DNA from: Pseudomonas sp. Tri1
Lineage (GTDB): Bacteria; Pseudomonadota; Gammaproteobacteria; Pseudomonadales; Pseudomonadaceae
Direction: 5' to 3'
Assembly: GCF_017968885.1 (NCBI RefSeq)
Contig: NZ_CP072913.1
Coordinates: 3,828,001-3,892,000 of the forward strand
Length of the DNA: 64,000 bases
The position numbers were made by a program, and so were the translations under genes. This document shows positions 1-64,000 of the stretch, one piece after another; the stretch's first letter is position 1; each line of letters opens with the position of its first letter. Under the pieces are notes generated by a model. It ran no database searches and was not told where the DNA came from. It saw only the letters and a list, made by a program, of their open reading frames with translations.

Positions 1-181
1 GCTCGGCCTGCGCACGAGGATCGCCAAGGCCCACCAACTGACCATTGAAGTCCGTACCGACCTGCCCGCGCACATAGACGGTGTTGCCTGCGCGCACGGC
101 CTGGCACAAGTCGTTGTCCAGGGTCTGGTTCGGGTAGGTGTCTTTGGTATTGAACATGCGGATGCGTGTGTGAGTAGGCAT
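1..181 (-). CDS. RidA-family protein (partial, C-terminus beyond window edge)
   Basis: The first 60 codons of a minus-strand gene are visible and the rest lies left of position 1. The N-terminus reads MPTHTRIRMFNTKDTYPNQT, followed by a region with VRAGNTVYVRGQVG. This matches the start of RidA/YjgF/UK114 proteins, small trimeric enamine/imine deaminases or relatives. The ATG at 181-179 overlaps the TGA of the upstream monooxygenase gene (TGATG), so the two are probably co-transcribed and translationally coupled. The substrate cannot be told from this fragment. Confidence 0.75.
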   Translation of the reverse strand, partial: MPTHTRIRMFNTKDTYPNQTLDNDLCQAVRAGNTVYVRGQVGTDFNGQLVGLGDPRAQAE

Positions 182-1521
182 CAACGGACTCCCATGAGGC
201 TGGTCTTCTGGCTGGGCGAATCGCTGGGGGCTGCTTGCTCCCGCGGATTCTCGTTCTGGCGCTGGGCAGCATCCCGATAGGCCAGATAGGTACGCTGCTT
301 GACGATGTGGTCAGCGATATGCCGAGCGTCATGCCACACGCCCCAGATGAACGCCGAGCCGCGCCGTGACAGCCATGGCAGCCCCACGAAATACAGGCCC
401 GACTCGCTCGAAACTCCGCGCTGATGCCGGGGTTTACCGTGGGCGTTGAGCGCGTCGACCTTCAGCCAGCTGTAATCCACCGAGTAACCGGTGGCCCAAA
501 TAATGCTGGTCACCCCAGCGGCGGCCAGATCCAACTGCAGGATCGGCTGCGTCAGGCAGTGCGGGTCGGGCAGCAGCTGGCGGGCCTCGGGCTCGAGGGG
601 CAGATCCAGGCCGTTGCGAGCGATATAGGCATCAGCGGCATCCAGCAGCGCCAGGTAGTTTTCGTCGCCGCGAGCGATGTTTTCGGCCAGGTTCGATTCA
701 AAGGTCACCACGCTGCCGTTGAACGATTTCGTCAGGCCCACCAAGGTGATGCCCTCATGGGCCAGCCGACGAAAATCCACGGTATGGCCACCACGGGCGC
801 CGCTCACGGCAATGGTCACGTGTTCCTTGCCGGGCTGGACAACCTCGGCATCCCACTCGCCGAGCACCCCCAGCCACCAGCAGAAATCGCGGTTGCGATA
901 GGCCCGTGGCGGCCGATCATGGGCGCCCACCGAGAGGTAGACTTGCTTGCCGGCGCGCTGCAACTCATCGGCGATCTGCACCCCCGACGACCCGGCGCCC
1001 ACCACCAGCACCGCCCCCTCGGGCAACTGCTGTGGATTGCGATACTCGGCGGAGTGAATCTGGGCGACCGTGGCCATCTCGGGGGCGATCGGCGGAATCA
1101 CCGGCCGTTGGAATGGCCCGGTGGCCACGACCACATGAATGGCCTCGATCAGGCCATCAGAGGTTTCAATGGTGAACCCCGGGCGGCCGACGTTGCGCTC
1201 GACGCTGTTGACCTCCACGCCGGTACGGATCGGCGCATTGAACTTGCGGGCATAGGCTTCGAAGTAATCGGCAACCTGGTCCTTGCCGGCGAAGGCATCG
1301 GGGTCAAGCCCCTCGAATTCCAAGCCAGGAAAACGGTCATGCCAGGCCGGGCCGTTGGCGACCAGCGAATCCCAACGCGCAGTGCGCCAGGCCTCGGCAA
1401 TCCGGTTGCGCTCCACGACCAGGTGAGGCACACCTTGTCGGCTCAAGTGCTCGCTCATGGCCACACCGGCCTGACCGGCACCGACAACAAGCGTATCTAT
1501 GTGTAAGGTTTCAACGGGCAT
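181..1521 (-). CDS. flavin-containing monooxygenase (CzcO/FMO-like FAD/NAD(P) oxidoreductase)
   Basis: This 446-aa protein has an N-terminal Rossmann FAD motif (VVGAGQAGVAMSEHL, about residue 12) and a second nucleotide motif in mid-protein (VVGAGSSGVQIADEL, about residue 175). It also has an ATG-containing strand (VVATGPFQRP) and a late IWATGY segment. This is the layout of class B flavoprotein monooxygenases and the CzcO-like group, which use NADPH and O2 to oxygenate a small substrate. It lies directly upstream of, and overlaps, the RidA-like gene, so the pair may act on one nitrogenous compound. The substrate is unknown. Cytosolic; no signal peptide or membrane segment is seen. Confidence 0.8.
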   Translation of the reverse strand: MPVETLHIDTLVVGAGQAGVAMSEHLSRQGVPHLVVERNRIAEAWRTARWDSLVANGPAWHDRFPGLEFEGLDPDAFAGKDQVADYFEAYARKFNAPIRTGVEVNSVERNVGRPGFTIETSDGLIEAIHVVVATGPFQRPVIPPIAPEMATVAQIHSAEYRNPQQLPEGAVLVVGAGSSGVQIADELQRAGKQVYLSVGAHDRPPRAYRNRDFCWWLGVLGEWDAEVVQPGKEHVTIAVSGARGGHTVDFRRLAHEGITLVGLTKSFNGSVVTFESNLAENIARGDENYLALLDAADAYIARNGLDLPLEPEARQLLPDPHCLTQPILQLDLAAAGVTSIIWATGYSVDYSWLKVDALNAHGKPRHQRGVSSESGLYFVGLPWLSRRGSAFIWGVWHDARHIADHIVKQRTYLAYRDAAQRQNENPREQAAPSDSPSQKTSLMGVR

Positions 1522-1785
1522 GTCTGTGCACTTCCGGCAGTGGGTTGGTTCAGGCCGGCATGGCGCCGCCTCGGGTACTGATTTTTTGTTCTGCGATTGC
1601 GACTATCGGGAAGAGGTGTCGAGGCGATTGTGTTGGCAGGCGGGGATTAGCGAAACGAGGGTTTTTATCGTTGCTGGGAAGGAAAAAGCTGGATGTACGC
1701 CTGATGTCGGGTCAGGCGTTCGGCAGTGGCTCGGGGCTAGAAGGGAGGGTGTGGCAGTGGATCCTGATAACTCGGTATCAGGCGT

Positions 1786-2712
1786 TTACTGACAGGTCTG
1801 TTTCAACTGCGCCGGAAACGCCTTGAGCTCAAGCTTCTCCATCACCAACCCAATGAATGCCGAGACCGCCAGCGGCAACTGGCGTCGACTCGGGTAAAGC
1901 ACATTCAGGCCAAAACCGGCGCGTTGGTATTGCGGTAGCACGCGCACCAACCTGCCGGCCTCCAGGTCGAGGCTGCTCAGCGCCGACGGCAGCACGGCGA
2001 TGCCCAGGCCGGCGACGGTTGCCCTGCGCAACGCTTGGGCAGTGTTGGCATTGAATCGGCTGGCGATCTGCACGTGTTCCTCGACACCATCCGGGCCGAC
2101 CAATCGCCAATGGGTCATGCCGCTGGGGTGGGCGAAGCTCACGCTGTCGTGGTGAGCCAGGTCCTGCAGTGAAGCCGGCGTACCGCGTGCCGCTAGGTAG
2201 GCCGGGCTGGCGACCATGCCGTCACCGTCGTTCTTGAGGAGTTGACGACCAACATACCCCGAGTCCTGCAAGGGACCGCCGCGAAAAGCGACGTCGATGC
2301 GATCGGCAATCAGGTCGACACGAGCGTCGCTGAGCACGAAATCAAGTTGCACCCGAGGATGTGCGGCCAAAAAGTCGGCCACCCATTCCATGGGGAAGAA
2401 ATCGAAAAAATCCGCCATCGCCGCAATGCGCACCAGACCGCTGGGTTCCTCGGTGCCCATCATCAATTCCTGTCCCGCCTCCATCAGACCGTCCACTGCG
2501 TTCACGCAGCGCTCATAAAACCCTTGGCCCACATGGGTCAACGTGAGTTTACGGGTGGAGCGTTGCAGAAGCCGCGTGCCGAGCTGTGCCTCCAACTGCT
2601 GGACACGCCGGCTCACGGTGTTGGATGGCATGCCCAGGCGCCTGGCCGCTTCGGCAAAACTGCCGCTGCGGACCACTTGGACAAACAGCGCAATGTCGTT
2701 GAGATCGGGCAT
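1786..2712 (-). CDS. LysR-family transcriptional regulator
   Basis: A 308-aa protein with an N-terminal winged helix-turn-helix (LFVQVVRSGSFAEAARRLGMPSNTVSRRVQQLE) and a LysR substrate-binding domain behind it. The start was set at MPDLNDIALF because the LysR family begins there and a GAAGGA ribosome site lies about 9 nt upstream; an ATG 12 codons earlier is less likely. It diverges from the pirin gene across a 125-bp gap holding the inverted repeat CCGATTGTATCGG (2750-2762), so it probably controls the pirin/ene-reductase pair. The inducer is not known. Confidence 0.88.
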   Translation of the reverse strand: MPDLNDIALFVQVVRSGSFAEAARRLGMPSNTVSRRVQQLEAQLGTRLLQRSTRKLTLTHVGQGFYERCVNAVDGLMEAGQELMMGTEEPSGLVRIAAMADFFDFFPMEWVADFLAAHPRVQLDFVLSDARVDLIADRIDVAFRGGPLQDSGYVGRQLLKNDGDGMVASPAYLAARGTPASLQDLAHHDSVSFAHPSGMTHWRLVGPDGVEEHVQIASRFNANTAQALRRATVAGLGIAVLPSALSSLDLEAGRLVRVLPQYQRAGFGLNVLYPSRRQLPLAVSAFIGLVMEKLELKAFPAQLKQTCQ

Positions 2713-2749
2713 AGCGACGCTATTCCTTCGAATTCTGGATGAGTTCAAT

Positions 2750-2762
2750 CCGATTGTATCGG
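2750..2762. promoter_or_regulatory. inverted repeat, candidate LysR operator
   Basis: The perfect 5-3-5 palindrome CCGAT-TGT-ATCGG lies 38 bp upstream of the LysR start codon and 75 bp upstream of the pirin start. Its place in a divergent LysR-target gap suggests an operator. The assignment is inferred from position only. Confidence 0.4.
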
Positions 2763-2837
2763 CTAATCAATCTATTGGCAGGCACTTATCCTTTCTCGTA
2801 TCGAGGCTGCCAAACGCTCAAGAATCCGAGGTAATCC

Positions 2838-3677
2838 ATGAACAGCATCGTCGCAGCACCGCCACGCGCCATCGTCCATCGCACCTCTGGCCGCAGCCAC
2901 GGGCCGATCACCCGGCTCATGAGCCCCGGTGACCTGGGCCAGCTGTGCAAGCCCTTCGTGTTTCTCGATCGCTTCGCGTTCAAGGCCGACGCCATGCAAC
3001 GAGGTTTCGGCATGCACCCACACTCCGGGATCGCGACGCTGACCTACATGATTGAAGGCGAAGTGGTCTACGAAGACACCACCGGCCAGTCAGGCACGTT
3101 GCCCAGTGGCGGCATGGAGTGGATGCAAGCCGGCCACGGCGTGTGGCACGACGCCCGGCCAGTCGGTGGCGCGCCGATCCAAGGTTTCCAGCTCTGGGTT
3201 GCGCTGCCGCCTGCGCAAGAGAATGCCCCGGCCCATAGCGTCTATCTGGCGCCCCGCGACCTTCCCCGCGAAGGCCCGGCACTGGTGTTGCTCGGCCAAC
3301 ACGGCGCGGCCCGTAGCAGCGTTGCCTCCCCAGCGGGCATGAACTACCTCGCCGTGCAGTTGAAAGACCAGGAGCGCTGGCGTTACACCCCACCGGCCGG
3401 GCACACCGTCGCCTGGCTGGCGGTCAGCAGCGGCAGCCTCAGCGCTGGCGGCAACGTCGATGCCGGGGAAATGGTGGTGTTCCAAGAGTCCGGCCAGGCC
3501 ATCGACATCGTTGCCCGGGGCGCGACCTCATTCGTGCTCGGCTCGGCGGTCAAGCATCCCCACGACCTGGTGATGGGGCACTACTCGGTGCACACCAGCA
3601 AGGCCGCGCTGGAGAAAGGTGAGAAAGAAATCCAGCGCATCGGCGCCCTTTTGCAACAAGAGGGCCGGCTGGCTTAG
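2838..3677 (+). CDS. pirin family protein
   Basis: A 279-aa bicupin. The N-terminal cupin carries the metal-binding pattern HPHSGIATLTYMIEG and then GGMEWMQAGHGVWH, typical of pirins. Bacterial pirins bind iron; some act as quercetin dioxygenases and others modulate protein partners. The gene starts 125 bp from the divergent LysR regulator and is followed after 50 bp by an Old Yellow Enzyme gene. This context points to handling of electrophilic or aromatic stress compounds, but activity cannot be assigned from sequence. Confidence 0.85.
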   Translation: MNSIVAAPPRAIVHRTSGRSHGPITRLMSPGDLGQLCKPFVFLDRFAFKADAMQRGFGMHPHSGIATLTYMIEGEVVYEDTTGQSGTLPSGGMEWMQAGHGVWHDARPVGGAPIQGFQLWVALPPAQENAPAHSVYLAPRDLPREGPALVLLGQHGAARSSVASPAGMNYLAVQLKDQERWRYTPPAGHTVAWLAVSSGSLSAGGNVDAGEMVVFQESGQAIDIVARGATSFVLGSAVKHPHDLVMGHYSVHTSKAALEKGEKEIQRIGALLQQEGRLA

Positions 3678-3727
3678 CCGACCCTCGACTCACTCCTTAT
3701 CCATATCCGATCCCAAAGAGGTGAATC

Positions 3728-4816
3728 ATGACCAACATCGGTCTCGATCTTCTGCTGTCCCGTGCTCAAGTCGGCAAGCTGTCCTTGAAAAACCGCATGA
3801 TCATGGCACCCATGACCCGCAGCCGTGCAGGCGCGGGTGATGTGGCCACGCCCCTGATGGTCGAGTACTACAGCCAGCGGGCCAGTGCTGGCCTGATCAT
3901 CAGCGAAGGCTCCCAGGTATCGGCGCAGGGCAAGGGTTACCTGCGCACACCAGGGATCTTTACTCCCGAACAAATTGCCGGTTGGAAACAAGTGACCGAC
4001 GCGGTTCACGCCCAAGGCGGACAAATCTTCCTGCAGCTCTGGCATGTAGGTCGTCTTTCCCATCCGTTGGTGCAGGTTAACGGCGCCCAGCCCGTGGCCC
4101 CTTCGGCGATCAAGGCCGACGGTGAGATCTATACCGCCGAAGGCCTCAAGCCCTACGAACTGCCCCGGGCGTTGGACCTCGATGAAATTCCAGGCGTGGT
4201 CGCCGATTTTCGCCAAGCGGCGGCCAACGCGAAGCTGGCCGGTTTCGACGGCGTGGAAATTCATGGCGCCAACGGCTACCTGATCGACCAGTTCCTGCGT
4301 GACGGCACCAACCAACGTACCGACGTCTACGGCGGCTCGATCGAGAACCGCGCGCGTTTCCTCAAGGAAGTGGTCGAATCGGTGATCGAAGTCTTCGGCG
4401 CCAGCCGTGTTGGCGTGCGCCTGTCGCCGATCTTCAGTTATTTCTCGATGAGCGACAGCAATCCGCAAGCAACTTTCGAATACGCCGCCAGGATGCTCAG
4501 CCGTTACGGTCTGGCCTACCTGCACATCGTGGAGCTGGGCCAAGGCCCGTTCGACTTCCTGGAACTCAAGCGCCGCTTTGGCGGGCCCTACATTGCCAAC
4601 GGCGGCTACAGCGCCGAACGCGCGGCCGCTGCCATCAGCCGTGGCGAAGCGGACCTGGTGGCGTTCGGCACACCGTTCCTGGCCAACCCGGACCTGGTGG
4701 AGCGTTTCAAACTGGGCAAGGCACTGAATAGCCCTGACACGGCGACGTTCTACCAGGGTGACGAACAGGGTTATACGGATTATCCGACGTTGGCCGAAAC
4801 CCAGACACAACAATGA
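3728..4816 (+). CDS. Old Yellow Enzyme-type alkene reductase (NemA/XenB-like)
   Basis: A 362-aa FMN-dependent TIM-barrel reductase. MIMAPMTRSRAG near the N-terminus and EIHGANGYLIDQFLRDGTN around residue 175 (His/Asn substrate-binding pair) are Old Yellow Enzyme hallmarks, as is DVYGGSIENRARF just after. Family members use NADPH to reduce activated C=C bonds of enones, maleimides or nitro-compounds. AGAGGTGAATC precedes the ATG. It probably shares a transcript with the pirin gene. No terminator-like stem was noticed before the next promoter region. Confidence 0.88.
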   Translation: MTNIGLDLLLSRAQVGKLSLKNRMIMAPMTRSRAGAGDVATPLMVEYYSQRASAGLIISEGSQVSAQGKGYLRTPGIFTPEQIAGWKQVTDAVHAQGGQIFLQLWHVGRLSHPLVQVNGAQPVAPSAIKADGEIYTAEGLKPYELPRALDLDEIPGVVADFRQAAANAKLAGFDGVEIHGANGYLIDQFLRDGTNQRTDVYGGSIENRARFLKEVVESVIEVFGASRVGVRLSPIFSYFSMSDSNPQATFEYAARMLSRYGLAYLHIVELGQGPFDFLELKRRFGGPYIANGGYSAERAAAAISRGEADLVAFGTPFLANPDLVERFKLGKALNSPDTATFYQGDEQGYTDYPTLAETQTQQ

Positions 4817-4941
4817 TCCAGTGAGACGGGAGGCAAGGCTTCAGTGCCCTCCTCTCGTCTCGGCTTGAAATTGTACAAATTCACATTTTCTTATACAAAT
4901 AACTTTAAAACGTACAACTCCTGAAGTAGGCTTCAAAAACT

Positions 4942-4965
4942 TGTACAGAAATATGTATCTGTACA
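4942..4965. promoter_or_regulatory. TGTACA-N12-TGTACA operator, LitR/CarH type
   Basis: Two TGTACA hexamers separated by exactly 12 bp lie 17 bp before the first gene of the lipid operon. This fits the published consensus T(G/A)TACA-N12-TGTA(C/T)A for LitR/CarH-class MerR light-responsive repressors, quoted here from memory. A second, looser pair (TGTACA at 4872, TATACA at 4892, spacing 14) lies about 70 bp upstream. The matching site at the other end of the gene block supports a shared regulator. No LitR gene is in the window. Confidence 0.6.
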
Positions 4966-4982
4966 ATATTTCGGAGCCTAGC

Positions 4983-5405
4983 ATGTCCGCCTATCTCCAA
5001 CGTTTCGCCCAGGCTTTTGCCGAACTGGACGCCCGACGCCTGGCCGAGCTCGATGAGCTCTACAGCGTCGACATCCATTTCCAAGACCCCTTGCACCGGA
5101 TCGAAGGCCTGACGGCCCTGCGTGAGTACTTTGCGCAGTTGTATGCCAGTGCCAGTGACGTGCGCTACGATTTCCACTCGTTCGATGAGGTCGCTCCCGG
5201 CGAAGGCTATTTGCGCTGGACCTTGCACTTTCGGCACCCACGCCTGGCGGGCGGAGCCCCCGTGGCATTGTCGGGTTGCAGCCATTTGCGCTGGACCGAC
5301 CGGGTCTACCACCACCAGGACTTCTTTGACGCCGGTGCCCTGCTCTACGAACACTTACCGTTATTGGGGCCGGTGATCCGCTGGCTCAAGCGCAGGCTGG
5401 CATGA
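4983..5405 (+). CDS. nuclear transport factor 2-like (SnoaL-fold) protein
   Basis: A 140-aa single-domain protein that looks like the cone-shaped NTF2/SnoaL fold, with an early FAQAFAELDARRLAELDELYS helix and a VDIHFQDPLHRIEG strand. The ATG at 4983 was chosen because family members start at MSAYLQ and CGGAG lies upstream; an earlier in-frame ATG at 4941 falls inside the operator. It is first in an operon of at least six genes and overlaps the SDR gene by 4 bp (ATGA). Its biochemical role is unknown, but it consistently travels with this lipid-modification set in pseudomonads. Confidence 0.78.
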   Translation: MSAYLQRFAQAFAELDARRLAELDELYSVDIHFQDPLHRIEGLTALREYFAQLYASASDVRYDFHSFDEVAPGEGYLRWTLHFRHPRLAGGAPVALSGCSHLRWTDRVYHHQDFFDAGALLYEHLPLLGPVIRWLKRRLA

Positions 5406-6157
5406 GCCGCGTCTGGCTGACCGGCGCCAGCAGCGGCATTGGCGCGGCATTAGCGCAAGTGCTGCTGGAACAGGGCCACCACTTGGCATTGAGCGCGCGC
5501 CAGGTAGAACCCTTGCAGGCACTGGCAACACGCTATCCAGACCAGGTGCTGGTACTGCCAGGCGACCTGACCGACCCGCGCCAGGTCGCCAGGGTCTGCC
5601 AGCAGATTGACTGTGAGTGGTTGGCGCTGGACCTGGTGATTCTCAATGCCGGTACCTGCGAATACCTGGAGCCTGGACGCTTCGACACCCGTCTCGTCGA
5701 ACGCGTCATCACCAGCAACCTGCTGGGCACCAGCCATTGCCTGGAGGCCGCCCTACCCTTGCTGCGCCGAGGCCAGTGCCCACATCTGGTGGTGGTGAGC
5801 AGCGCGGTCACCTGGCTGGCCCTGCCTCGCGCCGGCGCCTACGGTGCCTCGAAGGCCGCGTTGCGCTATCTGGTGGAGTCCTTGCGTATCGACCTGGCCA
5901 CCGAGGGCATCGACGTCACCCTGGTGAGCCCCGGTTTCGTCGATACGCCACTGACCCGACGCAACGATTTTCCCATGCCCATGCGCTGGTCGGCGCAACG
6001 GGCCGCACGGCATATCGCACGGCGCTTGCCGGCACGGCCTTTGGACATCGTATTCCCCTGGTTCTTCACCGTCGTCCTGCGCTTGCTTGGACACTTGCCC
6101 GCAAGCTGGCGGCTGGCCCTGGGCCGGCGCCTGGCACGCCCCTCCAAGGAATCTTGA
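5402..6157 (+). CDS. short-chain dehydrogenase/reductase
   Basis: A 251-aa classical SDR. The NAD(P)-binding motif TGASSGIGAAL is at residues 6-16, an LNAGTCEY strand near 85, and the catalytic SSAVTWLALPRAGAYGASK (Ser, Tyr-x3-Lys) near 135-155. The C-terminus is basic and hydrophobic and may associate with membrane. The gene overlaps the NTF2-like gene and sits 3 bp before the FAD oxidoreductase. Within the cluster it probably works on a fatty-acyl or related lipid substrate, but this is an inference from neighbours. Confidence 0.85.
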   Translation: MSRVWLTGASSGIGAALAQVLLEQGHHLALSARQVEPLQALATRYPDQVLVLPGDLTDPRQVARVCQQIDCEWLALDLVILNAGTCEYLEPGRFDTRLVERVITSNLLGTSHCLEAALPLLRRGQCPHLVVVSSAVTWLALPRAGAYGASKAALRYLVESLRIDLATEGIDVTLVSPGFVDTPLTRRNDFPMPMRWSAQRAARHIARRLPARPLDIVFPWFFTVVLRLLGHLPASWRLALGRRLARPSKES

Positions 6158-6160
6158 GAC

Positions 6161-7408
6161 ATGCGCATCGCAATCATCGGCAGCGGCATTTCCGGGCTGA
6201 CCTGTGCCTATCTGTTGGCTCGTCGACATCAGGTCACTCTGTTCGAGGCCGACAGCCGGATCGGTGGCCACACCCATACCGTGGATGTCGATTGCCAGGG
6301 CAGGCGCTTTAGCGTTGATACCGGCTTCATCGTGTACAACGACTGGACCTACCCGAATTTCATTCGCCTGCTGGATCAATTGGGCGTCGCTTCGCGTCCT
6401 ACGCAGATGAGCTTCTCGGTGCATGACCCGGCCACCGGGCAGGAATACAAGGGCTACACCTTGCGCAGCCTGTTCGCCCGCCGGCGCAACCTGCTGTCGC
6501 CCGGTTTCTGGGGCATGCTGCGCGACATCCTCCGGTTCAACCGGCAGGCGACGGCCGACCTGCAGGCGCACCGTATCGACAGCGCCACGCGACTCGGTGA
6601 CTACCTGCACAGCCACGGTTATGGCCAGCGTTTCATCGACCACTACATCGTGCCCATGGGTTCTGCGATCTGGTCGATGTCGCCGGCCAGGATGCTGGAG
6701 TTTCCGCTGCAGTTCTTCGTGCGCTTCTGCCACAACCACGGCCTCCTGTCGGTCAATCACCGCCCACAATGGCGCGTGATCGAGGGCGGTTCACGCAGTT
6801 ACATCACTCCCTTATGCGCCGGGTTTCACCAACACATCCGGCTCAACTGCCCGGTGCAAAGCGTCAGCCGAGACGCGACTGGGGTATGCGTGACCAGCGC
6901 CGCGGGCATCGAGCGTTTCGATAAAGTGGTGTTCGCCTGCCATAGCGACCAGGCCCTCGCCCTGCTCGAGGCGCCCAGCACCGAAGAAACCGAGGTCCTC
7001 GGTGCCCTGGCCTATGCCAGCAATGAAGTGCTGCTGCACACCGACACGCGATTATTGCCACGGCGGCGCCAGGCCTGGGCGAGCTGGAACTACCGCCTCG
7101 GCGGCCCACCTCAGGCTCCGGCCGCGCTGACCTACAACATGAACATCCTCCAGGGCCTGGACGCGCCGGTGACCTTCTGCGTAAGCCTGAACCAGAGCGA
7201 TGCGGTCGATCCGGCGCAGGTGCTTGCGCGCTTCGAGTACGCCCATCCCCAGTACAGCCTCGCCGGGGTAGCCGCGCAGGCCCGCCAGGGTGAATTGCAA
7301 GGACACCGGCACAGCTATTTCTGCGGTGCCTACTGGGCCAATGGTTTCCATGAAGACGGCGTGGTCAGCGCACTCCACGTAGCGGAGCTTTTCGGAGAAC
7401 GCCTTTGA
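6161..7408 (+). CDS. FAD/NAD(P)-binding amine-oxidase-like oxidoreductase
   Basis: A 415-aa flavoprotein with an N-terminal IGSGISGLTCAYLLARRH dinucleotide-binding fold and GGHTHTVDVDCQGRRFSVDTGFIVYN, typical of the squalene/phytoene-desaturase and amine-oxidase superfamily. Homologues lie beside DUF1365 and a CFA-synthase-like methyltransferase in many proteobacteria. In Rhodobacter sphaeroides a comparable set makes methylated and furan-containing fatty acids, with the flavoprotein as desaturase. That precedent makes a role in lipid desaturation plausible here. AAGGA precedes the ATG, and the stop overlaps the next start. Confidence 0.82.
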   Translation: MRIAIIGSGISGLTCAYLLARRHQVTLFEADSRIGGHTHTVDVDCQGRRFSVDTGFIVYNDWTYPNFIRLLDQLGVASRPTQMSFSVHDPATGQEYKGYTLRSLFARRRNLLSPGFWGMLRDILRFNRQATADLQAHRIDSATRLGDYLHSHGYGQRFIDHYIVPMGSAIWSMSPARMLEFPLQFFVRFCHNHGLLSVNHRPQWRVIEGGSRSYITPLCAGFHQHIRLNCPVQSVSRDATGVCVTSAAGIERFDKVVFACHSDQALALLEAPSTEETEVLGALAYASNEVLLHTDTRLLPRRRQAWASWNYRLGGPPQAPAALTYNMNILQGLDAPVTFCVSLNQSDAVDPAQVLARFEYAHPQYSLAGVAAQARQGELQGHRHSYFCGAYWANGFHEDGVVSALHVAELFGERL

Positions 7409-8220
7409 ACAGCAGCCTGTGTCGCGGCTGGATCGACCATCGGCGCCATGCACCGCGAGTCCACGCATTTCGTTATCCGATCGGCATGCTGTACCTGGAC
7501 CTCGCCGAACAGGATCATGTGCTGGGTCTGTCACGCCTGCTGCGGTCATGGCCCCTGGCGCCGCTGTGCTGGCGCGAACGCGACTACCTGCCTGCGCGCA
7601 CCCGCCTGGGTGTGCCCTTGGTCGACGCCGTGCGCGAGATCCTCACCGAAGCGCTGGGTACGGCTCCCCAAGGCGCGATCCAACTGCTGACCCAGCCACG
7701 TAGCTGGGGCCTGTCGTTCAACCCGGTGAGTTTCTATTTCTGCCACGAAGCCGACGGGCGCCTGTCGGCGATTCTCTGCGAAGTGCGCAACACCCCGTGG
7801 CGCGAGCGTCATCACTATGTGCTGCCGGTACGCCCTGGCGAGCCCCAGGCGTTCCGGGTGGCCAAGGCTTTCCATGTTTCACCGTTCCTGCCCCGGGACA
7901 TGGATTACCGCATGCGCTTTCGGCTCCAGGACTCCCACATTCGCGTGCACATGGAGAACTGGCGCGACGGGCACAAGGTCTTCGAGGCCCACCTGGCGCT
8001 CGAGCGCGAGCCTCTCGATGGCCGGTCGTTGCGCCGCCATGTCCTGGCATTCCCATGGATGAGCCTGCGCACTGTCAGCGCCATCTACTGGCAGGCCTTG
8101 CGCCTGCTGCTCAAACGCACCCCTCTGTACACACACCAGGCAAGCCAAGGCGACCTGAGTATTGGTGAAACCGCCCACAAGGACCCCGACCATGCCCGAA
8201 CCCACCCTGAGCGTTACTAA
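7405..8220 (+). CDS. DUF1365 domain-containing protein
   Basis: A 271-aa DUF1365 protein starting at a TTG codon that overlaps the TGA of the preceding gene (TTGA). Recognisable blocks are HRRHAPRVHAFRYPIGMLYLDL near the N-terminus, SWGLSFNPVSFYFCHE near 105-120, and FHVSPFLPRDMDYRMRF near 155. The family's biochemical activity is not established. It is almost always next to the FAD oxidoreductase and CFA-like methyltransferase seen here. The 3' end overlaps the methyltransferase start by 29 bp. Confidence 0.82.
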   Translation: MNSSLCRGWIDHRRHAPRVHAFRYPIGMLYLDLAEQDHVLGLSRLLRSWPLAPLCWRERDYLPARTRLGVPLVDAVREILTEALGTAPQGAIQLLTQPRSWGLSFNPVSFYFCHEADGRLSAILCEVRNTPWRERHHYVLPVRPGEPQAFRVAKAFHVSPFLPRDMDYRMRFRLQDSHIRVHMENWRDGHKVFEAHLALEREPLDGRSLRRHVLAFPWMSLRTVSAIYWQALRLLLKRTPLYTHQASQGDLSIGETAHKDPDHARTHPERY

Positions 8221-9463
8221 GGCCAGCAGCTTCTCCCCGTTCAACGGCGGCTTCTTCAAGCAGGCCGTGCTCGGCCAACTGCGCCGCCTGCGTCACGGCC
8301 ATCTGCGCCTGACGGTCGATGGCGCGCCGTTGAGTTTCGGCGACCTGAGCAGTCCCTTGGTAGCCGAGGTCGAGATCCTCGACGCCGCCGCCTGGGGCAT
8401 GGTCGCCGGTAACGGTTCCATCGGCGCCGGCGAGGCCTATATCCGGGGCTACTGGCGCAGCGCCGACCTGACCGCCGTGACACGCCTGTTTGTGGCCAAC
8501 CTGGAAGTGCTCGACGCCATGGACAGCGGCCTGGCCCGCCTCAGTCGCCCCCTGATGCGCGGCTTGCACTGGCTCAACCGCAACAATCGAAAAGGCTCGC
8601 GGCGCAATATCATCGCTCACTACGACTTGGGTAATGAGCTGTTCGAGCGACTGCTCGACCCCACTATGATGTATTCGGCCGCACTGTTCGAAAGCCCGGA
8701 GCAAAGCCTGGAAGACGCCCAGCTCAACAAGCTTGAACGCATCTGCCGCAAGCTCGATCTGCGCCCAGGCGACCATTTGCTGGAAATCGGTACGGGCTGG
8801 GGCAGCCTCGCCATCCATGCAGCCACTCACTACGGTTGCAAGGTGACCACCACGACCTTGTCCGACGAGCAATACCGCCACGCGCTGCAGCGCATCGAGA
8901 CGCTGGGTCTGCAGGACCGCGTGCACGTGCTGTGCAAGGACTATCGTGACTTGCATGGGCGCTACGACAAGTTGGTGTCCATCGAAATGATCGAAGCCGT
9001 CGGGCATCGATACCTGCCTGAGTATTTCCGCTGCTGCGCCGCGTTGCTCAAGGATGACGGCCTGATGCTGCTGCAATCGATCACCATCCGCGACCAGCGC
9101 TACACCCAGGCCCGACGTTCGGTGGATTTTATCCAGCGCCATGTTTTCCCCGGCGGCGCACTGCCGTCGCTGTCGATTCTGTTGAGCATCGCCAGCACGC
9201 GGACGCAACTCAACCTGCTGCACCTTGAGGATTTCGGTGCGCACTACGCCCGTACGCTGCGACACTGGCATGAGAATCTGCGCCAATCGCGCCAGGTTTT
9301 GTTGGAGCTGGGCTACGACGAAACCTTCCAGCGCCTGTGGGAATTCTACCTGTGCTACTGCGAAGGGGGATTCCAGGAGCGTGCCATCGGCGTTGCCCAG
9401 TTGCTGTTCGCCGGCCCCGCTGCCCGCCCGACGGCCCTGGCGGAACAACGGCAGGCCCGATGA
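8192..9463 (+). CDS. cyclopropane-fatty-acyl-phospholipid synthase-like methyltransferase
   Basis: A 423-aa SAM-dependent methyltransferase of the CFA synthase family. It shows HYDLGNELFERLLDPTMMYSAALF, then the SAM-binding loop LLEIGTGWGSLAIHAA, and later YDKLVSIEMIEAVGHRYLPEYF (catalytic Glu/His region). The start at 8192 follows AAGGACCCC and fits the family. CFA synthases add a methylene or methyl group to unsaturated acyl chains of membrane phospholipids; UfaM-type members make a methylated alkene instead. The flanking flavoprotein and DUF1365 gene favour the UfaM-like role. The stop overlaps the next gene (ATGA). Confidence 0.85.
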   Translation: MPEPTLSVTKASSFSPFNGGFFKQAVLGQLRRLRHGHLRLTVDGAPLSFGDLSSPLVAEVEILDAAAWGMVAGNGSIGAGEAYIRGYWRSADLTAVTRLFVANLEVLDAMDSGLARLSRPLMRGLHWLNRNNRKGSRRNIIAHYDLGNELFERLLDPTMMYSAALFESPEQSLEDAQLNKLERICRKLDLRPGDHLLEIGTGWGSLAIHAATHYGCKVTTTTLSDEQYRHALQRIETLGLQDRVHVLCKDYRDLHGRYDKLVSIEMIEAVGHRYLPEYFRCCAALLKDDGLMLLQSITIRDQRYTQARRSVDFIQRHVFPGGALPSLSILLSIASTRTQLNLLHLEDFGAHYARTLRHWHENLRQSRQVLLELGYDETFQRLWEFYLCYCEGGFQERAIGVAQLLFAGPAARPTALAEQRQAR

Positions 9464-9948
9464 ACCGCATCGGCCTGCTGATCAACGCACTCTGGCTGCA
9501 ACTGGGCTGGTGGGGATGCGTGGCTGGCGCCCACCAGCCAGGCTGGCTGCTGGTGGTAATCTGTGGCCTGCTCGCTCACCTAGCATTCAGCCCGACGCCC
9601 AAGTCCGAGTTCTATGCGGTGACCAGCGTTGGCCTCTGCGGCATGTTGCTGGACTGGAGCCTGGGCGCACAGGGCCTGTTCGTGTTCAAGCAGAGCCCGT
9701 TGCCACTTTGGCTGGCCCTGCTCTGGCTGGTCTTCGCCACGGGCTTGCGGCATAGCCTGGCCTGGGCCATACGGCCGGTCTGGCGCGGTGCGCTGGCAGG
9801 CATGGTGGGTGGTCCGCTGGCCTATTGCGTGGGAGCACCATTGGCCGGGGTTACGCTGCCCCTTGGCGTACTCGGAACCGCGTTGGTCTTGGCCCCTCTC
9901 TGGGGGTTATGGCTACCACTGGCGTTGCGCCTGGCTGAATCGCGCTGA
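9460..9948 (+). CDS. DUF2878 family inner-membrane protein
   Basis: A 162-aa protein that is nearly all hydrophobic, with about five or six predicted membrane helices. It fits the DUF2878 family, which has no known biochemical function. It starts inside the stop of the methyltransferase gene (ATGA) and is the last plus-strand gene of the operon. It ends 21 bp before the 3' end of a convergent, frameshifted DUF6482 gene. Confidence 0.75.
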   Translation: MNRIGLLINALWLQLGWWGCVAGAHQPGWLLVVICGLLAHLAFSPTPKSEFYAVTSVGLCGMLLDWSLGAQGLFVFKQSPLPLWLALLWLVFATGLRHSLAWAIRPVWRGALAGMVGGPLAYCVGAPLAGVTLPLGVLGTALVLAPLWGLWLPLALRLAESR

Positions 9949-9969
9949 CCACGGGATGCAAGCGGGCAG

Positions 9970-10274
9970 CTACCAAGGCTCGTCCAGAAAAAGTGGCAGG
10001 CGCAATGGCTCGCCCCCCCCTCGCGCAAACCGCACATTTCATCATGGACCACCTGTTGCACCAGCACGCACGGCAGGCGCGGCACAAAACGCAGCAGTTC
10101 ACGAAGATGGGTGGTAGAGCGCACCGGCAACGTCTTGCCCGATTCGTCGAGCAGCGTATACAACCCACTGCCCCGCCGAGCGCGCAACACGTAAAGACCG
10201 CCTTCCAGCGACAAGAGCTCGAGTTCGTGGATCCGACCGTCGACGGCCAGATCGGTCAGCTCCTGCAAGGTCAT
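9970..10274 (-). pseudogene. DUF6482 family gene with a frameshift in a C8 tract
   Basis: The N-terminal part (MTLQELTDLAVDGRIHELEL to HDEMCGLREG, about 85 codons) looks like small DUF6482 proteins of Pseudomonas. At a run of eight C (10013-10020, G8 on the coding strand) the frame moves away from the expected ending. Adding one G or removing two restores EPLRLPLFLDEPW and a TAG at 9972-9970, giving a family-sized product of about 100 aa. As written, the frame runs on to 9822, antisense to the DUF2878 gene, with an implausible tail. It is a recent mutation, a phase-variable tract or a sequencing error. The start overlaps the end of the upstream DUF3833 gene by 4 bp. Confidence 0.7.
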
Positions 10275-10810
10275 GGCGTACTCCCGGCCTGACGCCGGAA
10301 AAACAGGGTCACCTGGCCCAGCTCGACACCGAGCTTGCTCATGCTGGAACGGTTGATCAGCGTGTCTTCATCCATCAGGTACATCCAGTCATCGAAAGTG
10401 ACTTCATAGGTCGAACCGTCGACCGGCAGGTTCAGCCGATAACGCCAACGTAGAGCATTGCCAGCCACTTCTCCCTGCGCCTCGCCGATCACGTCGTCCG
10501 CACGACCGCGCCAAAGCCCTGGCCCAACAGGCGTCAACGTCCAGACCCGCCGCTGGCGAGTGCCGTCGCTGTAGAGGAAACGCTCATCCAGGATCAGTCG
10601 ATCACCCTCGTGGCGGCTGGAAATCTCCACCACAAAACGCTTGATCACTTCACCCGAACGCTTTTGATAGATGCCCCAGGCCTTGACGGGCTTGCTGAAA
10701 AACTGCGCCAGATCCAGTCGTGGTTGCTGGTCGGCATAACGTTCGACATTCACATTCCCGCAACTGGTCAGGCCCAGCATCAGCAGCAATGCCAGCAGAA
10801 AATGCTTCAC
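10271..10810 (-). CDS. DUF3833 lipoprotein
   Basis: A 179-aa protein with a lipoprotein signal (MKHFLLALLLMLGLTSCGN, lipobox LTSC with Cys17). The rest is a beta-rich lipocalin-like domain rich in DGTRQRRVWTLTPVG and YEVTFDDWMYLMDEDTL blocks typical of DUF3833. It is expected in the periplasm, anchored to a membrane, where a lipid-binding role would suit the neighbouring lipid-modification genes. It overlaps the chalcone-isomerase-like gene by 4 bp, so the minus-strand genes form a second operon converging on the first. Confidence 0.8.
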   Translation of the reverse strand: MKHFLLALLLMLGLTSCGNVNVERYADQQPRLDLAQFFSKPVKAWGIYQKRSGEVIKRFVVEISSRHEGDRLILDERFLYSDGTRQRRVWTLTPVGPGLWRGRADDVIGEAQGEVAGNALRWRYRLNLPVDGSTYEVTFDDWMYLMDEDTLINRSSMSKLGVELGQVTLFFRRQAGSTP

Positions 10811-11373
10811 TGATTCTCTCTCCCTTCACTTGAACTCTGGATTCCAAGTAATTGATTCCTAAGAATGGGTTCTCGAGTTCGAGGATCGAGCCAGATAGCA
10901 AAAAATGCCCGGGCAAACAGTGGGTCTGCGACCACAAGAGACAGCTTTTCACCCACATAGAAATGACAGCCCTGCCCCGGTAGATACACGCCAGTGATAC
11001 GGCTTCCAGGCTTCACATCAATAAAAGCACGGCGCATTTGACCGGCCCATTCGTCCCGGCGCTTGACGTCCAGGGGCGCCCCGTTGAGGCGCTGCATTTC
11101 CTTCAGGCTCGTTTGGACCAAAGCCTCTTTACCGATGACGCGCCGGTAACTGAGTTCCAGGGCAAACGCCGTTTCCAGGCTTGGCACAGCGGCCGCACTC
11201 CAGAGCCTGGCCTGGTAGATGTCGAACCCGTACCAGTCGAAATCGGCTTGCCCGACCAGGCGCGTGCCTGGCAAAACGCCGCGCCAGTCCGACAAGGTTT
11301 GAGTGCAATAAAGCGTAGACATGCACACCACTATAGCGACCAAGCTTTTCCTGAGCGCGAGCGACCGGGCCAT
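10807..11373 (-). CDS. chalcone isomerase-fold family protein
   Basis: A 188-aa protein with an N-terminal hydrophobic segment (likely Sec signal or anchor, residues 8-26) followed by a chalcone-isomerase-like domain: GVLPGTRLVGQADFDWYGFDIYQARLW and later PGSRITGVYLPGQGCHFYVG. Bacterial members of this fold bind fatty acids rather than isomerise chalcones. It is first in the minus-strand operon and begins 37 bp downstream of the second TGTACA-N12-TGTACA site. A fatty-acid-binding job with the lipid cluster is inferred. Confidence 0.8.
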   Translation of the reverse strand: MARSLALRKSLVAIVVCMSTLYCTQTLSDWRGVLPGTRLVGQADFDWYGFDIYQARLWSAAAVPSLETAFALELSYRRVIGKEALVQTSLKEMQRLNGAPLDVKRRDEWAGQMRRAFIDVKPGSRITGVYLPGQGCHFYVGEKLSLVVADPLFARAFFAIWLDPRTREPILRNQLLGIQSSSEGRENQ

Positions 11374-11410
11374 GAAAGCACTACTCGTTTACCAAGGGAG
11401 CCTTGATAAT

Positions 11411-11434
11411 TGTACAAGAAATTAATTTTGTACA
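11411..11434. promoter_or_regulatory. second TGTACA-N12-TGTACA operator, LitR/CarH type
   Basis: Two TGTACA hexamers separated by 12 bp lie 38-61 bp upstream of the chalcone-isomerase-like gene. The spacing equals that at 4942-4965, and both sites, read in the transcription direction, continue as TGTACAAT. The two sites bracket the whole 6.4-kb convergent block, which argues for one regulon. Confidence 0.6.
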
Positions 11435-11507
11435 GCTTTTAAAGAAAACTCCGCTTACTTACACGAGGCTCATTTCGCAGAATGGATAAACCGGATCGTA
11501 TGTGCAG

Positions 11508-12563
11508 CTATATGCTTTCCGAGACATCGATCTGAAGTGGCACCACCCGCCTTGACGCCGAGCCTGGCGGCGTGGCTGTTGCTGCCTCGACCAGTGCTTC
11601 AACCGCTTGTTCGGCCATGGCCGCGACAGGATGCGACAGCACCGCCTGGACCAGCCCCGTCTTCAACGCGTCACGCGTCAGTGGCGTCAGGTCATGGCAC
11701 ACCACGATGGGCAAGCGCAGCTGTCGGTCCTTGAGATCGCGCAAAGCCCGCAACACCCCCGCTATGCCACCTCCAGCCACATAAAGCCCGACAAGATCAG
11801 GTTCTGCCGTGAGCAGGTCCAACGTGTTGCCATAGGCGAACTCATCGTCCTCCAGCGTCAGGCGCGAGGCGAGCAGTTCCCATTCACTGGAGTGCTCCGC
11901 CAGATAACTGCGAAAGCTCAGTTCACACAACTCCTGGCACTGGAAACGCTGGCTGCTGAGCATGACCGCCACCGGGCCAGGCTGGCCGGCGAGGCGACTG
12001 ACGAACCAGCCTGCCGTGCGCCCGGTGAGCCGGTTGTCCAACCCGACATAACCTGTGCCGGTAGCGCTGGACAGCTCGGACAGCAGTGCCACCACCGAAA
12101 CACCCGTCTCGCGCAGTTGTGCGACCGCCTCGCGCACCCTGGGATGGTCCACCGCCACCACGCCCAGGCCGTCCACTTGATCGCGCAAGGACGAGATGCG
12201 CTGCGCCACGGTGATCGGGTCGAGGTCATCCAGATAGCCGATGACCACCCGAATCCGCGCTCGCGTGCACGTTGCGGCGGCATTCGACAACGCGTGGGCA
12301 AGGCCTTGGTAAAAAGGCACGCCGCTTTTCTGCAACAGGAAGCCAAGCCGCAAGGTCGGGCGGTCATTGAGCACCCGCTGTTCGATAACGCCCTTGGCAT
12401 GAAACCCCAACCGCGCGGCAGCCGCGGCGATGCGCTGGGCGGTGTCGGCGCGCACGTCAGCGCGCAGGTTCAGCACCCGGTCGACGGTGGACAGGCTGAC
12501 TCCGGCTTCCCGAGCGACATCGGCCATCGTGGGCCGCAGCTTACGACGTGGTTTTTCTGACAT
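11508..12563 (-). CDS. LacI-family transcriptional regulator
   Basis: A 351-aa regulator with an N-terminal LacI helix-turn-helix (TMADVAREAGVSLSTVDRVLNLRADVRADTAQRI) and a periplasmic-binding-protein-like ligand domain (TLRLGFLLQKSGVPFYQGL and onwards) expected to bind a sugar or sugar derivative. It diverges from the TIM-barrel/dehydrogenase operon over a 127-bp gap, so it probably represses that operon. No clear LacI palindrome was picked out in the gap. Confidence 0.88.
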   Translation of the reverse strand: MSEKPRRKLRPTMADVAREAGVSLSTVDRVLNLRADVRADTAQRIAAAAARLGFHAKGVIEQRVLNDRPTLRLGFLLQKSGVPFYQGLAHALSNAAATCTRARIRVVIGYLDDLDPITVAQRISSLRDQVDGLGVVAVDHPRVREAVAQLRETGVSVVALLSELSSATGTGYVGLDNRLTGRTAGWFVSRLAGQPGPVAVMLSSQRFQCQELCELSFRSYLAEHSSEWELLASRLTLEDDEFAYGNTLDLLTAEPDLVGLYVAGGGIAGVLRALRDLKDRQLRLPIVVCHDLTPLTRDALKTGLVQAVLSHPVAAMAEQAVEALVEAATATPPGSASRRVVPLQIDVSESI

Positions 12564-12690
12564 GTTTTGACACCTCTATCGGGCATCATGAGGGGTTTTG
12601 ATAGATTAAGCCATCACCCCATGGCCCCCTCTGCGGCAACCCAATAGCATCAGGCCAAGCACATAAAAACAAACACAGCCGGAGTGCCCC

Positions 12691-13614
12691 ATGACCATCC
12701 ACATTTGCACCGCGCCTTGCTGCTGGGGCGTCGATGACGTCAAGAATCCTTTCCTGCCTCCGTGGCGCCGCGTGCTTGGCGAAGCGGCCGAGGCCGGCTA
12801 TCGCGGCATCGAGCTGGGCCCCTATGGTTACCTGCCGCTCGACGCCGGAACCGTCAGTCCCGTCTTGTCCGAACTTGATCTGCATGTGGTCGCCGGGACG
12901 ATCTTCGACGACCTCGTCACCCCCGCCAACCTGCCCGAACTGCTGCGCCAGACCCATGACATCTGCACGCTGCTCAAACAGCTGCCGCCCATGGAACAGC
13001 AAACCGGCCAACGTCATGCAGGGCCCTACCTGGTGATCATCGACTGGGGCCACGAGGAGCGCGACTACGCCGCCGGCCACTCGGACCGCGCGCCACGCCT
13101 GGACGATGCACGCTGGAACACCATGATGGCGCACATCCGCGCCATCGCCGACCTCGCCTGGCACACCTACGGCATCCGCGCCGTTATCCATCCCCACGCC
13201 GGCGGCTACATCGAGTTCGCCGATGAGCTGGCGCGCCTGGTGGACGACATTCCCGACGAAGTCGCCGGGCTGTGCCTGGACACCGGGCATCTCTATTACG
13301 CGGGCATGGACCCGCTCGCCTCGCTGCGCACCTACGCTCATCGCCTGGACTACCTGCACTTCAAGGACATCGACCCGGTGGTGTTCGACCAGGTGCTGAA
13401 CGAGCACATCCGTTTCTTTGCCGCCTGCGCCCGAGGCGTGATGTGCCCCATCGGGCGTGGTGTCATCGACTACCCAGCGCTGCACAGCCTCGTGCATGAA
13501 TTGGGTTACCAGGGCTGCATCACCGTCGAACAGGAACGTGACCCGCGCAACGCCGGGACCAGCCTGGACGACGTAGCGGCCAGCCGCGCCTACCTGGCCC
13601 GAATCGGTTTCTGA
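12691..13614 (+). CDS. sugar phosphate isomerase/epimerase family protein (TIM barrel)
   Basis: A 307-aa member of the xylose-isomerase-like/AP-endonuclease-2 TIM-barrel family, related to inosose dehydratase (IolE) and hydroxypyruvate isomerase. It has AAEAGYRGIELGPYGYLPLD near the N-terminus, AVIHPHAGGYIEF near 170, LCLDTGHLYYAGMDP near 195 and YLHFKDIDP near 225, the usual metal-binding His/Asp/Glu strands. The Cys pair in TAPCCWGVDD at the N-terminus is also seen in IolE-like proteins. Followed 20 bp later by an Idh/MocA oxidoreductase, it likely catalyses dehydration or isomerisation of a keto-sugar or inositol-like compound. Substrate unknown. Confidence 0.8.
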   Translation: MTIHICTAPCCWGVDDVKNPFLPPWRRVLGEAAEAGYRGIELGPYGYLPLDAGTVSPVLSELDLHVVAGTIFDDLVTPANLPELLRQTHDICTLLKQLPPMEQQTGQRHAGPYLVIIDWGHEERDYAAGHSDRAPRLDDARWNTMMAHIRAIADLAWHTYGIRAVIHPHAGGYIEFADELARLVDDIPDEVAGLCLDTGHLYYAGMDPLASLRTYAHRLDYLHFKDIDPVVFDQVLNEHIRFFAACARGVMCPIGRGVIDYPALHSLVHELGYQGCITVEQERDPRNAGTSLDDVAASRAYLARIGF

Positions 13615-13634
13615 TCAGCACAAGGACAAACCCC

Positions 13635-14804
13635 ATGATCAACGGCAGCAAAACCCTTACGCGCCCCATCCGCTGGGCCATGGTCGGTGGCGGGGAGCAA
13701 AGCCAGATCGGCTACATCCACCGCTCGGCCGCCCTGCGCGACCGGAGTTTCGAATTGGTCGCCGCGGCGCTGGATATCGACCCTGCACGCGGCCGGACCT
13801 TTGGCGAGCAATTGGGCATCGACCCCGCGCGCTGCTATTCGGACTACCTGAGCCTGTTCGAACTGGAAGCGCAACGTGCCGATGGGATCGAGGCAGTGTC
13901 GATCGCCACGCCCAACGGCACCCACTACGCCATCACCCGGGCCGCCCTGGAAGCCGGGCTGCATGTAGTCTGCGAAAAGCCGCTGTGTTTTACCCTCGAA
14001 CAGGCCGAGGCACTGCGCACCCTGGCGCAAACCAAGGGCCGCATCGTTGGCCTGACCTACGGCTACGCCGGGCACCAGTTGGTCGAACAGGCCCGGGCGA
14101 TGATCGCGGCGGGAGAACTGGGGGACGTGCGTATGGTGCACATGCAGTTCGCCCATGGTTTCCATAGTGCACCGGTCGAGGCGCAGAACCAGGCCACCCA
14201 GTGGCGCGTCGACCCGCGCCAGGCCGGGCCCAGCTACGTGCTGGGGGATGTCGGCACCCACCCGTTGTACCTGGCGAAAGTGATGCTGCCCGACCTCAAG
14301 ATCAAACGGCTGATGTGCAGTCGGCAAAGCTTCGTCGCCAGCCGCGCTCCGTTGGAGGACAACGCCTACACCTTGATGGAGTACGAAGGCGGCGCCATGG
14401 GCATGGTCTGGTCCAGCGCGGTGAACGCCGGGTCCATGCACGGGCAAAAGATCCGTGTGATCGGCTCCCGGGCCAGCCTTGAGTGGTGGGACGAACGGCC
14501 CAACCAACTGAGTTTCGAAATCCAGGGCCAACCGGCGCAGGTCCTGGAGCGCGGCATGGGCTACCTGCACCCCGACGCGCTGCAGGACGACCGTATCGGC
14601 GGTGGCCATCCCGAAGGGCTGTTCGAAGCCTGGTCCAATCTCTATCGCCGCTTTGCCCTGGCCATGGACGCATCCGACCGTGGCGACAGCGAGGCACTGG
14701 CCGCCCTGCGCTACCCCGACATCAACGCCGGCGTCGACGGCGTGCGCTGGGTCGAACGCTGTGTGGAATCAGCCAACCAGGATTCAGCCTGGGTCGCGTA
14801 TTGA
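13635..14804 (+). CDS. Gfo/Idh/MocA family oxidoreductase
   Basis: A 389-aa NAD(P)-dependent sugar or inositol dehydrogenase. The N-terminal Rossmann fold begins at WAMVGGGEQSQIGYIHR; VSIATPNGTHYAITRAALEAGLHVVCEKPL is the family EKP motif (catalytic Lys). A C-terminal Gfo-type beta-sheet domain follows, with GDVGTHPLYLAKVML holding the His used in catalysis. Members oxidise the C2/C3 hydroxyl of sugars or inositols. It sits between two TIM-barrel isomerase genes, a combination typical of pathways through 3-keto- or 2-keto-sugar intermediates. Confidence 0.85.
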   Translation: MINGSKTLTRPIRWAMVGGGEQSQIGYIHRSAALRDRSFELVAAALDIDPARGRTFGEQLGIDPARCYSDYLSLFELEAQRADGIEAVSIATPNGTHYAITRAALEAGLHVVCEKPLCFTLEQAEALRTLAQTKGRIVGLTYGYAGHQLVEQARAMIAAGELGDVRMVHMQFAHGFHSAPVEAQNQATQWRVDPRQAGPSYVLGDVGTHPLYLAKVMLPDLKIKRLMCSRQSFVASRAPLEDNAYTLMEYEGGAMGMVWSSAVNAGSMHGQKIRVIGSRASLEWWDERPNQLSFEIQGQPAQVLERGMGYLHPDALQDDRIGGGHPEGLFEAWSNLYRRFALAMDASDRGDSEALAALRYPDINAGVDGVRWVERCVESANQDSAWVAY

Positions 14805-14847
14805 CCCCCTCGCCACGGTAATGAGCATTACTTGAAGGAGAACAACA

Positions 14848-15750
14848 ATGAAAATCGCCCTCGACCCGTACATGCACCGCCACCTGAGCCTGCCGGATCT
14901 GTGCCGCAAGACCGCCGAGCTTGGCTACGAGTACCTGGAGCTGTCGCCACGGGAAGACTTCCTGCCTTGGTGGGTGCGCCCCCGCGCCCACAAGGAACGC
15001 ATCGTCCAATTCAAGAAAGCCCTGCGCGACCATAATCTGCAACTGGCCTCTCTGCTGCCAATGTACCGCTGGGCCAGCCCCCATGAAGACGAACGCCGGG
15101 CGGCGGTGAATTACTGGAAAGAAGCCATCCAGATCGCCGTGGAGATGGGCTGCACAACCATGAATTCGGAGTTCGGTCGCGGGCCTTCACCGGATCGCGG
15201 GCACAAAGTCAGCTGCTGCGGGGGGCTACACAGCCATGAGTCCAGCGAAGCGGCCTGGTGGCGCTCGATGGAGGAACTGGTGCCGATCCTGGAAAGCGAG
15301 GGCGTCACGCTGAACGTCGAACCGCACCCGGAAGACTGGTGCGAAACCCTGCACCCGGCCCTGGACATGCTCAAGACCATCGGTTCGGACAACGTCAGGT
15401 TTCTTTACTGCACGCCGCACACCTTCTATTTCGGCGATGACATGAAGGCCATGATCGCCGAGGCGGGGTCGATGATCGCCCATGTCCACATCGCCGATAC
15501 CTACAACCACAAGGCCTCCTCCGGCCTGCGCTACATCGTCAACCCACCAGGTGCCAAAGTCACCGTCCACCAGCACATGGACATGCACCAGGGCGAGATC
15601 GACTGGGACCTGTTCTTCAGCGAACTGGCCAAGACTGGCTTTGACGGCATCGTCACCGCCTGCGTGTTCGGCTGGGAAGAACGGGCGGATGAATCCGGGC
15701 GCTTCATGCGCAAGGAAATCCAGGCCTACGTCGATAAGTACTTCAGGTAG
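14848..15750 (+). CDS. sugar phosphate isomerase/epimerase family protein (TIM barrel)
   Basis: A 300-aa second TIM-barrel protein of the AP-endonuclease-2/xylose isomerase-like class. It has CRKTAELGYEYLELSPREDFLPWW near the N-terminus, LNVEPHPEDWCETL near 155, IAHVHIADTYNH near 210, and a WDLFFSELAKTGFDGIVTACVFGWEERAD end. Preceded by GAAGGAGAACAACA. It differs clearly from the first TIM-barrel protein and probably catalyses a separate step of the same LacI-controlled pathway. No transporter or kinase gene accompanies the three enzymes. Confidence 0.8.
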   Translation: MKIALDPYMHRHLSLPDLCRKTAELGYEYLELSPREDFLPWWVRPRAHKERIVQFKKALRDHNLQLASLLPMYRWASPHEDERRAAVNYWKEAIQIAVEMGCTTMNSEFGRGPSPDRGHKVSCCGGLHSHESSEAAWWRSMEELVPILESEGVTLNVEPHPEDWCETLHPALDMLKTIGSDNVRFLYCTPHTFYFGDDMKAMIAEAGSMIAHVHIADTYNHKASSGLRYIVNPPGAKVTVHQHMDMHQGEIDWDLFFSELAKTGFDGIVTACVFGWEERADESGRFMRKEIQAYVDKYFR

Positions 15751-15759
15751 ACGCGTTCG

Positions 15760-16218
15760 TCACTCCAGTAATTGAACGATCCGCGGCTCTATCGCGCTTG
15801 CGCTCACCTCGAGCAAGGCCAGCGTCACCGGTAGCTTGAACCGCCGCCGGCCGGCGCTGCCGGGGTTGAGGTACACACGTTCGCCGCGCCACTCGATGCC
15901 TGGCTTGTGGGAGTGGCCGGTGATCACCAGTTTCACTCCCGGTTCGAGCACCGCCGGCACATCAGCGATGTCATGCACCAGCAAAACCAGCCACCCGCAG
16001 AGCTCGAATTGCAGGCGGTCGGCAAGTTGCCCAGCCCAATCGGCCCCCAAGTCGTTATTGCCACGCACCACATGCAATGGTGCGATGGATGCCAGTTGAT
16101 CCAGGATCCCGTGGCTGCCGATGTCACCGGCATGGATGATCCGATCACATTCCTCCAACGCTGCCAGCGCTTGCGGACGGAGCAGACCGTGGGTATCGGA
16201 AATGACGCCAACCTTCAT
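15760..16218 (-). CDS. YfcE/MJ0936-type metallophosphoesterase
   Basis: A 152-aa small phosphodiesterase-fold protein. The metal ligands are in order: DTHG (residues 8-11), HAGDIG (31-36), RGNNDLG (52-58), VHDIA and ITGHSHKPG (near 100). That is the complete two-metal calcineurin-like site of the YfcE family. Such proteins hydrolyse phosphodiesters in vitro, but the cellular substrate is not known. The gene converges on the sugar cluster, leaving only 9 bp between stops. Confidence 0.85.
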   Translation of the reverse strand: MKVGVISDTHGLLRPQALAALEECDRIIHAGDIGSHGILDQLASIAPLHVVRGNNDLGADWAGQLADRLQFELCGWLVLLVHDIADVPAVLEPGVKLVITGHSHKPGIEWRGERVYLNPGSAGRRRFKLPVTLALLEVSASAIEPRIVQLLE

Positions 16219-16495
16219 GAGCGGTCCCCTCGCAGAAAACAGCGGCTACCGTGCAGCCCAACGGGAGCAAGCTTGCGCGCCACAATGACTCAGGCAAACC
16301 CTGGAAAGCAGCATGGCTTGACCGACAGCTATTAGGCACTAACCGCGGGCGTTTGTGTCCTTACTTTAACGCCTGATATCTACCCACGCGTGTCACCGCA
16401 CATGCCGGCCGCGTCGCAGCTAGCTAACGTGCTGAAATCGAATAAGATAGGCTCCGCCTCAATCGTGCGCAGACCCGTCGTAGAAGGAAATATTG

Positions 16496-18064
16496 ATGCT
16501 CGGACGCAAACGCCCAGAGCCAAGGATTGCCAACCCTGATGAGGCCTTTTCCCCCGAGGCTGCACGGACCGGAGCGGCATTGCGGCTTACCGTAAGCTTC
16601 ATGCTGGTGGTGGTTATCGCCTTCCTGGCCGTTGAAGGCTGGCGGACCTGGCGCGATTATCGTGCCGCGTTTTCGTCCGCGCGCGACTCCGTGACGAATC
16701 TGGCGCGGGCCACGGCGCAGCACGCCGAAGACACCATCCGGCAAGTGGATGTGGTGACTGCCGCGCTCAGTGAGCGGGTAGAAGGCGACGGTCTCCCGAA
16801 CATGGACATCCCGCGCATCCATAAGCTGCTGGTACAACAGTCCGCCATCATGCCGCAACTGCACGGGCTGTTTATCTACGGCCCGGACGGCCAGTGGATC
16901 GTGACGGACAAGGAAGTGACCCCGGAACCGGCCAACAACGCCGACCGCGATTACTTCCAGTACCACCGCACTCACGCCGATCGAGGCGTGCGTATCGGCG
17001 AGGTGATCAGGAGTCGATCCACCAACGATCTGATCATCCCCATCTCCCGACGCCTGAACAATCCTGACGGCTCGTTCGCCGGCGTGTTGCTTGGCACGGT
17101 CAAGGTCAGCTACTTCGTGGACTACTACGGCGACTTCAAGATCGACGACAAGGGTGCGCTGGTCCTGGCCACGCGAAGCGGGACCATTCTGGTACGCCGG
17201 CCCTTCGTTGCCTCGGTGGTCGGCAAAAGTCTACTCAATAGTGTGATCTTCAAAAGCTATCTGCCCACTTCGAACCAGGGTGTCGCAGAGGCCAAGGCTG
17301 TCATAGACGACACCGAACGGCTGTACGGCTACAGGGCCCTGACCACCTACCCATTGGTGGTAGAGGCCGGTCTATCCCGGGAATCCATCATCGCCCCCTG
17401 GCGTCGCGACCTGCTCAAGACCAGCTTCGTGCTGATTTTCCTGATCGTGATACTCGTTGGCTTCGGGCTCATCGTGTTGAGCCAGTTGCGCTACCGGATG
17501 ACCATGGAAAAACAGATCCGCAGCGCACACCAGGCCATGCGGGACATGGCGTTGACCGACAGCCTGACCGGGCTGGGCAACCGCAGGCGCCTGGACATTA
17601 CATTGGCTGATGAGATTCGCCTGGCCAAGCGCCAGGGTTCTTCCCTGGCGTTGATCATGCTCGATGTCGATTACTTCAAACGCTTCAACGACAAGTATGG
17701 CCACGCCGCCGGGGACGACTGCCTGCGCGCGATTGCCGGTGCGATCCAGAAGACCATCAAGCGACCGGGTGACCTGGCCGTCAGGTACGGCGGCGAAGAG
17801 TTCACCGTGTTGCTTCCCCACACCGACAGTGCAGGTGCGACCAAGATCGCCCAAGAGATCCTGCAATCCATCCGGGCGCTGAACATCGAACACGTCGACC
17901 ACCCATTGGGCATCGTTACCGCCAGCGCGGGCATCACCACCAGCGAGCCGGGCAGCGAGGACATGACCCCGGCCATGCTGATAAAGGCTGCCGACGCTTT
18001 TTTGTACCTGGCGAAAAACACTGGGCGAAATCGCTGGTGCAGCGCCGGTGCGTCCCAGGGATGA
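16496..18064 (+). CDS. membrane diguanylate cyclase with periplasmic Cache-type sensor
   Basis: A 522-aa protein with a membrane helix near residues 28-50, a periplasmic domain of about 270 residues resembling dCache (AIMPQLHGLFIYGPDGQWIVTDKE), a second helix near 305-325 and a C-terminal GGDEF domain. The active site reads GGEEF (RYGGEEFTVLLP), so it should make c-di-GMP. The RPGD five residues before it is an intact RxxD inhibitory site. The ATG at 16496 follows AAGGAAAT, whereas a TTG just upstream is a poorer start. The ligand is unknown. Confidence 0.87.
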   Translation: MLGRKRPEPRIANPDEAFSPEAARTGAALRLTVSFMLVVVIAFLAVEGWRTWRDYRAAFSSARDSVTNLARATAQHAEDTIRQVDVVTAALSERVEGDGLPNMDIPRIHKLLVQQSAIMPQLHGLFIYGPDGQWIVTDKEVTPEPANNADRDYFQYHRTHADRGVRIGEVIRSRSTNDLIIPISRRLNNPDGSFAGVLLGTVKVSYFVDYYGDFKIDDKGALVLATRSGTILVRRPFVASVVGKSLLNSVIFKSYLPTSNQGVAEAKAVIDDTERLYGYRALTTYPLVVEAGLSRESIIAPWRRDLLKTSFVLIFLIVILVGFGLIVLSQLRYRMTMEKQIRSAHQAMRDMALTDSLTGLGNRRRLDITLADEIRLAKRQGSSLALIMLDVDYFKRFNDKYGHAAGDDCLRAIAGAIQKTIKRPGDLAVRYGGEEFTVLLPHTDSAGATKIAQEILQSIRALNIEHVDHPLGIVTASAGITTSEPGSEDMTPAMLIKAADAFLYLAKNTGRNRWCSAGASQG

Positions 18065-18182
18065 CGCCAGCGGGACAACCGCGCATCGGTCCACATCACA
18101 CGAACCCAAGTCCACAGGTGCCGACCAGGTGCCTGGCGGCTACAATGGTCGCTTCGTCCGTGACCAGCCTGATAAAAAATAC

Positions 18183-20183
18183 ATGTCCTTGCCCAAACAT
18201 CATCTGGAACTGCTCAGCCCCGCCCGCGACGTGACCATCGCCCGCGAAGCCATCCTGCATGGCGCCGACGCCGTGTACATCGGTGGCCCGAGTTTCGGTG
18301 CGCGTCATAACGCCTGCAACGAGGTGGGTGATATTGCCCGATTGGTGGAGTTCGCCCATCGCTACCACGCCCGTGTGTTCACCACGATCAATACCATCCT
18401 GCACGACAATGAGCTGGAGCCGGCCCGTCAGCTGATCCACCAACTGTACGATGCCGGTGTCGATGCGTTGATCGTCCAGGACCTTGGGGTAATGGAGCTG
18501 GATATCCCGCCCATCGAGCTGCACGCCAGTACCCAGACCGACATCCGTACCCTGGCACGGGCGAAGTTCCTCGACCAGGCCGGTTTCTCGCAACTGGTGC
18601 TGGCCCGCGAGCTGAACCTGCAGGAAATCCGCGCCATCGCCGACGAGACCGAGGCGGCCATCGAGTTCTTTATCCATGGCGCGCTGTGCGTGGCCTTTTC
18701 CGGCCAGTGCAACATTTCCCACGCCCAGAACGGTCGCAGCGCCAACCGTGGCGACTGCTCCCAGGCCTGTCGCCTGCCCTACACCCTCAAGGATGACCAG
18801 GGCCGGGTGGTCGCCTACGAAAAACACCTGTTGTCGATGAAGGACAACAACCAGAGCGCCAACATCCGTGCCCTGGTGGAAGCCGGCGTGCGTTCGTTCA
18901 AGATCGAAGGGCGCTACAAGGACATGGGCTATGTGAAGAACATCACCGCCTATTACCGCCAGCGCCTGGACGACGTCCTCGAAGACCGTCCGGACCTGGC
19001 CCGCGCTTCCAGCGGCCGCACCGCACACTTCTTCGTGCCGGATCCAGACAAGACGTTCCATCGCGGTAGCACCGACTATTTCGTCAGCGAGCGCAAGATC
19101 GACATCGGCGCCTTCGACTCCCCGACCTTTACCGGCGTGCCGGTGGGCGTGGTGGAGAAAGTCGGCAAGCGCGACCTGCAAGTGGTGACCTTCGACCCGC
19201 TGTCCAACGGCGACGGCCTGAATGTGCTGGTCAAGCGCGAAGTGCTGGGGTTCCGGGCCAACATCGCCGAGCCCAAGGGCGAATTCGAAGAGGACGGCCA
19301 GAAGCGTTACCGCTACCGCGTCGAGCCCAACGAGATGCCCGCAGGTATGTACCAATTGCGCCCCAACCATCCGCTGAGCCGCAACCTGGACCACAACTGG
19401 CAGCAGGCGCTGCTCAAGACCTCCTCCGAGCGCCGCGTGGGTCTGTCCTGGGTGGCGCGCCTGCGCGAAGAACGCTTGGAACTGACCGCCACCAGCGAGG
19501 AAGGCATCAGCGCCAGCGTGGCCCTGGATGGACCGTTCGGCCTGGCCAACAAGCCGGAGCAAGCGCTGGAGCAGTTGCACGACCTGCTCGGGCAATTGGG
19601 CACGACCGAATACCACGCCACCTCGACCAGGCTGGATGCGCCCCAGGCGTACTTCATTCCCAACTCGCAGCTCAAGGCATTGCGTCGCGAAGTCATCGAG
19701 GCCTTGACCGCCGCCCGCATCGAGGCCCACCCGCGTGGTGGCCGCAAGGCCGAGACCAGTCCGCCACCGGTGTACCCGGAGTCGCACCTGTCGTTCCTCG
19801 CCAACGTCTACAATCAGAAGGCCCGGGACTTCTATCACCGTCACGGCGTGAAGTTGATCGACGCCGCGTTCGAGGCCCACGAAGAAACCGGGGAAGTGCC
19901 GGTGATGATCACCAAGCACTGCCTGCGCTTCTCGTTCAACCTCTGCCCCAAGCAGGCCAAGGGCGTCACCGGCGTGCGCACCAAGGTCGCGCCAATGCAA
20001 CTGATCCACGGTGATGAAGTACTGACGCTGAAGTTCGACTGCAAACCCTGCGAGATGCATGTGGTGGGCAAGATCAAGGGCCACATCCTTGACCTGCCAC
20101 TACCGGGCAGCACCGCGCAGCCAGTGGTCGGCTACATCAGCCCTGAAGACCTGCTCAAGACGATTCCTCGCGCGCCGCATTGA
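18183..20183 (+). CDS. rlhA: RlhA-like U32-family 23S rRNA C2501 hydroxylase
   Basis: A 666-aa U32 peptidase-like protein. Its length fits RlhA (YdcP) rather than TrhP or UbiU/UbiV. It starts MSLPKHHLELLSPARD and has the iron-sulfur region FFIHGALCVAFSGQCNISHAQNG followed by NRGDCSQACRLPY (four conserved Cys), then KIEGRYKDMGYVKNI and a long C-terminal extension. In E. coli RlhA, with prephenate metabolism, makes 5-hydroxycytidine at position 2501 of 23S rRNA. Upstream in-frame ATG codons overlap the cyclase gene and are not preferred. Paralogues UbiU and UbiV are encoded at 47.5-49.4 kb. Confidence 0.8.
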   Translation: MSLPKHHLELLSPARDVTIAREAILHGADAVYIGGPSFGARHNACNEVGDIARLVEFAHRYHARVFTTINTILHDNELEPARQLIHQLYDAGVDALIVQDLGVMELDIPPIELHASTQTDIRTLARAKFLDQAGFSQLVLARELNLQEIRAIADETEAAIEFFIHGALCVAFSGQCNISHAQNGRSANRGDCSQACRLPYTLKDDQGRVVAYEKHLLSMKDNNQSANIRALVEAGVRSFKIEGRYKDMGYVKNITAYYRQRLDDVLEDRPDLARASSGRTAHFFVPDPDKTFHRGSTDYFVSERKIDIGAFDSPTFTGVPVGVVEKVGKRDLQVVTFDPLSNGDGLNVLVKREVLGFRANIAEPKGEFEEDGQKRYRYRVEPNEMPAGMYQLRPNHPLSRNLDHNWQQALLKTSSERRVGLSWVARLREERLELTATSEEGISASVALDGPFGLANKPEQALEQLHDLLGQLGTTEYHATSTRLDAPQAYFIPNSQLKALRREVIEALTAARIEAHPRGGRKAETSPPPVYPESHLSFLANVYNQKARDFYHRHGVKLIDAAFEAHEETGEVPVMITKHCLRFSFNLCPKQAKGVTGVRTKVAPMQLIHGDEVLTLKFDCKPCEMHVVGKIKGHILDLPLPGSTAQPVVGYISPEDLLKTIPRAPH

Positions 20184-20196
20184 GCAACGCCAACCT

Positions 20197-20357
20197 GTGG
20201 GAGCAGTCTTGCTCCCACATTGGCCTTTGGGTAACTGCAGAATTTGTATCCAGCGCAAATCCCCTGTGGGAGCGAGCTCGCTCGCGATGGCGTCACCAGG
20301 ATCAGTATTGATGCAAACTGACCCACCGCTATCGCGAGCAAGCTCGCTCCCACATTG
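20197..20357. repeat. REP hairpin followed by a REPIN
   Basis: A short palindrome (GTGGGAGCAGTCTTGCTCCCAC, 20197-20218) is followed by two full REP units in opposite orientation (20266-20289 and 20329-20354) separated by unique sequence. The remaining part of the 347-bp gap to the peptidase gene (20358-20530) holds no gene and presumably its promoter. Confidence 0.85.
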
Positions 20358-20530
20358 GGTTTTGGGTGGCTGGAATAAATTTTTCATTTCTGCGCCGTTT
20401 TTGCCTCGCTGTGCGACAGATTTTTCCTCGGGACTCCCCCAGCGCTTCTTCGCAATGTTAGGTTGTAAGGGTTTGTGTCATCAAATCAGACACTTCTCTC
20501 TCAACTGCCTGCAAAGGAATGCCCCCAGCA

Positions 20531-22270
20531 ATGGACTTCTCCCTCAAGCACCTGGCCGTGACCACCCTGCTCCTGTCCAGCCTCGCATCAATCACCACCC
20601 CGGCATTTGCCAATATCAGCGCGCAACAGAGCGCGGCCATTGTCAAAACCTTTTCCGACGCCCCTGTCACCGATTTCCGGCAGTTCCTGGCAAGCGTGGC
20701 CAAGAACGACGTGGCCAAGACAGCCAACCTCGCCCCAGCTATCAGCGCCTTCCTCGACAACAAGCCGCTTTCGGCTGAACAGCAGAACGAAATCCATCGC
20801 CTGCTGGGTCTCTATGCCCGGGTGAAGTACGGCAACGCAGCCACCGAGACGTTGAAAGAGCTGGTAGCGATCCCGACCTTTCGCAAGGACGGCGTTGCCC
20901 AGCACGAGAACCCGGAGTTCCTCAAGATCGCCGACAAGATCAAAAGCCTGGCCGAATCTTTCAACCTGAACTTCCGCAACATCGACAACCGCGTCTATGA
21001 GATTTCCCTCGAAGGCAGCGGCGACGAAGTCGTGGGCATTCACGCCCATGCCGACGTGGTGCCGGTGACGCCGGAAAACTGGGTGCTCAAGGACGGCACC
21101 CGGCTCGATCCGTTCAAGGTCACCCTGGTGGGCGACCGCATGTATGGCCGCGGCACCGAGGACGATAAGAATGGCATCGTGGTGGCGCTCTATGCCATGA
21201 AGGTCATCAAGGAAGAGAAGCTGCCGCTGGCGCGCAATTTCAAGCTGCTGGTCGACACCACCGAGGAAACCACTGGCGACGCGATCCCCTATTACTTCGA
21301 ACACAACCCAACGCCCAACTACAACCTGGCGCTGGATGGTGGTTATCCGGTCGTGATTGCCGAAAAAGGCTACGGCACGGTCATGGCGAACTTCGCCCGG
21401 CGCAATGCACAGGGCAAGGGCGCTGAGATCACTGCGCTGACCGGTGGCCTGGCCACCAACCAGATTCCGTCGACCTCGGTAGCTACCTTTGCCAGCGACA
21501 AGCCGGCCGAACTGGCCGCCAACCTGCTCAAGGCCGGTAGCGACTATGCCAAGCGCAATGGCGGCAACTTCGAGGTGTCCAGCCAGGTCGTCGGCAAGGA
21601 GGTCAAGCTGACCTTCACCGGTGTGTCGGCGCACTCCTCCGAACCCGAGTCAGGCGTCAACCCGGTGGCGAGGATGCTGGACTTCATCAACGGCCTGGGC
21701 GGCAAGGTCGCGCTCAAGCACAACCACATCACCGATGCCGCCCGCTATGCCGCCGACAACTGGGGCCTGGACTACCTGGGTAACAAACTGGGCATTGGTT
21801 TTTCCGACGCCTTCATGGGGCCGCTAACGGCGTCCCTGACCTATGTCGGCATGGATGACAAGGCTTTCAAGCTGGCGGTCAACCTGCGGGTACCGGTCGG
21901 CAAGTCCACCGAAGCGCTCAAGACTGAAATCGCCGATAAGCTCGCCGCCTGGAGCAAGAAGTCCCACGTCGCCGTAGCCTTCGATTATTCCATCGATGAA
22001 CCGATGTACCGCAACCCTGAAGGCGAATGGGTCAAGGCGCTGTTGGCCGTGTCCACCGAAAACCTGGGCATGGAACACAAGTACGGCACCTCCGCCGGCG
22101 CCACTTCGGTTCATGACTTGCCCAACGGCGTGCAGTTCGGCCTGGCCATGCCTGACGTCAAGTACACCGGCCATAACGACAACGAGTTCAAGACGGTCGA
22201 GCAGTTCCTGCTGGACCTGCAGATCGTGACCGAGATGATGGGACGGATCGGGCAGTTGCCGAAGCTCTAA
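20531..22270 (+). CDS. exported M20-family dipeptidase
   Basis: A 579-aa metallopeptidase with a Sec signal (MDFSLKHLAVTTLLLSSLAS..., cleavage likely after PAFA near residue 27). Zn-binding blocks are IHAHADVVPVTPENW (His and Asp), GRGTEDDKNGIVVALYAMK (bridging Asp), VDTTEETTGDAIPYYF (catalytic Glu) and a late ATSVHDLPNG region (His). The peptidase should act in the periplasm on short peptides. The ATG at 20531 was chosen because the ATG at 20519 sits on the AAAGGA ribosome site. Monocistronic; a strong hairpin follows at 22288-22315. Confidence 0.85.
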   Translation: MDFSLKHLAVTTLLLSSLASITTPAFANISAQQSAAIVKTFSDAPVTDFRQFLASVAKNDVAKTANLAPAISAFLDNKPLSAEQQNEIHRLLGLYARVKYGNAATETLKELVAIPTFRKDGVAQHENPEFLKIADKIKSLAESFNLNFRNIDNRVYEISLEGSGDEVVGIHAHADVVPVTPENWVLKDGTRLDPFKVTLVGDRMYGRGTEDDKNGIVVALYAMKVIKEEKLPLARNFKLLVDTTEETTGDAIPYYFEHNPTPNYNLALDGGYPVVIAEKGYGTVMANFARRNAQGKGAEITALTGGLATNQIPSTSVATFASDKPAELAANLLKAGSDYAKRNGGNFEVSSQVVGKEVKLTFTGVSAHSSEPESGVNPVARMLDFINGLGGKVALKHNHITDAARYAADNWGLDYLGNKLGIGFSDAFMGPLTASLTYVGMDDKAFKLAVNLRVPVGKSTEALKTEIADKLAAWSKKSHVAVAFDYSIDEPMYRNPEGEWVKALLAVSTENLGMEHKYGTSAGATSVHDLPNGVQFGLAMPDVKYTGHNDNEFKTVEQFLLDLQIVTEMMGRIGQLPKL

Positions 22271-22287
22271 GACAAGTGTGATCCATT

Positions 22288-22315
22288 GTGGCGAGGGAGT
22301 TTGCTCCCTCGCCAC
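22288..22315. terminator. bidirectional hairpin between convergent genes
   Basis: An 11-bp perfect stem (GTGGCGAGGGA / TCCCTCGCCAC) with a 6-nt loop lies in the 54-bp gap between the peptidase gene and the convergent DUF3079 gene. The same sequence type recurs at other Pseudomonas loci as a repeat; here its position suits termination for both strands. Confidence 0.65.
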
Positions 22316-22324
22316 AGGTTTGTT

Positions 22325-22552
22325 TCATTCCTTCAGGTGGGTTGCGCTTGGGTCGATGACCTTGGCCGTAATGTCCACCAGCTCCAGCCCCCAATCACCA
22401 TGCAGGTACCAGTCCTCGCCGATCATCTCAGCCGGGTGCATCGTTCGATCGGCACCGTTACCACAGGCCAGCGCACTGGTCGCACAGTAACGATCACAGC
22501 CCCAGCAAATGCGCTCGGGATGTTTGGGACTGATGGGAAAAGGCTTTGCCAT
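22325..22552 (-). CDS. DUF3079 small cysteine-rich protein
   Basis: A 75-aa protein, start MAKPFPISPKHPERICWGCD, with Cys in ICWGCDRYCATSALACGNG and a C-terminal HPAEMIGEDWYLHGDWGLE block. It matches the DUF3079 family of unknown function; the four spaced cysteines suggest a metal site. An upstream in-frame ATG (22687) would add a non-conserved extension crossing the Fur-like promoter. It diverges from the ftr operon. Confidence 0.75.
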   Translation of the reverse strand: MAKPFPISPKHPERICWGCDRYCATSALACGNGADRTMHPAEMIGEDWYLHGDWGLELVDITAKVIDPSATHLKE

Positions 22553-22682
22553 GACGACCCCGTATAACCGGTGGGTGTAGCCGTACCGTACCGCGTAGGG
22601 GCGCAGTGGCCCTTGATTCTGATCAAGAACCGCCGAGCCTGAGTGAACTGCCGCTGGCGAGCGTGAATTAACGCTGAAAATT

Positions 22683-22705
22683 GACAAGAATCATTATTAT
22701 TCGCA
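22683..22705. promoter_or_regulatory. Fur-box-like AT-rich element
   Basis: The sequence GACAAGAATCATTATTATTC contains NATWAT-like hexamers (AATCAT, TATTAT) of the Fur recognition pattern. It lies about 50-70 bp before the first gene of a ferrous-iron uptake operon. Known Fur control of such systems plus the match supports the assignment; exact boundaries are uncertain. Confidence 0.6.
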
Positions 22706-22753
22706 GCGAAGCCTCCTAGACTCGGCCATCCCTTAGTCGTCCAGGAAGTCAGT

Positions 22754-23284
22754 ATGCGTACCCTTGCTCCTCTCTCTATCGCCCTTCTGTTTCTCTCCCC
22801 CCTGGCCCAGGCCAAGGAATACCCCATCGGCGAACCGCAGATGTGCCCCGGGCTGGAGGTCGGTGCAGTGTATTTGCAGCCGATTGAAATGGCCCCGGCC
22901 GGGATGATGCGGGCCACGGCCGATTCCGATGTCCACCTGGAAGCCGACATCCGCGCCACGGCGGACAACAAACAGGGCTTCCAGGAAGGCAGCTTCGTGC
23001 CCTACCTCAACGTGTCGTTCCAACTGAAGAAACAAGGCAACGACACCGAGCTCAAGGGTGACTTCCACGCCATGGTCGCCAACGACGGGCCGCACTATGG
23101 CGACAACGTCAAGCTGCTCGGCCCTGGCAAATATCAACTGACCTTCACTGTCCTGCCACCCGGCGGCCATGGCTCCCTTGGTCGTCATACCGACAAGGAA
23201 ACCGGCGTGGCGCCCTGGTTCGAACGCTGCGAACTGCATTACGAATTCGTCTACGCCGGGATCGGTAAAAAAGGCGGGTACTGA
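22754..23284 (+). CDS. ftrA: periplasmic Fe(II)-binding protein, P19/FtrA family
   Basis: A 176-aa protein with a Sec signal (MRTLAPLSIALLFLSPLAQA). The mature part shows KEYPIGEPQMCPGLEVGAVYLQP, MRATADSDVHLEADIRAT, YLNVSFQL and a MVANDGPHYGDNVKLLGPGKYQLTF stretch with the Met/His ligands of P19/FetP/FtrA proteins. These dimeric proteins bind copper and Fe2+ and pass iron to an FTR1-type permease. First gene of ftrABCD behind a Fur-like box. Confidence 0.85.
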   Translation: MRTLAPLSIALLFLSPLAQAKEYPIGEPQMCPGLEVGAVYLQPIEMAPAGMMRATADSDVHLEADIRATADNKQGFQEGSFVPYLNVSFQLKKQGNDTELKGDFHAMVANDGPHYGDNVKLLGPGKYQLTFTVLPPGGHGSLGRHTDKETGVAPWFERCELHYEFVYAGIGKKGGY

Positions 23285-23286
23285 GC

Positions 23287-23649
23287 ATGAGCCGCTCATC
23301 CTGCCCACGGCGCGGCGCGGCTCATCGACGCCTGGCCTGGTTGACGCTGGCCGGCTTGATGCTGCCCTCGATCGCCCATGCCGAACTGCCGACCTACGAG
23401 TTGAGCATCCGCGACGGGCATTTCACGCCGCCGCAACTGGAAGTACCGGCCGGGCAGCGCTTCAAGATCGTGCTGAAAAACGTCGGCCAGGGCCCGGCGG
23501 AGTTCGAGAGCACGCCACTGCGGGTGGAGAAAGTGCTGTCCCCCGGCGTTACCACGTTTGTGGTGATCCATCCGCTGCGCCCCGGGCGCTATCCGTTTTT
23601 CGATGAATTCAATCCGCAACTGCCCGAGGGCGGCATCCTGGCCCAGTAA
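23287..23649 (+). CDS. ftrB: cupredoxin-domain ferrous oxidation component (FtrB-like)
   Basis: A 120-aa exported cupredoxin-like protein with a hydrophobic signal (LAWLTLAGLMLPSIAHA). The domain DGHFTPPQLEVPAGQRFKIVLKNVGQGPAEFES continues to LRPGRYPFFDEFNPQLPEGGILAQ. In FtrABCD systems this subunit is proposed to oxidise Fe2+ before uptake. The usual His/Cys/Met copper triad is not obvious, as in other FtrB proteins. It begins 2 bp after ftrA. Confidence 0.8.
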   Translation: MSRSSCPRRGAAHRRLAWLTLAGLMLPSIAHAELPTYELSIRDGHFTPPQLEVPAGQRFKIVLKNVGQGPAEFESTPLRVEKVLSPGVTTFVVIHPLRPGRYPFFDEFNPQLPEGGILAQ

Positions 23650-23671
23650 TCGGCCAGCAGGAGGCGTTTGC

Positions 23672-24526
23672 ATGACTCAATCGATGTTTATTGTCTGGCG
23701 CGAGAGCGTCGAGGCGCTGTTGGTGATCGGTATTCTCCAGGCCTGGGTCGGCCGGCAGCAACAAGCCAGCCAACTGCTGCGCTACCTATGGGCCGGCGCG
23801 GTGCTGGGCTTGCTGCTGTCCGGCGTGCTGGCCGGGCTGATTCTGCTGGCTGGCGAGGCCATGAGCGGCGCCGCCAACGAATGGTTCCAGGCGTCATTGG
23901 CACTGATCGCAAGCTTGCTGATCGTGCAAATGGTCGGCTGGATGCACCGCAACGCGAGGACGCTCAAGCATGACCTGACGCGCCACGCCGATCAACGCCT
24001 GAGCCGCCAGGGTGGCCTCGGCTTGATGGTACTGGCGTTACTGGCGGTCAGCCGTGAAGGCAGTGAAACCGTGGTCTTCCTGTACGGCGCCGGTGCCCGC
24101 CTGCAAGGCTCGCAACTGGGTCTGTTCGCCGTCGGGGCAATCGCTGGCCTGACACTGGCGCTGTTGACTGTTTCCTTGCTGCACAGCACTCGCCGGTTCA
24201 TCTCGTGGCCGCGTTTCTTTGCCATCAGCGAAGCGATCCTGCTGCTGTTGGGAGCGGCGTTGCTGGTCAGCGGTATCGAGCGGATCGGCGGGCAACTGCT
24301 CGGCATGGACTGGCCGGACGCGGTGTATCGCGGCATTGGCGAGGCGCTTTGGGACAGCAGCGCGATACTGGACGACGGCCATGGTTTCGGTGGATTCCTG
24401 GCTGACTTCACCGGCTATCGCGCCAGCCCCAGTGCGCTAACGTTGCTGGTGTGGCTCTGCTATTGGGGTGTCGTCGCGGGTTGGCTGCGGCCACGCAAGG
24501 CGCAAGACCTGCCATGTCCGACCTGA
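23672..24526 (+). CDS. ftrC: FTR1-family iron permease
   Basis: A 284-aa inner-membrane permease with about seven hydrophobic helices. It carries the two acidic iron-translocation motifs of the FTR1/EfeU family: WRESVEALLVIG (RExxE type, near residue 9) and SREGSETVVFLYG (REGxE, near residue 127). The ATG at 23672 follows AGGAGGCGTTTG. It imports iron across the cytoplasmic membrane with FtrA and FtrB. Overlaps ftrD by 13 bp. Confidence 0.88.
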   Translation: MTQSMFIVWRESVEALLVIGILQAWVGRQQQASQLLRYLWAGAVLGLLLSGVLAGLILLAGEAMSGAANEWFQASLALIASLLIVQMVGWMHRNARTLKHDLTRHADQRLSRQGGLGLMVLALLAVSREGSETVVFLYGAGARLQGSQLGLFAVGAIAGLTLALLTVSLLHSTRRFISWPRFFAISEAILLLLGAALLVSGIERIGGQLLGMDWPDAVYRGIGEALWDSSAILDDGHGFGGFLADFTGYRASPSALTLLVWLCYWGVVAGWLRPRKAQDLPCPT

Positions 24527-25881
24527 ACCCTTGGCTCCAGCGCCTGGGCGACGGCATGCGGCGCCACGGTGCAAGCATTCGCGCCGTGCAATGGGCGGTG
24601 GTGCTGTTTTACGCAGTGCTGCTGGTGATACCGGCCCTGTTGCCATTGCCCGGCAGCCAGGCGCGCCTGTTCGACAACCTGACGCTGCTGGCACAGTTTC
24701 TGTTCTGGGGCCTGTGGTGGCCGTTCGTGTTGCTGTCGATCGTGTTGTTCGGGCGGCTCTGGTGTGGCGTGCTGTGTCCCGAAGGCGCCTTGAGTGAATG
24801 GGCCAGCCAGTACGGCAAGGGCCTGGGCATGCCCCGCGGGTTGCGCTGGGCCGGTTGGCCCACCGTGGCGTTCTGCCTGACCACCCTCTACGGTCAACTG
24901 ATCAGCGTCTACGACTATGCCCAGGCTGCGTTGCTGATCCTGGGTGGCTCGACCGTCGCCGCGGTGATCGTTGGCCTGTTGTTCGCCCGCGGCAAGCGGG
25001 TGTGGTGCCGTTACCTGTGTCCAGTCAGCGGCGTCTTCGCCCTGCTCGCCCGTTTGGCGCCAGTGCATTTCCAGGTGAACGAACAACGCTGGCTGGAAAA
25101 CCCCGCTCCACGGCGCCCTCCCCCCAACTGCGCGCCCTTGCTGGACATCCGCCGTATGCGCGGCGCCGCCGATTGCCATGCCTGTGGTCGCTGCAGCGGC
25201 CAACGCGATGCGGTGCGCCTGATTGCCCGCTCCAGTAATGAGGAAATCCTTCACTCTACCGCCAACACGCTCTCGCCCTGGGATGTTCGCTTACTGTTGT
25301 TCGGCGTCATCGGCCTGGCCATGGGCGCCTTTCAATGGACTGTCAGCCCTTGGTTCATTGCCCTCAAGCAAAGCCTGGCGCAATGGTTGGTCGCGCATGG
25401 ATGGTTCTGGGCCTTACAGGACAACGCACCTTGGTGGCTGCTGACCCACTATCCGCAACTCAACGACAGCTTCAGTTGGCTCGATGGCTTTTGCATCGTC
25501 GTTTATCTGGGCATGAGTGCCTTGTTGCTGGGCACTTCGCTGATGCTATTGATGCGCCTGGCGGCAAGCATTTCGGGTGATCCCGCACAGTATTGGCCCT
25601 TGGCCATCACCTTGACGCCCCTTGGCGGTGCAGGACTGTTCCTCGGCTTGTCGGCCACCACGGTCAAGCTGCTGCGTTATGAAGGACTGCTGCTGGAATG
25701 GGTGCAGCCGGCACGGGCAGGGTTGCTGGTGCTGGCGATCGCATGGAGCCTGTGGTTGGGCTGGAAACGCCTGGGGCAGATGACTGCATCACCGATTCAA
25801 CGACTGCCAGCCATGGCCTGCCTGGTCCTGGCCAGCGGCTTGGTGGGCTACGGCTGGTGGTTGCAGTTCTGGGGGTGGTGA
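24514..25881 (+). CDS. ftrD: membrane-bound 4Fe-4S polyferredoxin (FtrD-like)
   Basis: A 455-aa protein with several membrane helices and cysteine motifs of the NapH/CcoG-like polyferredoxins: LWCGVLCPEGALSEW near 85, VWCRYLCPVSGVFALLAR near 165, and ADCHACGRCSGQRDAVRL near 225. It probably moves electrons across the membrane for the redox step of Fe2+ uptake in FtrABCD. It is the last gene of the operon and is followed by the large REPIN array. The final Cys motif is incomplete relative to a standard CxxCxxCxxxC, which is noted but not unusual for the group. Confidence 0.82.
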   Translation: MSDLNPWLQRLGDGMRRHGASIRAVQWAVVLFYAVLLVIPALLPLPGSQARLFDNLTLLAQFLFWGLWWPFVLLSIVLFGRLWCGVLCPEGALSEWASQYGKGLGMPRGLRWAGWPTVAFCLTTLYGQLISVYDYAQAALLILGGSTVAAVIVGLLFARGKRVWCRYLCPVSGVFALLARLAPVHFQVNEQRWLENPAPRRPPPNCAPLLDIRRMRGAADCHACGRCSGQRDAVRLIARSSNEEILHSTANTLSPWDVRLLLFGVIGLAMGAFQWTVSPWFIALKQSLAQWLVAHGWFWALQDNAPWWLLTHYPQLNDSFSWLDGFCIVVYLGMSALLLGTSLMLLMRLAASISGDPAQYWPLAITLTPLGGAGLFLGLSATTVKLLRYEGLLLEWVQPARAGLLVLAIAWSLWLGWKRLGQMTASPIQRLPAMACLVLASGLVGYGWWLQFWGW

Positions 25882-25954
25882 TCACCGCTCCAACACCTGA
25901 ACTCCCACATCGGATTTGTGTTGCCCACAACATTCGGACACAACACAAAACCCT

Positions 25955-26310
25955 GTGGGAGCGAGCTTGCTCGCGATGACATCGGCACATCCAACATCAC
26001 TGCAATCTGACCCTCCGCCATCGCGAGCAAGCTCGCTCCCACATCGGATTTGTGTTGCCCACAACATGCGGACACGACACAAATCCCTGTGGGAGCGAGC
26101 TTGCTCGCGATGACATCGGCACATCCAACATCACTACAATCTGACCCTCCGCCATCGCGAGCAAGCTCGCTCCCACATCGGATTTGTGTTGCCCACAACA
26201 TGCGGACACGACACAAATCCCTGTGGGAGCGAGCTTGCTCGCGATGACATCGGCACATCCAACATCACTGCAATCTGACCCTCCGCCATCGCGAGCAAGC
26301 TCGCTCCCAC
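25955..26310. repeat. tandem REPIN array, 134-bp period, about 2.7 copies
   Basis: A REPIN (two inverted REPs with GTGGGAGCGAGCTTGCTCGC at one end and GCGAGCAAGCTCGCTCCCAC at the other) plus its linker is repeated. Units begin at 25955, 26089 and 26223, an exact 134-bp period, and are nearly identical (differences such as CACTGCAATC against CACTACAATC). It fills most of the 477-bp gene-free gap between ftrD and the chemoreceptor gene, which are convergent. Confidence 0.92.
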
Positions 26311-26358
26311 AGGGATTTGCGGTGAGGTCGATTGCTGTGAAGCCTGGCAGTGCCTCGC

Positions 26359-27978
26359 CTACACCTTGAACCGCGCCACCGTCTCATGCAGTGAACCGGC
26401 CATCTGCGCCAGGTCCTGGCCGGCCGTATCGGTGTGTCGGGCGCCCAGCAGCACCTGTTCGGACAGGTTGCGAATGCCCACCAGGTTGCGGTCCACCTCT
26501 CGGGCCACCAGGGCCTGCTGTTCCGTGGCGCTGGCGATCATCAGGTTGCGCTCGTTGATCTGCGAAATCGAATGGGCGATTTCATCCAGAGCATCGCCGG
26601 AACGCTGGGCCACTAGCAGAGTGGCCTGCACCAGTTCACTGTTGTTTTGCATGGAGGTCACCGCGTGCCCGCTGTCCAGGCGGATATTGCCGATCATGTC
26701 CTCGATCTCCCGGGTCGAAACCTGGGTCCGATGGGCCAGAGCGCGGACTTCATCGGCGACCACCGCAAAACCACGCCCGGCATCACCCGCGCGAGCCGCT
26801 TCGATGGCAGCGTTCAGGGCCAGCAGGTTGGTTTGTTCGGCAATGCTGCGGATCACATCCAGCACCGAACTGATGTCCAGCACCCGCCCGGCCAATTGCT
26901 GGATGCGCTCGGAGCTGTCCGTCACACCGTCCGCCAACGCCGTGATGGACGCGACCGTTTCCTGAACCTGTTCACGGCCACGCTGGGCGGTTTGCTCGGA
27001 TACTCGCGAAGCTTCGCTGGTGCTCACGGCATTGCGCGCCACTTCATCCACGGCGGCGGTCATCTGGTTCACCGCCGCCGCGGCCTGTTCGATTTCCTGC
27101 CCTTGCAACTGCAAGGTGCTGTTGGTCTGGCTGCTCACCGCGCTCAACTCTTCGGAGGAACTGGCCACCCGATCCACCGAGGCGGCAATGTGCCGGACCA
27201 TGCTGTTGAGGCTCTGCTGCATGTCGTGCATGTTGCTCATCACGCTGTCGTTGGCGCCGACACCCACCGGCACGCGGATCGTCAGGTCGCCCTGGGCGAT
27301 AAGGTTCAGCACCCGTGCCGCGTCATTGGGCTCACCGCCCAAGGGACGGGTCACGCTGCGGGTCACCAGTGTCGCGACGAGGCTCACCAGGGCCAGGCAA
27401 GCCAGCACCAACGCCAGCATGTTGCGCCGCGCCTCGCTGTAGCGCGCCTGGGCCAACTGTTCACGTTCGACAAAGACCTTGCCCTGCATCGCCATCATCA
27501 CATCCAGGCTCTTGTACACCTCAAGCTCTGCCGGCATCACGCCTTGCTTGAGCTGTGTCATCGCCTCGTCCGTCGCGCCCTGGCGGATCAACGCCTGCAC
27601 CTGGACGAACGCCGCCACATAGGCCTCGCGGCGCTTCTTCAACTCGGCATACGCGGCCTTGCCTTCGGGCTGATCGAACAACGGCTCCAACGTGGCGAAG
27701 GCCTGGGTGATGCGCTGCCGGGTGGTATCGATCGATTGCTGGACTTGCGCATTGTTCTTGTCGATCAACAAGTCCCGGGTGTTGCGGGCGTTATCGCGCA
27801 CGCCCGTGGCGATCACCATGATCGGATCGATCTTCGGCCAATCCTGTCTGACGATCTGCTCGGCCTGGTCGCGCAGCATCGCCAGGTCGCTCAAGGCGTA
27901 CAGCGCCAAGGCGATCAAGGCCAATGGAGCGATGGCGAAGCCGATCACGATACGTTGGGCAGTGGTGAGTCTGGTCAT
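26359..27978 (-). CDS. methyl-accepting chemotaxis protein
   Basis: A 539-aa chemoreceptor. An N-terminal membrane helix (residues 9-30) precedes a periplasmic four-helix-bundle sensor (DNARNTRDLLIDKNNAQVQQSIDTTRQRI). A second helix near 188-208 leads to a HAMP domain (VTRSVTRPLGG). The cytoplasmic signalling tip reads IRSIAEQTNLLALNAAIEAARAGDAGRGFAVVADEVRALAHRT. The usual C-terminal CheR-tethering pentapeptide is absent; the protein ends at the hairpin arm (ETVARFKV). The ligand is unknown. Monocistronic. Confidence 0.9.
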   Translation of the reverse strand: MTRLTTAQRIVIGFAIAPLALIALALYALSDLAMLRDQAEQIVRQDWPKIDPIMVIATGVRDNARNTRDLLIDKNNAQVQQSIDTTRQRITQAFATLEPLFDQPEGKAAYAELKKRREAYVAAFVQVQALIRQGATDEAMTQLKQGVMPAELEVYKSLDVMMAMQGKVFVEREQLAQARYSEARRNMLALVLACLALVSLVATLVTRSVTRPLGGEPNDAARVLNLIAQGDLTIRVPVGVGANDSVMSNMHDMQQSLNSMVRHIAASVDRVASSSEELSAVSSQTNSTLQLQGQEIEQAAAAVNQMTAAVDEVARNAVSTSEASRVSEQTAQRGREQVQETVASITALADGVTDSSERIQQLAGRVLDISSVLDVIRSIAEQTNLLALNAAIEAARAGDAGRGFAVVADEVRALAHRTQVSTREIEDMIGNIRLDSGHAVTSMQNNSELVQATLLVAQRSGDALDEIAHSISQINERNLMIASATEQQALVAREVDRNLVGIRNLSEQVLLGARHTDTAGQDLAQMAGSLHETVARFKV

Positions 27979-28090
27979 ATCAAATGCTCCCTGTTCAACT
28001 ACCTGCCAACTGGCAGCGCATTTGAAAACCTTGAAAAAAGTGTGGCCCGGTCATCCCGGGCCGCTGTCGGTCGTTCCGCCCTGCGCTCGT

Positions 28091-28786
28091 TCAACTGCGT
28101 AAGACGAACGAGGGGAACAACTCGCGCATGGCGGCCCACAGCTCAGGCTGCAAGGCTTGTGCCGAGACGCTGGAAAGATGGGGATCGAGCATCCGCGCGG
28201 TGCGCACCAATTGCACGGCGAACCGGCTGACACCGCGCTCGCTCAACCGTCGGGCCAGGGTCAGCAGTCGTTCGGGGTCGAACAGGTGCCAATGCACAGT
28301 GGTGCGGCATTCATAATCCACACCGCTGGCCAGCAGGTGGTCGAGGCTGCGCCAGTTGGCGGCGCCGCTGCCTTCGACCCGGGTCACGTCCAGGGCATCT
28401 TCGGGCAAGGCCTTGATGTCGAACCCCACCCAGTCGGCTTGCCCGACCACTTTGGCGAAGGCCGCCGGCTTGATTCCAGCGCTGTGCAGGCCGATGCGAA
28501 ACCCCATCTGCCGTACCTCGTCCATGGCCGAGGCCAGGCCGTCCTGCAAGGTCGGCTCGCCGCCGCTGAACACCACGGCGTCGAGCAAGTCCTGGCGGCG
28601 TTGCAGGAACGCCAGGACCCGACACCAATCCACCTCCTCGCTGCCGCGCGGCGGGATCAGTTGCGGGTTGTGGCAGTAACGACAACGCCAGGCGCAGCCC
28701 TGGCAAAACAGTACGCAAGCCAATTGGCCCGGATAATCGAGGGTGGTCAGGGGCACCATGCCCCCGACCCGTAGCACTCGACTCAT
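28091..28786 (-). CDS. nrdG: anaerobic ribonucleotide reductase activating enzyme NrdG
   Basis: A 231-aa radical-SAM enzyme. FCQGCAWRCRYCHNPQL near residue 28 provides the CxxxCxxC cluster and AVVFSGGEPTLQDGL is the SAM-binding GGE motif. NrdG generates the glycyl radical in NrdD under anoxia. Its ATG overlaps the TGA of the 53-aa glycyl-radical peptide gene (ATGA), so activase and radical peptide should be made in coupled amounts. Confidence 0.9.
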   Translation of the reverse strand: MSRVLRVGGMVPLTTLDYPGQLACVLFCQGCAWRCRYCHNPQLIPPRGSEEVDWCRVLAFLQRRQDLLDAVVFSGGEPTLQDGLASAMDEVRQMGFRIGLHSAGIKPAAFAKVVGQADWVGFDIKALPEDALDVTRVEGSGAANWRSLDHLLASGVDYECRTTVHWHLFDPERLLTLARRLSERGVSRFAVQLVRTARMLDPHLSSVSAQALQPELWAAMRELFPSFVLRS

Positions 28787-28944
28787 GGACGCCCGGCCGC
28801 GCTTTCGGTGAAGTGCAGCCGTTCGCGATGCTCAGACTGCTTGCCCGGGTTGAAGGCCGCCACCGGGCGGTGATAACCCATCACGCGGGTCCAGACTTCG
28901 CAACGTTGACGCTGTGCCTGCGGAAGAGATTGTGATGCGTTCAT
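28783..28944 (-). CDS. NrdD glycyl-radical C-terminal fragment, separate 53-aa gene
   Basis: The peptide reads RCEVWTRVMGYHRPV and then FNPGKQSEHRERLHF. This is the C-terminal glycyl-radical block of class III ribonucleotide reductases (RVxGY...xNxGKxxExxxR), whose Gly carries the radical. In canonical NrdD it follows the zinc site in one chain. Here it begins 31 nt after the stop of the 676-aa NrdD, in a different frame, with its own AAGGAG ribosome site 8 nt before the ATG. It overlaps nrdG by 4 bp. I infer a separate polypeptide completing NrdD in trans. The frame difference excludes simple stop read-through. Confidence 0.85.
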   Translation of the reverse strand: MNASQSLPQAQRQRCEVWTRVMGYHRPVAAFNPGKQSEHRERLHFTESAAGRP

Positions 28945-28975
28945 GGATGAAGCTCCTTGCGGTCGATGGATCGGG

Positions 28976-31006
28976 TCAGTGAACGCTGCCTGCCAACTGC
29001 TGTTGCAGCAGCAAGGCTTCGTCGCATTTGGGGCAGAACTCGTGTTCGCCGGCCAGGTAACCGTGCACCGGGCAGATGGAAAAGGTCGGCGTGATGGTCA
29101 GGTACGGCAGGCGGAAACGTCCCAGGGCCTTGCGCACCAGTTGCTTGCAAGCCTGAGTGGAGGAAATCTGCTCGGCCATGTACAGGTGCAACACGGTGCC
29201 CCCGGTGTACTTGCATTGCAGTTCGTCTTGCAGCTCCAGGGCTTCGAACGGATCGTCGGTGAAACCCACCGGCAATTGCGAAGAGTTGGTGTAGTACGGC
29301 GCAACCGGGCTGCCGGCCTGCAGGATATCGGGGTAGCGCTTGAGGTCTTCCTTGGCGAAGCGATACGTAGTGCCTTCGGCAGGCGTGGCTTCCAGGTTGT
29401 AGAGGTGGCCGGTTTCTTCCTGGAAACGCAGCAGCGTGGCCCGCACGTGATCCAGCAGTTTCAGGGCGAACGCCCGGCCCTGCTCGGTGTGCAGGCCTTG
29501 CTGGTCATCGGTGAAATTGCGCAGCATTTCGTGCAAGCCGTTCACGCCGATGGTGGAGAAGTGATTGCGCAAGGTACCCAGGTAGCGCTTGGTGTAGGGG
29601 TACAAACCGGCGTCCATGTGGTGCTGGATGACCTTGCGCTTGACCTCCAGGCTCTCTTTCGCCAGCTCCATGAGGGCATCGATGCGTTGCAGCAACGCAC
29701 TGGTATCGCCTTTGTACAAGTAGCCCAGGCGTGCGCAGTTGATCGTCACCACCCCCAGCGAGCCGGTCTGTTCCGCCGAGCCGAACAGGCCGCCACCGCG
29801 CTTGAGCAGTTCGCGCACGTCCAGCTGCAGACGGCAACACATCGAGCGCACCTGGTTGGGTTGCATGTCCGAATTGAGGAAATTCTGGAAATACGGCAGG
29901 CCATAACGGGCGGTCATTTCGAACAGGCGGTCGGCGTTCTCGCTGTCCCACGGGAAGTCATGGGTGATGTTGTAGGTCGGGATCGGGAACGTGAACACTC
30001 GCCCTTTAGCATCACCGGCTTGCATCACCTCGATGTAGGCGCGGTTGATCAGCTCCATTTCCACTTGCAGGTCGCCATAAGCGAACGGCATTTCTTCGCC
30101 GCCGATCACCGGAATCTGCTCGCGCAGGTCCTGCGGGCAGACCCAGTCGAACGTGAGGTTGGTGAACGGCGTTTGCGTGCCCCAGCGCGACGGTACGTTG
30201 AGGTTGTAGATGAACTCCTGCAACGACTGGCGAACCTCGTCGTAGCTGAGTTGGTCCTTGCGCACGTAGGGCGCCAGGTAGGTGTCGAACGAGCTGAACG
30301 CCTGGGCCCCGGCCCATTCGTTTTGCAGGGTGCCGAGGAAATTCACCATCTGTCCCAGGGCGCTGCTCAGGTGCTTGGGTGGCCCGGCCTCGACCCGGCC
30401 TGGCACGCCGTTGAGGCCTTCGTGCAACAGGGTGCGCAAGGACCAGCCGGCACAGTAGCCGGCGAGCATGTCCAGGTCGTGGATATGCAGGTCGGCCTCG
30501 CGGTGGGCCTGGCCGATGGCCTGGCTGTAGACCTCATCGAGCCAGTAGTTGGCGGTGACCTTGCCCGATACATTGAGGATCAGCCCGCCGAGGGAGTAAC
30601 CCTGGTTGGCGTTGGCTTGCACGCGCCAGTCTTCACGGTCCAGGTATTCGTTCATCGAGGTGGCGACTTCCACCAGGGTGCGGCGATCCCGGCGCAGGCG
30701 GCCGTGTTGCTCGCGATAGACGATGTAGGCACGCATGGAGAGGAAGAAACCGGCATCCATCAGCACCCGCTCGACGCGGTCCTGGATCTGCTCGACGTTC
30801 AACCGCGCTTGCCCTTCCAACCGCGCCAACACCGCCTCCAGCAACCCTTCGGCTTCGGCTTCAGCGTACTCGCCGGTGGCCTTGCCGGCAGCGATCAGCG
30901 CTTGGCGGATCTTGTCCGCGTCAAAGGCGACCACGCTGCCATCGCGCTTGTGCAAGCGGTTACAGCCTACTGAGATCAACGTGCTCTGCATTTTGGCTCC
31001 AGACAC
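28976..31006 (-). CDS. nrdD: anaerobic ribonucleoside-triphosphate reductase NrdD, lacking the glycyl-radical loop
   Basis: A 676-aa class III ribonucleotide reductase large chain. It has an N-terminal ATP-cone (NRLHKRDGSVVAFDADKIRQAL) and NVPSRWGTQTPFTNLTFDW in the barrel. A region with MCCRLQLDVRELLKRGGGLFG and GVVTINCARLGYL contains active-site cysteines. CKYTGGTVLHLYM follows, and the C-terminal zinc site is ICPVHGYLAGEHEFCPKC. The chain then stops after about 15 more residues, without the RVxGY glycyl-radical segment. That segment is encoded by the next gene. An ANR box lies upstream. The system makes dNTPs without O2, fitting denitrifying growth. Confidence 0.9.
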   Translation of the reverse strand: MSGAKMQSTLISVGCNRLHKRDGSVVAFDADKIRQALIAAGKATGEYAEAEAEGLLEAVLARLEGQARLNVEQIQDRVERVLMDAGFFLSMRAYIVYREQHGRLRRDRRTLVEVATSMNEYLDREDWRVQANANQGYSLGGLILNVSGKVTANYWLDEVYSQAIGQAHREADLHIHDLDMLAGYCAGWSLRTLLHEGLNGVPGRVEAGPPKHLSSALGQMVNFLGTLQNEWAGAQAFSSFDTYLAPYVRKDQLSYDEVRQSLQEFIYNLNVPSRWGTQTPFTNLTFDWVCPQDLREQIPVIGGEEMPFAYGDLQVEMELINRAYIEVMQAGDAKGRVFTFPIPTYNITHDFPWDSENADRLFEMTARYGLPYFQNFLNSDMQPNQVRSMCCRLQLDVRELLKRGGGLFGSAEQTGSLGVVTINCARLGYLYKGDTSALLQRIDALMELAKESLEVKRKVIQHHMDAGLYPYTKRYLGTLRNHFSTIGVNGLHEMLRNFTDDQQGLHTEQGRAFALKLLDHVRATLLRFQEETGHLYNLEATPAEGTTYRFAKEDLKRYPDILQAGSPVAPYYTNSSQLPVGFTDDPFEALELQDELQCKYTGGTVLHLYMAEQISSTQACKQLVRKALGRFRLPYLTITPTFSICPVHGYLAGEHEFCPKCDEALLLQQQLAGSVH

Positions 31007-31077
31007 TACATATAGATTTTTAAAATCTTAAAAACACAACATGCAGTGGATAGTACGGACAAAGGCACGGGTTGCAA

Positions 31078-31091
31078 TTGATCGATATCAA
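31078..31091. promoter_or_regulatory. ANR/DNR (FNR-type) box upstream of nrdD
   Basis: TTGATCGATATCAA is a perfect palindrome matching TTGAT-N4-ATCAA. It is centred about 79 bp upstream of the nrdD ATG, consistent with activation by the O2 sensor Anr or the NO sensor Dnr. Confidence 0.85.
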
Positions 31092-31134
31092 GAATCGAGG
31101 GTGGGTCAGCAGCATTGAGGTTGACCTTGCTGCC

Positions 31135-31363
31135 GCCATCGCGAGCAAGCTCGCTCCCACATTGGTTTTCAGGCGACTGCAATTTCTGCGTACACCACAA
31201 ATCCCCTGTGGGAGCGAGCTCCCACATTGGTTTCAGGCGACTGCGATTTCTGCGTACACCACAAATCCCCTGTGGGAGCGAGCTCCCACATTGGTTTCAG
31301 GTGACTGCGATTTCTGCGTACACCACAAATCCCCTGTGGGAGCGAGCTTGCTCGCGATGGCGG
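31135..31363. repeat. REP cluster with 64-bp tandem period and collapsed REP cores
   Basis: A reverse REP at 31135-31160 and a full forward REP at 31335-31362 flank two shortened palindromes GTGGGAGCGAGCTCCCAC. The segment from one shortened palindrome to the next repeats with a period of 64 bp (31206, 31270, 31334). The short form looks like a left REP fused to a right REP with the intervening REPIN body lost. It lies in the 384-bp gap between moaA and nrdD. Confidence 0.88.
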
Positions 31364-31390
31364 CGGTACATTCAACATATGCAGTGAAGC

Positions 31391-32383
31391 TCAGCCCCCA
31401 CTCATGTTCATGAACCGCACAATCTGCACCTCCCCGCCAGGGCTGAAGTCGTGGCGCAGGGGTTTGCCGCGCAACGCCTGCTGCACCGCCTGGATCACCG
31501 GTTGGTCTTCCAGCGGATAACGCCGCAGCAAGCCGCGCAGGTCGAGGGAGTCTTCCTGTCCCAGGCACAACAGCAAGCGCCCTTCAACGGTCATGCGCAC
31601 GCGGTTGCAACTGGCGCAGAAGTTATGGGTGTTGGGCGATATGAAACCGATCCGGGTATCCGGATGCCGTTCCAAACGCACATAACGCGCCGGCCCGCCG
31701 CTGTTCTCGGCACTGTCGAGCAGTCGGTGATGATGGGCGATCTGCGCCCTTACCTCATCGCTGGAACAGAACGCCTCACCCCGGGAACGCCCGACCTCCC
31801 CCAAGGGCATTTCCTCGATGAAACTGATATCGATCCGTTGTTCGATGGCGTACTGCACCAGCGCCGGGACTTCATCGAAGTTGCGCCCTTTCATCACCAC
31901 GCAGTTGAGTTTGATCCGTTCGAACCCGGCCGCCTTCGCCGCCTCAATGCCGGCCAGCACCTGGTCCAGGTTGCCGTTGCGGGTGATCGCCCGAAAGCGT
32001 TCCCCGTCCAGGCTGTCGAGGCTGATGTTCATGCGTTTGACCCCAGCATCGACCAGCGGCTGGGCCAGGCGCCCCAGCTGCGAGCCGTTGCTGGTCATCA
32101 CCAGTTCCCGCAAGCCGGGCAATGCCGCGATCTCGCGACACAGCCCGACAATGCCCGGACGGATCAACGGCTCGCCACCGGTCAGGCGAATTTTCTTCAC
32201 CCCCAGGCCGACGAACAGCCGTGCCAGCCGTTGCAACTCTTCCAGGGTCAACACCTGCTGGCGCGGCAGGAAGGTCATGTTCTTCGCCATGCAATACACA
32301 CAGCGAAAATCACAACGATCAGTCACCGACATCCGCAAATAATCTATCTGGCGCCCAAACCCGTCCTGCAACACGGCGTTCAT
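31391..32383 (-). CDS. moaA: GTP 3',8-cyclase MoaA
   Basis: A 330-aa radical-SAM enzyme for the first step of molybdopterin synthesis. The N-terminal cluster is in [26 protein letters not shown] binds SAM, the C-terminal cluster is in [22 protein letters not shown], and the chain ends in the functional Gly-Gly (NMSGG). It closes the narK1K2GHJI-ppiC-moaA cluster, as in P. aeruginosa, supplying Mo cofactor when nitrate reductase is made. The ATG at 32383 was chosen by homology over an upstream in-frame start inside ppiC. Confidence 0.92.
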
Positions 32384-32408
32384 GTATATCCCCCGATTGA
32401 GCCAGTGC

Positions 32409-33377
32409 TCACTGCACCAGCGGCGAGTCGGCACCCTGAAGATGAATGCCACGGATGTCCGCCGCACCGATCAGGGTTTGCAGGTACTGCACCAACGCTT
32501 TTTGCCACACGCCCTGCTGCAACTGGGTACGAATCGCCGTCGCCACCGCCTCGTAAGGCAACGGCTGGCCTTCGATACGCTGGTCGATACTGATCACGTG
32601 CCAGCCATAACGGCTTTCCAAGGGTTTGCTGGCCAGGCCCGCTGGCAAGGTGAACAATTGGCGCTCCAGCTCGGGCACGGTCTGGCCCTTGCTGATCTGC
32701 CCCAGTGAGCCGCCCTGCTCCTTGGACGGACACGCCGAATGCTTCAGCGCCAGTTCGGCAAAGCTGCCCGGGAACTGGTCCAGCCGCTCCAGTAGCAACT
32801 CGGCCTGGGCGAGGGCCAGGCTGCGCGACTCGGCATCGTCCGGCGCACATTCGAGCAGGATGTGCCGTACCGCCAACAATGGGGCGCTATGAAAGCGCGC
32901 TCGATTGCTCTCGTAGTAACGCAGGCAAGTCGCCTCGTCACAGTTCGGCACCTGAACCTCACGTTCAAGGAGCAGCCGCGTGGCCGCCTCCTCTTCGTTT
33001 TCACCGGCGCCGACCTGCAGCGCCAGGCCCAACTCGGCAATACGCTGCTGAAGCAGTTCGCGTATCACCAAGGCCCGCGCGGCCTGATAGACCGCATCCT
33101 CGCGACTGTCAGCCGGGTGATATTGCAGTTCCTGGGCCATCGCCTGTGGGGTGATCGACACCCCGTTGACGCTGATGATCGGCCACTCCTGCTCACTGCT
33201 GGCGATCAATTGAGGGGCTTGATCAGCCGCCACCGGCTCGGCCTGGGCCGGTTCGAACTGCACCGCCCCGGCCGGTTCGACATCGGCAACCGGCGCGCTC
33301 ACCGGTGCCGCTTTTGCCGAAGAACCGCAGCCGCCACTGCCGCCACCACTACCGCCACATCCGCATCCACTCGCCAT
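32409..33377 (-). CDS. PpiC/NifM-type parvulin peptidyl-prolyl isomerase of the nar operon
   Basis: A 322-aa protein. The first 25 residues are a Gly/Cys/Ser tract ([17 protein letters not shown]), then an Ala/Pro linker, an alpha-helical chaperone region and a parvulin domain: [59 protein letters not shown]. No Sec signal is seen, so it acts in the cytoplasm, probably in folding or assembly of the nitrate reductase or its maturation factors. Gene order matches the PpiC gene after narI in P. aeruginosa. Gap to narI is 10 bp. Confidence 0.85.
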
Positions 33378-33387
33378 GATCTTCTCC

Positions 33388-34068
33388 TCAAAACTTCTGC
33401 CGAACGATTTGATAACGACGTCCCAGGTACCAGACCGGCGCACTGACGATATGGACCAGACGAGTGAACGGGAACAACACGAACAAGGTCAGGCCCAGCA
33501 CCACATGGAGCTTGTAGACCAGGCCCACCGGCGCTATCGAGGTGGCCGCTTCCACCGGACGCAACAGCACAGTGTTCTGGGCCCAGTCGGCCAGCATCAC
33601 CATCACCGAACCGTCCATGTGCGCGGTCGAAGCGACGATGGTCATCAGCCCCAGCACCAGTTGCACCAGCAGTACCACCAGCACCAGGATGTCCGAGACA
33701 TTGGAGGTGGCACGGACCCGCGGGTCAGTCAGGCGGCGGTTAAGCAACATCACCAGGCCGATCAGGCCCAGCACACCGAAGAAGCCACCGGAAACCATTG
33801 CCAGCAACTGCTTGTTCTCGGTGCTCAGTACATGGTGGTAGATCGCCGAAGGCGTCAGCAGGCCGACAAAGTGCCCGGCCAGCACGAACAGCACGCCGAC
33901 GTGGAACAGGTTGCTCGCCACCCGCATGCCGCGCTTGTTCAGCATCTGGCTGGAACCGGCCTTCCAGGTGTACTGGGACAGGTCGAACCGTGCCCAACTG
34001 CCGAGCAGGCAAATCGCCAAAGCGACATAGGGGTAGACCCCGAACAACAACAGATCCCATTTAGACAT
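33388..34068 (-). CDS. narI: respiratory nitrate reductase gamma subunit NarI
   Basis: A 226-aa cytochrome b membrane anchor with five hydrophobic helices. Candidate haem-ligand His residues sit in NLFHVGVLFVLAGHFVGLL and VYKLHVVLGLTLFVLFPFTRLVHI. NarI oxidises quinol at the periplasmic side and passes electrons to NarH. It starts MSKWDLLLFGVYPY and overlaps the end of narJ by 8 bp. Confidence 0.93.
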   Translation of the reverse strand: MSKWDLLLFGVYPYVALAICLLGSWARFDLSQYTWKAGSSQMLNKRGMRVASNLFHVGVLFVLAGHFVGLLTPSAIYHHVLSTENKQLLAMVSGGFFGVLGLIGLVMLLNRRLTDPRVRATSNVSDILVLVVLLVQLVLGLMTIVASTAHMDGSVMVMLADWAQNTVLLRPVEAATSIAPVGLVYKLHVVLGLTLFVLFPFTRLVHIVSAPVWYLGRRYQIVRQKF

Positions 34069-34816
34069 TGCCCACCTCCCCGGCTGGCGCTGCGGCCAAC
34101 CCTTCATGCTGAAAATCCACCCAGTGCAACGGCACCGCACTTTCATCCCGCGCCTTGCCCGGCGCGCTGGGCAGCGAACTGCAACGGTCCTGCTGTTCGG
34201 CCTTCATGAAATCCACTGCCTCTTCTTCCCATATCTTGTCCAGGGCTTCGAGGGAGTCGTCCCGTGGCTCGGCCTTCACTTGCTCGCGCAGCTCGGCCAC
34301 CGCCACCTGAGGCTCGGCCCCAGCGATTTGCAGCAAGGCCCGGAAGCAACTGGCGTAGGCGCTTTCACGCTCGTCCAGGCGCGCCGCAAGCAAGGCCAGC
34401 AGGTGCGCCACATCGGCCAGGCCCTCGCGGGCCTCGATGTCTTCACGAGTGGACAGGAACTCCAGGTACAGCGGGATGTAATCGGGCAGCTCCTTGACGC
34501 CGATGGCAAAGCCGGCCTCTTCGTACTGGGCCATCATGTCCACCATGGCCTGACCGCGGTCGCGGGACTCGCCATGGACATGTTCGAACAACAGCAGCGA
34601 CAGGGCGCGGCCACGACCGAACAGCGCACCGTAGTGTTCCTGCCCGTCCATCAGGTCCTTGCCGCAGATCACCTCGAGCAACTCGAACAACCCGGCGCGC
34701 TGGTTCGGACTGATTTCCCGCGCTTGGAGAATCGCTTGTTCCAGCTCGTCCCGACCGGCCACCAGGGTCTCGGTCGGGTAGTCGAGCAGCAACGAAATCA
34801 CCTTGAGAATGCGCAT
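34061..34816 (-). CDS. narJ: nitrate reductase assembly chaperone NarJ
   Basis: A 251-aa helical chaperone starting MRILKVISLLLDYPTETLVAG, with ERGRALSLLLFEHVHGESRDRGQAM typical of NarJ/NarW, and a C-terminal acidic stretch (KIWEEEAVDF). It binds the NarG N-terminus and guides Mo-cofactor insertion. Two nearby ATGs exist; 34816 is preferred because GGAGGA lies 7 nt upstream, while the ATG at 34822 abuts that site. NarH ends at 34819. Confidence 0.92.
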   Translation of the reverse strand: MRILKVISLLLDYPTETLVAGRDELEQAILQAREISPNQRAGLFELLEVICGKDLMDGQEHYGALFGRGRALSLLLFEHVHGESRDRGQAMVDMMAQYEEAGFAIGVKELPDYIPLYLEFLSTREDIEAREGLADVAHLLALLAARLDERESAYASCFRALLQIAGAEPQVAVAELREQVKAEPRDDSLEALDKIWEEEAVDFMKAEQQDRCSSLPSAPGKARDESAVPLHWVDFQHEGLAAAPAGEVGNV

Positions 34817-34818
34817 GC

Positions 34819-36357
34819 TCATTCCTCCCACAACTGCACGGTTTTGATCACATCGCGGCGATTGGCCTTCTTGCCGCCGAACATGTTGGTGTCGGAACTG
34901 CCGCTGCAACCGCTGCCGAAACTGAAACCACAACCGGAGCGTTCGGCGAACGCATCGCTCATGGCGTCTTCGCGGTGGGCGCTTGGCACAACGAAACGAT
35001 CCTCGTAGTTGGCGATGGCCAGGTAGCGGTACATCTCTTCCACCTGGTTCACGCTCAAGCCAACGTCGGCCAGCACTTGCAGATCCTGCACGCCGTCCAC
35101 TTGTTCGGAACGCTTGTAGGCACGCATCGCCAGCAGACGCTTGAGGGCGCGCTTGACCGGTTTTTCATCGCCGGCGGTGAGCATGTTCGCCAGGTAACGC
35201 AGCGGGATGCGCAGGCTGTCGACGTCCGGGATCACCCCGTTCATGCCCACGGTGCCAGCGGCGGCCGCATTCTGGATTGGCGACAGTGGCGGCACGTACC
35301 AGACCATTGGCAAAGTGCGGTACTCAGGGTGCAGCGGCAGCGCGAGTTTCCAGTCCACGGCCATTTTGTAGACCGGCGAGCGTTGCGCCGAATCGATCAC
35401 CGACTGCGGCACGCCATCGGCCAGGGCCTGGCGAATCACCGCTGGGTCATTCGGGTCGAGGAAAATCTCCAGTTGTTTCTCGTACAGGTCCTGCTCATTG
35501 GCGGTGCTGGCCACTTCGCTGATACGGTCGGCGTCATACAACAGCACACCGAGGTAGCGAATCCGCCCGACGCAGGTTTCCGCGCAGACGGTCGGCATCC
35601 CGGCTTCGATGCGCGGGTAGCAGAAGATGCATTTTTCCGACTTGCCGCTCTTCCAGTTGAAATAGATCTTCTTGTACGGGCAGCCGCTGATGCACATGCG
35701 CCAGCCGCGGCACTTCTCCTGGTCGATCAGGACGATGCCGTCCTCTTCGCGCTTGTAGATCGCGCCGCTTGGGCAGGACGCCGCGCACGCCGGGTTCAGG
35801 CAGTGCTCGCACAGGCGTGGCAGGTACATCATGAACGTGTTTTCGTACTCGCCGTAGATGTCCGCCTGGATCTTGTCGAAGTTCTTGTCCTTGCGCCGCT
35901 TGGCGAATTCGGTGCCGAGGATTTCCTCCCAGTTCGGGCCCCATTCGATTTTCTGCATGCGCTTGCCGGACACCAGCGAACGCGGCCGCGCGGTGGGCTG
36001 ATGCTCGCCCAGCGGTGCGGTGTGCAGGTGCTGGTAGTCGAAGTCGAACGGTTCGTAGTAATCGTCCAGGCTCGGCAGGTCCGGGTTGGCGAAGATGTTC
36101 GCCAGCACGCGGAACTTGCCACCGATGCGCGGGTTGATCGAACCGTCGGCGTTGCGGATCCAGCCGCCCTTCCACTTGTCCTGGTTTTCCCATTCCTTGG
36201 GGTAGCCGATACCCGGCTTGGATTCAACGTTGTTGAACCAGGCGTATTCCATGCCTTCACGGCTGGTCCAGACGTTTTTGCAGGTGATCGAGCAAGTGTG
36301 GCAGCCGATGCATTTGTCCAGGTTCAGGACCATGCCGATTTGTGAGCGAATCTTCAT
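34819..36357 (-). CDS. narH: respiratory nitrate reductase beta subunit NarH
   Basis: A 512-aa iron-sulfur subunit. Cluster cysteines: CIGCHTCSITCKNVW (near 16), CEHCLNPACAASCPSG (near 184), CRGWRMCISGCPYKK (Trp in the second position, the [3Fe-4S] site) and CIFCYPRIEAGMPTVCAETC (near 244). It forms the electron wire between NarI haems and NarG. The tail after the core is Cys/Gly rich (SGCGFSFGSGCSGSS), similar in kind to other NarH ends. One base separates its start from the narG stop. Confidence 0.95.
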   Translation of the reverse strand: MKIRSQIGMVLNLDKCIGCHTCSITCKNVWTSREGMEYAWFNNVESKPGIGYPKEWENQDKWKGGWIRNADGSINPRIGGKFRVLANIFANPDLPSLDDYYEPFDFDYQHLHTAPLGEHQPTARPRSLVSGKRMQKIEWGPNWEEILGTEFAKRRKDKNFDKIQADIYGEYENTFMMYLPRLCEHCLNPACAASCPSGAIYKREEDGIVLIDQEKCRGWRMCISGCPYKKIYFNWKSGKSEKCIFCYPRIEAGMPTVCAETCVGRIRYLGVLLYDADRISEVASTANEQDLYEKQLEIFLDPNDPAVIRQALADGVPQSVIDSAQRSPVYKMAVDWKLALPLHPEYRTLPMVWYVPPLSPIQNAAAAGTVGMNGVIPDVDSLRIPLRYLANMLTAGDEKPVKRALKRLLAMRAYKRSEQVDGVQDLQVLADVGLSVNQVEEMYRYLAIANYEDRFVVPSAHREDAMSDAFAERSGCGFSFGSGCSGSSDTNMFGGKKANRRDVIKTVQLWEE

Positions 36358-36358
36358 C

Positions 36359-39300
36359 TCAGTTCTCCTCGATATCAGTCGGCAGTGGACGCGGCAAATC
36401 ATCGCCACTGGAACCATCGAGCCAATCGACTTTGGACATCTTGCGCACCACGACGAACTCGTCGCGGTTGCAACCGACCGTGCCGTAATAGTTGAAGCCA
36501 TAGGCCTGTTGGGCGTAGCCACCGATCATGTGGGTGGGCTTGAGCACCACGCGGGTCACCGAGTTGTGGTGGCCACCACGGGTCTTGGTGGTTTCCGAGC
36601 CGGGCACGTTCACGATCCGTTCCTGGGCGTGATACATCATCACCATGCCTTCCTTGACCCGCTGGCTGACCACCGCGCGGGCGGTCAGCGCGCCGTTGAC
36701 GTTGAAGCATTCGATCCAGTCGTTGTCCTCGATACCGGCGCGCTTGGCGTCGATTTCCGAGAGCCAGACAATCGGCCCGCCACGGCTCAAGGTCAGCATC
36801 AGCAGGTTGTCGCTATAAGTGCTGTGGATGCCCCACTTCTGGTGCGGGGTGATCCAGTTCAGGACGATCTCGGTCTCGCCATTGCTGCGCTTGCCCTTCA
36901 CACCGGCGATGGTGCGGGTGTTGACCGGTGGCCGGTAGCTCATCAACTGCTCGCCGAACGCCTGCATCCACGGGTGATCCTGGTAGAACTGCTGGCGACC
37001 GGTGATGGTGCGCCATGGAATCGCCTCGTGAACGTTGGTGTAGCCGGCGTTGTAGCTCACGTGATCGTCTTCCAGGCCAGACCAGGTGGGGCTGGAAATG
37101 ATCTTGCGCGGCTGAGCCTGGATATCACGGAAGCGAATCGCCTCATGCTCCTTGGAGACCGCCAGGTGGCTGTGGTCGATACCGGTGAATTCCGACAGCG
37201 CAGCCCAGGCTTTCACCGCGACATGGCCGTTGGTTTCCGGGGCCAGGGACAGGATCACTTCGGCGGCGTCGATGGCGCTGTCGATCTTCGGCCGCCCTTG
37301 GCTGATACCCGCCTCGACTTCCTTGTGGTTCAGCTCACCGAGGAATTTGACTTCAGTGTCGGTGTTCCAGTTGATGCCCTTGCCTCCGTTGCCAAGCTTC
37401 TCGAGCATCGGCCCCAGGGACGTGAACTGCTTGTAGATGTTCGGGTAGTCGCGCTCCACCACCTGCAGGTTCGGTGCGTTCTTGCCCGGGACCGGCGCCA
37501 CACCGGCACTTTTCCAGTCGGTGCCGCCAAAGGGTTGGGCCAGCTCGCCGACGCTGTCATGCATCAACGGCACGGTGACCAGGTCCTTCTCGATACCCAG
37601 GTGGCCGACCGACATGGCGGAAAACGCCTTGGCGATGCCTTTGTAGATTTCCCAGTCCGAACGCGACTCCCAGGCCGGATCGATAGCAGCCGACAGCGGA
37701 TGGATGAACGGGTGCATGTCCGAGGTGTTCATGTCGTCTTTTTCGTACCAGGTAGCGGTCGGCAAGACGATGTCGGAATACACGCAGGTCGAGGACATGC
37801 GGAAGTCCAGGGTGGTCACCAGGTCGAGCTTGCCAATGGCGCCCTCGTCGACCCATTCGGCCTCGGTAGGCTTGCATTCGGAGCTATGGCCGATGTCTTC
37901 GTTCATCACCCCGTTCTTGGTACCCAGCAGGTACTTGAGCATGTACTCGTGGCCCTTGCCCGAGGAGCCCAGCAGGTTGGAGCGCCAGATGAACATGTTG
38001 CGCGGGAAGTTCACCGGGCTGTCAGGCTGTTCGCAGGCAAAGCGCAGGGAACCGTCCTGCAGCGACTTGACCACATAGTCCTTGGGCTCCAGGCCCGCGG
38101 CGGCGGCATCGCGGCAGATGTGCAACGGGTTGGTGTTGAGCTGCGGCGCGCTCGGCAACCAGCCGGCCCGTTCGGCGCGGATGTTGTAGTCCAGGGCGTG
38201 TTCGGGGAATTGCGATTTGTCGGCCAACGGCGAGAGCACGTCGTGCATGCTCATCTTCTCGTGGCGCCATTGCGAGCTGTGGCCATAGAAGAAGCTGGTG
38301 CCGTTCATCTGCCGTGGCGGACGGTTCCAGTCCAGGCCGAAGGCCAGGGGCAGCCAGCCGCATTGCGGACGGAGTTTTTCCTGGCCGACGTAGTGGGCCC
38401 AGCCGCCGCCGGTCTGGCCGACGCAACCGCAGAGCATGAGCATGTTGATCAGCCCGCGGTAGTTCATGTCCATGTGGTACCAGTGGTTCATCGCCGCACC
38501 GACGATGATCATCGAGCGTCCACGGGTCTTGTCGGCGTTGTCGGCGAACTCGCGAGCGATCTGGATCGCCTTCTCGCGGCTCACGCCGGTGATCTGCTCT
38601 TGCCAGGCCGGGGTGCCCGGTACCGAGGCGTCGTCGTAGTCCTTGGCGACGTTGGCGCCACCCAGGCCACGGTCGATGGCCAGGTTGGCCGCCGACAGGT
38701 CGAACACGGTGGCGACTTTCGCCACGCTGCCGTCGGCCAGCACCACACTGTGCACCGGAACGCGACGGTATTGCACCGCAGCACCAGCCACATGCTGGAA
38801 GTACTCCTGGGCCTCGCCGGCAAAATACGGGAAGGCCACTTCAGCGACGTCGCCGCCGATCAGGCTCAGCTTGAGGTCGATCTCACGGCCCTCGCCGCCC
38901 TCACGAGGCAGGATGTTCCACTTGCCCTTCTCACCCCAGCGATAACCGATGGAGCCCTGGGGCGAAACCAGCTCGCCGTTGGCATCCAGAGCGATGGTTT
39001 TCCATTCCGGGTTGTTCTCCTGACCAAGGTTTTCAGTCAGGTCACTGGCGCGCAGGAAGCGGTCGGGCTGGTAACCGGCACCCGGGGCCATGCCGAGCAT
39101 CGGCTTGAGCATCACCAGCACCGGTAGGTCGGTGTAGCGCTTGGCGTATTCGGTGAAATAGGCGCTGGGCTTGTCCAGGTGGAATTCTTTGAAGATCACA
39201 TGGTTGAAGGCCTGGGCCAGCGCGGCGTCGGTGCCCTGCTTGGGGTTGAGCCACAGGTCGGTGAGCTTGGCGACTTCCGAGTAGTCCGGTGTAATCGCCA

Positions 39301-40132
39301 CGGTCTTGGTGCCCTTGTAGCGCACTTCGGTGAAGAAGTGCGCGTCGGGGGTACGGGTCTGCGGAACGTTGGAACCCCAGGCAATGATGTAGTTGGAGTT
39401 GTACCAGTCGGCCGATTCCGGCACGTCGGTCTGCTCACCCCAGACCATCGGCGAGGCTGGCGGCAAGTCGCAGTACCAGTCATAGAAGCTCAGGCACACG
39501 CCACCGATCAGCGACAGGTAGCGCGAGCCGGCGGCATAGCTGACCATCGACATGGCCGGGATCGGCGAGAAGCCGACCACGCGGTCCGGGCCGTGTTCCT
39601 TGACGGTGTAGACGTTGGCCGCGGCGATGATCTCGTTGACTTCTTCCCAGTTGGAACGGATGAAACCGCCCATGCCGCGCTTGCTTTTATAGGAGTCAGC
39701 CTTGGCCTTGTCCTCGACGATGCTGGCCCAGGCCTCCACCGGTGGCAGGGTCTGCCGGGCTTCGCGCCACAGCTTGAGCAATGGCTTGCGGATCTTCGGG
39801 TACTTGAGCCGGTTGGCACTGTAGATGTACCAGCTGTAGCTGGCGCCGCGAGGGCAGCCGCGTGGCTCGTGGTTGGGCAGGTCGTTACGGGTGCGCGGGT
39901 AGTCGGTCTGCTGGGTTTCCCAGGTGATCAGGCCGTTCTTGACGTAGATCTTCCACGAGCACGAACCGGTGCAGTTCACTCCATGGGTGGAACGCACGAT
40001 CTTGTCGTACTGCCAGCGGGAACGGTAGACGTTCTCCCAATCGCGGGACTCCTTGCGGGTCTCGCCATGGCCGTCGGAAAACTCGCCTTGCTTGCGGTTG
40101 AAAAACCGCAGTTGATCCAATAAATGACTCAC
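36359..40132 (-). CDS. narG: respiratory nitrate reductase alpha subunit NarG
   Basis: A 1257-aa catalytic subunit. The FS0 cluster region is HGVNCTGSCSWKIYVKNG (His plus three Cys, near 50-60) and the Mo-ligand Asp lies in NVPQTRTPDAHFF. The whole length matches NarG. It reduces nitrate to nitrite at a bis-MGD centre on the cytoplasmic face. The start is a GTG at 40132-40130 with AGAGGA 7 nt upstream. Transcription comes mainly from the narK1 promoter; the 64-bp gap after narK2 shows no separate regulator box. Confidence 0.96.
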   Translation of the reverse strand: MSHLLDQLRFFNRKQGEFSDGHGETRKESRDWENVYRSRWQYDKIVRSTHGVNCTGSCSWKIYVKNGLITWETQQTDYPRTRNDLPNHEPRGCPRGASYSWYIYSANRLKYPKIRKPLLKLWREARQTLPPVEAWASIVEDKAKADSYKSKRGMGGFIRSNWEEVNEIIAAANVYTVKEHGPDRVVGFSPIPAMSMVSYAAGSRYLSLIGGVCLSFYDWYCDLPPASPMVWGEQTDVPESADWYNSNYIIAWGSNVPQTRTPDAHFFTEVRYKGTKTVAITPDYSEVAKLTDLWLNPKQGTDAALAQAFNHVIFKEFHLDKPSAYFTEYAKRYTDLPVLVMLKPMLGMAPGAGYQPDRFLRASDLTENLGQENNPEWKTIALDANGELVSPQGSIGYRWGEKGKWNILPREGGEGREIDLKLSLIGGDVAEVAFPYFAGEAQEYFQHVAGAAVQYRRVPVHSVVLADGSVAKVATVFDLSAANLAIDRGLGGANVAKDYDDASVPGTPAWQEQITGVSREKAIQIAREFADNADKTRGRSMIIVGAAMNHWYHMDMNYRGLINMLMLCGCVGQTGGGWAHYVGQEKLRPQCGWLPLAFGLDWNRPPRQMNGTSFFYGHSSQWRHEKMSMHDVLSPLADKSQFPEHALDYNIRAERAGWLPSAPQLNTNPLHICRDAAAAGLEPKDYVVKSLQDGSLRFACEQPDSPVNFPRNMFIWRSNLLGSSGKGHEYMLKYLLGTKNGVMNEDIGHSSECKPTEAEWVDEGAIGKLDLVTTLDFRMSSTCVYSDIVLPTATWYEKDDMNTSDMHPFIHPLSAAIDPAWESRSDWEIYKGIAKAFSAMSVGHLGIEKDLVTVPLMHDSVGELAQPFGGTDWKSAGVAPVPGKNAPNLQVVERDYPNIYKQFTSLGPMLEKLGNGGKGINWNTDTEVKFLGELNHKEVEAGISQGRPKIDSAIDAAEVILSLAPETNGHVAVKAWAALSEFTGIDHSHLAVSKEHEAIRFRDIQAQPRKIISSPTWSGLEDDHVSYNAGYTNVHEAIPWRTITGRQQFYQDHPWMQAFGEQLMSYRPPVNTRTIAGVKGKRSNGETEIVLNWITPHQKWGIHSTYSDNLLMLTLSRGGPIVWLSEIDAKRAGIEDNDWIECFNVNGALTARAVVSQRVKEGMVMMYHAQERIVNVPGSETTKTRGGHHNSVTRVVLKPTHMIGGYAQQAYGFNYYGTVGCNRDEFVVVRKMSKVDWLDGSSGDDLPRPLPTDIEEN

Positions 40133-40196
40133 AGTGTGTTCCTCTCAGGCTTGCTCCGCGGGGTCTGCGCCCCGCCCACGCAGGTTTAGGTTCGGC

Positions 40197-41594
40197 TTAG
40201 CAAGGTGTCGCGGCGCCCTTGCGGGCGTACCACCACCAAGTCACCACGATGCAGCTCAGGTAAAAGCCGACGAACATGTAGAAGGCCATCTCCGGGCCGC
40301 CGGTCAGGGCCATCGAAGTGCCAAAGGATTTGGGGATGAAGAACGCCCCGAAGGCGCCCATGGCCGAGCTGAAACCCAGCACCGCGGCCGACTCCTTGCC
40401 GGCGTTCTTGATCGCTTGCTCGCGCAGTTCGGGCTTTTTGCCCAAGGCGGCTTTTTCATGCAGGGTGCGGAAAATCACCGGGATCATCCGGAAGGTCGAA
40501 CCGTTGCCCACGCCGGTGGTAATGAACAGCAACATGAACATGCCCAGGAAGCCGTAGAAGTTGCCGCCCTGGCCGCCTTGCGGCAGGAAGTGCAAGACCC
40601 CGAAGACCATCGCGATCATCAGGACGAAGTTCCACAAAGTGACCTTCGCGCCACCGAGCTTGTCCGCCAGCCAGCCGCCCAGTGGCCGCACCAAGGCACC
40701 GACCAGCGGGCCAAGGAAAGCGAACTTCAGGGCGATGACTTCCGGGAACGAGGTCTTGATCAGCAGTGGAAAGGCGGCGGAGAAACCGATGAATGAACCG
40801 AAGGTCGCCAGGTACAACCAGCACATCAGCCAGTTGTGCTTGCGCTTGAAAATCACTGCCTGCTCGCTGAACGAAGCACGGGCGCTGGACAAGTCATTCA
40901 TGCCGAACCAGGCAATCAGGGTCACGGCGAGGATGAACGGCACCCAGATGAAACCGGCGTTCTGCAGCCACAACGAGCTGCCATCAGCCAGCACCTGCGG
41001 CTGACCGCCCATGAAGCCGAACACACCGAAAGAGATCACCAGCGGCACGCTGAACTGCATCACCGACACACCCAGGTTACCCAGCCCGGCGTTCAGGCCC
41101 AAGGCGGTCCCCTGTTGGGACTTGGGATAGAAGAAGCTGATGTTGGACATGCTCGATGCAAAGTTGCCGCCACCAAAACCGCAGAGCAGTGCGATCAACA
41201 CGAACACGCTGTAGGGCGTGGCCGGGTTCTGTACGGCGAAGCCCATCCACAACGCAGGCACCAGCAGCGACGCGGTGCTCAGGGCGGTCCAGCGCCGGCC
41301 ACCGAAGATCGGCACCATGAACGAATAGAAGATGCGCAAGGTCGCGCCGGACAGGCCCGGCAACGCCGCCAGCCAGAACAACTGGTCGGTGGTGAAGCTG
41401 AAGCCGATGGCATTCAGGCGCACGATCACCGTGCTCCAGACCATCCATACGGCGAAGGCCAACAGCAGCGCCGGAATCGAAATCCACAGGTTGCGCCGGG
41501 CGGTCTGTTTGCCACTTTTGCCCCAGAACGCGGGGTCTTCCGGGCGCCAGTCATGAATGACCGGGCCCTTTTCAGGCGTTTGCAGAACGGACAT
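40197..41594 (-). CDS. narK2: nitrate/nitrite MFS transporter NarK2
   Basis: A 465-aa 12-helix major-facilitator protein with the nitrate signature seen as CGFGGGNFASSMSNISFFYPKSQQGTALGLNAGLGNLGVS in helix 5 and FITTGVGNGSTFRMIP in helix 11. In Pseudomonas and Paracoccus the second NarK is a nitrate/nitrite antiporter, the first a proton symporter. The ATG at 41594 follows AAGGAGAAGAAC. Its 5' end overlaps narK1 by 23 bp. Confidence 0.9.
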   Translation of the reverse strand: MSVLQTPEKGPVIHDWRPEDPAFWGKSGKQTARRNLWISIPALLLAFAVWMVWSTVIVRLNAIGFSFTTDQLFWLAALPGLSGATLRIFYSFMVPIFGGRRWTALSTASLLVPALWMGFAVQNPATPYSVFVLIALLCGFGGGNFASSMSNISFFYPKSQQGTALGLNAGLGNLGVSVMQFSVPLVISFGVFGFMGGQPQVLADGSSLWLQNAGFIWVPFILAVTLIAWFGMNDLSSARASFSEQAVIFKRKHNWLMCWLYLATFGSFIGFSAAFPLLIKTSFPEVIALKFAFLGPLVGALVRPLGGWLADKLGGAKVTLWNFVLMIAMVFGVLHFLPQGGQGGNFYGFLGMFMLLFITTGVGNGSTFRMIPVIFRTLHEKAALGKKPELREQAIKNAGKESAAVLGFSSAMGAFGAFFIPKSFGTSMALTGGPEMAFYMFVGFYLSCIVVTWWWYARKGAATPC

Positions 41595-42873
41595 GTTCTT
41601 CTCCTTGGGCAATGCTGGAAAACGGGGATTGGGTGGCCGGCGGCTGTTTACCGAGCAGCGGGCGCTTACGCATTTCGCTGAAGTACATCCAGGTCAGGGA
41701 CACCCAGACCACGCCGTACATCAACATGAAGCAGGACGAGCGCACGCCGGTGAGGTCCACCAGGGCGCCAAACATGATCGGCAGCACGAACCCGCCCAAG
41801 CCGCCGGCCAGGCCGACGATGCCGGACACCGCGCCCATGTTTTTCGGGTAGTCGTTGGCGATGTACTTGAAGACCGAGGCCTTGCCGAACGCGAAGGCGA
41901 TGCCCATCACGAACAGCAGCACGGTGAACAGCGTGGCGCTGAGACCGATGTGGAAATCGACGATGCCGTTGACGGTCTGTACTTGCAGTTGAGTCTGGGG
42001 GTAGGACAGCAGGAACAGGCAGATCCAGCTGACCCACAACACCCACCAGGTCACGCTCTGGGCGCCCCAGCGGTCGGACATCCAGCCGCCGACCGCCCGC
42101 AGCACGCCACCGGGCAGGGAGAAACAGGCCGCCAGCAGCGCCGCGCTTTGCAGGCTGAAGCCGTATTCCTGCACGTAGTATTTGGTCATCCACAGGGCCA
42201 GGGCCACGTAGCCGCCGAACACGATCGAGTAGTACTGGCAGTAGCGCCACACGGCCGGTTCTTTGAGGGTTTTCAATTGCTCGCGCAAGGTCGCGCCGCC
42301 AGTGCCGCTGTGTTCCTTTTTCTCGCTGGTGAGAAACCAGAACAGCAGCGCGGTAATGAACAGGATGGCGCTGAACACTTTCGGCACCAGGTGCCAGGAG
42401 CCGAAGGCGATCAACGCCGGGGCGAGGAACTTGGTCACCGCCGCCCCGGCATTGCCGGCGCCGAAGACACCCATGGCAAAACCCTGGTTCTGCTTGTCGA
42501 ACCACTTGGCGACGTAGGCGATGCCCACCGAGAACGAGCCGCCAGCCAGGCCGACGAACAGGCCCAACACCAGGAACTGCCAGAAGGCAGTCGCCAGGGT
42601 GATCAGGTACAGCGGCAACACGCAGGACAGCATCAGCAGGAAGAACACGATCCGTCCGCCAAAGCGGTCGGTCAGAAGGCCCAGGGGCAAACGCACCAGC
42701 GAACCGGTCAACACCGGCGTGGCGGCCAGCAGGCCGAATTGGGTTTCGTTGAGGGCCAGCATTTCCTTGATCGGAACGCCGAGCACGGCAAACATCATCC
42801 AGACCATGAAGCACACGGTGAAGGCCAAGGTACTCATCCCTAGTACCAGCCCTTGTTGCACTTGCGCTCGCAT
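41572..42873 (-). CDS. narK1: nitrate/proton MFS transporter NarK1
   Basis: A 433-aa 12-helix nitrate porter. It carries LFVGLAGGSFSVGIAYVAKWFDKQNQGFAMGVFGAGNAGAAVT in helix 5 and GIVGLAGGLGGFVLPIMFG in helix 11, the two Gly-rich nitrate signatures. It should import nitrate when the NarGHI reaction begins. The ATG at 42873 is preferred to the adjacent GTG at 42876. It is the first gene of the nar operon, behind ANR, IHF and NarL sites. Confidence 0.9.
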   Translation of the reverse strand: MRAQVQQGLVLGMSTLAFTVCFMVWMMFAVLGVPIKEMLALNETQFGLLAATPVLTGSLVRLPLGLLTDRFGGRIVFFLLMLSCVLPLYLITLATAFWQFLVLGLFVGLAGGSFSVGIAYVAKWFDKQNQGFAMGVFGAGNAGAAVTKFLAPALIAFGSWHLVPKVFSAILFITALLFWFLTSEKKEHSGTGGATLREQLKTLKEPAVWRYCQYYSIVFGGYVALALWMTKYYVQEYGFSLQSAALLAACFSLPGGVLRAVGGWMSDRWGAQSVTWWVLWVSWICLFLLSYPQTQLQVQTVNGIVDFHIGLSATLFTVLLFVMGIAFAFGKASVFKYIANDYPKNMGAVSGIVGLAGGLGGFVLPIMFGALVDLTGVRSSCFMLMYGVVWVSLTWMYFSEMRKRPLLGKQPPATQSPFSSIAQGEEHVRSANA

Positions 42874-42931
42874 CACGATGCACTCCGTCAGTTCGATGGG
42901 CGCAGCCTAGTGATGCGAACCCCGCAAAAAC

Positions 42932-42945
42932 TTGACCTGAGTCAA
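42932..42945. promoter_or_regulatory. ANR box of the narK1 promoter
   Basis: TTGACCTGAGTCAA, an inverted repeat close to TTGAT-N4-ATCAA, lies about 59-72 bp upstream of the narK1 start. It sits where Anr should activate narK1K2GHJI. Confidence 0.8.
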
Positions 42946-42983
42946 CGTGCCCCGAGGCGGTACTGGTCTATGCTTGGCCCGTC

Positions 42984-42999
42984 TACCTCTAAGGAGGTA
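42984..42999. promoter_or_regulatory. NarL 7-2-7 site
   Basis: TACCTCT-AA-GGAGGTA is two inverted NarL heptamers (consensus TACYYMT) two bp apart. It lies between narK1 and narX, where phosphorylated NarL would act. Confidence 0.75.
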
Positions 43000-43027
43000 G
43001 ATCCAGATACCGATAAAACCCTTTGTT

Positions 43028-43040
43028 TATCAGTATCTTG
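43028..43040. promoter_or_regulatory. IHF-consensus site in the narK1-narX gap
   Basis: TATCAGTATCTTG fits WATCARNNNNTTR exactly. Lying between the two NarL sites and upstream of the ANR box, it can bend DNA so that remote NarL contacts the narK1 promoter, as described for P. aeruginosa. Confidence 0.6.
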
Positions 43041-43080
43041 AGCAAGTCTGCCGAAGCTTTTATCGAAACGGAGCGGCCGA

Positions 43081-43096
43081 CAACTCTTTAGAGGTA
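43081..43096. promoter_or_regulatory. second NarL site (one perfect heptamer)
   Basis: AGAGGTA at 43090-43096 is a perfect NarL heptamer on the minus strand; a degenerate partner (CAACTCT) lies two bp away at 43081-43087, giving a 7-2-7 layout. It is 84 bp upstream of narX. Confidence 0.6.
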
Positions 43097-43179
43097 GTGC
43101 GCCCAGGATTGGCTGCTATACCCCAGTTCCAGGGCGCCCCTATGCTCGGCTCACCGATTTTCCTCGCAGGTCAACGCCG

Positions 43180-44979
43180 ATGATGCGCTGGCTGCGCAGC
43201 TCCCTGCCCGCTCGCGCCGGGCTGGCGGTGATCCTCATTGCCATCCTGGCCCTGGCCAGCTCCCTGAGCGCCGGGTTGATCGCCTGGTTCAGCCAGGGCG
43301 ATGCGGCAGCCATCAACACCGCCGGCTCCGTGCGCATGGAGACCTACCACCTGAGCTGGAAACTGGCGGCTGGGGCCAACGACGACATCGCCCCGATTAT
43401 CGACAGCCTGCAACAGCGCCTCGACAGCCCTGCCCTGCGCGCCGTACTGGAAGACGGGCCCACGACGTCCCTGCACCAGAGCTACCAGAACCTTGTGCAA
43501 CGCTGGAACCAGACCCTGCGCCCGGCCATCGAGCGCGGCGATGCGGCGTTTTTCCAGGCCAGCGCCAGTTCCTTCGTCGAACAACTGGACCAGTTCGTGA
43601 CCCTGCTGCAACGCCAGAGCGAGCACAAACAAGGCTGGCAGCAGACGATCCAGGGCATGGCGTTGTTCAGCACCATGATCATCCTGCTGATCGGCCTGTA
43701 TGAGTTGCAGTACGGCGTGGTCACGCCCTTGCAGGAACTGGTCGACGCCACCCAGCGCTTTCGCCGGGGCGAGTTCCAGGTGCGGGTCAATCATCAGTCC
43801 GAGGATGAGTTGGGCCAGTTGGCGACGAGCTTCAACACCATGGCCGAGACCATCGAGCAATCTCATCGCACCTTGGAAAACCAGGTCCAGCAAAAGACCT
43901 TGAACCTGCAACAGGCCAATGCCGCCCTGGAGTTGCTGTACCAGAGCAGTCGCAACCTCGCCACCCGCCAGGCCAACGCCGAAGGGCTGGATGAATTGAT
44001 CCGGCGCTTCCAACAGCGGCTGCCCGGCCTGCGCCTGTCGCTGTGCCTGCAAGGGCAATTGCAGGCGCCGGCCCGGCAACTGCTGGCCCTGCATGGTGCC
44101 GCCAGCCGCGAGGTGTGCGCCAGCAGCGATTGCGCCACCTGCCAGAAACATCACACTGCCCGGCCGCAGACCTTCAGCATCAGTAACCAGGGCACTGAGC
44201 TGGGTGAGCTCAAGGCGCACTTTGTCGACGGCCACGCGGCGCAGCCCTGGGAAACCGCGTTGATCCAGGCCCTGGCCAACCTGATCGGCACGTCGCTGTC
44301 GCTCAAGCGCCAACGCGAACAGGACCATCGCCTGCTGCTGCTCGATGAACGCACGATCATTGCCCGGGAGTTGCATGATTCCCTGGCCCAGGCCCTGTCG
44401 TACATGAAGTTGCAAGTCAGCCGCATGCAGACCCTGATGCGTCGGGGCGAGCCGGTGCAGACCCTGGAAACCGTCACCGGCGAACTGCGCGAAGGCCTCA
44501 ACAACGCCTACCGCCAGTTGCGCGAATTGCTGACGACCTTCCGTTTGCAGATCCACGACGACGGCCTGGTCGAGGAGCTCAAGGACACCGCCGAAGAGTT
44601 CTCCAACCGAGGCGACTTCAAGGTGCACCTGTTCGTTGACAGCCTGGCTTTCGAGCTGTCGGCCAGCGAGCAGATCCACATTCTGCAGATCACCCGTGAA
44701 GCCCTGTCCAACTGCCTGCGCCATGCCCATGCCGAGAACGCCTGGCTCGAACTGCGCCAGGAAGGCGAGACGGTGCGGCTGTCAATCGAAGACGATGGCC
44801 GAGGCTTCAGTGGCGAAGTGGACCAGCGCGAACATCATGGCCTGAACATCATGAACGAACGGGCCCGCAGCCTGCGTGGCCAATTGCAGATTCTCTCCCG
44901 AACACCCCAGGGCACCCGTATCCAGGTGCATTTCCAACCGGAATTCCTGGGCCAACACACCGAAGGCCTCGCAACATGA
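43180..44979 (+). CDS. narX: nitrate/nitrite sensor histidine kinase NarX
   Basis: A 599-aa sensor kinase. A membrane helix near 15-38 is followed by the nitrate-binding P-box in AAINTAGSVRMETYHLSWKL. A second helix near 160-175, HAMP, and a central region with the cysteine cluster CASSDCATCQ follow. The HisKA_3 H-box is ARELHDSLAQALSYMK and the catalytic HATPase is in IEDDGRGFSG. It phosphorylates NarL in response to nitrate. Its stop overlaps the narL start by 4 bp. Confidence 0.92.
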   Translation: MMRWLRSSLPARAGLAVILIAILALASSLSAGLIAWFSQGDAAAINTAGSVRMETYHLSWKLAAGANDDIAPIIDSLQQRLDSPALRAVLEDGPTTSLHQSYQNLVQRWNQTLRPAIERGDAAFFQASASSFVEQLDQFVTLLQRQSEHKQGWQQTIQGMALFSTMIILLIGLYELQYGVVTPLQELVDATQRFRRGEFQVRVNHQSEDELGQLATSFNTMAETIEQSHRTLENQVQQKTLNLQQANAALELLYQSSRNLATRQANAEGLDELIRRFQQRLPGLRLSLCLQGQLQAPARQLLALHGAASREVCASSDCATCQKHHTARPQTFSISNQGTELGELKAHFVDGHAAQPWETALIQALANLIGTSLSLKRQREQDHRLLLLDERTIIARELHDSLAQALSYMKLQVSRMQTLMRRGEPVQTLETVTGELREGLNNAYRQLRELLTTFRLQIHDDGLVEELKDTAEEFSNRGDFKVHLFVDSLAFELSASEQIHILQITREALSNCLRHAHAENAWLELRQEGETVRLSIEDDGRGFSGEVDQREHHGLNIMNERARSLRGQLQILSRTPQGTRIQVHFQPEFLGQHTEGLAT

Positions 44980-45623
44980 ACGCCCCTCTGCGTCACACCC
45001 TGCTATTGGTCGACGATCACCCGATGATGCGTCGCGGGATCCGCCAGATGCTCGAGCTCGAAGACGATTTGCAGATCGTCGGCGAAGCCAACCACGGCGA
45101 AGAAGCCCTGACGCTGATCGAACCGCTCAAGCCCGACCTGGTGCTGCTGGACAACAACATGCCGCAGATGAACGGCATCGAAACCCTGCGTCGGCTGCGC
45201 GCCATGCACTACACCGGCAAGGTGCTGCTGTTCACCGTGTCCGACGCCGAAGACGACATTCGCGATGCGCTGCGCCTGGATGCCAACGGCTACCTGCTCA
45301 AGGACATGGAACCTGAACTGCTGATCCAGTACATCCGCGATGCCCTCAACGGCGCGCTGGTGATCAGCCCCGGCCTGACCCGCGTCATGGCCCAGGCCCT
45401 GCGCTCCCCGCCCCGGCAGACCGAAGTGGAACTGACCGAGCGCGAACGCCAGGTCCTCAAGACCATCGCCGGCGGCTACAGCAACAAAGTCATCGGACAC
45501 AAACTGGGCATCACCGAAGGCACGGTCAAGGTCCATGTGAAAAACCTGCTGCACAAGCTCGGCCTGCGTTCACGGGTCGAAGCGGCCGTATGGGCCATGG
45601 AGCATCTGCGCGGAGCGGGCTAG
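44976..45623 (+). CDS. narL: nitrate response regulator NarL
   Basis: A 215-aa response regulator. The receiver domain has the acidic pair in LLVDDHPMMRRG, the phospho-Asp in LVLLDNNMPQMNG and the Lys in GYLLKDME. The C-terminal LuxR-type helix-turn-helix is TERERQVLKTIAGGYSNKVIGHKLGITEGTVKVHVKNLL. It binds the heptamers found between narK1 and narX and should also act on downstream nitrate-responsive promoters. Followed by a REPIN. Confidence 0.93.
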   Translation: MNAPLRHTLLLVDDHPMMRRGIRQMLELEDDLQIVGEANHGEEALTLIEPLKPDLVLLDNNMPQMNGIETLRRLRAMHYTGKVLLFTVSDAEDDIRDALRLDANGYLLKDMEPELLIQYIRDALNGALVISPGLTRVMAQALRSPPRQTEVELTERERQVLKTIAGGYSNKVIGHKLGITEGTVKVHVKNLLHKLGLRSRVEAAVWAMEHLRGAG

Positions 45624-45644
45624 CCCAGCCAACACATCCCCCCT

Positions 45645-45733
45645 GTGGGAGCACAGCTTGCTCGCGATAGCGGTGGGCCAGACAACTCAATACTGACTGA
45701 TCCGACGCTATCGCGAGCAAGCTTTGCTCCCAC
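45645..45733. repeat. REPIN downstream of narL
   Basis: Two inverted REP units (GTGGGAGCACAGCTTGCTCGC and GCGAGCAAGCTTTGCTCCCAC) with a linker. Both carry a 2-bp insertion relative to the standard core at matching places, so the hairpin pairing is kept. Confidence 0.85.
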
Positions 45734-45840
45734 AAGGTTTGTGTCTTGAGCGGGGGCCCATCCCTCTTCCGAGGTAGGCCTGCCGAGGCATAGGCTGGCG
45801 ACGCCTTGGGCCCTACCATGAGGGTACGCGGAGGTACGCC

Positions 45841-46518
45841 ATGCTGACTCACCCTTCCATCGTTTTACTGTTGCGTCGTCACCACCTGTTCAGCCAATTG
45901 CCGGAGCGGATTTTCGAGGACGTGTGCAACCTCGCCGTCCTCAAGCGCCTGCCCTGCAACAGCACGCTCATGCACCAGGGCGACCCGGCCAAGCGGTTTT
46001 TCCTGCTGGTCAGTGGGCAGATCAAGTTGTACCGGGTCACCGGCGAAGGCCAGGAAAACCTGGTGGAGATCATCCAGCCCGGCCAGACCTTCGCCGAGGC
46101 CCTGCTGTTCAGCCAGGCCCGTTGCTACCCGGTCAGCGCGGCGGCGATCAAGGACAGTGTGCTGGTGAGTGTCGAAGGCACGCATTATCGCAAGGCCCTC
46201 GAGGACCAGCCCATGGTTTGCCTGGCGATCCTGGCGAGCATGAGCATCCATCTGCACCAGCGCCTGAAGGATATCGACAACCTGACCTTGGCCAGCGCCA
46301 GTCGGCGGGTGATCAATTTCCTGTTGCAGGAGCGGGATCCGCGGGATGGTCAGGTGGTGTTGCAGGTGTCCAAGCGTCTGGTGGCTTCCAAGCTGGGGAT
46401 CCAGCCGGAGACGTTTTCGCGGATTCTTCATCGGTTGGTGGATGGGGGGTTGATTGCCATGGAGCGGCGCAACATTCGCATCCTGGCCGAAGATGATCTG
46501 GAGGCTTACCAGCAGTAG
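45841..46518 (+). CDS. Crp/Fnr-family transcriptional regulator
   Basis: A 225-aa regulator with an N-terminal cyclic-nucleotide-like sensor domain (GDPAKRFFLLVSGQIKLYRVTGEGQENLVEIIQPGQTFAEALLF) and a C-terminal winged helix (SKRLVASKLGIQPETFSRILHRL). The recognition helix shares the xxPETFSR pattern of Dnr/Anr, so it may read TTGAT-type boxes. No N-terminal cysteine set of Anr is present, so an O2-labile Fe-S cluster is not expected. It is a paralogue of Dnr (57000-57683) and follows narXL. GGAGG precedes the ATG. The signal is unknown; NO or nitrate is plausible. Confidence 0.85.
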   Translation: MLTHPSIVLLLRRHHLFSQLPERIFEDVCNLAVLKRLPCNSTLMHQGDPAKRFFLLVSGQIKLYRVTGEGQENLVEIIQPGQTFAEALLFSQARCYPVSAAAIKDSVLVSVEGTHYRKALEDQPMVCLAILASMSIHLHQRLKDIDNLTLASASRRVINFLLQERDPRDGQVVLQVSKRLVASKLGIQPETFSRILHRLVDGGLIAMERRNIRILAEDDLEAYQQ

Positions 46519-46652
46519 GCGCTGTCGAGTGCAACGAGGCTGCGATCTTTCCCCAGACACTTGATTCTCAAGCGAAAGATCAAAAGATCAAAAGATCGCA
46601 GGCTTCGCCAGCTCCTACAGGACCCAGCGGGAGCAAGCTCCCTCGCCACAGG

Positions 46653-47021
46653 TTATCGATCAACGCCTATCATCGGTATCAACCGCTCGAACAACTCGTC
46701 CCCCTCCTCTTGCGAGCAATCGACCCCGAAACGCTTGCGCAGCCCCAACTGGCTCAAAATCACATGCACATCCGCCGTCAGATCATGCTGCTGCAAACAT
46801 GCCTGGACGCACTGCAACGGACACCCGTCCAGCGCAATGATCCGCCGCCCCGAGCGCGCCTTGTTGACCAGCGCCGCCACATGCCCACCCACCCCGACAA
46901 TGCAGGACATCTCCGCCAGGCCGGCACGGTCCAGGCGCAGGGCAACGCTGTTGGCCAGTTGCGCGACGTTGGAGCAACCGGAACAGGAATACACCAGGGG
47001 CAACACACTCGGGGCTTTCAT
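46653..47021 (-). CDS. putative zinc-binding DGC-domain protein
   Basis: A 122-aa protein, start MKAPSVLPLVYSCSGCSNVAQLANSVAL, with IVGVGGHVAALVNKA and IIALDGCPLQCVQACLQQH. The Cys pairs (SCSGCS, DGCPLQC, C) match the DGC-domain family, thought to bind zinc, with function unsettled. It overlaps the ubiT stop by 3 bp (ATGA type), so it is the fourth gene of the ubiUVT operon. A role in anaerobic quinone synthesis or metal supply is inferred from position only. Confidence 0.75.
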   Translation of the reverse strand: MKAPSVLPLVYSCSGCSNVAQLANSVALRLDRAGLAEMSCIVGVGGHVAALVNKARSGRRIIALDGCPLQCVQACLQQHDLTADVHVILSQLGLRKRFGVDCSQEEGDELFERLIPMIGVDR

Positions 47022-47491
47022 CACACCGCTGCCAACCCCTTGCCCGCCCGCTCCAGGTTGCGCCACAACCACGGCGGCAAGACCTCCGGGTCAAGGCTGT
47101 CGATCAGGTTCTTCAGCGCCAGCCCGAGTTCGGTGTCGCCCTCAATCACCAGGCGCCTGCGGAAGAACAAGGTATCGGGATCCTCCTGACGGCTGGCCAG
47201 CAACAGGAACTCACGCCAGTTGCCGCTGATGGTGACCTGGGCCTCGGCCCGTTCGGCGATGCGCAGTCCGTCCCGCGCCAGGGTCAGGTACCAGCACAGT
47301 TTCAGGTCGGGTACCCGCAGGCACAACCAACGCCCGCGCAGCACCTCGAATCCGCCATCGCGCACTGGCTCGGCCAGGCAACGATTGAGCGCCTGCTGCA
47401 ACGCCAGTCGCTGCACCACGAACGGCACCTTGCTCACCAGCGGCAACACGCGGTCGGCGCCTTTGAGCAGCCACTTCTTCGGACTCAACAC
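47021..47491 (-). CDS. ubiT: O2-independent ubiquinone biosynthesis accessory factor UbiT
   Basis: A 156-aa SCP2-like lipid-binding protein (GDTELGLALKNLIDSLD near the C-terminus, FEVLRGRWLCLRVPDLKLCWYLTL in the sheet). It starts at a GTG (47491) inside the ubiV end with GAGGAG 8 nt upstream, giving MLSPKKWLLKGADRVLPLVSK. UbiT carries ubiquinone intermediates in the UbiUVT pathway used when O2 is absent. Overlaps ubiV by 7 bp. Confidence 0.85.
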   Translation of the reverse strand: MLSPKKWLLKGADRVLPLVSKVPFVVQRLALQQALNRCLAEPVRDGGFEVLRGRWLCLRVPDLKLCWYLTLARDGLRIAERAEAQVTISGNWREFLLLASRQEDPDTLFFRRRLVIEGDTELGLALKNLIDSLDPEVLPPWLWRNLERAGKGLAAV

Positions 47492-48375
47492 AGGCCCGCC
47501 TCCTCTACTTTCAACATGCCGGCGTGACCATGCCAATAGCCATTGCAACCGTCCACGAACAGCGGTGGTGCCTCGCCCTGGCGCACCTTGTCGAAGGCCG
47601 TGACCACCTCGGCCATGCCCTGGGCGCGCGGGCTCAGGCGCAGCAAATCGGCGCCACTGGCCATCAGCGCGGGGTAATCGGCCAGCAGGTTCGTCACCTC
47701 GCCGGACATCGTCTGGATGCCGTTGAGGGTGAACAGCTGTTGACCTTCCTGGCTGGTCAAGGCCAGGCCATCGGGATAATTGATGCAGCAGAACTGACAG
47801 TCGTCCTTGGGGCGGTTTTCGGCCCGAGCGGTGAAGCAGCGCGCCGAGTAAGCCAAAGGCAGATGGCCGTAGGCAAAAATCTCCACCTCGGGTACTTCTC
47901 GGTCCATCTCGCGCACCTGCTCCAACACATCGCCGATCAGCGCCGCCGAACACTCCACAGGCGGTACCCAACGGATCATGCCGCTGTCGAGCAATTGCCC
48001 GAGGGCATGGCCGTTGTACAAGTTCAACGCCGGCCCGCCGACGAAGGGCAATTTGCGCTCGGCGAGAAACTGCACCGCGCCCATGTCATTGGCCTCCACC
48101 AACAACTGGCCGTTGTCACACAGGCGTCGCAGCGAGGACAGCTCCGAGGCCGCCTCGATCAGCGTCAGGCTCGACAACACGATCTGCGCCTGACTGCACG
48201 CTTGCAGCTCACGCGCCAAGCCCAGCCATTGATCCAGGGAGAACGCCCGGCGTTTCGAACACACGGTTTCCCCCAGGTAAATCACGTCCAGCGGCAATGC
48301 CGACATCTCGGCATAGAAATTCCCCAGTTGCGCTTTGTCCCAGTAAAACAGGACCGGTCCCAGGCTGAGTTTCAT
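47485..48375 (-). CDS. ubiV: O2-independent ubiquinone hydroxylation subunit UbiV
   Basis: A 296-aa U32-family protein starting MKLSLGPVLFYWDKAQLGNF, with YLGETVCSKRRAF and the later cysteines CFTARAENRPKDDCQFCCINYPDG, which together form the [4Fe-4S] site. With UbiU it hydroxylates the quinone ring without O2, using prephenate as oxygen donor. It lies 10 bp after ubiU. Confidence 0.9.
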   Translation of the reverse strand: MKLSLGPVLFYWDKAQLGNFYAEMSALPLDVIYLGETVCSKRRAFSLDQWLGLARELQACSQAQIVLSSLTLIEAASELSSLRRLCDNGQLLVEANDMGAVQFLAERKLPFVGGPALNLYNGHALGQLLDSGMIRWVPPVECSAALIGDVLEQVREMDREVPEVEIFAYGHLPLAYSARCFTARAENRPKDDCQFCCINYPDGLALTSQEGQQLFTLNGIQTMSGEVTNLLADYPALMASGADLLRLSPRAQGMAEVVTAFDKVRQGEAPPLFVDGCNGYWHGHAGMLKVEEAGLC

Positions 48376-48385
48376 CTGGCCTCCC

Positions 48386-49381
48386 TCATTGCCATGATCG
48401 ATGGTAGGCACCCAGGGTGGTCTGGCTGCCCTCGGACAAACCGGCCAATACCTGGCGCCATTCTTCCTGTACCCGGAACCGTTGCGGCGCGGCCTGGTGT
48501 GCATCCAGCGCAGCGCGCCAGACCCGGGTGACTTGTTCGACATACGCCGGGCTGCGCTGGCGGCCTTCGATTTTCACCGCTTCGACGCCGATGGCCGTGA
48601 GTTCCGGCAGCAGGTCCAGGGTGTCGAGGCTGGTGGGTTCTTCCAGTGCATGGAAACGCTTGCCGCCCACCAGGAAGCGGCCCTTGCACAGGGTTGGGTA
48701 ACCGGCGGGTTCTTCGGCGGTGTAGCGGTCAATCAGCACTTCGCTCAGGCGGGCGCTCAGGCCATCGGCGTCCTCGCTCCAGCGCACCGCCTTGGCGGGC
48801 GAGCAGACACCGCACAGGTTCGGCGACTCGCCAGTGATGTAGGAAGACAAGTGACAACGCCCCTCGGCCATGATGCACAAGCTGCCGAAACCAAAGACCT
48901 CGATCGGCACCGGACTGGCGGCTGCCACCTGCCGCACCTGGGCCAGGGACAGCACCCGAGGCAACACGGCGCGGCGGATGTCATAGCGCTCGGCGTAAAA
49001 AGCCAGGGCCGCCGCGTGAGTCGCCGAGCCTTGTACCGACAGGTGCAACGCCAGTTGTGGATGGCGCTGGCGGGCGTAGCTGAGCACACCGGGGTCGGCG
49101 GCGATCAACGCGTCCACGCCAAAATCGGCGGCGCGGTCCACCGCCCGTTGCCAGCGCTCCCAGCCCTTGGGTTGCGGGTAGGTGTTGACCGCCACGTACA
49201 GTTTGCGTTGGTGTTGACGGATGTGCGCGACAGCGGCGTCGAACTGCTTGTCGTCCATGTTCAGCCCGGCGAAGTGCCGGGCATTGGTGTCATCGCGAAA
49301 GCCGACATAGACGGCATCGGCGCCTTGGCGCACCGCCGCTTTTAGAGCAGGCAGATTCCCTGCCGGGCAAACCAGTTGCAT
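48386..49381 (-). CDS. ubiU: O2-independent ubiquinone hydroxylation subunit UbiU
   Basis: A 331-aa U32-family protein starting MQLVCPAGNLPALKAAV. The Fe-S cysteines are in GSLCIMAEGRCHLSSY, NLCGVCSPAKAVRW and PTLCKGRFLVGG, and KIEGRQRSPAYVEQVTRVWR is the family end motif. It forms a heterodimer with UbiV for anoxic ring hydroxylation. First gene of ubiUVT-DGC; an ANR box sits 62 bp upstream. Confidence 0.92.
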   Translation of the reverse strand: MQLVCPAGNLPALKAAVRQGADAVYVGFRDDTNARHFAGLNMDDKQFDAAVAHIRQHQRKLYVAVNTYPQPKGWERWQRAVDRAADFGVDALIAADPGVLSYARQRHPQLALHLSVQGSATHAAALAFYAERYDIRRAVLPRVLSLAQVRQVAAASPVPIEVFGFGSLCIMAEGRCHLSSYITGESPNLCGVCSPAKAVRWSEDADGLSARLSEVLIDRYTAEEPAGYPTLCKGRFLVGGKRFHALEEPTSLDTLDLLPELTAIGVEAVKIEGRQRSPAYVEQVTRVWRAALDAHQAAPQRFRVQEEWRQVLAGLSEGSQTTLGAYHRSWQ

Positions 49382-49442
49382 GGGGCATCCTCGTGAGAAA
49401 ACTAAGGGCGCCGCCAGTCTAGCCAGCCCTCCGCTGGCCACC

Positions 49443-49456
49443 TTGACGGCAATCAA
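49443..49456. promoter_or_regulatory. ANR box upstream of ubiU
   Basis: TTGACGGCAATCAA (TTGAC-N4-ATCAA) is centred 69 bp upstream of the ubiU start and just beyond the moeA stop. It implies that anaerobic quinone synthesis is switched on by Anr or Dnr. Confidence 0.8.
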
Positions 49457-49462
49457 TTGCCG

Positions 49463-50710
49463 TCACTGCATCAGGCTCGCGAACGGCAGATACATCACCT
49501 TGTCGTGCTTGCGCACTTGCGCCTGGCTCTCCACTACGGCCAGCCCGTCGGCCCAGCATGCGGCCGCCAACATGGCCGAACTTTGTTGGGGATGCAGCTC
49601 GACACACAGCGAGCCGTCGGCGCTCGGCGTCAATTTCGCCCGCAGGTACTGCCGTCGTCGGTTGGGCTTTAACCAGTCAAATCCTGCTGGCACCTGCAAC
49701 GCTGCGGGCAATACCTCATCCATGCCCTGGGCCCGGAACAGGAACGGCCGCACCACAATCAACGCGGTAATCAGCGCCGCCGACGGGTTACCCGGCAGCC
49801 CGATCCAGGGTTTGCCGGCCACCTCGCCAAAGGCCAGGGGTTTGCCCGGCTGGATCGCCAAGCGCCACAGGTCAACGCTACCCAGCGCTTCGATGGCTTG
49901 CTTGAGATGATCTTCCTCACCCACCGACACGCCGCCGGAGGTCAGCAGCAAATCGCACTCGGTCGCCGCCAGGCTCAAGGCCTGGCGACTGGCGAGCAGT
50001 TTGTCGGGCATGACGCCGTAGTCATGTACTTCCAGGCCCCAGCCGCGCAACAGCGCCAGAAGACTGTGGCGATTGCTGTTGTAGATCTGCCCGGGTGCCA
50101 GCGTTTCGCCCGGTTCGCGCAGTTCATCGCCACTGCTGAGCAGGCCTACCTGCAAGGGGCGATAGACCTCTACCCGGGCAATCCCGGCACCGGCCAGTAA
50201 CCCCAACTCCTGGGCTCGCAAGCGCTTTCCAGCCTGAAGCAAACGGTCCCCGCGCTGCATTTCCTCGCCCTCCTTGCGCACATGCTCCCCGCCATTGACC
50301 GGTGGCAACCAGACCCGCTCACCTTCCACCCGACAGCTTTCCTGGGGCACCACGGTGTCAGCCCCCGGCGGCAGCGGCGCACCGGTAAAAATCCGCACCA
50401 ACTGCCCGGCCTGCAACGGTTGCCCCGGTGCCTCACCGGCGGCAATGCGCCCGGCCAAGGTCAGATGACCGCCAGCGGCCGGCAGGTCGGCGGCCCGCAG
50501 GGCATAACCGTCCATGGCACTGTTGTCCCATGGGGGCAGGTTCATGGGGCAGCGAATGTCGGTCGCCAGCACGCGGCCCAAGGCCTGGTCCAGCGCCACC
50601 CGCTGCACCGGAGGCGGCAGCGGCGCCTGATCCAGCAAGTAGCGGATGGCTTCATCCACCGGCATCAGCGCGCCGCTGTCACAGGCGCTGCCACACGCAC
50701 CGCTGCTCAT
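49463..50710 (-). CDS. moeA: molybdopterin molybdenumtransferase MoeA
   Basis: A 415-aa enzyme inserting molybdate into adenylylated molybdopterin. Motifs include PPWDNSAMDGYALR, GADTVVPQE, SSGDELREPGETLAPGQIYNSN and GLPGNPSAA. The N-terminal [15 protein letters not shown] is a non-homologous Ser/Gly/Cys leader, so translation may start at MPVDEAIRYLL instead. It overlaps moaB by 4 bp. Its presence beside ubi and nar genes suits the demand for Mo cofactor during nitrate respiration. Confidence 0.9.
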   Translation of the reverse strand: MSSGACGSACDSGALMPVDEAIRYLLDQAPLPPPVQRVALDQALGRVLATDIRCPMNLPPWDNSAMDGYALRAADLPAAGGHLTLAGRIAAGEAPGQPLQAGQLVRIFTGAPLPPGADTVVPQESCRVEGERVWLPPVNGGEHVRKEGEEMQRGDRLLQAGKRLRAQELGLLAGAGIARVEVYRPLQVGLLSSGDELREPGETLAPGQIYNSNRHSLLALLRGWGLEVHDYGVMPDKLLASRQALSLAATECDLLLTSGGVSVGEEDHLKQAIEALGSVDLWRLAIQPGKPLAFGEVAGKPWIGLPGNPSAALITALIVVRPFLFRAQGMDEVLPAALQVPAGFDWLKPNRRRQYLRAKLTPSADGSLCVELHPQQSSAMLAAACWADGLAVVESQAQVRKHDKVMYLPFASLMQ

Positions 50711-51261
50711 GAACGCGCCTCACAAGGTTGCAGGGCAATACCTGTCTGCGGCTTGAGGTGGGGCGTGAAATTGCACGGACCGGTGCGACTGTCCAATTGC
50801 CCGGCCAGGATCTGTTCCCAACCGGTGCGGCAAGCCCCCGGCGAACCCGGCAGGCAGCACACCAGCACGCCGTTGCTCATGCCCGCCAACGCCCGCGATT
50901 GCAGGGTGGACATGCCGATCTCGGCCAACGACACCTGGCGAAACAACTCACCAAAACCGTCGACGTGCTTGTCCAGCAGCGGCGCCACCGCCTGAGGCGT
51001 GTTATCGCGCGGGGTGAAACCGGTGCCGCCGGTCATCAACACCACTTGCACTTTCGGGTCGGCGATCCATTGCGAGACCTGGGCACGGATCTGGTAGATA
51101 TCGTCCTTCACCAGCCCGCGATCGATCAGCACGTGACCGGCTGTTTGCAGCAGATCCGCAAGGGTCTGGCCGGAGGTGTCGGTGTCGAAACAGCGGGTAT
51201 CGCTGATGGTGAGTACGGCGATGTTCAGTGGTTGGAAGAGGCGTTGCGTCAGATGGGCCAT
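50707..51261 (-). CDS. moaB: molybdenum cofactor biosynthesis protein MoaB
   Basis: A 184-aa MogA/MoaB-fold protein ([66 protein letters not shown]). The TGGTG loop binds molybdopterin. In pseudomonads a MoaB-type protein acts as adenylyltransferase before MoeA. The tail after [10 protein letters not shown] is extra relative to E. coli MoaB. Cotranscribed with moeA. Confidence 0.9.
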
Positions 51262-51348
51262 AGTCAGCCGTCCTGTCAGAAAAGATGGCCCAGCCTGAAC
51301 CGCATTCGGTGCCGGGCCTATTCCTCCATGGAGGTACCTCCCTCGGCG

Positions 51349-51996
51349 TCAGGGTGCCAGGCGGCTACGCTGCCAGGTACCATCCTGCAGGCGGTAGTCG
51401 AGACGATCATGCAAACGGTCGGCACGCCCTTGCCAGAACTCCAGCCGTTCGGGTCGCAGGCAATAACCGCCCCAATGTGCGGGACGCGGCACCGGTTGAT
51501 CGGCGAACCGTTGCTCGGTTTGCGCCAGCCTGGTTTCCAGGGCGGCGCGATCGTCCAGTCGGCGGCTTTGTGGCGAGGCCCAGGCGCCAAGACGACTGGC
51601 CACGGATCGGGACTCGAAATAGGCATCCGACAGCGCCGGATCGAGTTTGCAGACCGGTCCTTCGATACGCACTTGCCGCTCCAGCCCCGGCCAGAAAAAA
51701 GTCATGGCCGCCCAGGGATTGGCGGCCAGGTCCTGGCCCTTGGCGCTGTCGTAGTTACCGAAAAACGAGAAGCCTTCGCTACTGAAGCCCTTGAGCAACA
51801 AGATCCGGCAATGAGGCCGGCCCTGCTCGTCCACCGTCGCCAGGGCCATGCTGTTGGCTTCCACCGGCGGGCTCTCGGTGTCGCGTGCTTGTTGCATCCA
51901 CAGCCCGAACAAAACCATCGGGTCGTCCGGTGCCTGGGTTTCATCCAGGCCATCGAGGGTGTACTGGCGGCGCATCTTGGCCAGGGAAAGGGGCAT
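51349..51996 (-). CDS. pdxH: pyridoxamine 5'-phosphate oxidase PdxH
   Basis: A 215-aa FMN enzyme completing vitamin B6 synthesis (PNP/PMP to PLP). Blocks: [67 protein letters not shown], and the C-terminal [29 protein letters not shown] housekeeping gene among denitrification genes; it is 88 bp upstream of moaB and could be read through into moaB, although a separate promoter is likely. Confidence 0.94.
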
Positions 51997-52094
51997 GGCG
52001 GTGATCTCCCGATAGGTTTAGCCCAGTCTGCGCCTGGCCACCTGAGCCGACCTTGATCGTTGTCAATGCTGATTCCTGTGTTGAATTTACCGAC

Positions 52095-52185
52095 GCCATC
52101 GCGAGCAAGCTCGCTCCCACAGGGGGTAGGTGAACGCCATAGGACGAATGTGGGAGCGAGTGTGGGAGCGAGCTTGCTCGCGATG
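52095..52185. repeat. REP cluster between pdxH and norR
   Basis: A reverse REP (52095-52120) is followed by a partial REP core directly repeated before a full forward REP (GTGGGAGCGAGTGTGGGAGCGAGCTTGC, 52150-52184). The half-duplication of the 5' arm is unusual. It lies in the 224-bp gap between the pdxH start and the norR stop. Confidence 0.85.
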
Positions 52186-52220
52186 AAGGCAACTCGGTCG
52201 TGACAGACAAAGACAAACCG

Positions 52221-53753
52221 CTACTTGAGCCCCAACCGCCGCGCCAGCTTATGCAGGTTGCTCGGATCAACCTCCAACAGCCGCGCCGCCCCGGCCCAGT
52301 TCTGCCCGCAACGCTCCAGGGCCTTGAGGATCGCCTGGCGCTGACAAGCATCGACCGCCTCACCCAAGGGCTGCAGCGGCGAATCGAGCGCTTGAAGGGG
52401 CGCCTGGAGCATTGCCTGCGCCGACGTTGCGTTGGCATTGACGTCCAGATCCAGCACCTGCGGTTCCAGGGTCATGATCAAGCTGCGACTGGCGCCGTGG
52501 CTCAGTTGCTTTAACGCCGCGCGACTGATCACGTGCTCCAGCTCCCGCACGTTGCCCGGCCAGGAGTACGCCAGCAGCGCCTGTTCGGCCGCCGGCGACA
52601 GGCGCAACCCACGCAGGCCCAGGCGCGTGCGGTTCAGTTCAAGAAAGTGTCCGGCCAACATCAACACGTCGTGGCCGCGTTCGCGCAACGGCGGGATCGG
52701 CACCGGGTAGACCGAGAGCCGGTGATACAGGTCGGCGCGAAACAGGCCGTCACGGATGCTGTCGGGCAAATGCCGGTTGGTGGCGGCGATGATCCGCACA
52801 TCGACGTGCAGCGGCTTGTCCGCCCCCAGGCGCTGGATCTCACCGTTTTGCAGGGTGCGCAGCAACTTGGCCTGCACACTCAACGGCAACTCGCCGACCT
52901 CATCGAGAAACAGCGTGCCGCCATTGGCCGCGTCGAAACGCCCGGCGCGGTCGGTGGTCGCGCCGGAAAACGCGCCTTTGACGTGACCGAACAACTCGCT
53001 TTCGGCCAGAGACTCCGGCAACGCCGCACAATTGACCTGGACCAACGGCTTGTGGCCACGCCGGGACAGGCGATGCAGGCGGCGGGCGAACAACTCCTTG
53101 CCGACACCGGTTTCCCCCAGCAACAGCACCGGCAACTCCGAATCGGCCAGTACGTCCAGCTCATTGAGCAACTGCTGCAGCCCCTCGCTGCGCCCGAGGA
53201 TCTCGCCCTCTTCGGCCGGCAGGCGCAGGTCCGCCGGATCACTGCGCGATGCCCGCAGGCTACGGTTTTCCTGCTCGAGTCGAGTGACCCGCACCGCCGC
53301 CTCGATCTGCAAGGTGCAGCGCTTGAGTTCCTCGCGGGCGCGGCTGTCGAAGGTGCCGGCGTGGAGCGCATCGAGGGTGATCGCGCCCCACAACCGGCCT
53401 TCCACATACAGGCTCACGCCCATGCAATCGTGCACCGGCAGCGGTTCGCCGACGTGGTTGTCGAGCAAGCCGTCATAAGGATCCGGCAAACGGCTGTCGG
53501 GCTCGAACCAAGTCGGTTCGCGCGAAGCCATGATCGCCGCCAGGCGCGGGTGCTGGGCGATCACGAAGCGACGGCCCAGCGCCTCGTGGACCAGCCCTAC
53601 GGTGGCCACGGGCCTGAGGCTGTCATCGTCCAGACGCAACAGGCCCACGGCGCCACTGTTGAAGTATTCGCGCAGGGTCTGCACCAGGCGCTGCAATCGC
53701 ACGGCATTGGGCAACTCGACGATCAGGTCGGCGGCCAGGCTTTCACGCAGCAT
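52221..53753 (-). CDS. norR: NO-responsive sigma-54 activator NorR
   Basis: A 510-aa bacterial enhancer-binding protein. It has an N-terminal GAF domain for the NO-sensing mononuclear iron, an AAA+ domain with Walker A LLLGETGVGKELFAR, the sigma-54 contact loop GHVKGAFSGATTDR and Walker B GGTLFLDEVGELP, and a Fis-type helix-turn-helix at the C-terminus (NWAGAARLLEVDPSNLHKLARRL). The sigma-54 loop is GAFSGA rather than the usual GAFTGA. Its start codon adjoins three GT-N7-AC sites shared with the divergent dnrN promoter. No flavohaemoglobin gene, a common NorR target, is nearby. Confidence 0.93.
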   Translation of the reverse strand: MLRESLAADLIVELPNAVRLQRLVQTLREYFNSGAVGLLRLDDDSLRPVATVGLVHEALGRRFVIAQHPRLAAIMASREPTWFEPDSRLPDPYDGLLDNHVGEPLPVHDCMGVSLYVEGRLWGAITLDALHAGTFDSRAREELKRCTLQIEAAVRVTRLEQENRSLRASRSDPADLRLPAEEGEILGRSEGLQQLLNELDVLADSELPVLLLGETGVGKELFARRLHRLSRRGHKPLVQVNCAALPESLAESELFGHVKGAFSGATTDRAGRFDAANGGTLFLDEVGELPLSVQAKLLRTLQNGEIQRLGADKPLHVDVRIIAATNRHLPDSIRDGLFRADLYHRLSVYPVPIPPLRERGHDVLMLAGHFLELNRTRLGLRGLRLSPAAEQALLAYSWPGNVRELEHVISRAALKQLSHGASRSLIMTLEPQVLDLDVNANATSAQAMLQAPLQALDSPLQPLGEAVDACQRQAILKALERCGQNWAGAARLLEVDPSNLHKLARRLGLK

Positions 53754-53754
53754 G

Positions 53755-53809
53755 GTAGTGATTACCCTCCAGGGTTCATTTGACCCATCGCAGCCAGGGT
53801 GACAATCAC
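53755..53809. promoter_or_regulatory. three NorR sites upstream of dnrN
   Basis: GT-N7-AC elements occur at 53755-53765 (GTAGTGATTAC), 53774-53784 (GTTCATTTGAC) and 53799-53809 (GTGACAATCAC), most with extra flanking G/C symmetry (GGGT...ACCC). Start-to-start spacings are 19 and 25 bp. Three such sites are required for NorR activation in E. coli norVW. The first lies next to the norR ATG, so autoregulation is likely. Confidence 0.85.
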
Positions 53810-53850
53810 CCTGGCAAAAATTTAATGCTTTATTTTCAGCAAGTTATATA

Positions 53851-53865
53851 TGGCACGCTGGCTGC
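53851..53865 (+). promoter_or_regulatory. sigma-54 promoter of dnrN
   Basis: TGGCACGCTGGCTGC has the invariant GG (53852-53853) and GC (53864-53865) ten bp apart, close to TGGCAC-N5-TTGC. It is 43 bp downstream of the third NorR site and about 45 bp before the dnrN ATG. Confidence 0.85.
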
Positions 53866-53910
53866 AAAGCTCGCTCATCTGTCCCTCCCCGGGATTCCAC
53901 CCAAGGAAAC

Positions 53911-54588
53911 ATGATGAGCCTCGATCTGCTGGAACAAAGCCTTGGCCAATTGGCCTGCGACATTCCCGGTGCCACGCGCACCTTCCATCATTACAACCTC
54001 GATTTCTGCTGCGGCGGGCAAAAGTCCTTGCGCGAAGCCGCGCTGGGCAAAGGCCTGAATCCGCTGCTGATCGCCGATGCCCTGCGCACACTGCAAGCCG
54101 CCGGCGAACTCGGCCATGACTGGCGCGACGAGCCCCAGGCCCTGCTGATCGCCCACATCCTGGAACGCTACCACGCCCGCCATCGCGAGCAACTGCCGGA
54201 ACTGATCCGCCTGGCCCGGCGCGTCGAGCAGGTCCACGGTTCGCGGCCCAACTGCCCGAATGGCCTGGCCGATCACCTGCAGGACATGTACCAGGAACTC
54301 GAAGGCCACATGCTCAAGGAAGAACAGGTGCTGTTCCCGATGCTGCAACAGGGCCTCGGCGAACGGGCCTCGGCACCGATCCAGGTACTGCGTTACGAAC
54401 ACGACCAGCACGGTGAAGCCCTGGAAACCATGCTAGCCCTGACCGACCAGATCACCCCGCCCGCCAACGCCTGCAACACCTGGCGCGCCCTGTATCGCGG
54501 GCTCGTGGAGTTTCGTGATGACCTGATGCAGCACATCCATCTGGAAAACAATGTGTTGTTCGTCAATGCGATGAAAACCGTTCGCTGA
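53911..54588 (+). CDS. dnrN: DnrN/YtfE-type di-iron Fe-S cluster repair protein (RIC)
   Basis: A 225-aa protein with an N-terminal DUF542 domain (ATRTFHHYNLDFCCGGQKSLREAAL, conserved CC) and a hemerythrin-like C-terminal domain. His/Glu iron ligands appear in ILERYHARHREQLPELI, HMLKEEQVLFPM, LRYEHDQHGEAL and HIHLENNVLF. RIC proteins restore Fe-S clusters damaged by NO. A sigma-54 promoter with three NorR sites lies upstream, so it should be induced by NO. AAGGAAAC precedes the MM start. Confidence 0.92.
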   Translation: MMSLDLLEQSLGQLACDIPGATRTFHHYNLDFCCGGQKSLREAALGKGLNPLLIADALRTLQAAGELGHDWRDEPQALLIAHILERYHARHREQLPELIRLARRVEQVHGSRPNCPNGLADHLQDMYQELEGHMLKEEQVLFPMLQQGLGERASAPIQVLRYEHDQHGEALETMLALTDQITPPANACNTWRALYRGLVEFRDDLMQHIHLENNVLFVNAMKTVR

Positions 54589-54611
54589 CCATCAAGCATT
54601 ACCTGCCCCCT

Positions 54612-54697
54612 GTGGGAGCGAGCTTGCTCGCGATGGCGGTGGACCAGAAAACTCAATACTGGCTGATCCGACGCTATCGCGAGCAAGCTCGCTCCAC
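54612..54697. repeat. REPIN downstream of dnrN
   Basis: Two inverted REPs (GTGGGAGCGAGCTTGCTCGC at 54612 and GCGAGCAAGCTCGCTCCAC ending at 54697). The right unit lacks one C of the usual CTCCCAC, so the pair is imperfect. It fills most of the gap to the convergent nnrS-linked gene. Confidence 0.85.
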
Positions 54698-54764
54698 AGG
54701 GGACTGATGGTGTTCAAGCTATTTGGCCCCCCCTTGAATCAAGTGTTGGCCTTCACCCTCTTGC

Positions 54765-55205
54765 TTAAAACTGCCAATAGAACATCGCCTTGGCCAACAC
54801 CACGATCAGCAGCATGTGCCCCAGGATACTGCGGCGCAGCCAGCAGGCTCGGCCTGGGGTCAGCCGACCGCTCTTGAGCCAGTACGCCAGCCACAAGTAG
54901 TGACCGATGATGCTCAAGGCCAGGAGGATTTTCAGGCTCAGTAGCAGGCCGAAGCTGCTGCTCAACGGTTGGCTCAGTGCACTTCGGTGCTGCCACGCCA
55001 GGCCCAGGCCGGCGCCGTACAGCAACACCACGACACCGTGCAGCACATGCCGCGAGCGCTTGGCGATCGCCTGGTCGGCGGCGTCCTTGACACCTTGGGC
55101 CAGGGGTCGACGGGCGGCATGCCAGATAAAAACCTCGAAAAACAACGTGCCGATAAAGGCGATGGCCGCCAACAGGTGCGTGACCAGCAAGACCCCATAC
55201 ATCAT
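54765..55205 (-). CDS. four-helix inner-membrane protein downstream of nnrS (CopD-like)
   Basis: A 146-aa protein with about four hydrophobic helices (VTHLLAAIAFIGTLFFEVFIWHA, VLHGVVVLLYGAGLGLAW, ILLALSIIGHYLWLAYWL, GHMLLIVVLAKAMFY). Each helix carries a His, a pattern shared with CopD-like haem or copper membrane proteins. It lies 22 bp after nnrS on the same strand, so it probably works with NnrS during NO stress. No specific function is known. Confidence 0.72.
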   Translation of the reverse strand: MMYGVLLVTHLLAAIAFIGTLFFEVFIWHAARRPLAQGVKDAADQAIAKRSRHVLHGVVVLLYGAGLGLAWQHRSALSQPLSSSFGLLLSLKILLALSIIGHYLWLAYWLKSGRLTPGRACWLRRSILGHMLLIVVLAKAMFYWQF

Positions 55206-55227
55206 CGACTACCTCCGCGCAGGCGAC

Positions 55228-56418
55228 TCATCCCGGATGCCCATCCACCCGGGTCTGCAACAGCATCGGGCCATAACGCCAGGCGTAGAGGCCGAACGCC
55301 AACGTCCAGCACAACCCCGCCAACCACAGCCCGGCCAACGGGAATACCAGCACCAGCAGCACACGGCTCACACACGCCAGGTTCAACAGGATGAAGGCCA
55401 GGGTCATGCCCGCTGGTGGCTCAAGGGGGCGCCCGGTATGACCCAGGCTAACGCGGGCGATCATCGCCAGGATCAGCCCGGCCATGGCACCGATGGTCAG
55501 GCCATGCACCGCCAGGCTCGGATTCACCGGCACACCGAAGTGCCACAGCGCCATGCCCAGGCAGGCCACCGCCAGCCAAGCGTAGGCCAGGTGCAACGAC
55601 CACAGCAGCGGCACCCGCCACAAGTCTCGATCATGCCAACGCACCAGCCGAATCCCGTGCCCCACCGCCAGCGCGGCGAACAACAGGCCCACCCAGGCAC
55701 TGGCCACCAGCGCCGGACCGAAGGCATACAGCAACGCCACCAGCGCCGAACCCGCCAGCAACAGACGATCGAGCCACGGCCATGGCGCGACGCCCTCGAC
55801 CCGCCCGAGGCCGCGCTGGGTAAAGAACGGAATCACCCGTCCGCCGATCAACCCCATCATCGCCGCCACCAACCACAAGCCGGTGAGCACGCTTTGGCGT
55901 TGCAAGCCCTCGTTGTGCTGGAGCAGGCCGTACACAGACAACCCATCAGCGGCGGCCAATAGCAGCAATACCAGCACGATCGGGTAATTGCGCTTCTGCC
56001 GCACGCGCCACAACGTCATGCCCATCAACACCGCGACCGCCAGGGCGAACCCCAGCTCCAGCACCGTCAGCACAGGCCAGGGTGCATCGACCAACCAGGC
56101 CAATCGTGCGCCGAGCCACACCACAGCCAGCGCAGCCAAGCGCTTGCCGCTGAGCCCCGGGGTACCCGTCCAGGTCTGCACCGCCGTCAGCAGGAAGCCG
56201 GCGATAATCGCCAGGCCGAAACCAAACAACAGTTCATGACGGTGCCAGGCCAACCAGCCGCCAGCCGGCTGCCAGGCCGACAACCGCCCGGTGAACGCCG
56301 CGAGCCATAGGGGGATGGCCAACAGCGCCAACACGCAACCGGCCAAAAAGAACGGCCGGAACGCCAGGCGCCACAGCGGCAGAATGGCCATGGCCTTGCG
56401 ACGATCAAGCACTTGCAT
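55228..56418 (-). CDS. nnrS: NnrS family haem-copper membrane protein
   Basis: A 396-aa protein with about twelve hydrophobic helices and His residues characteristic of NnrS (GGWLAWHRHELLFGFGLAIIAGFLLTAVQTWTG, GLIGGRVIPFFTQRGLG, LAVHGLTIGAMAGLILAMIARVSLGHTGR). NnrS proteins bind haem and copper and protect against NO-driven iron starvation. Length equals the P. stutzeri Orf396 homologue as I recall. GAGGAG precedes the ATG. A degenerate ANR/DNR box lies about 100 bp upstream. Confidence 0.9.
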   Translation of the reverse strand: MQVLDRRKAMAILPLWRLAFRPFFLAGCVLALLAIPLWLAAFTGRLSAWQPAGGWLAWHRHELLFGFGLAIIAGFLLTAVQTWTGTPGLSGKRLAALAVVWLGARLAWLVDAPWPVLTVLELGFALAVAVLMGMTLWRVRQKRNYPIVLVLLLLAAADGLSVYGLLQHNEGLQRQSVLTGLWLVAAMMGLIGGRVIPFFTQRGLGRVEGVAPWPWLDRLLLAGSALVALLYAFGPALVASAWVGLLFAALAVGHGIRLVRWHDRDLWRVPLLWSLHLAYAWLAVACLGMALWHFGVPVNPSLAVHGLTIGAMAGLILAMIARVSLGHTGRPLEPPAGMTLAFILLNLACVSRVLLVLVFPLAGLWLAGLCWTLAFGLYAWRYGPMLLQTRVDGHPG

Positions 56419-56509
56419 ACACCACTCCTCAGCCTCACCCGGGATCTGGCCCGCCAGCGAGGTACGACAAATCAGGGTTCGAATGATCGGTTATCGACGC
56501 CGGCAGGCC

Positions 56510-56523
56510 TTGTCTCAGATCAA
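56510..56523. promoter_or_regulatory. weak ANR/DNR-like box upstream of nnrS
   Basis: TTGTCTCAGATCAA has one perfect half (ATCAA) and a 3/5 half (TTGTC). It is about 98 bp upstream of nnrS, farther than the other boxes of the window. Only a candidate. Confidence 0.4.
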
Positions 56524-56616
56524 GCCCGCCCATCGGCAACCTCCCGTCTCGAACAGGTACTTGCAAGGGGCTTGCCGAACACAGTCGAGCCTCTCAATAA
56601 AATGCCGTCCCTGCCT

Positions 56617-56704
56617 GTGGGAGCGAGCTTGCTCGCGATAGCGCTGGGTCAGTGGGTATTGATGTTGGGTGTACCACCGTCATCGCGAGCAAGCCCGCTC
56701 CCAC
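56617..56704. repeat. REPIN between nnrS and the dnr promoter
   Basis: Two inverted REPs (56617-56641 and 56679-56703), the right one with GCCCGCTCCCAC in place of GCTCGCTCCCAC. It ends 20 bp before the first NorR site. Confidence 0.85.
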
Positions 56705-56723
56705 CAAGACTGTAGCTCAAAGG

Positions 56724-56779
56724 GTATTTATTACCCTTTCGTGGTTGTTTTGACCCTATTGCGACAGGGTCATTTATAC
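56724..56779. promoter_or_regulatory. three NorR sites upstream of the dnr operon
   Basis: GT-N7-AC elements occur at 56724-56734 (inside AAAGGGTATTTATTACCCTTT, a perfect palindrome), 56744-56754 (GTTGTTTTGAC) and 56769-56779 (inside GGGTCATTTATACCC). Start-to-start spacings are 20 and 25 bp, almost identical to the dnrN promoter. The repeated architecture makes NorR binding very likely. Confidence 0.85.
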
Positions 56780-56821
56780 CCACCCCCGCAGTATCTCCCC
56801 ACGAATCAATGCCCACAGGCA

Positions 56822-56836
56822 TGGCCCGTCTCTTGC
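56822..56836 (+). promoter_or_regulatory. sigma-54 promoter of the dnr operon
   Basis: TGGCCCGTCTCTTGC carries GG (56823-56824) and GC (56835-56836) ten bp apart with a perfect TTGC. It lies 44 bp downstream of the third NorR site and 37 bp before a 29-codon ORF that leads into dnr. Confidence 0.83.
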
Positions 56837-56872
56837 TCAGGCACGGCATAGACTTTCTGCCAGGGGTTCTCC

Positions 56873-56962
56873 ATGAAACACGTCGTTTTGCCTCTCACTT
56901 GGTTCGTTGTGCTCGCCTGCATCGTCGCGCTCGCCAGCGGCTTATCCCTGAGCCTGGTCTGA
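56873..56962 (+). CDS. 29-aa single-helix membrane micro-ORF ahead of dnr
   Basis: An ATG at 56873 opens 29 codons starting MKHVVLPLTWFVVLACIVAL, almost wholly hydrophobic after Lys2-His3, predicted as one membrane helix. AGGGG lies 8 nt before the ATG. It sits just downstream of the sigma-54 promoter and 37 bp before dnr, so it would be first in the transcript. It could be a membrane microprotein or a leader affecting dnr translation. I know no characterised homologue. Confidence 0.55.
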   Translation: MKHVVLPLTWFVVLACIVALASGLSLSLV

Positions 56963-56999
56963 AACCGTTTACTTTCTTGCCTATAAAAGGATTCATGCC

Positions 57000-57683
57000 A
57001 TGGTGCTCCATCGTGTCCATCACCAGATTCTGCGCAGCCATCACCTGTTCGAGCCGTTGAACGAAGAACAGCTCGACGAACTGATGAGCACCAGCCAATT
57101 GCTGAATATCGACAAGGGCGATCCGCTGTTCCGCCAGGGAGAACCGGCGCAGGCGTTTTACTTCGTGATTTCCGGAGCGGTGAAAATCTACCGGCTGACC
57201 CCGGACGGCCAGGAAAAAGTCTTCGAGGTGATCGGCGAGCGCCAGACCTTCGCCGAAGCCATGATGCTGATGGACACGCCCAACTACGTGGCCTCGGCCG
57301 AAGCCGTCGGCCCGACCCAGTTGTATCGCCTGTCCAACGCCACGTACATGCGCCTGTTGCACAGCAACAGCCGGTTGACCTTTGCCCTGCTCGGCAAGCT
57401 CTGCGTACGCCTGCACCAGCGGGTCAACGAGATTGAAACCCTGTCGCTGAAAAATGCCACCCACCGGGTGGTGCGCTACCTGCTGACGCAACTGGTGCGC
57501 CTGCAAACCGTGGACAGTCAGTTCGAACTGCCAATGGCCAAGCAGTTGATCGCCGGGCACCTGTCGATCCAGCCGGAAACCTTCTCGCGGATCATCCGAC
57601 GCCTGATCGACGAAAAGATCATCACCCAGGACGGTCGCCAGATCGCCATTCTCGATCGCCTGCGCCTGGAGCAATTCGAATGA
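57000..57683 (+). CDS. dnr: denitrification regulator Dnr (Crp/Fnr family)
   Basis: A 227-aa regulator close to P. aeruginosa Dnr. It shares LRSHHLFEPLNEEQLDEL, FRQGEPAQAFYFVISGAVKIYRLTPDGQEKVFEV, FAEAMMLMDTPNYVASAEAV and the winged helix AKQLIAGHLSIQPETFSRIIRRL. Dnr binds haem, senses NO and activates nir, nor and nos promoters at TTGAT-type boxes. Four such boxes with good matches occur in this window. Its own promoter here looks NorR- and sigma-54-dependent. Overlaps the following zinc-ribbon gene by 4 bp. Confidence 0.92.
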   Translation: MVLHRVHHQILRSHHLFEPLNEEQLDELMSTSQLLNIDKGDPLFRQGEPAQAFYFVISGAVKIYRLTPDGQEKVFEVIGERQTFAEAMMLMDTPNYVASAEAVGPTQLYRLSNATYMRLLHSNSRLTFALLGKLCVRLHQRVNEIETLSLKNATHRVVRYLLTQLVRLQTVDSQFELPMAKQLIAGHLSIQPETFSRIIRRLIDEKIITQDGRQIAILDRLRLEQFE

Positions 57684-57880
57684 GCGCACAGTCCATCTGC
57701 CTGTATTGCCAACACGCCAACCCTGCCGAGGAAAACGAATGTCGCCAGTGCGGCATGCCCCTGCCGGCCGACGCTGCCTTGGCCGACGAGCGTCGGCTGC
57801 GGCGCTTCGGTTGGTTCTGTGTGGGGCTGACGATCTTCTGCATCGGCATGTTCTTCTGGCTGCCCCGCGACATCGTCTGA
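57680..57880 (+). CDS. DnrP-like small zinc-ribbon membrane protein
   Basis: A 66-aa protein with an N-terminal zinc ribbon (CLYCQHANPAEENECRQCGMPL, two CxxC pairs) and a C-terminal membrane helix (FGWFCVGLTIFCIGMFFWL). It overlaps the dnr stop (ATGA), implying coupled expression. Proteins named DnrP occupy this place in some pseudomonads; the role is unknown. It ends 4 bp before the convergent norD stop. Confidence 0.72.
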   Translation: MSAQSICLYCQHANPAEENECRQCGMPLPADAALADERRLRRFGWFCVGLTIFCIGMFFWLPRDIV

Positions 57881-57884
57881 ACCC

Positions 57885-59723
57885 TCAATCCTGCGTCAGC
57901 TGCCGGTACAACTGCGGCAGCCGCAGCGGCAATTGTTCGGGCTGGCGAATCAAGGTGTAGCCGTTGGCCCCGAACATGTACGGCAAGTAATCCCCCGCTT
58001 CGCGATCGATGGTGATACAGAACGGCGTCAACCCCTGGCGCCGCGCCTCGATCACCGCCTGGCGGGTGTCCTCCACACCGTAGCGCCCTTCGTAGAGATC
58101 CAGGTCATTGGGCTTGCCGTCACTGAGCAGCAACAATAATTTGCGCCGCCGTTTGCAGCCCTCCAGCCGTTGCGTGGCCTGGCGGATCGCCGCCCCCATA
58201 CGCGTGTAGTAACCGGGCTTGAGTCCCTGGATACGTCCGCGAGTGTGATCGTCGTAACGCTGATTGAAAGCTTTGAGTTCATGCATGCGCACCTGCTGGC
58301 GGCGCAGGGAAGAGAACCCGTACAGGGCGAAATCGTCCCCCAGCACCGACAGGGTTTCGCCAAACAGCAACAGGCTATCGCGTATGACATCGATTACCCG
58401 GTGTTCGTCATTGAGGTGGGCATCGGTGGACATCGACAGGTCCGCCAGCAGCAGGCAGGCCAGGTCGCGACGGGTCTGGCGTTGTTCCAGGAACAAGCCG
58501 CGCTCGCTGCATTGGCCGTGCTGGCGCTCGACGTGAAAATCCAGCCAGGCTTGCAGGTCCAGTTCCGAGCCCTGGGTTTGCTGGCGCAGCCATTGCCGAT
58601 CGTTACGCAGGTGTTCGAATTGACGACGCAAGCGCTGGGCCGAGGGGCGCAAGCGCAAAGGCAGCGGCTGTGGCTCGCAGTCCCGGGGGATGAAGGTTTG
58701 TACGCTGACGAAATCATCCTGCAGCCGTTGCTTGCGGTAGTCCCATTCGGGCAGGCGAATGCCCTCGCCCAAGGGGATGTCATCCACATCGGCCGGCGGC
58801 AGGTCCAAGTGCAGTTTCAGGCCGCCCCCCTTGCGCAAGCGGGTGCGCGAAAGGGTCAATTGGTCAAGGTCTTCAGCCACCCGAGCGGCGTCCGGGTCTT
58901 CGCTGTCGTCCGCCCAGCGATCCAGGTCCACATGTTCGGTCCAACTGAACAGGTTCTCCAGGCGCACGATCAGCAGCCCACCGTCACGACTGGTTTCATC
59001 GATGCGCTCGGCGCGCTTGCGACCGCCCTGCTGCTCACCCGGCGGTGTCGCCAGGTATTGCTCGGACTCTTCGAGGTTGGCGGCCTGGGGATTGGCCAGG
59101 TGTTGGGGTGGGTAAAGCCACAGCGGCAACGGCCAGGCCGCCCGCTCGCTACGGGGAAAATGTTCGACGCTGCCCGGTTCGCGCAAGGCTTGGCACAGCG
59201 CACGCTCCAGGGTGGCTTCGGCCGGGTTGAGTGTGGCCGGATCAGGGCGCAGGGACAGGTGCGCATCCACCAGGCGTCGGTAGCGAGGGCGCAGTGCCGG
59301 GTAGCGCTGCAACACTGCCTGGGTCCAGCGTTGATTGTCACGCCCCCAGTGACGCATTGGCCCCGATTGCGCGGCCAGCAACGCGAGCCAGCGATACAGT
59401 TCCTCGTTCAATTCGGTATCGGGAAACGCTGCCAGGCTCGCGGGCAAACGCAGGTTGTCGCCATCGCAGCAGGCCAGGGGCACTTGCTTGCAGGTGCCGG
59501 CGATCTGCTGCAACAGGTTGCGACGTAGCAACAGATCACGGTCGCTGACCGCTTCCACCCCCAGATGACGAGCGCCGCCGGTGGCGCGAAACAGCACCTG
59601 CAGCGCGCGTTGCCGGGGGATCAGCTCGACCCGTGCCTCAGGAAAATCGACACTGGCACGGCGGGTAATGAAACGGTGCCAGACACTGCCGACCCATTCT
59701 TCCAGCTCTAGGGTGAAGGCCAT
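57885..59723 (-). CDS. norD: NO reductase activation protein NorD
   Basis: A 612-aa protein whose C-terminal von Willebrand A domain has the MIDAS motif LLADLSMSTD (DxSxS) and later LSDGKPNDLD. The N-terminal starts MAFTLELEEWVGSVWHR. NorD works with the NirQ/NorQ AAA+ protein to insert metals into or activate NorCB. It is 87 bp downstream of norB with a hairpin in between. Confidence 0.9.
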   Translation of the reverse strand: MAFTLELEEWVGSVWHRFITRRASVDFPEARVELIPRQRALQVLFRATGGARHLGVEAVSDRDLLLRRNLLQQIAGTCKQVPLACCDGDNLRLPASLAAFPDTELNEELYRWLALLAAQSGPMRHWGRDNQRWTQAVLQRYPALRPRYRRLVDAHLSLRPDPATLNPAEATLERALCQALREPGSVEHFPRSERAAWPLPLWLYPPQHLANPQAANLEESEQYLATPPGEQQGGRKRAERIDETSRDGGLLIVRLENLFSWTEHVDLDRWADDSEDPDAARVAEDLDQLTLSRTRLRKGGGLKLHLDLPPADVDDIPLGEGIRLPEWDYRKQRLQDDFVSVQTFIPRDCEPQPLPLRLRPSAQRLRRQFEHLRNDRQWLRQQTQGSELDLQAWLDFHVERQHGQCSERGLFLEQRQTRRDLACLLLADLSMSTDAHLNDEHRVIDVIRDSLLLFGETLSVLGDDFALYGFSSLRRQQVRMHELKAFNQRYDDHTRGRIQGLKPGYYTRMGAAIRQATQRLEGCKRRRKLLLLLSDGKPNDLDLYEGRYGVEDTRQAVIEARRQGLTPFCITIDREAGDYLPYMFGANGYTLIRQPEQLPLRLPQLYRQLTQD

Positions 59724-59752
59724 GGTTATCTTCCTCCCAAACCGAGCCCAGT

Positions 59753-59780
59753 GTGGTGAGGGGATAAATCCCCTCGCCAC
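59753..59780. terminator. hairpin between norB and norD
   Basis: GTGGTGAGGGGA and TCCCCTCGCCAC form a 12-bp stem (one G-T pair) with a 4-nt loop. It resembles a common Pseudomonas intergenic hairpin. No U-tract follows, so partial attenuation or 3' end protection of norCB mRNA is more likely than full termination. Confidence 0.5.
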
Positions 59781-59810
59781 AAATGAGTCCGGCTCAGCTG
59801 TTGTGGTGAG

Positions 59811-61241
<1,431 letters not shown>

Positions 61242-61682
61242 TCAGCCCTCCTTGTTTGGCGGCCAGCCATTGGTATTGATTTTCGAGCTCCACTTGAGGA
61301 ACTCGGCGATGTCGTCGACCTCCTGCTCACTCAGGTTGAACTGCGGCATGGCCCGACGACCCGGAACGTTCAGCGGCTGCATTTTCATCCAGGCCTGCAG
61401 GAACGGCTTGAAGGCCTCCTCGCCACCGCGCCGGTTGACCACATTGCCCAGCTCCGGCGCAAAGTACGCACCCTCGCCCAGCAGGGTATGGCAGCCGATG
61501 CAGTTGTTGCGCTCCCAGACGCCCTTGCCGCGTATCACCGATTCGGTCAATTGCGCCTGGTTGCTACGCTCGGGAAAGGTCTGTTCCGTGTGGTAGGTCA
61601 GGGCCAGGAATATCAGGAAGAAGAACACGCTTCCCCCGAAGTAAATATTCCTGGCCATGCCTTTGGTGAAGGTATCTGACAT
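61242..61682 (-). CDS. norC: nitric oxide reductase cytochrome c subunit NorC
   Basis: A 146-aa membrane-anchored c-type cytochrome. One N-terminal helix (IYFGGSVFFFLIFLALTY) precedes the haem motif NNCIGCHTLLGEGAYFAPEL; the axial Met is in GRRAMPQFNLSEQEVDDIAEFL. It feeds electrons to NorB. The ATG at 61682 is set by homology. A perfect DNR box lies 58-71 bp upstream. Confidence 0.95.
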   Translation of the reverse strand: MSDTFTKGMARNIYFGGSVFFFLIFLALTYHTEQTFPERSNQAQLTESVIRGKGVWERNNCIGCHTLLGEGAYFAPELGNVVNRRGGEEAFKPFLQAWMKMQPLNVPGRRAMPQFNLSEQEVDDIAEFLKWSSKINTNGWPPNKEG

Positions 61683-61739
61683 GGTCACTTCCTCATTGCT
61701 TGGCGTGTTCATTCTAGGAAGCGAGGGGTCAGAAACCGC

Positions 61740-61753
61740 TTGATGGCGATCAA
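61740..61753. promoter_or_regulatory. DNR/ANR box of norC
   Basis: TTGATGGCGATCAA matches TTGAT-N4-ATCAA perfectly, centred 64 bp upstream of norC. In pseudomonads this site is used by Dnr. Confidence 0.88.
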
Positions 61754-61813
61754 GAATCTCCGATGGTTTTAGTCGGTTGTTCCAACGCTGCCCGAAAGGC
61801 AGGTGAGCTTTTC

Positions 61814-61927
61814 GATCGTGCCCACGCTCCTGCGTGGGCACGCCGCCTGGGACGCTCCGCGTTCCTCTTCTGGAAGGTGACGCAGAGCCTCATGGGCTGT
61901 ATTCCCATGCGGAGCGTGGCAACGATC
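61814..61927. repeat. 114-bp palindromic repeat with GATCGT/ACGATC ends
   Basis: The element opens GATCGTGCCCACGCTCC and closes GGAGCGTGGCAACGATC, with inner inverted segments (CACGCTCCTGCGTG, GACGCTCCGCGTTC, GACGCAGAGCCTCATGG). It resembles a dispersed non-coding repeat common in fluorescent pseudomonads. It inserts between norC and nirP and its end touches the nirP stop codon. Confidence 0.75.
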
Positions 61928-62180
61928 AGACCGAGAAAATGACGACCCCGATCGCAGTCGCGAGCAGCGCAGCCCAGCTCAACACCAGACGCCGCCACAG
62001 ACGCGGGGCGTGGCGCAGTTCCATGAAGCCGTCGGCAATCAGCCAGGCCTTGGCGACCGCAACCGTCAATATGGCAATGGAGATCAACCCGGTGGCTGCG
62101 ACCTGGCCCAGGGCTACGGTGGCGCTGCTCAACACCGCCAGCGCCAACCAACAAACGATCAGGACACGAGAAGCCGACAT
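61926..62180 (-). CDS. NorF/NirP-like small membrane protein (COX subunit IV family)
   Basis: An 84-aa protein with three hydrophobic helices, of the cytochrome c oxidase subunit IV-like (NorF/NirP) family. Two residues near the middle, VAKAWLIADGFMELRHAPRLWR, are typical. It follows the NorE-like gene by 12 bp and helps full NO reductase or nitrite-reductase activity in other denitrifiers. The stop overlaps the 114-bp repeat. Confidence 0.85.
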   Translation of the reverse strand: MSASRVLIVCWLALAVLSSATVALGQVAATGLISIAILTVAVAKAWLIADGFMELRHAPRLWRRLVLSWAALLATAIGVVIFSV

Positions 62181-62192
62181 GGGTATTTCATC

Positions 62193-62777
62193 TCAATCGA
62201 GGATGTAGACCAATGGGAACAACAGCACCCAGACCATATCCACCATGTGCCAATACAGCACACCGGACTCCAGCCCGCTGTAGCGCTGCGAATCATAACG
62301 ACGTCGCCGACAACCCTCGGCCAGCCAACCGAGGATCACCATGCCCAGCAGCACATGGAGGAAATGAAACGCGGTGAGGATCCAGTACAAGGTGAAGAAC
62401 GTGTTGCGCTCCATGCCCAGGCCGCTCGCCAACAGATGGGCGTACTCGGTGAGCTTGATCCCCACGTAGCCACAGGCAAGCAACAACGCGACCGCTAAAA
62501 ACAGCGCGCCTCGACCCGACCGATCTTGCCTGACCTGCTCTTGGGCCAGGGCGGCGAACAGCCCGGCGGTCAACAGGCTGAGGGTCATCGCCAGCCCCGT
62601 GGAACGGTCCAGCAAATGCCGGCCTTCACTGAACATCTGCGGGTGCAGAGCCTGGGCGACAGCGAACGCCAGGATCAACAGCGCAAACACCGACAGCTCG
62701 GCGAGGATGAAGAACCACATCGCCAAGTCCCCCGGCAAACGCCGGAGGGCGATAGCGGTTTCAGCCGAAGTGGACAT
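62193..62777 (-). CDS. NorE/NirO-like cytochrome c oxidase subunit III family protein
   Basis: A 194-aa five-helix protein of the COX3 family (DLAMWFFILAELSVFALLILAF, GYVGIKLTEYAHLL, LYWILTAFHFLHVLLGMVIL, YWHMVDMVWVLLFPLVYIL). It is encoded between nirQ and nirP as in P. aeruginosa nirQOP. It lacks catalytic metal sites and is an accessory to NO reduction. An alternative ATG is at 62786; both overlap the nirQ end. Confidence 0.87.
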   Translation of the reverse strand: MSTSAETAIALRRLPGDLAMWFFILAELSVFALLILAFAVAQALHPQMFSEGRHLLDRSTGLAMTLSLLTAGLFAALAQEQVRQDRSGRGALFLAVALLLACGYVGIKLTEYAHLLASGLGMERNTFFTLYWILTAFHFLHVLLGMVILGWLAEGCRRRRYDSQRYSGLESGVLYWHMVDMVWVLLFPLVYILD

Positions 62778-63564
62778 CGACCACATCCATCAACGCGGCG
62801 ACGGTCTGCGGGTCGTCACTCAACGGCTCGGCCAGGCAGGCCAGGCAAGCCTGGCGAGGGTCCATGCCGGAGCCGATCATGCGCGCGGCGAAGATAAGCA
62901 GGCGCGTCGAGGCGACTTCCTCCAGGTCGTGCTGGTCGAGCCGGCGCAGCGCCTGCCCCAATCGCACCACCTGGGCCGCCAGGGCCAGGTCAACCCTCGC
63001 TTCACGGGCAACGATCCGTTCTTCATCGGCGACAGCCGGATAGCCAAAACGCATCGACACAAAACGCTGGCGGGTGCTGGGCTTCATGCCTTTGAGCAGG
63101 TTCTGGTAACCGGGGTTATACGACACCACCAGCATGAAGGACGACGGAGCCTGGAGCACCTCGCCCGTGCGCTCCAGGTACAACTGCCGCCGATCATCGG
63201 CCAACGGGTGCAGCACCACCGCCGTGTCCTGGCGCGCCTCGACCACCTCGTCCAGATAACAGATACCACCCTCGCGCACCGCCCGGGTCAATGGTCCGTC
63301 CTGCCACCAGGTGCCCTGGGCACCAATCAGGTGTCGGCCCACCAGATCGGCCGCACTCAGGTCATCGTGGCAGGCCACGGTGTACAGCGGCAGTTTCAGA
63401 CGGTGGGCCATGTGCTGGATGAAACGGGTCTTGCCACAGCCAGTGGGGCCTTTGATCAGCACCGGCATGCCGTGATGCCAAGCCTGTTCGAACAGCGCCT
63501 GTTCGTTGTCCTGGGGTTGATAGAAGGGTTCGTCCGGGTGCTGCAGGGTATGGAGAGTGTTCAT
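62761..63564 (-). CDS. nirQ: AAA+ ATPase NirQ/NorQ, denitrification enzyme activator
   Basis: A 267-aa MoxR-type AAA+ ATPase with Walker A IKGPTGCGKTRFIQH (near 38) and Walker B GGICYLDEVVEARQD, and SYNPGYQNLLKGMKPSTRQRF as sensor region. With NorD it activates NO reductase. It diverges from nirS, sharing a 197-bp promoter region with one DNR box. Confidence 0.94.
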   Translation of the reverse strand: MNTLHTLQHPDEPFYQPQDNEQALFEQAWHHGMPVLIKGPTGCGKTRFIQHMAHRLKLPLYTVACHDDLSAADLVGRHLIGAQGTWWQDGPLTRAVREGGICYLDEVVEARQDTAVVLHPLADDRRQLYLERTGEVLQAPSSFMLVVSYNPGYQNLLKGMKPSTRQRFVSMRFGYPAVADEERIVAREARVDLALAAQVVRLGQALRRLDQHDLEEVASTRLLIFAARMIGSGMDPRQACLACLAEPLSDDPQTVAALMDVVDVHFG

Positions 63565-63566
63565 GA

Positions 63567-64000
<434 letters not shown>

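Follow-up and report, generated by a model that had tools for sequence, protein, structure and literature searches.

In the textbook Pseudomonas hierarchy, which derives from P. aeruginosa, Anr, an oxygen sensor, makes Dnr and nitric oxide (NO) activates Dnr. A review, in its available portion, places P. aeruginosa dnr under Anr control (PMC8139620), and fhp of the same species is under FhpR (available portion of PMC9414441); both statements agree with the picture given in an earlier note on this DNA. In E. coli norR-norVW and Ralstonia norR-norAB, three GT-N7-AC sites are followed by a sigma-54 element, and the targets are NO-removing or repair enzymes (available portions of PMC1274295 and PMC2941729). 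The accessible part of Rodionov et al. (2005; PMC1274295) predicts NorR sites of the same motif in front of the P. stutzeri genes dnrN and hmp and NorR control of nnrS in P. aeruginosa also; the Pseudomonas targets that it names are dnrN, hmp, and nnrS, without dnr. The promoters of the Pseudomonas FhpR-fhp/hmp system, FhpR being a NorR paralogue, share the three-site geometry, but their sites are flanked mostly by A/G..T rather than G..C.

Here, we describe a locus of Pseudomonas sp. Tri1 in which a promoter of this type appears to serve dnr. The window, that is, the whole stretch analyzed, comprises 64,000 nt (contig NZ_CP072913.1, positions 3,828,001 to 3,892,000) of a 6.7-Mb genome. It resembles the E. 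coli and Ralstonia loci in its promoter layout and differs in that the predicted target is a transcription regulator and in that a second matching promoter stands before dnrN, the target already predicted in P. stutzeri; dnr has a promoter separate from it. Relative to the P. aeruginosa cascade, Dnr is orthologous and its targets (nir and nor) are alike, whereas Anr controls dnr in P. aeruginosa. The parts are thus known, and their wiring appears to be new: a NorR-type promoter at dnr is not stated in the literature examined, in the portions available.

Two NorR-type promoters precede dnrN and dnr

The norR gene (52221..53753, minus strand) encodes a full-length GAF-AAA+-HTH protein, NorR1, of the NO-responsive sigma-54 activator type. 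It passed the NCBIfam NF003451 equivalog model (689 bits; cut-off, 476) and is 47% identical to NorR of E. coli K-12. In the alignment, the iron-ligand residues R75, D96, D99, H111, C113, and D131 of the E. coli GAF domain correspond to R70, D91, D94, H108, C110, and D128 here; the ligand positions hold the same residues as in E. coli and Ralstonia NorR. R75 is named in PMC2941729 (in part). On the other side, the GAFTGA loop reads GAFSGA, a conservative T-to-S change, and the residue R81 of the E. coli protein is not kept.

Beyond norR lies a gene for an Fe-S repair di-iron protein, dnrN/ytfE/ric (53911..54588, plus strand; Pfam ScdA_N and Hemerythrin). The protein passed the NCBIfam YtfE model (330 bits; cut-off, 254) and fell below the cut-off of the DnrN model (143 bits; cut-off, 300); "dnrN" here denotes a RIC/YtfE-type gene. 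The CRP/FNR-family activator gene dnr (57000..57683, plus strand; Pfam cNMP_binding and HTH_Crp_2) has as its best solved-structure match the DNR protein 3dkw (E = 1.8e-94), presumably from P. aeruginosa. Divergent from dnr is nnrS (55228..56418, minus strand; Pfam NnrS, E = 1.7e-108), followed downstream by a gene for a small membrane protein (54765..55205, minus strand) with a weak Pfam CopD match below the cut-off (21.3 versus 32.1 bits). No known RNA family reached the gathering score in 52000-58000.

Both promoters lie on the plus strand. P1, before dnrN, has a triplet of GGT-N7-ACC sites (53754..53810) consisting of GGTAGTGATTACC (53754-53766), GGTTCATTTGACC (53773-53785), and GGTGACAATCACC (53798-53810), with the sigma-54 element (GG-N10-GC) TGGCACGCTGGCTGCA at 53851..53866. 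P2, before a micro-ORF and dnr, has the triplet at 56723..56780, made up of GGTATTTATTACC (56723-56735), GGTTGTTTTGACC (56743-56755), and GGTCATTTATACC (56768-56780), and the sigma-54 element (GG-N10-GC) TGGCCCGTCTCTTGCT at 56822..56837. The claim of two matching promoters with three GT-N7-AC sites each is borne out, at spacings of 19/25 (P1) and 20/25 (P2) bp. So is the placing of the sigma-54 GG 43 to 44 bp past site 3, a figure that counts the step; the bases between AC and GG number 42 (P1) and 43 (P2). A strict triplet pattern (three GGT-N7-ACC sites with gaps of 4-10 and 8-16) matched the 6.7-Mb genome exactly twice, at P1 and P2, and the reversed control gave 0 matches; a scan this strict may miss weaker NorR or FhpR targets. 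NorR binding, RpoN dependence, and NO induction are predicted: very probably, one NorR acts on P1 and P2 as sigma-54 promoters, driving dnrN and the micro-ORF plus dnr, respectively, within the NO circuit proposed below.

Behind P2, the micro-ORF (56873..56962, plus strand) comes first. It encodes a 29-amino-acid hydrophobic microprotein, and dnr starts 37 nt past its stop codon. Its dN/dS is 0.16, as against 0.70 and 5.3 in the shifted frames, by which we rejected a random ORF. The product resembles the N terminus of a protein of ~170 amino acids in other clades. No special RNA structure was detected between the micro-ORF and dnr (z = -0.67).

P2 is conserved and accompanies NorR

The triplet sites are kept in close relatives, whose lack of them the earlier note had named as grounds for dropping its proposal. 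Across relatives, the GGT/ACC arms and the -24/-12 boxes of P2 are near-invariant, and the spacers drift. The P2 pattern was passed by 62 of 87 dnr loci, with spacings of 18-20 and 24-25 and TGG-N10-GC 41-44 bases past site 3. Among positions left free by the search, the outermost G and C of each dyad and the -12 box TT..T carry 1.7-2.0 bits in these loci, and the spacers carry mostly 0-0.8. In a long-spacer form (L100 and L116), the sigma-54 element lies 204-206 bases past site 3. Behind NorR-type promoters, dnr occurs in three arrangements: with its own P2, as in P. donghuensis HYS, where P2 directly precedes dnr (L136); as P-X-dnr; and as P-dnrN-(X-)dnr. The last are dnrN-(X-)dnr operons (L214-L226), which by implication place dnr, too, under a NorR-type promoter in such relatives.

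We surveyed 87 genomes of the genus that have Dnr, 71 of which keep the NorR sensor (GAF) domain. A NorR-type promoter serves dnr in 71/71 of these (65 standard, 2 degenerate, 2 long-spacer, and 2 dnrN-dnr operons) and in 1/16 of the others. At dnr, 12 of 48 g15 and 11 of 18 g9 genomes with Dnr were read; the triplet is absent from 11/11 of the fetched g9 loci, the group used for the comparison with P. aeruginosa. The two losses placed by a quick tree inside the promoter-bearing clade coincide with loss or truncation of NorR. A phylogenetically corrected co-occurrence test on this tree was not significant (4 pairs, 2.8 in the same direction and 0 in the other; p = 0.25) because independent events are few. 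There are exceptions. Three genomes of the family (G400, G416, and G456) have a NorR at 77-78%, yet no NorR promoter was found at dnr; G304 has the promoter although its NorR lacks the GAF domain; and G052 keeps a standard P2, although a shift of frame is needed to match the terminal part of its norR (residues 439-510, HTH). The NorR matches of G052 and G273 are incomplete. This apparent regulator swap can be traced across species, P2 being mostly gone where NorR was lost or cut.

Other explanations for P2 and for dnr control

An Anr/Dnr-type box, TTGTCTCAGATCAA (TTGTC-N4-ATCAA; 56510..56523), raises the question of whether Anr or Dnr still drives dnr through it, or through a weaker and nearer box, with NorR at P2 only adding to this control. 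Relatives keep the box in the region before dnr, 76-205 bp from that gene in most that lack NorR (distances in L190 and L200 fall outside the stated range), and in P. aeruginosa dnr is, as a rule, controlled by Anr (PMC8139620, in part). Some P2 loci also have box-like matches 223-237 bp from dnr, overlapping the NorR promoter (L051, L057, L060, and L096), or matches with 1 to 2 mismatches ~40 bp from dnr (L051, L057, L068, L072, L074, L077, L078, L084, and L089). In the window, however, no Anr box stands at promoter distance from dnr as in P. aeruginosa: the nearest is this one, at 490 bp from dnr. It lies 92 bp from the start of nnrS, to which it probably belongs. No weaker box was found within 480 bp of dnr, and a consensus scan of 56418-57700 gave no sigma-70-like match. 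In loci with P2, the distance of the main box is 265-627 bp to dnr and 56-98 bp to the start of an adjacent nnrS, which fits nnrS; L091 and L103, the exceptions, carry P2 with no box found. Continued drive by Anr or Dnr is therefore, in our judgment, rather unlikely. Because the box holds its distance to nnrS while P2 parts it from dnr, NorR seems to have taken over from Anr in the direct control of dnr, not to form a further layer above it. Of the earlier proposal, NorR drive of dnr is thus supported by the conserved P2, and the stacking of a further layer on the Anr/Dnr cascade gives way to replacement.

P2 as the promoter of nnrS was set aside, as its sigma-54 element points to dnr and a separate box accompanies nnrS at a near-fixed distance. 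The paralogue FhpR could act at P2 instead of NorR1, given that an FhpR-like protein of 51-55% identity is also present in 30/30 genomes of the genus searched for it and that hmp promoters share the triplet geometry (15/15 read). But G..C flanks mark 288/294 NorR-type sites and only 3/45 FhpR/hmp sites, on which ground we set FhpR aside, and P2 is missing in 9/9 genomes of the genus keeping FhpR-like proteins only; binding by FhpR is highly improbable. It is scarcely credible that P2 serves only the micro-ORF, its conserved first ORF, with dnr under its own promoter further down: merely 37 nt part the two, with no plus-strand terminator-like site found between them, and in P. donghuensis (L108) and P. 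rubra (L120), where no micro-ORF was found, the sigma-54 element starts 72 and 53 bp before dnr, respectively. A chance resemblance or a nonfunctional promoter copy, conceivable for promoters 3 kb apart, is practically negligible. P1 and P2 are unlike outside the motif (by eye), the pattern is kept in deeply diverged Dnr clades with drifting spacers, and when the regions upstream of the 87 dnr genes were shuffled by a first-order Markov model, the triplet plus TGG-N10-GC appeared in 0 of 26,100 shuffles.

A predicted NO circuit

With NorR preferred as the activator of P2, NO would bind the nonheme iron of NorR, and a NorR hexamer on the three dyads would open RpoN polymerase at P1 (dnrN) and P2 (micro-ORF and dnr). 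Dnr, itself an NO sensor, would then act on norCB, nirS/nirQ, and nnrS through boxes of the TTGAT-N4-ATCAA type. Such boxes stand before norC (TTGATGGCGATCAA, 61740..61753, upstream of norCB) and between nirQ and nirS (TTGATCGCCGTCAA, 63646..63659; nirQ is also called norQ); nirS (L278:763-2442) starts at about 63762 and continues beyond the window end. Dnr-type boxes number 7 in the window versus 0.16 expected. NO would act twice, making Dnr and then activating it, which would amount to a coherent feed-forward loop; in strains with nirS, NO from NirS would close a positive loop. The place that Anr has at dnr in P. aeruginosa would be taken by NorR in this clade.

Published expression data bear on this circuit. 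In P. donghuensis P482 with tomato exudate, RNA-seq gave log2 values of 6.36 for ytfE, 4.99 for nnrS, 4.44 for norC, 4.19 for norD, 4.18 for norB, and 3.23 for dnr, and nir was not induced (PMC10256816, available portion). In the same table, norR falls (-1.67), and dnr induction in P482 could run through another NO sensor. A review describes P. stutzeri ric as DnrD regulated (available part of PMC9268430), an effect that could be indirect, through NO supply.

In its widest form, the proposal is tentative, and we hold it at somewhat less than even chances. In dnr-bearing members of the P. fluorescens complex and Stutzerimonas-like relatives, denitrification would be gated by a path from NO through NorR/RpoN, Dnr, and NirS back to NO, without Anr acting directly on dnr any longer and with a self-sustaining, possibly bistable onset; separately, exogenous NO, for example from plants, would switch on NorCB and NnrS via NorR and Dnr under air, and the 29-amino-acid microprotein would be a selected part of the circuit. 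More narrowly, dnr stands behind a NorR-type promoter in many Pseudomonas of soil and plants, in which NO itself probably switches on Dnr. If P2 works, these bacteria follow another logic than P. aeruginosa, with NO and RpoN deciding Dnr production, which would explain why dnr, ytfE, and nor are induced together in P. donghuensis while nir is not. In denitrifying cells of P. stutzeri, induction of dnrD is reported not to depend on FnrA, and a working P2 may explain this as well. Models of the onset of denitrification, of cell-to-cell variation, and of NO/N2O release would then change.

Two NorR-type promoters in the window

The window lies in a complete 6.7-Mb genome. Gene order there runs norR (minus strand, 52221-53753), encoding the NO-responsive sigma-54 activator; the Fe-S repair gene dnrN/ytfE (plus); a weak CopD-like ORF (minus); nnrS (minus); a 29-codon micro-ORF (plus, 56873-56962); dnr (plus), encoding a CRP/FNR-family denitrification regulator; norD, norB, norC, and then norQ/nirQ (all minus); and nirS (plus), which starts at about 63762 and continues past the window end. 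The earlier note proposed two like promoters with triplet spacings of 19/25 and 20/25, and we read the sites at both. P1, before dnrN, has three GGT-N7-ACC dyads spaced 19/25 bp and then TGGCACGCTGGCTGCA; P2, before the micro-ORF and dnr, has three spaced 20/25 bp and then TGGCCCGTCTCTTGCT. These were the only two genome-wide matches to the strict triplet, and the reversed control gave 0. The dnr stop overlaps by 4 bases with an ORF of 66 aa (57680-57880), which matches a zinc ribbon weakly and so may share the dnr transcript. A Dnr paralogue (37% identity) at 45841-46518 adjoins narXL.

The promoter at dnr is conserved beyond chance

Dnr orthologues (E<=1e-70) were found in 87 of 398 genus genomes, and all 87 dnr loci were read. 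The scan across Pseudomonas that the earlier note had called for covered 700 bp upstream of dnr, with three GT-N7-AC sites and TGG-N10-GC at 36-46 bases; it recovered the full promoter at 62 of the 87 loci (60 distinct). In columns unconstrained by the search, those for the dyads' outer G and C and for TT and T in TTGCT carried 1.7-2.0 bits, the CT adjoining the dyads 0.7-1.3, the remaining gap columns 0.1-0.7, and the 41-base spacer 0-0.8 except for one column at 1.2. In 26,100 shuffled versions of these regions (first-order Markov), no such promoter arose. Across the 398 genomes, 102 held at least one strict-triplet match and 10 matched the reversed control; many of the former hold two matches, some 2.2-3.1 kb apart. 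Several matches lie apart from norR and dnr (e.g., L006, L007, L031, and L033), and these are likely chance. Locus L027 (G032) keeps the triplet and TGGCCCAGCTCTTGCT, with a norB fragment antisense downstream and no dnr match within the next 1.5 kb.

The promoter accompanies a GAF-bearing NorR

Conservation of the triplet in close relatives, on which the earlier proposal depended, was borne out: a NorR-type promoter serves dnr in 71 of 71 Dnr genomes whose NorR keeps its GAF domain (>=77% identity; incomplete matches in G052 and in G273, where a contig end cuts it). It serves dnr in 0/4 of those with only a 63-67% NorR, 1/3 of those whose NorR match begins at about residue 172 (G101, G004, G304), and 0/9 of those with FhpR-like proteins alone, these three classes making up the other 16. 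Among the 71, the architecture is standard in 65 and degenerate in its sites in 2 (L048, L086); in L100 and L116, a REP-like sequence puts 204-206 bases between the sites and the sigma-54 element; and a single promoter serves dnrN-dnr in 2 (L126, L128). REP-like palindromes also occupy this interval in L141, L144, and L145, and the stretched loci offer a natural test of enhancer looping. At L279 (G052), the last 72 NorR residues (439-510) match in another frame only, and P1 and P2 are kept.

The best 80 of 167 relatives, whose strains partly overlap the genus set, comprised 65 standard loci, 3 with long spacers, 2 dnrN-dnr operons, and 10 with none. Carriers include P. brassicacearum, P. corrugata, P. 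thivervalensis, P. mandelii, P. frederiksbergensis, P. lini, P. libanensis, P. chlororaphis PCL1601, and P. donghuensis; named loci lacking a NorR-type promoter at dnr include P. rhodesiae, P. marginalis PgKB35, P. cedrina, P. lactucae, and P. fildesensis. At L083, L098, L099, L191, L195, and L201, NorR is matched only from residue 125-178 onward, the GAF domain is missing or unlike, and the adjacent DnrN match begins at residue 70, with ScdA_N missing; these are possibly natural NO-blind NorRs. DnrN matches starting near residue 75 are also seen next to a GAF-bearing NorR (L016, G052). In L123, L124, and L125, dnr stands in tandem behind a 235-aa CRP/FNR-like ORF without NorR sites.

NO binds at the GAF iron of NorR, protein lacking residues 1-170 is unresponsive to NO, and all three sites are required for ATPase activation, according to the portions of PMC2941729 consulted. 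The window NorR keeps the iron-ligand residues; the R81 position is not conserved. It has GAFSGA, not GAFTGA, which its paralogue FhpR (L255) has.

An FhpR-like protein is encoded beside hmp in this genome, and one was found in 30/30 genus genomes by protein search. All 15 hmp promoters read have the same three-site geometry; their site flanks are A/G/T..T in 38/45 and G..C in 3/45. NorR-type flanks are G..C in 288/294 sites (98 distinct promoters). Judged by these flanks, P2 is a predicted promoter of the NorR kind.

NorR may replace direct Anr control of dnr

At adjacent-nnrS loci of any architecture among the 87, the start of nnrS has a TTGTC-N4-ATCAA-type box 56-98 bp away (none found in L091 and L103; in L130 a second, perfect box stands at 36 bp). 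Its distance to dnr is 76-205 bp without P2 and 265-627 bp with it, and the nnrS-dnr gap is 135-264 versus 342-724 bp. Since the distance to nnrS is near-constant and that to dnr shifts with P2, the main box goes with nnrS. Two named loci without P2 break these ranges: L200 has its box at 299 bp and a gap of 356 bp, and L190 has its box at 420 bp and a gap of 477 bp. Box-like matches closer to dnr occur at four P2 loci (L051, L057, L060, and L096; 223-237 bp), and weaker ones about 40 bp from dnr at nine; the window has no such nearer match. The conserved P2 supports the NorR layer at dnr that the earlier note proposed; the main box, which tracks nnrS, suggests, without proving it, that NorR replaces direct Anr control rather than adding to it. 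The window holds 7 TTGAY-N4-RTCAA boxes (0.16 expected), including sites before norC, in the nirQ/nirS interval, and near nrdD (31078) and pdxH (52053).

The micro-ORF and the history of the promoter

The micro-ORF product, a hydrophobic 29-aa peptide (MKHVVLPLTWFVVLACIVALASGLSLSLV in the window), has its 29-codon core at 61/87 genus loci: 54/69 with their own dnr promoter and 7/15 without any NorR-type promoter. A wider pattern was unmatched at 16/87, including L108 and L120. Its dN/dS of 0.16 (59 distinct sequences; pairs 3-25% apart), against 0.70 and 5.3 in shifted frames, shows purifying selection. It resembles the N terminus of a protein of about 170 aa found elsewhere, without a Pfam match (protein X).

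The promoter requires 5 changes on a tree of Dnr DNA sequences (124 rows; quick method with SH-aLRT only). The clade with NorR missing or cut is nested within promoter-bearing clades, and G069 is a second co-loss; within that clade, G304 has a NorR-type promoter before dnrN-dnr despite its cut NorR. Independent pairs (113 rows having both traits; unsearched outgroup rows excluded; NorR of groups g15 and g16 read from the locus) gave 4 on starred branches, with 2.8 in the same direction and 0 in the opposite one (p 0.25): the direction agrees with expectation, but the events are few.

In g15, probably Stutzerimonas (12 loci fetched out of 48 genomes with Dnr), and g16, a NorR-type promoter precedes dnrN and then dnr at 12/12 and 1/2 loci, and protein X, full or shortened, lies between the two genes in 9/13. 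On our reading, an ancestral NorR-driven dnrN-X-dnr operon would have been split by the divergent nnrS pair, with dnr keeping or regaining its own NorR promoter and X reduced to the 29-codon micro-ORF.

The triplet is absent at dnr in 11/11 fetched g9 loci (of 18) and 2/2 g12 loci, 11 of these 13 having a TTGAC-N4-RTCAA-type box ahead of the dnrN-dnr pair, and in 5 g18, 2 g7, 2 g4, and 1 g19 loci. G400 and G416 (g4) and G456 (g9) have a 77-78% NorR, yet no NorR promoter at dnr; G416 has its triplet elsewhere, adjoining norR-dnrN, and in G456 none was found beside norR. These results argue against a universal NorR-dnr link.

Expression and earlier work

P. donghuensis HYS (L136) has P2, whose sigma-54 element begins 72 bp ahead of dnr; no micro-ORF was found at that locus. 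Tomato exudate, unlike maize exudate, acted on P. donghuensis P482 by inducing ytfE (+6.36 log2), hmp (+6.13), nnrS (+4.99), norC (+4.44), norD (+4.19), norB (+4.18), and dnr (+3.23); nir was not induced, norR was down 1.67, and the authors inferred NO of exogenous origin (PMC10256816). The portions consulted offer no account of dnr induction; the predicted P2 would give a direct route.

Rodionov 2005 predicted NorR sites at dnrN and hmp in P. stutzeri and at nnrS in P. aeruginosa, and the portions consulted do not name dnr as a target (PMC1274295). In the accessible text of openly licensed papers, our search found none stating NorR control of dnr. According to a review, P. stutzeri ric is controlled by DnrD (PMC9268430). 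That effect could be indirect because a dnrD mutant would lack NirS NO. P. stutzeri dnrD is reportedly strongly induced in denitrifying cells independently of FnrA, and is said to be co-transcribed with upstream genes (Vollack 1999). If so, NorR acting at dnrN-X-dnr would explain the behavior of dnrD.
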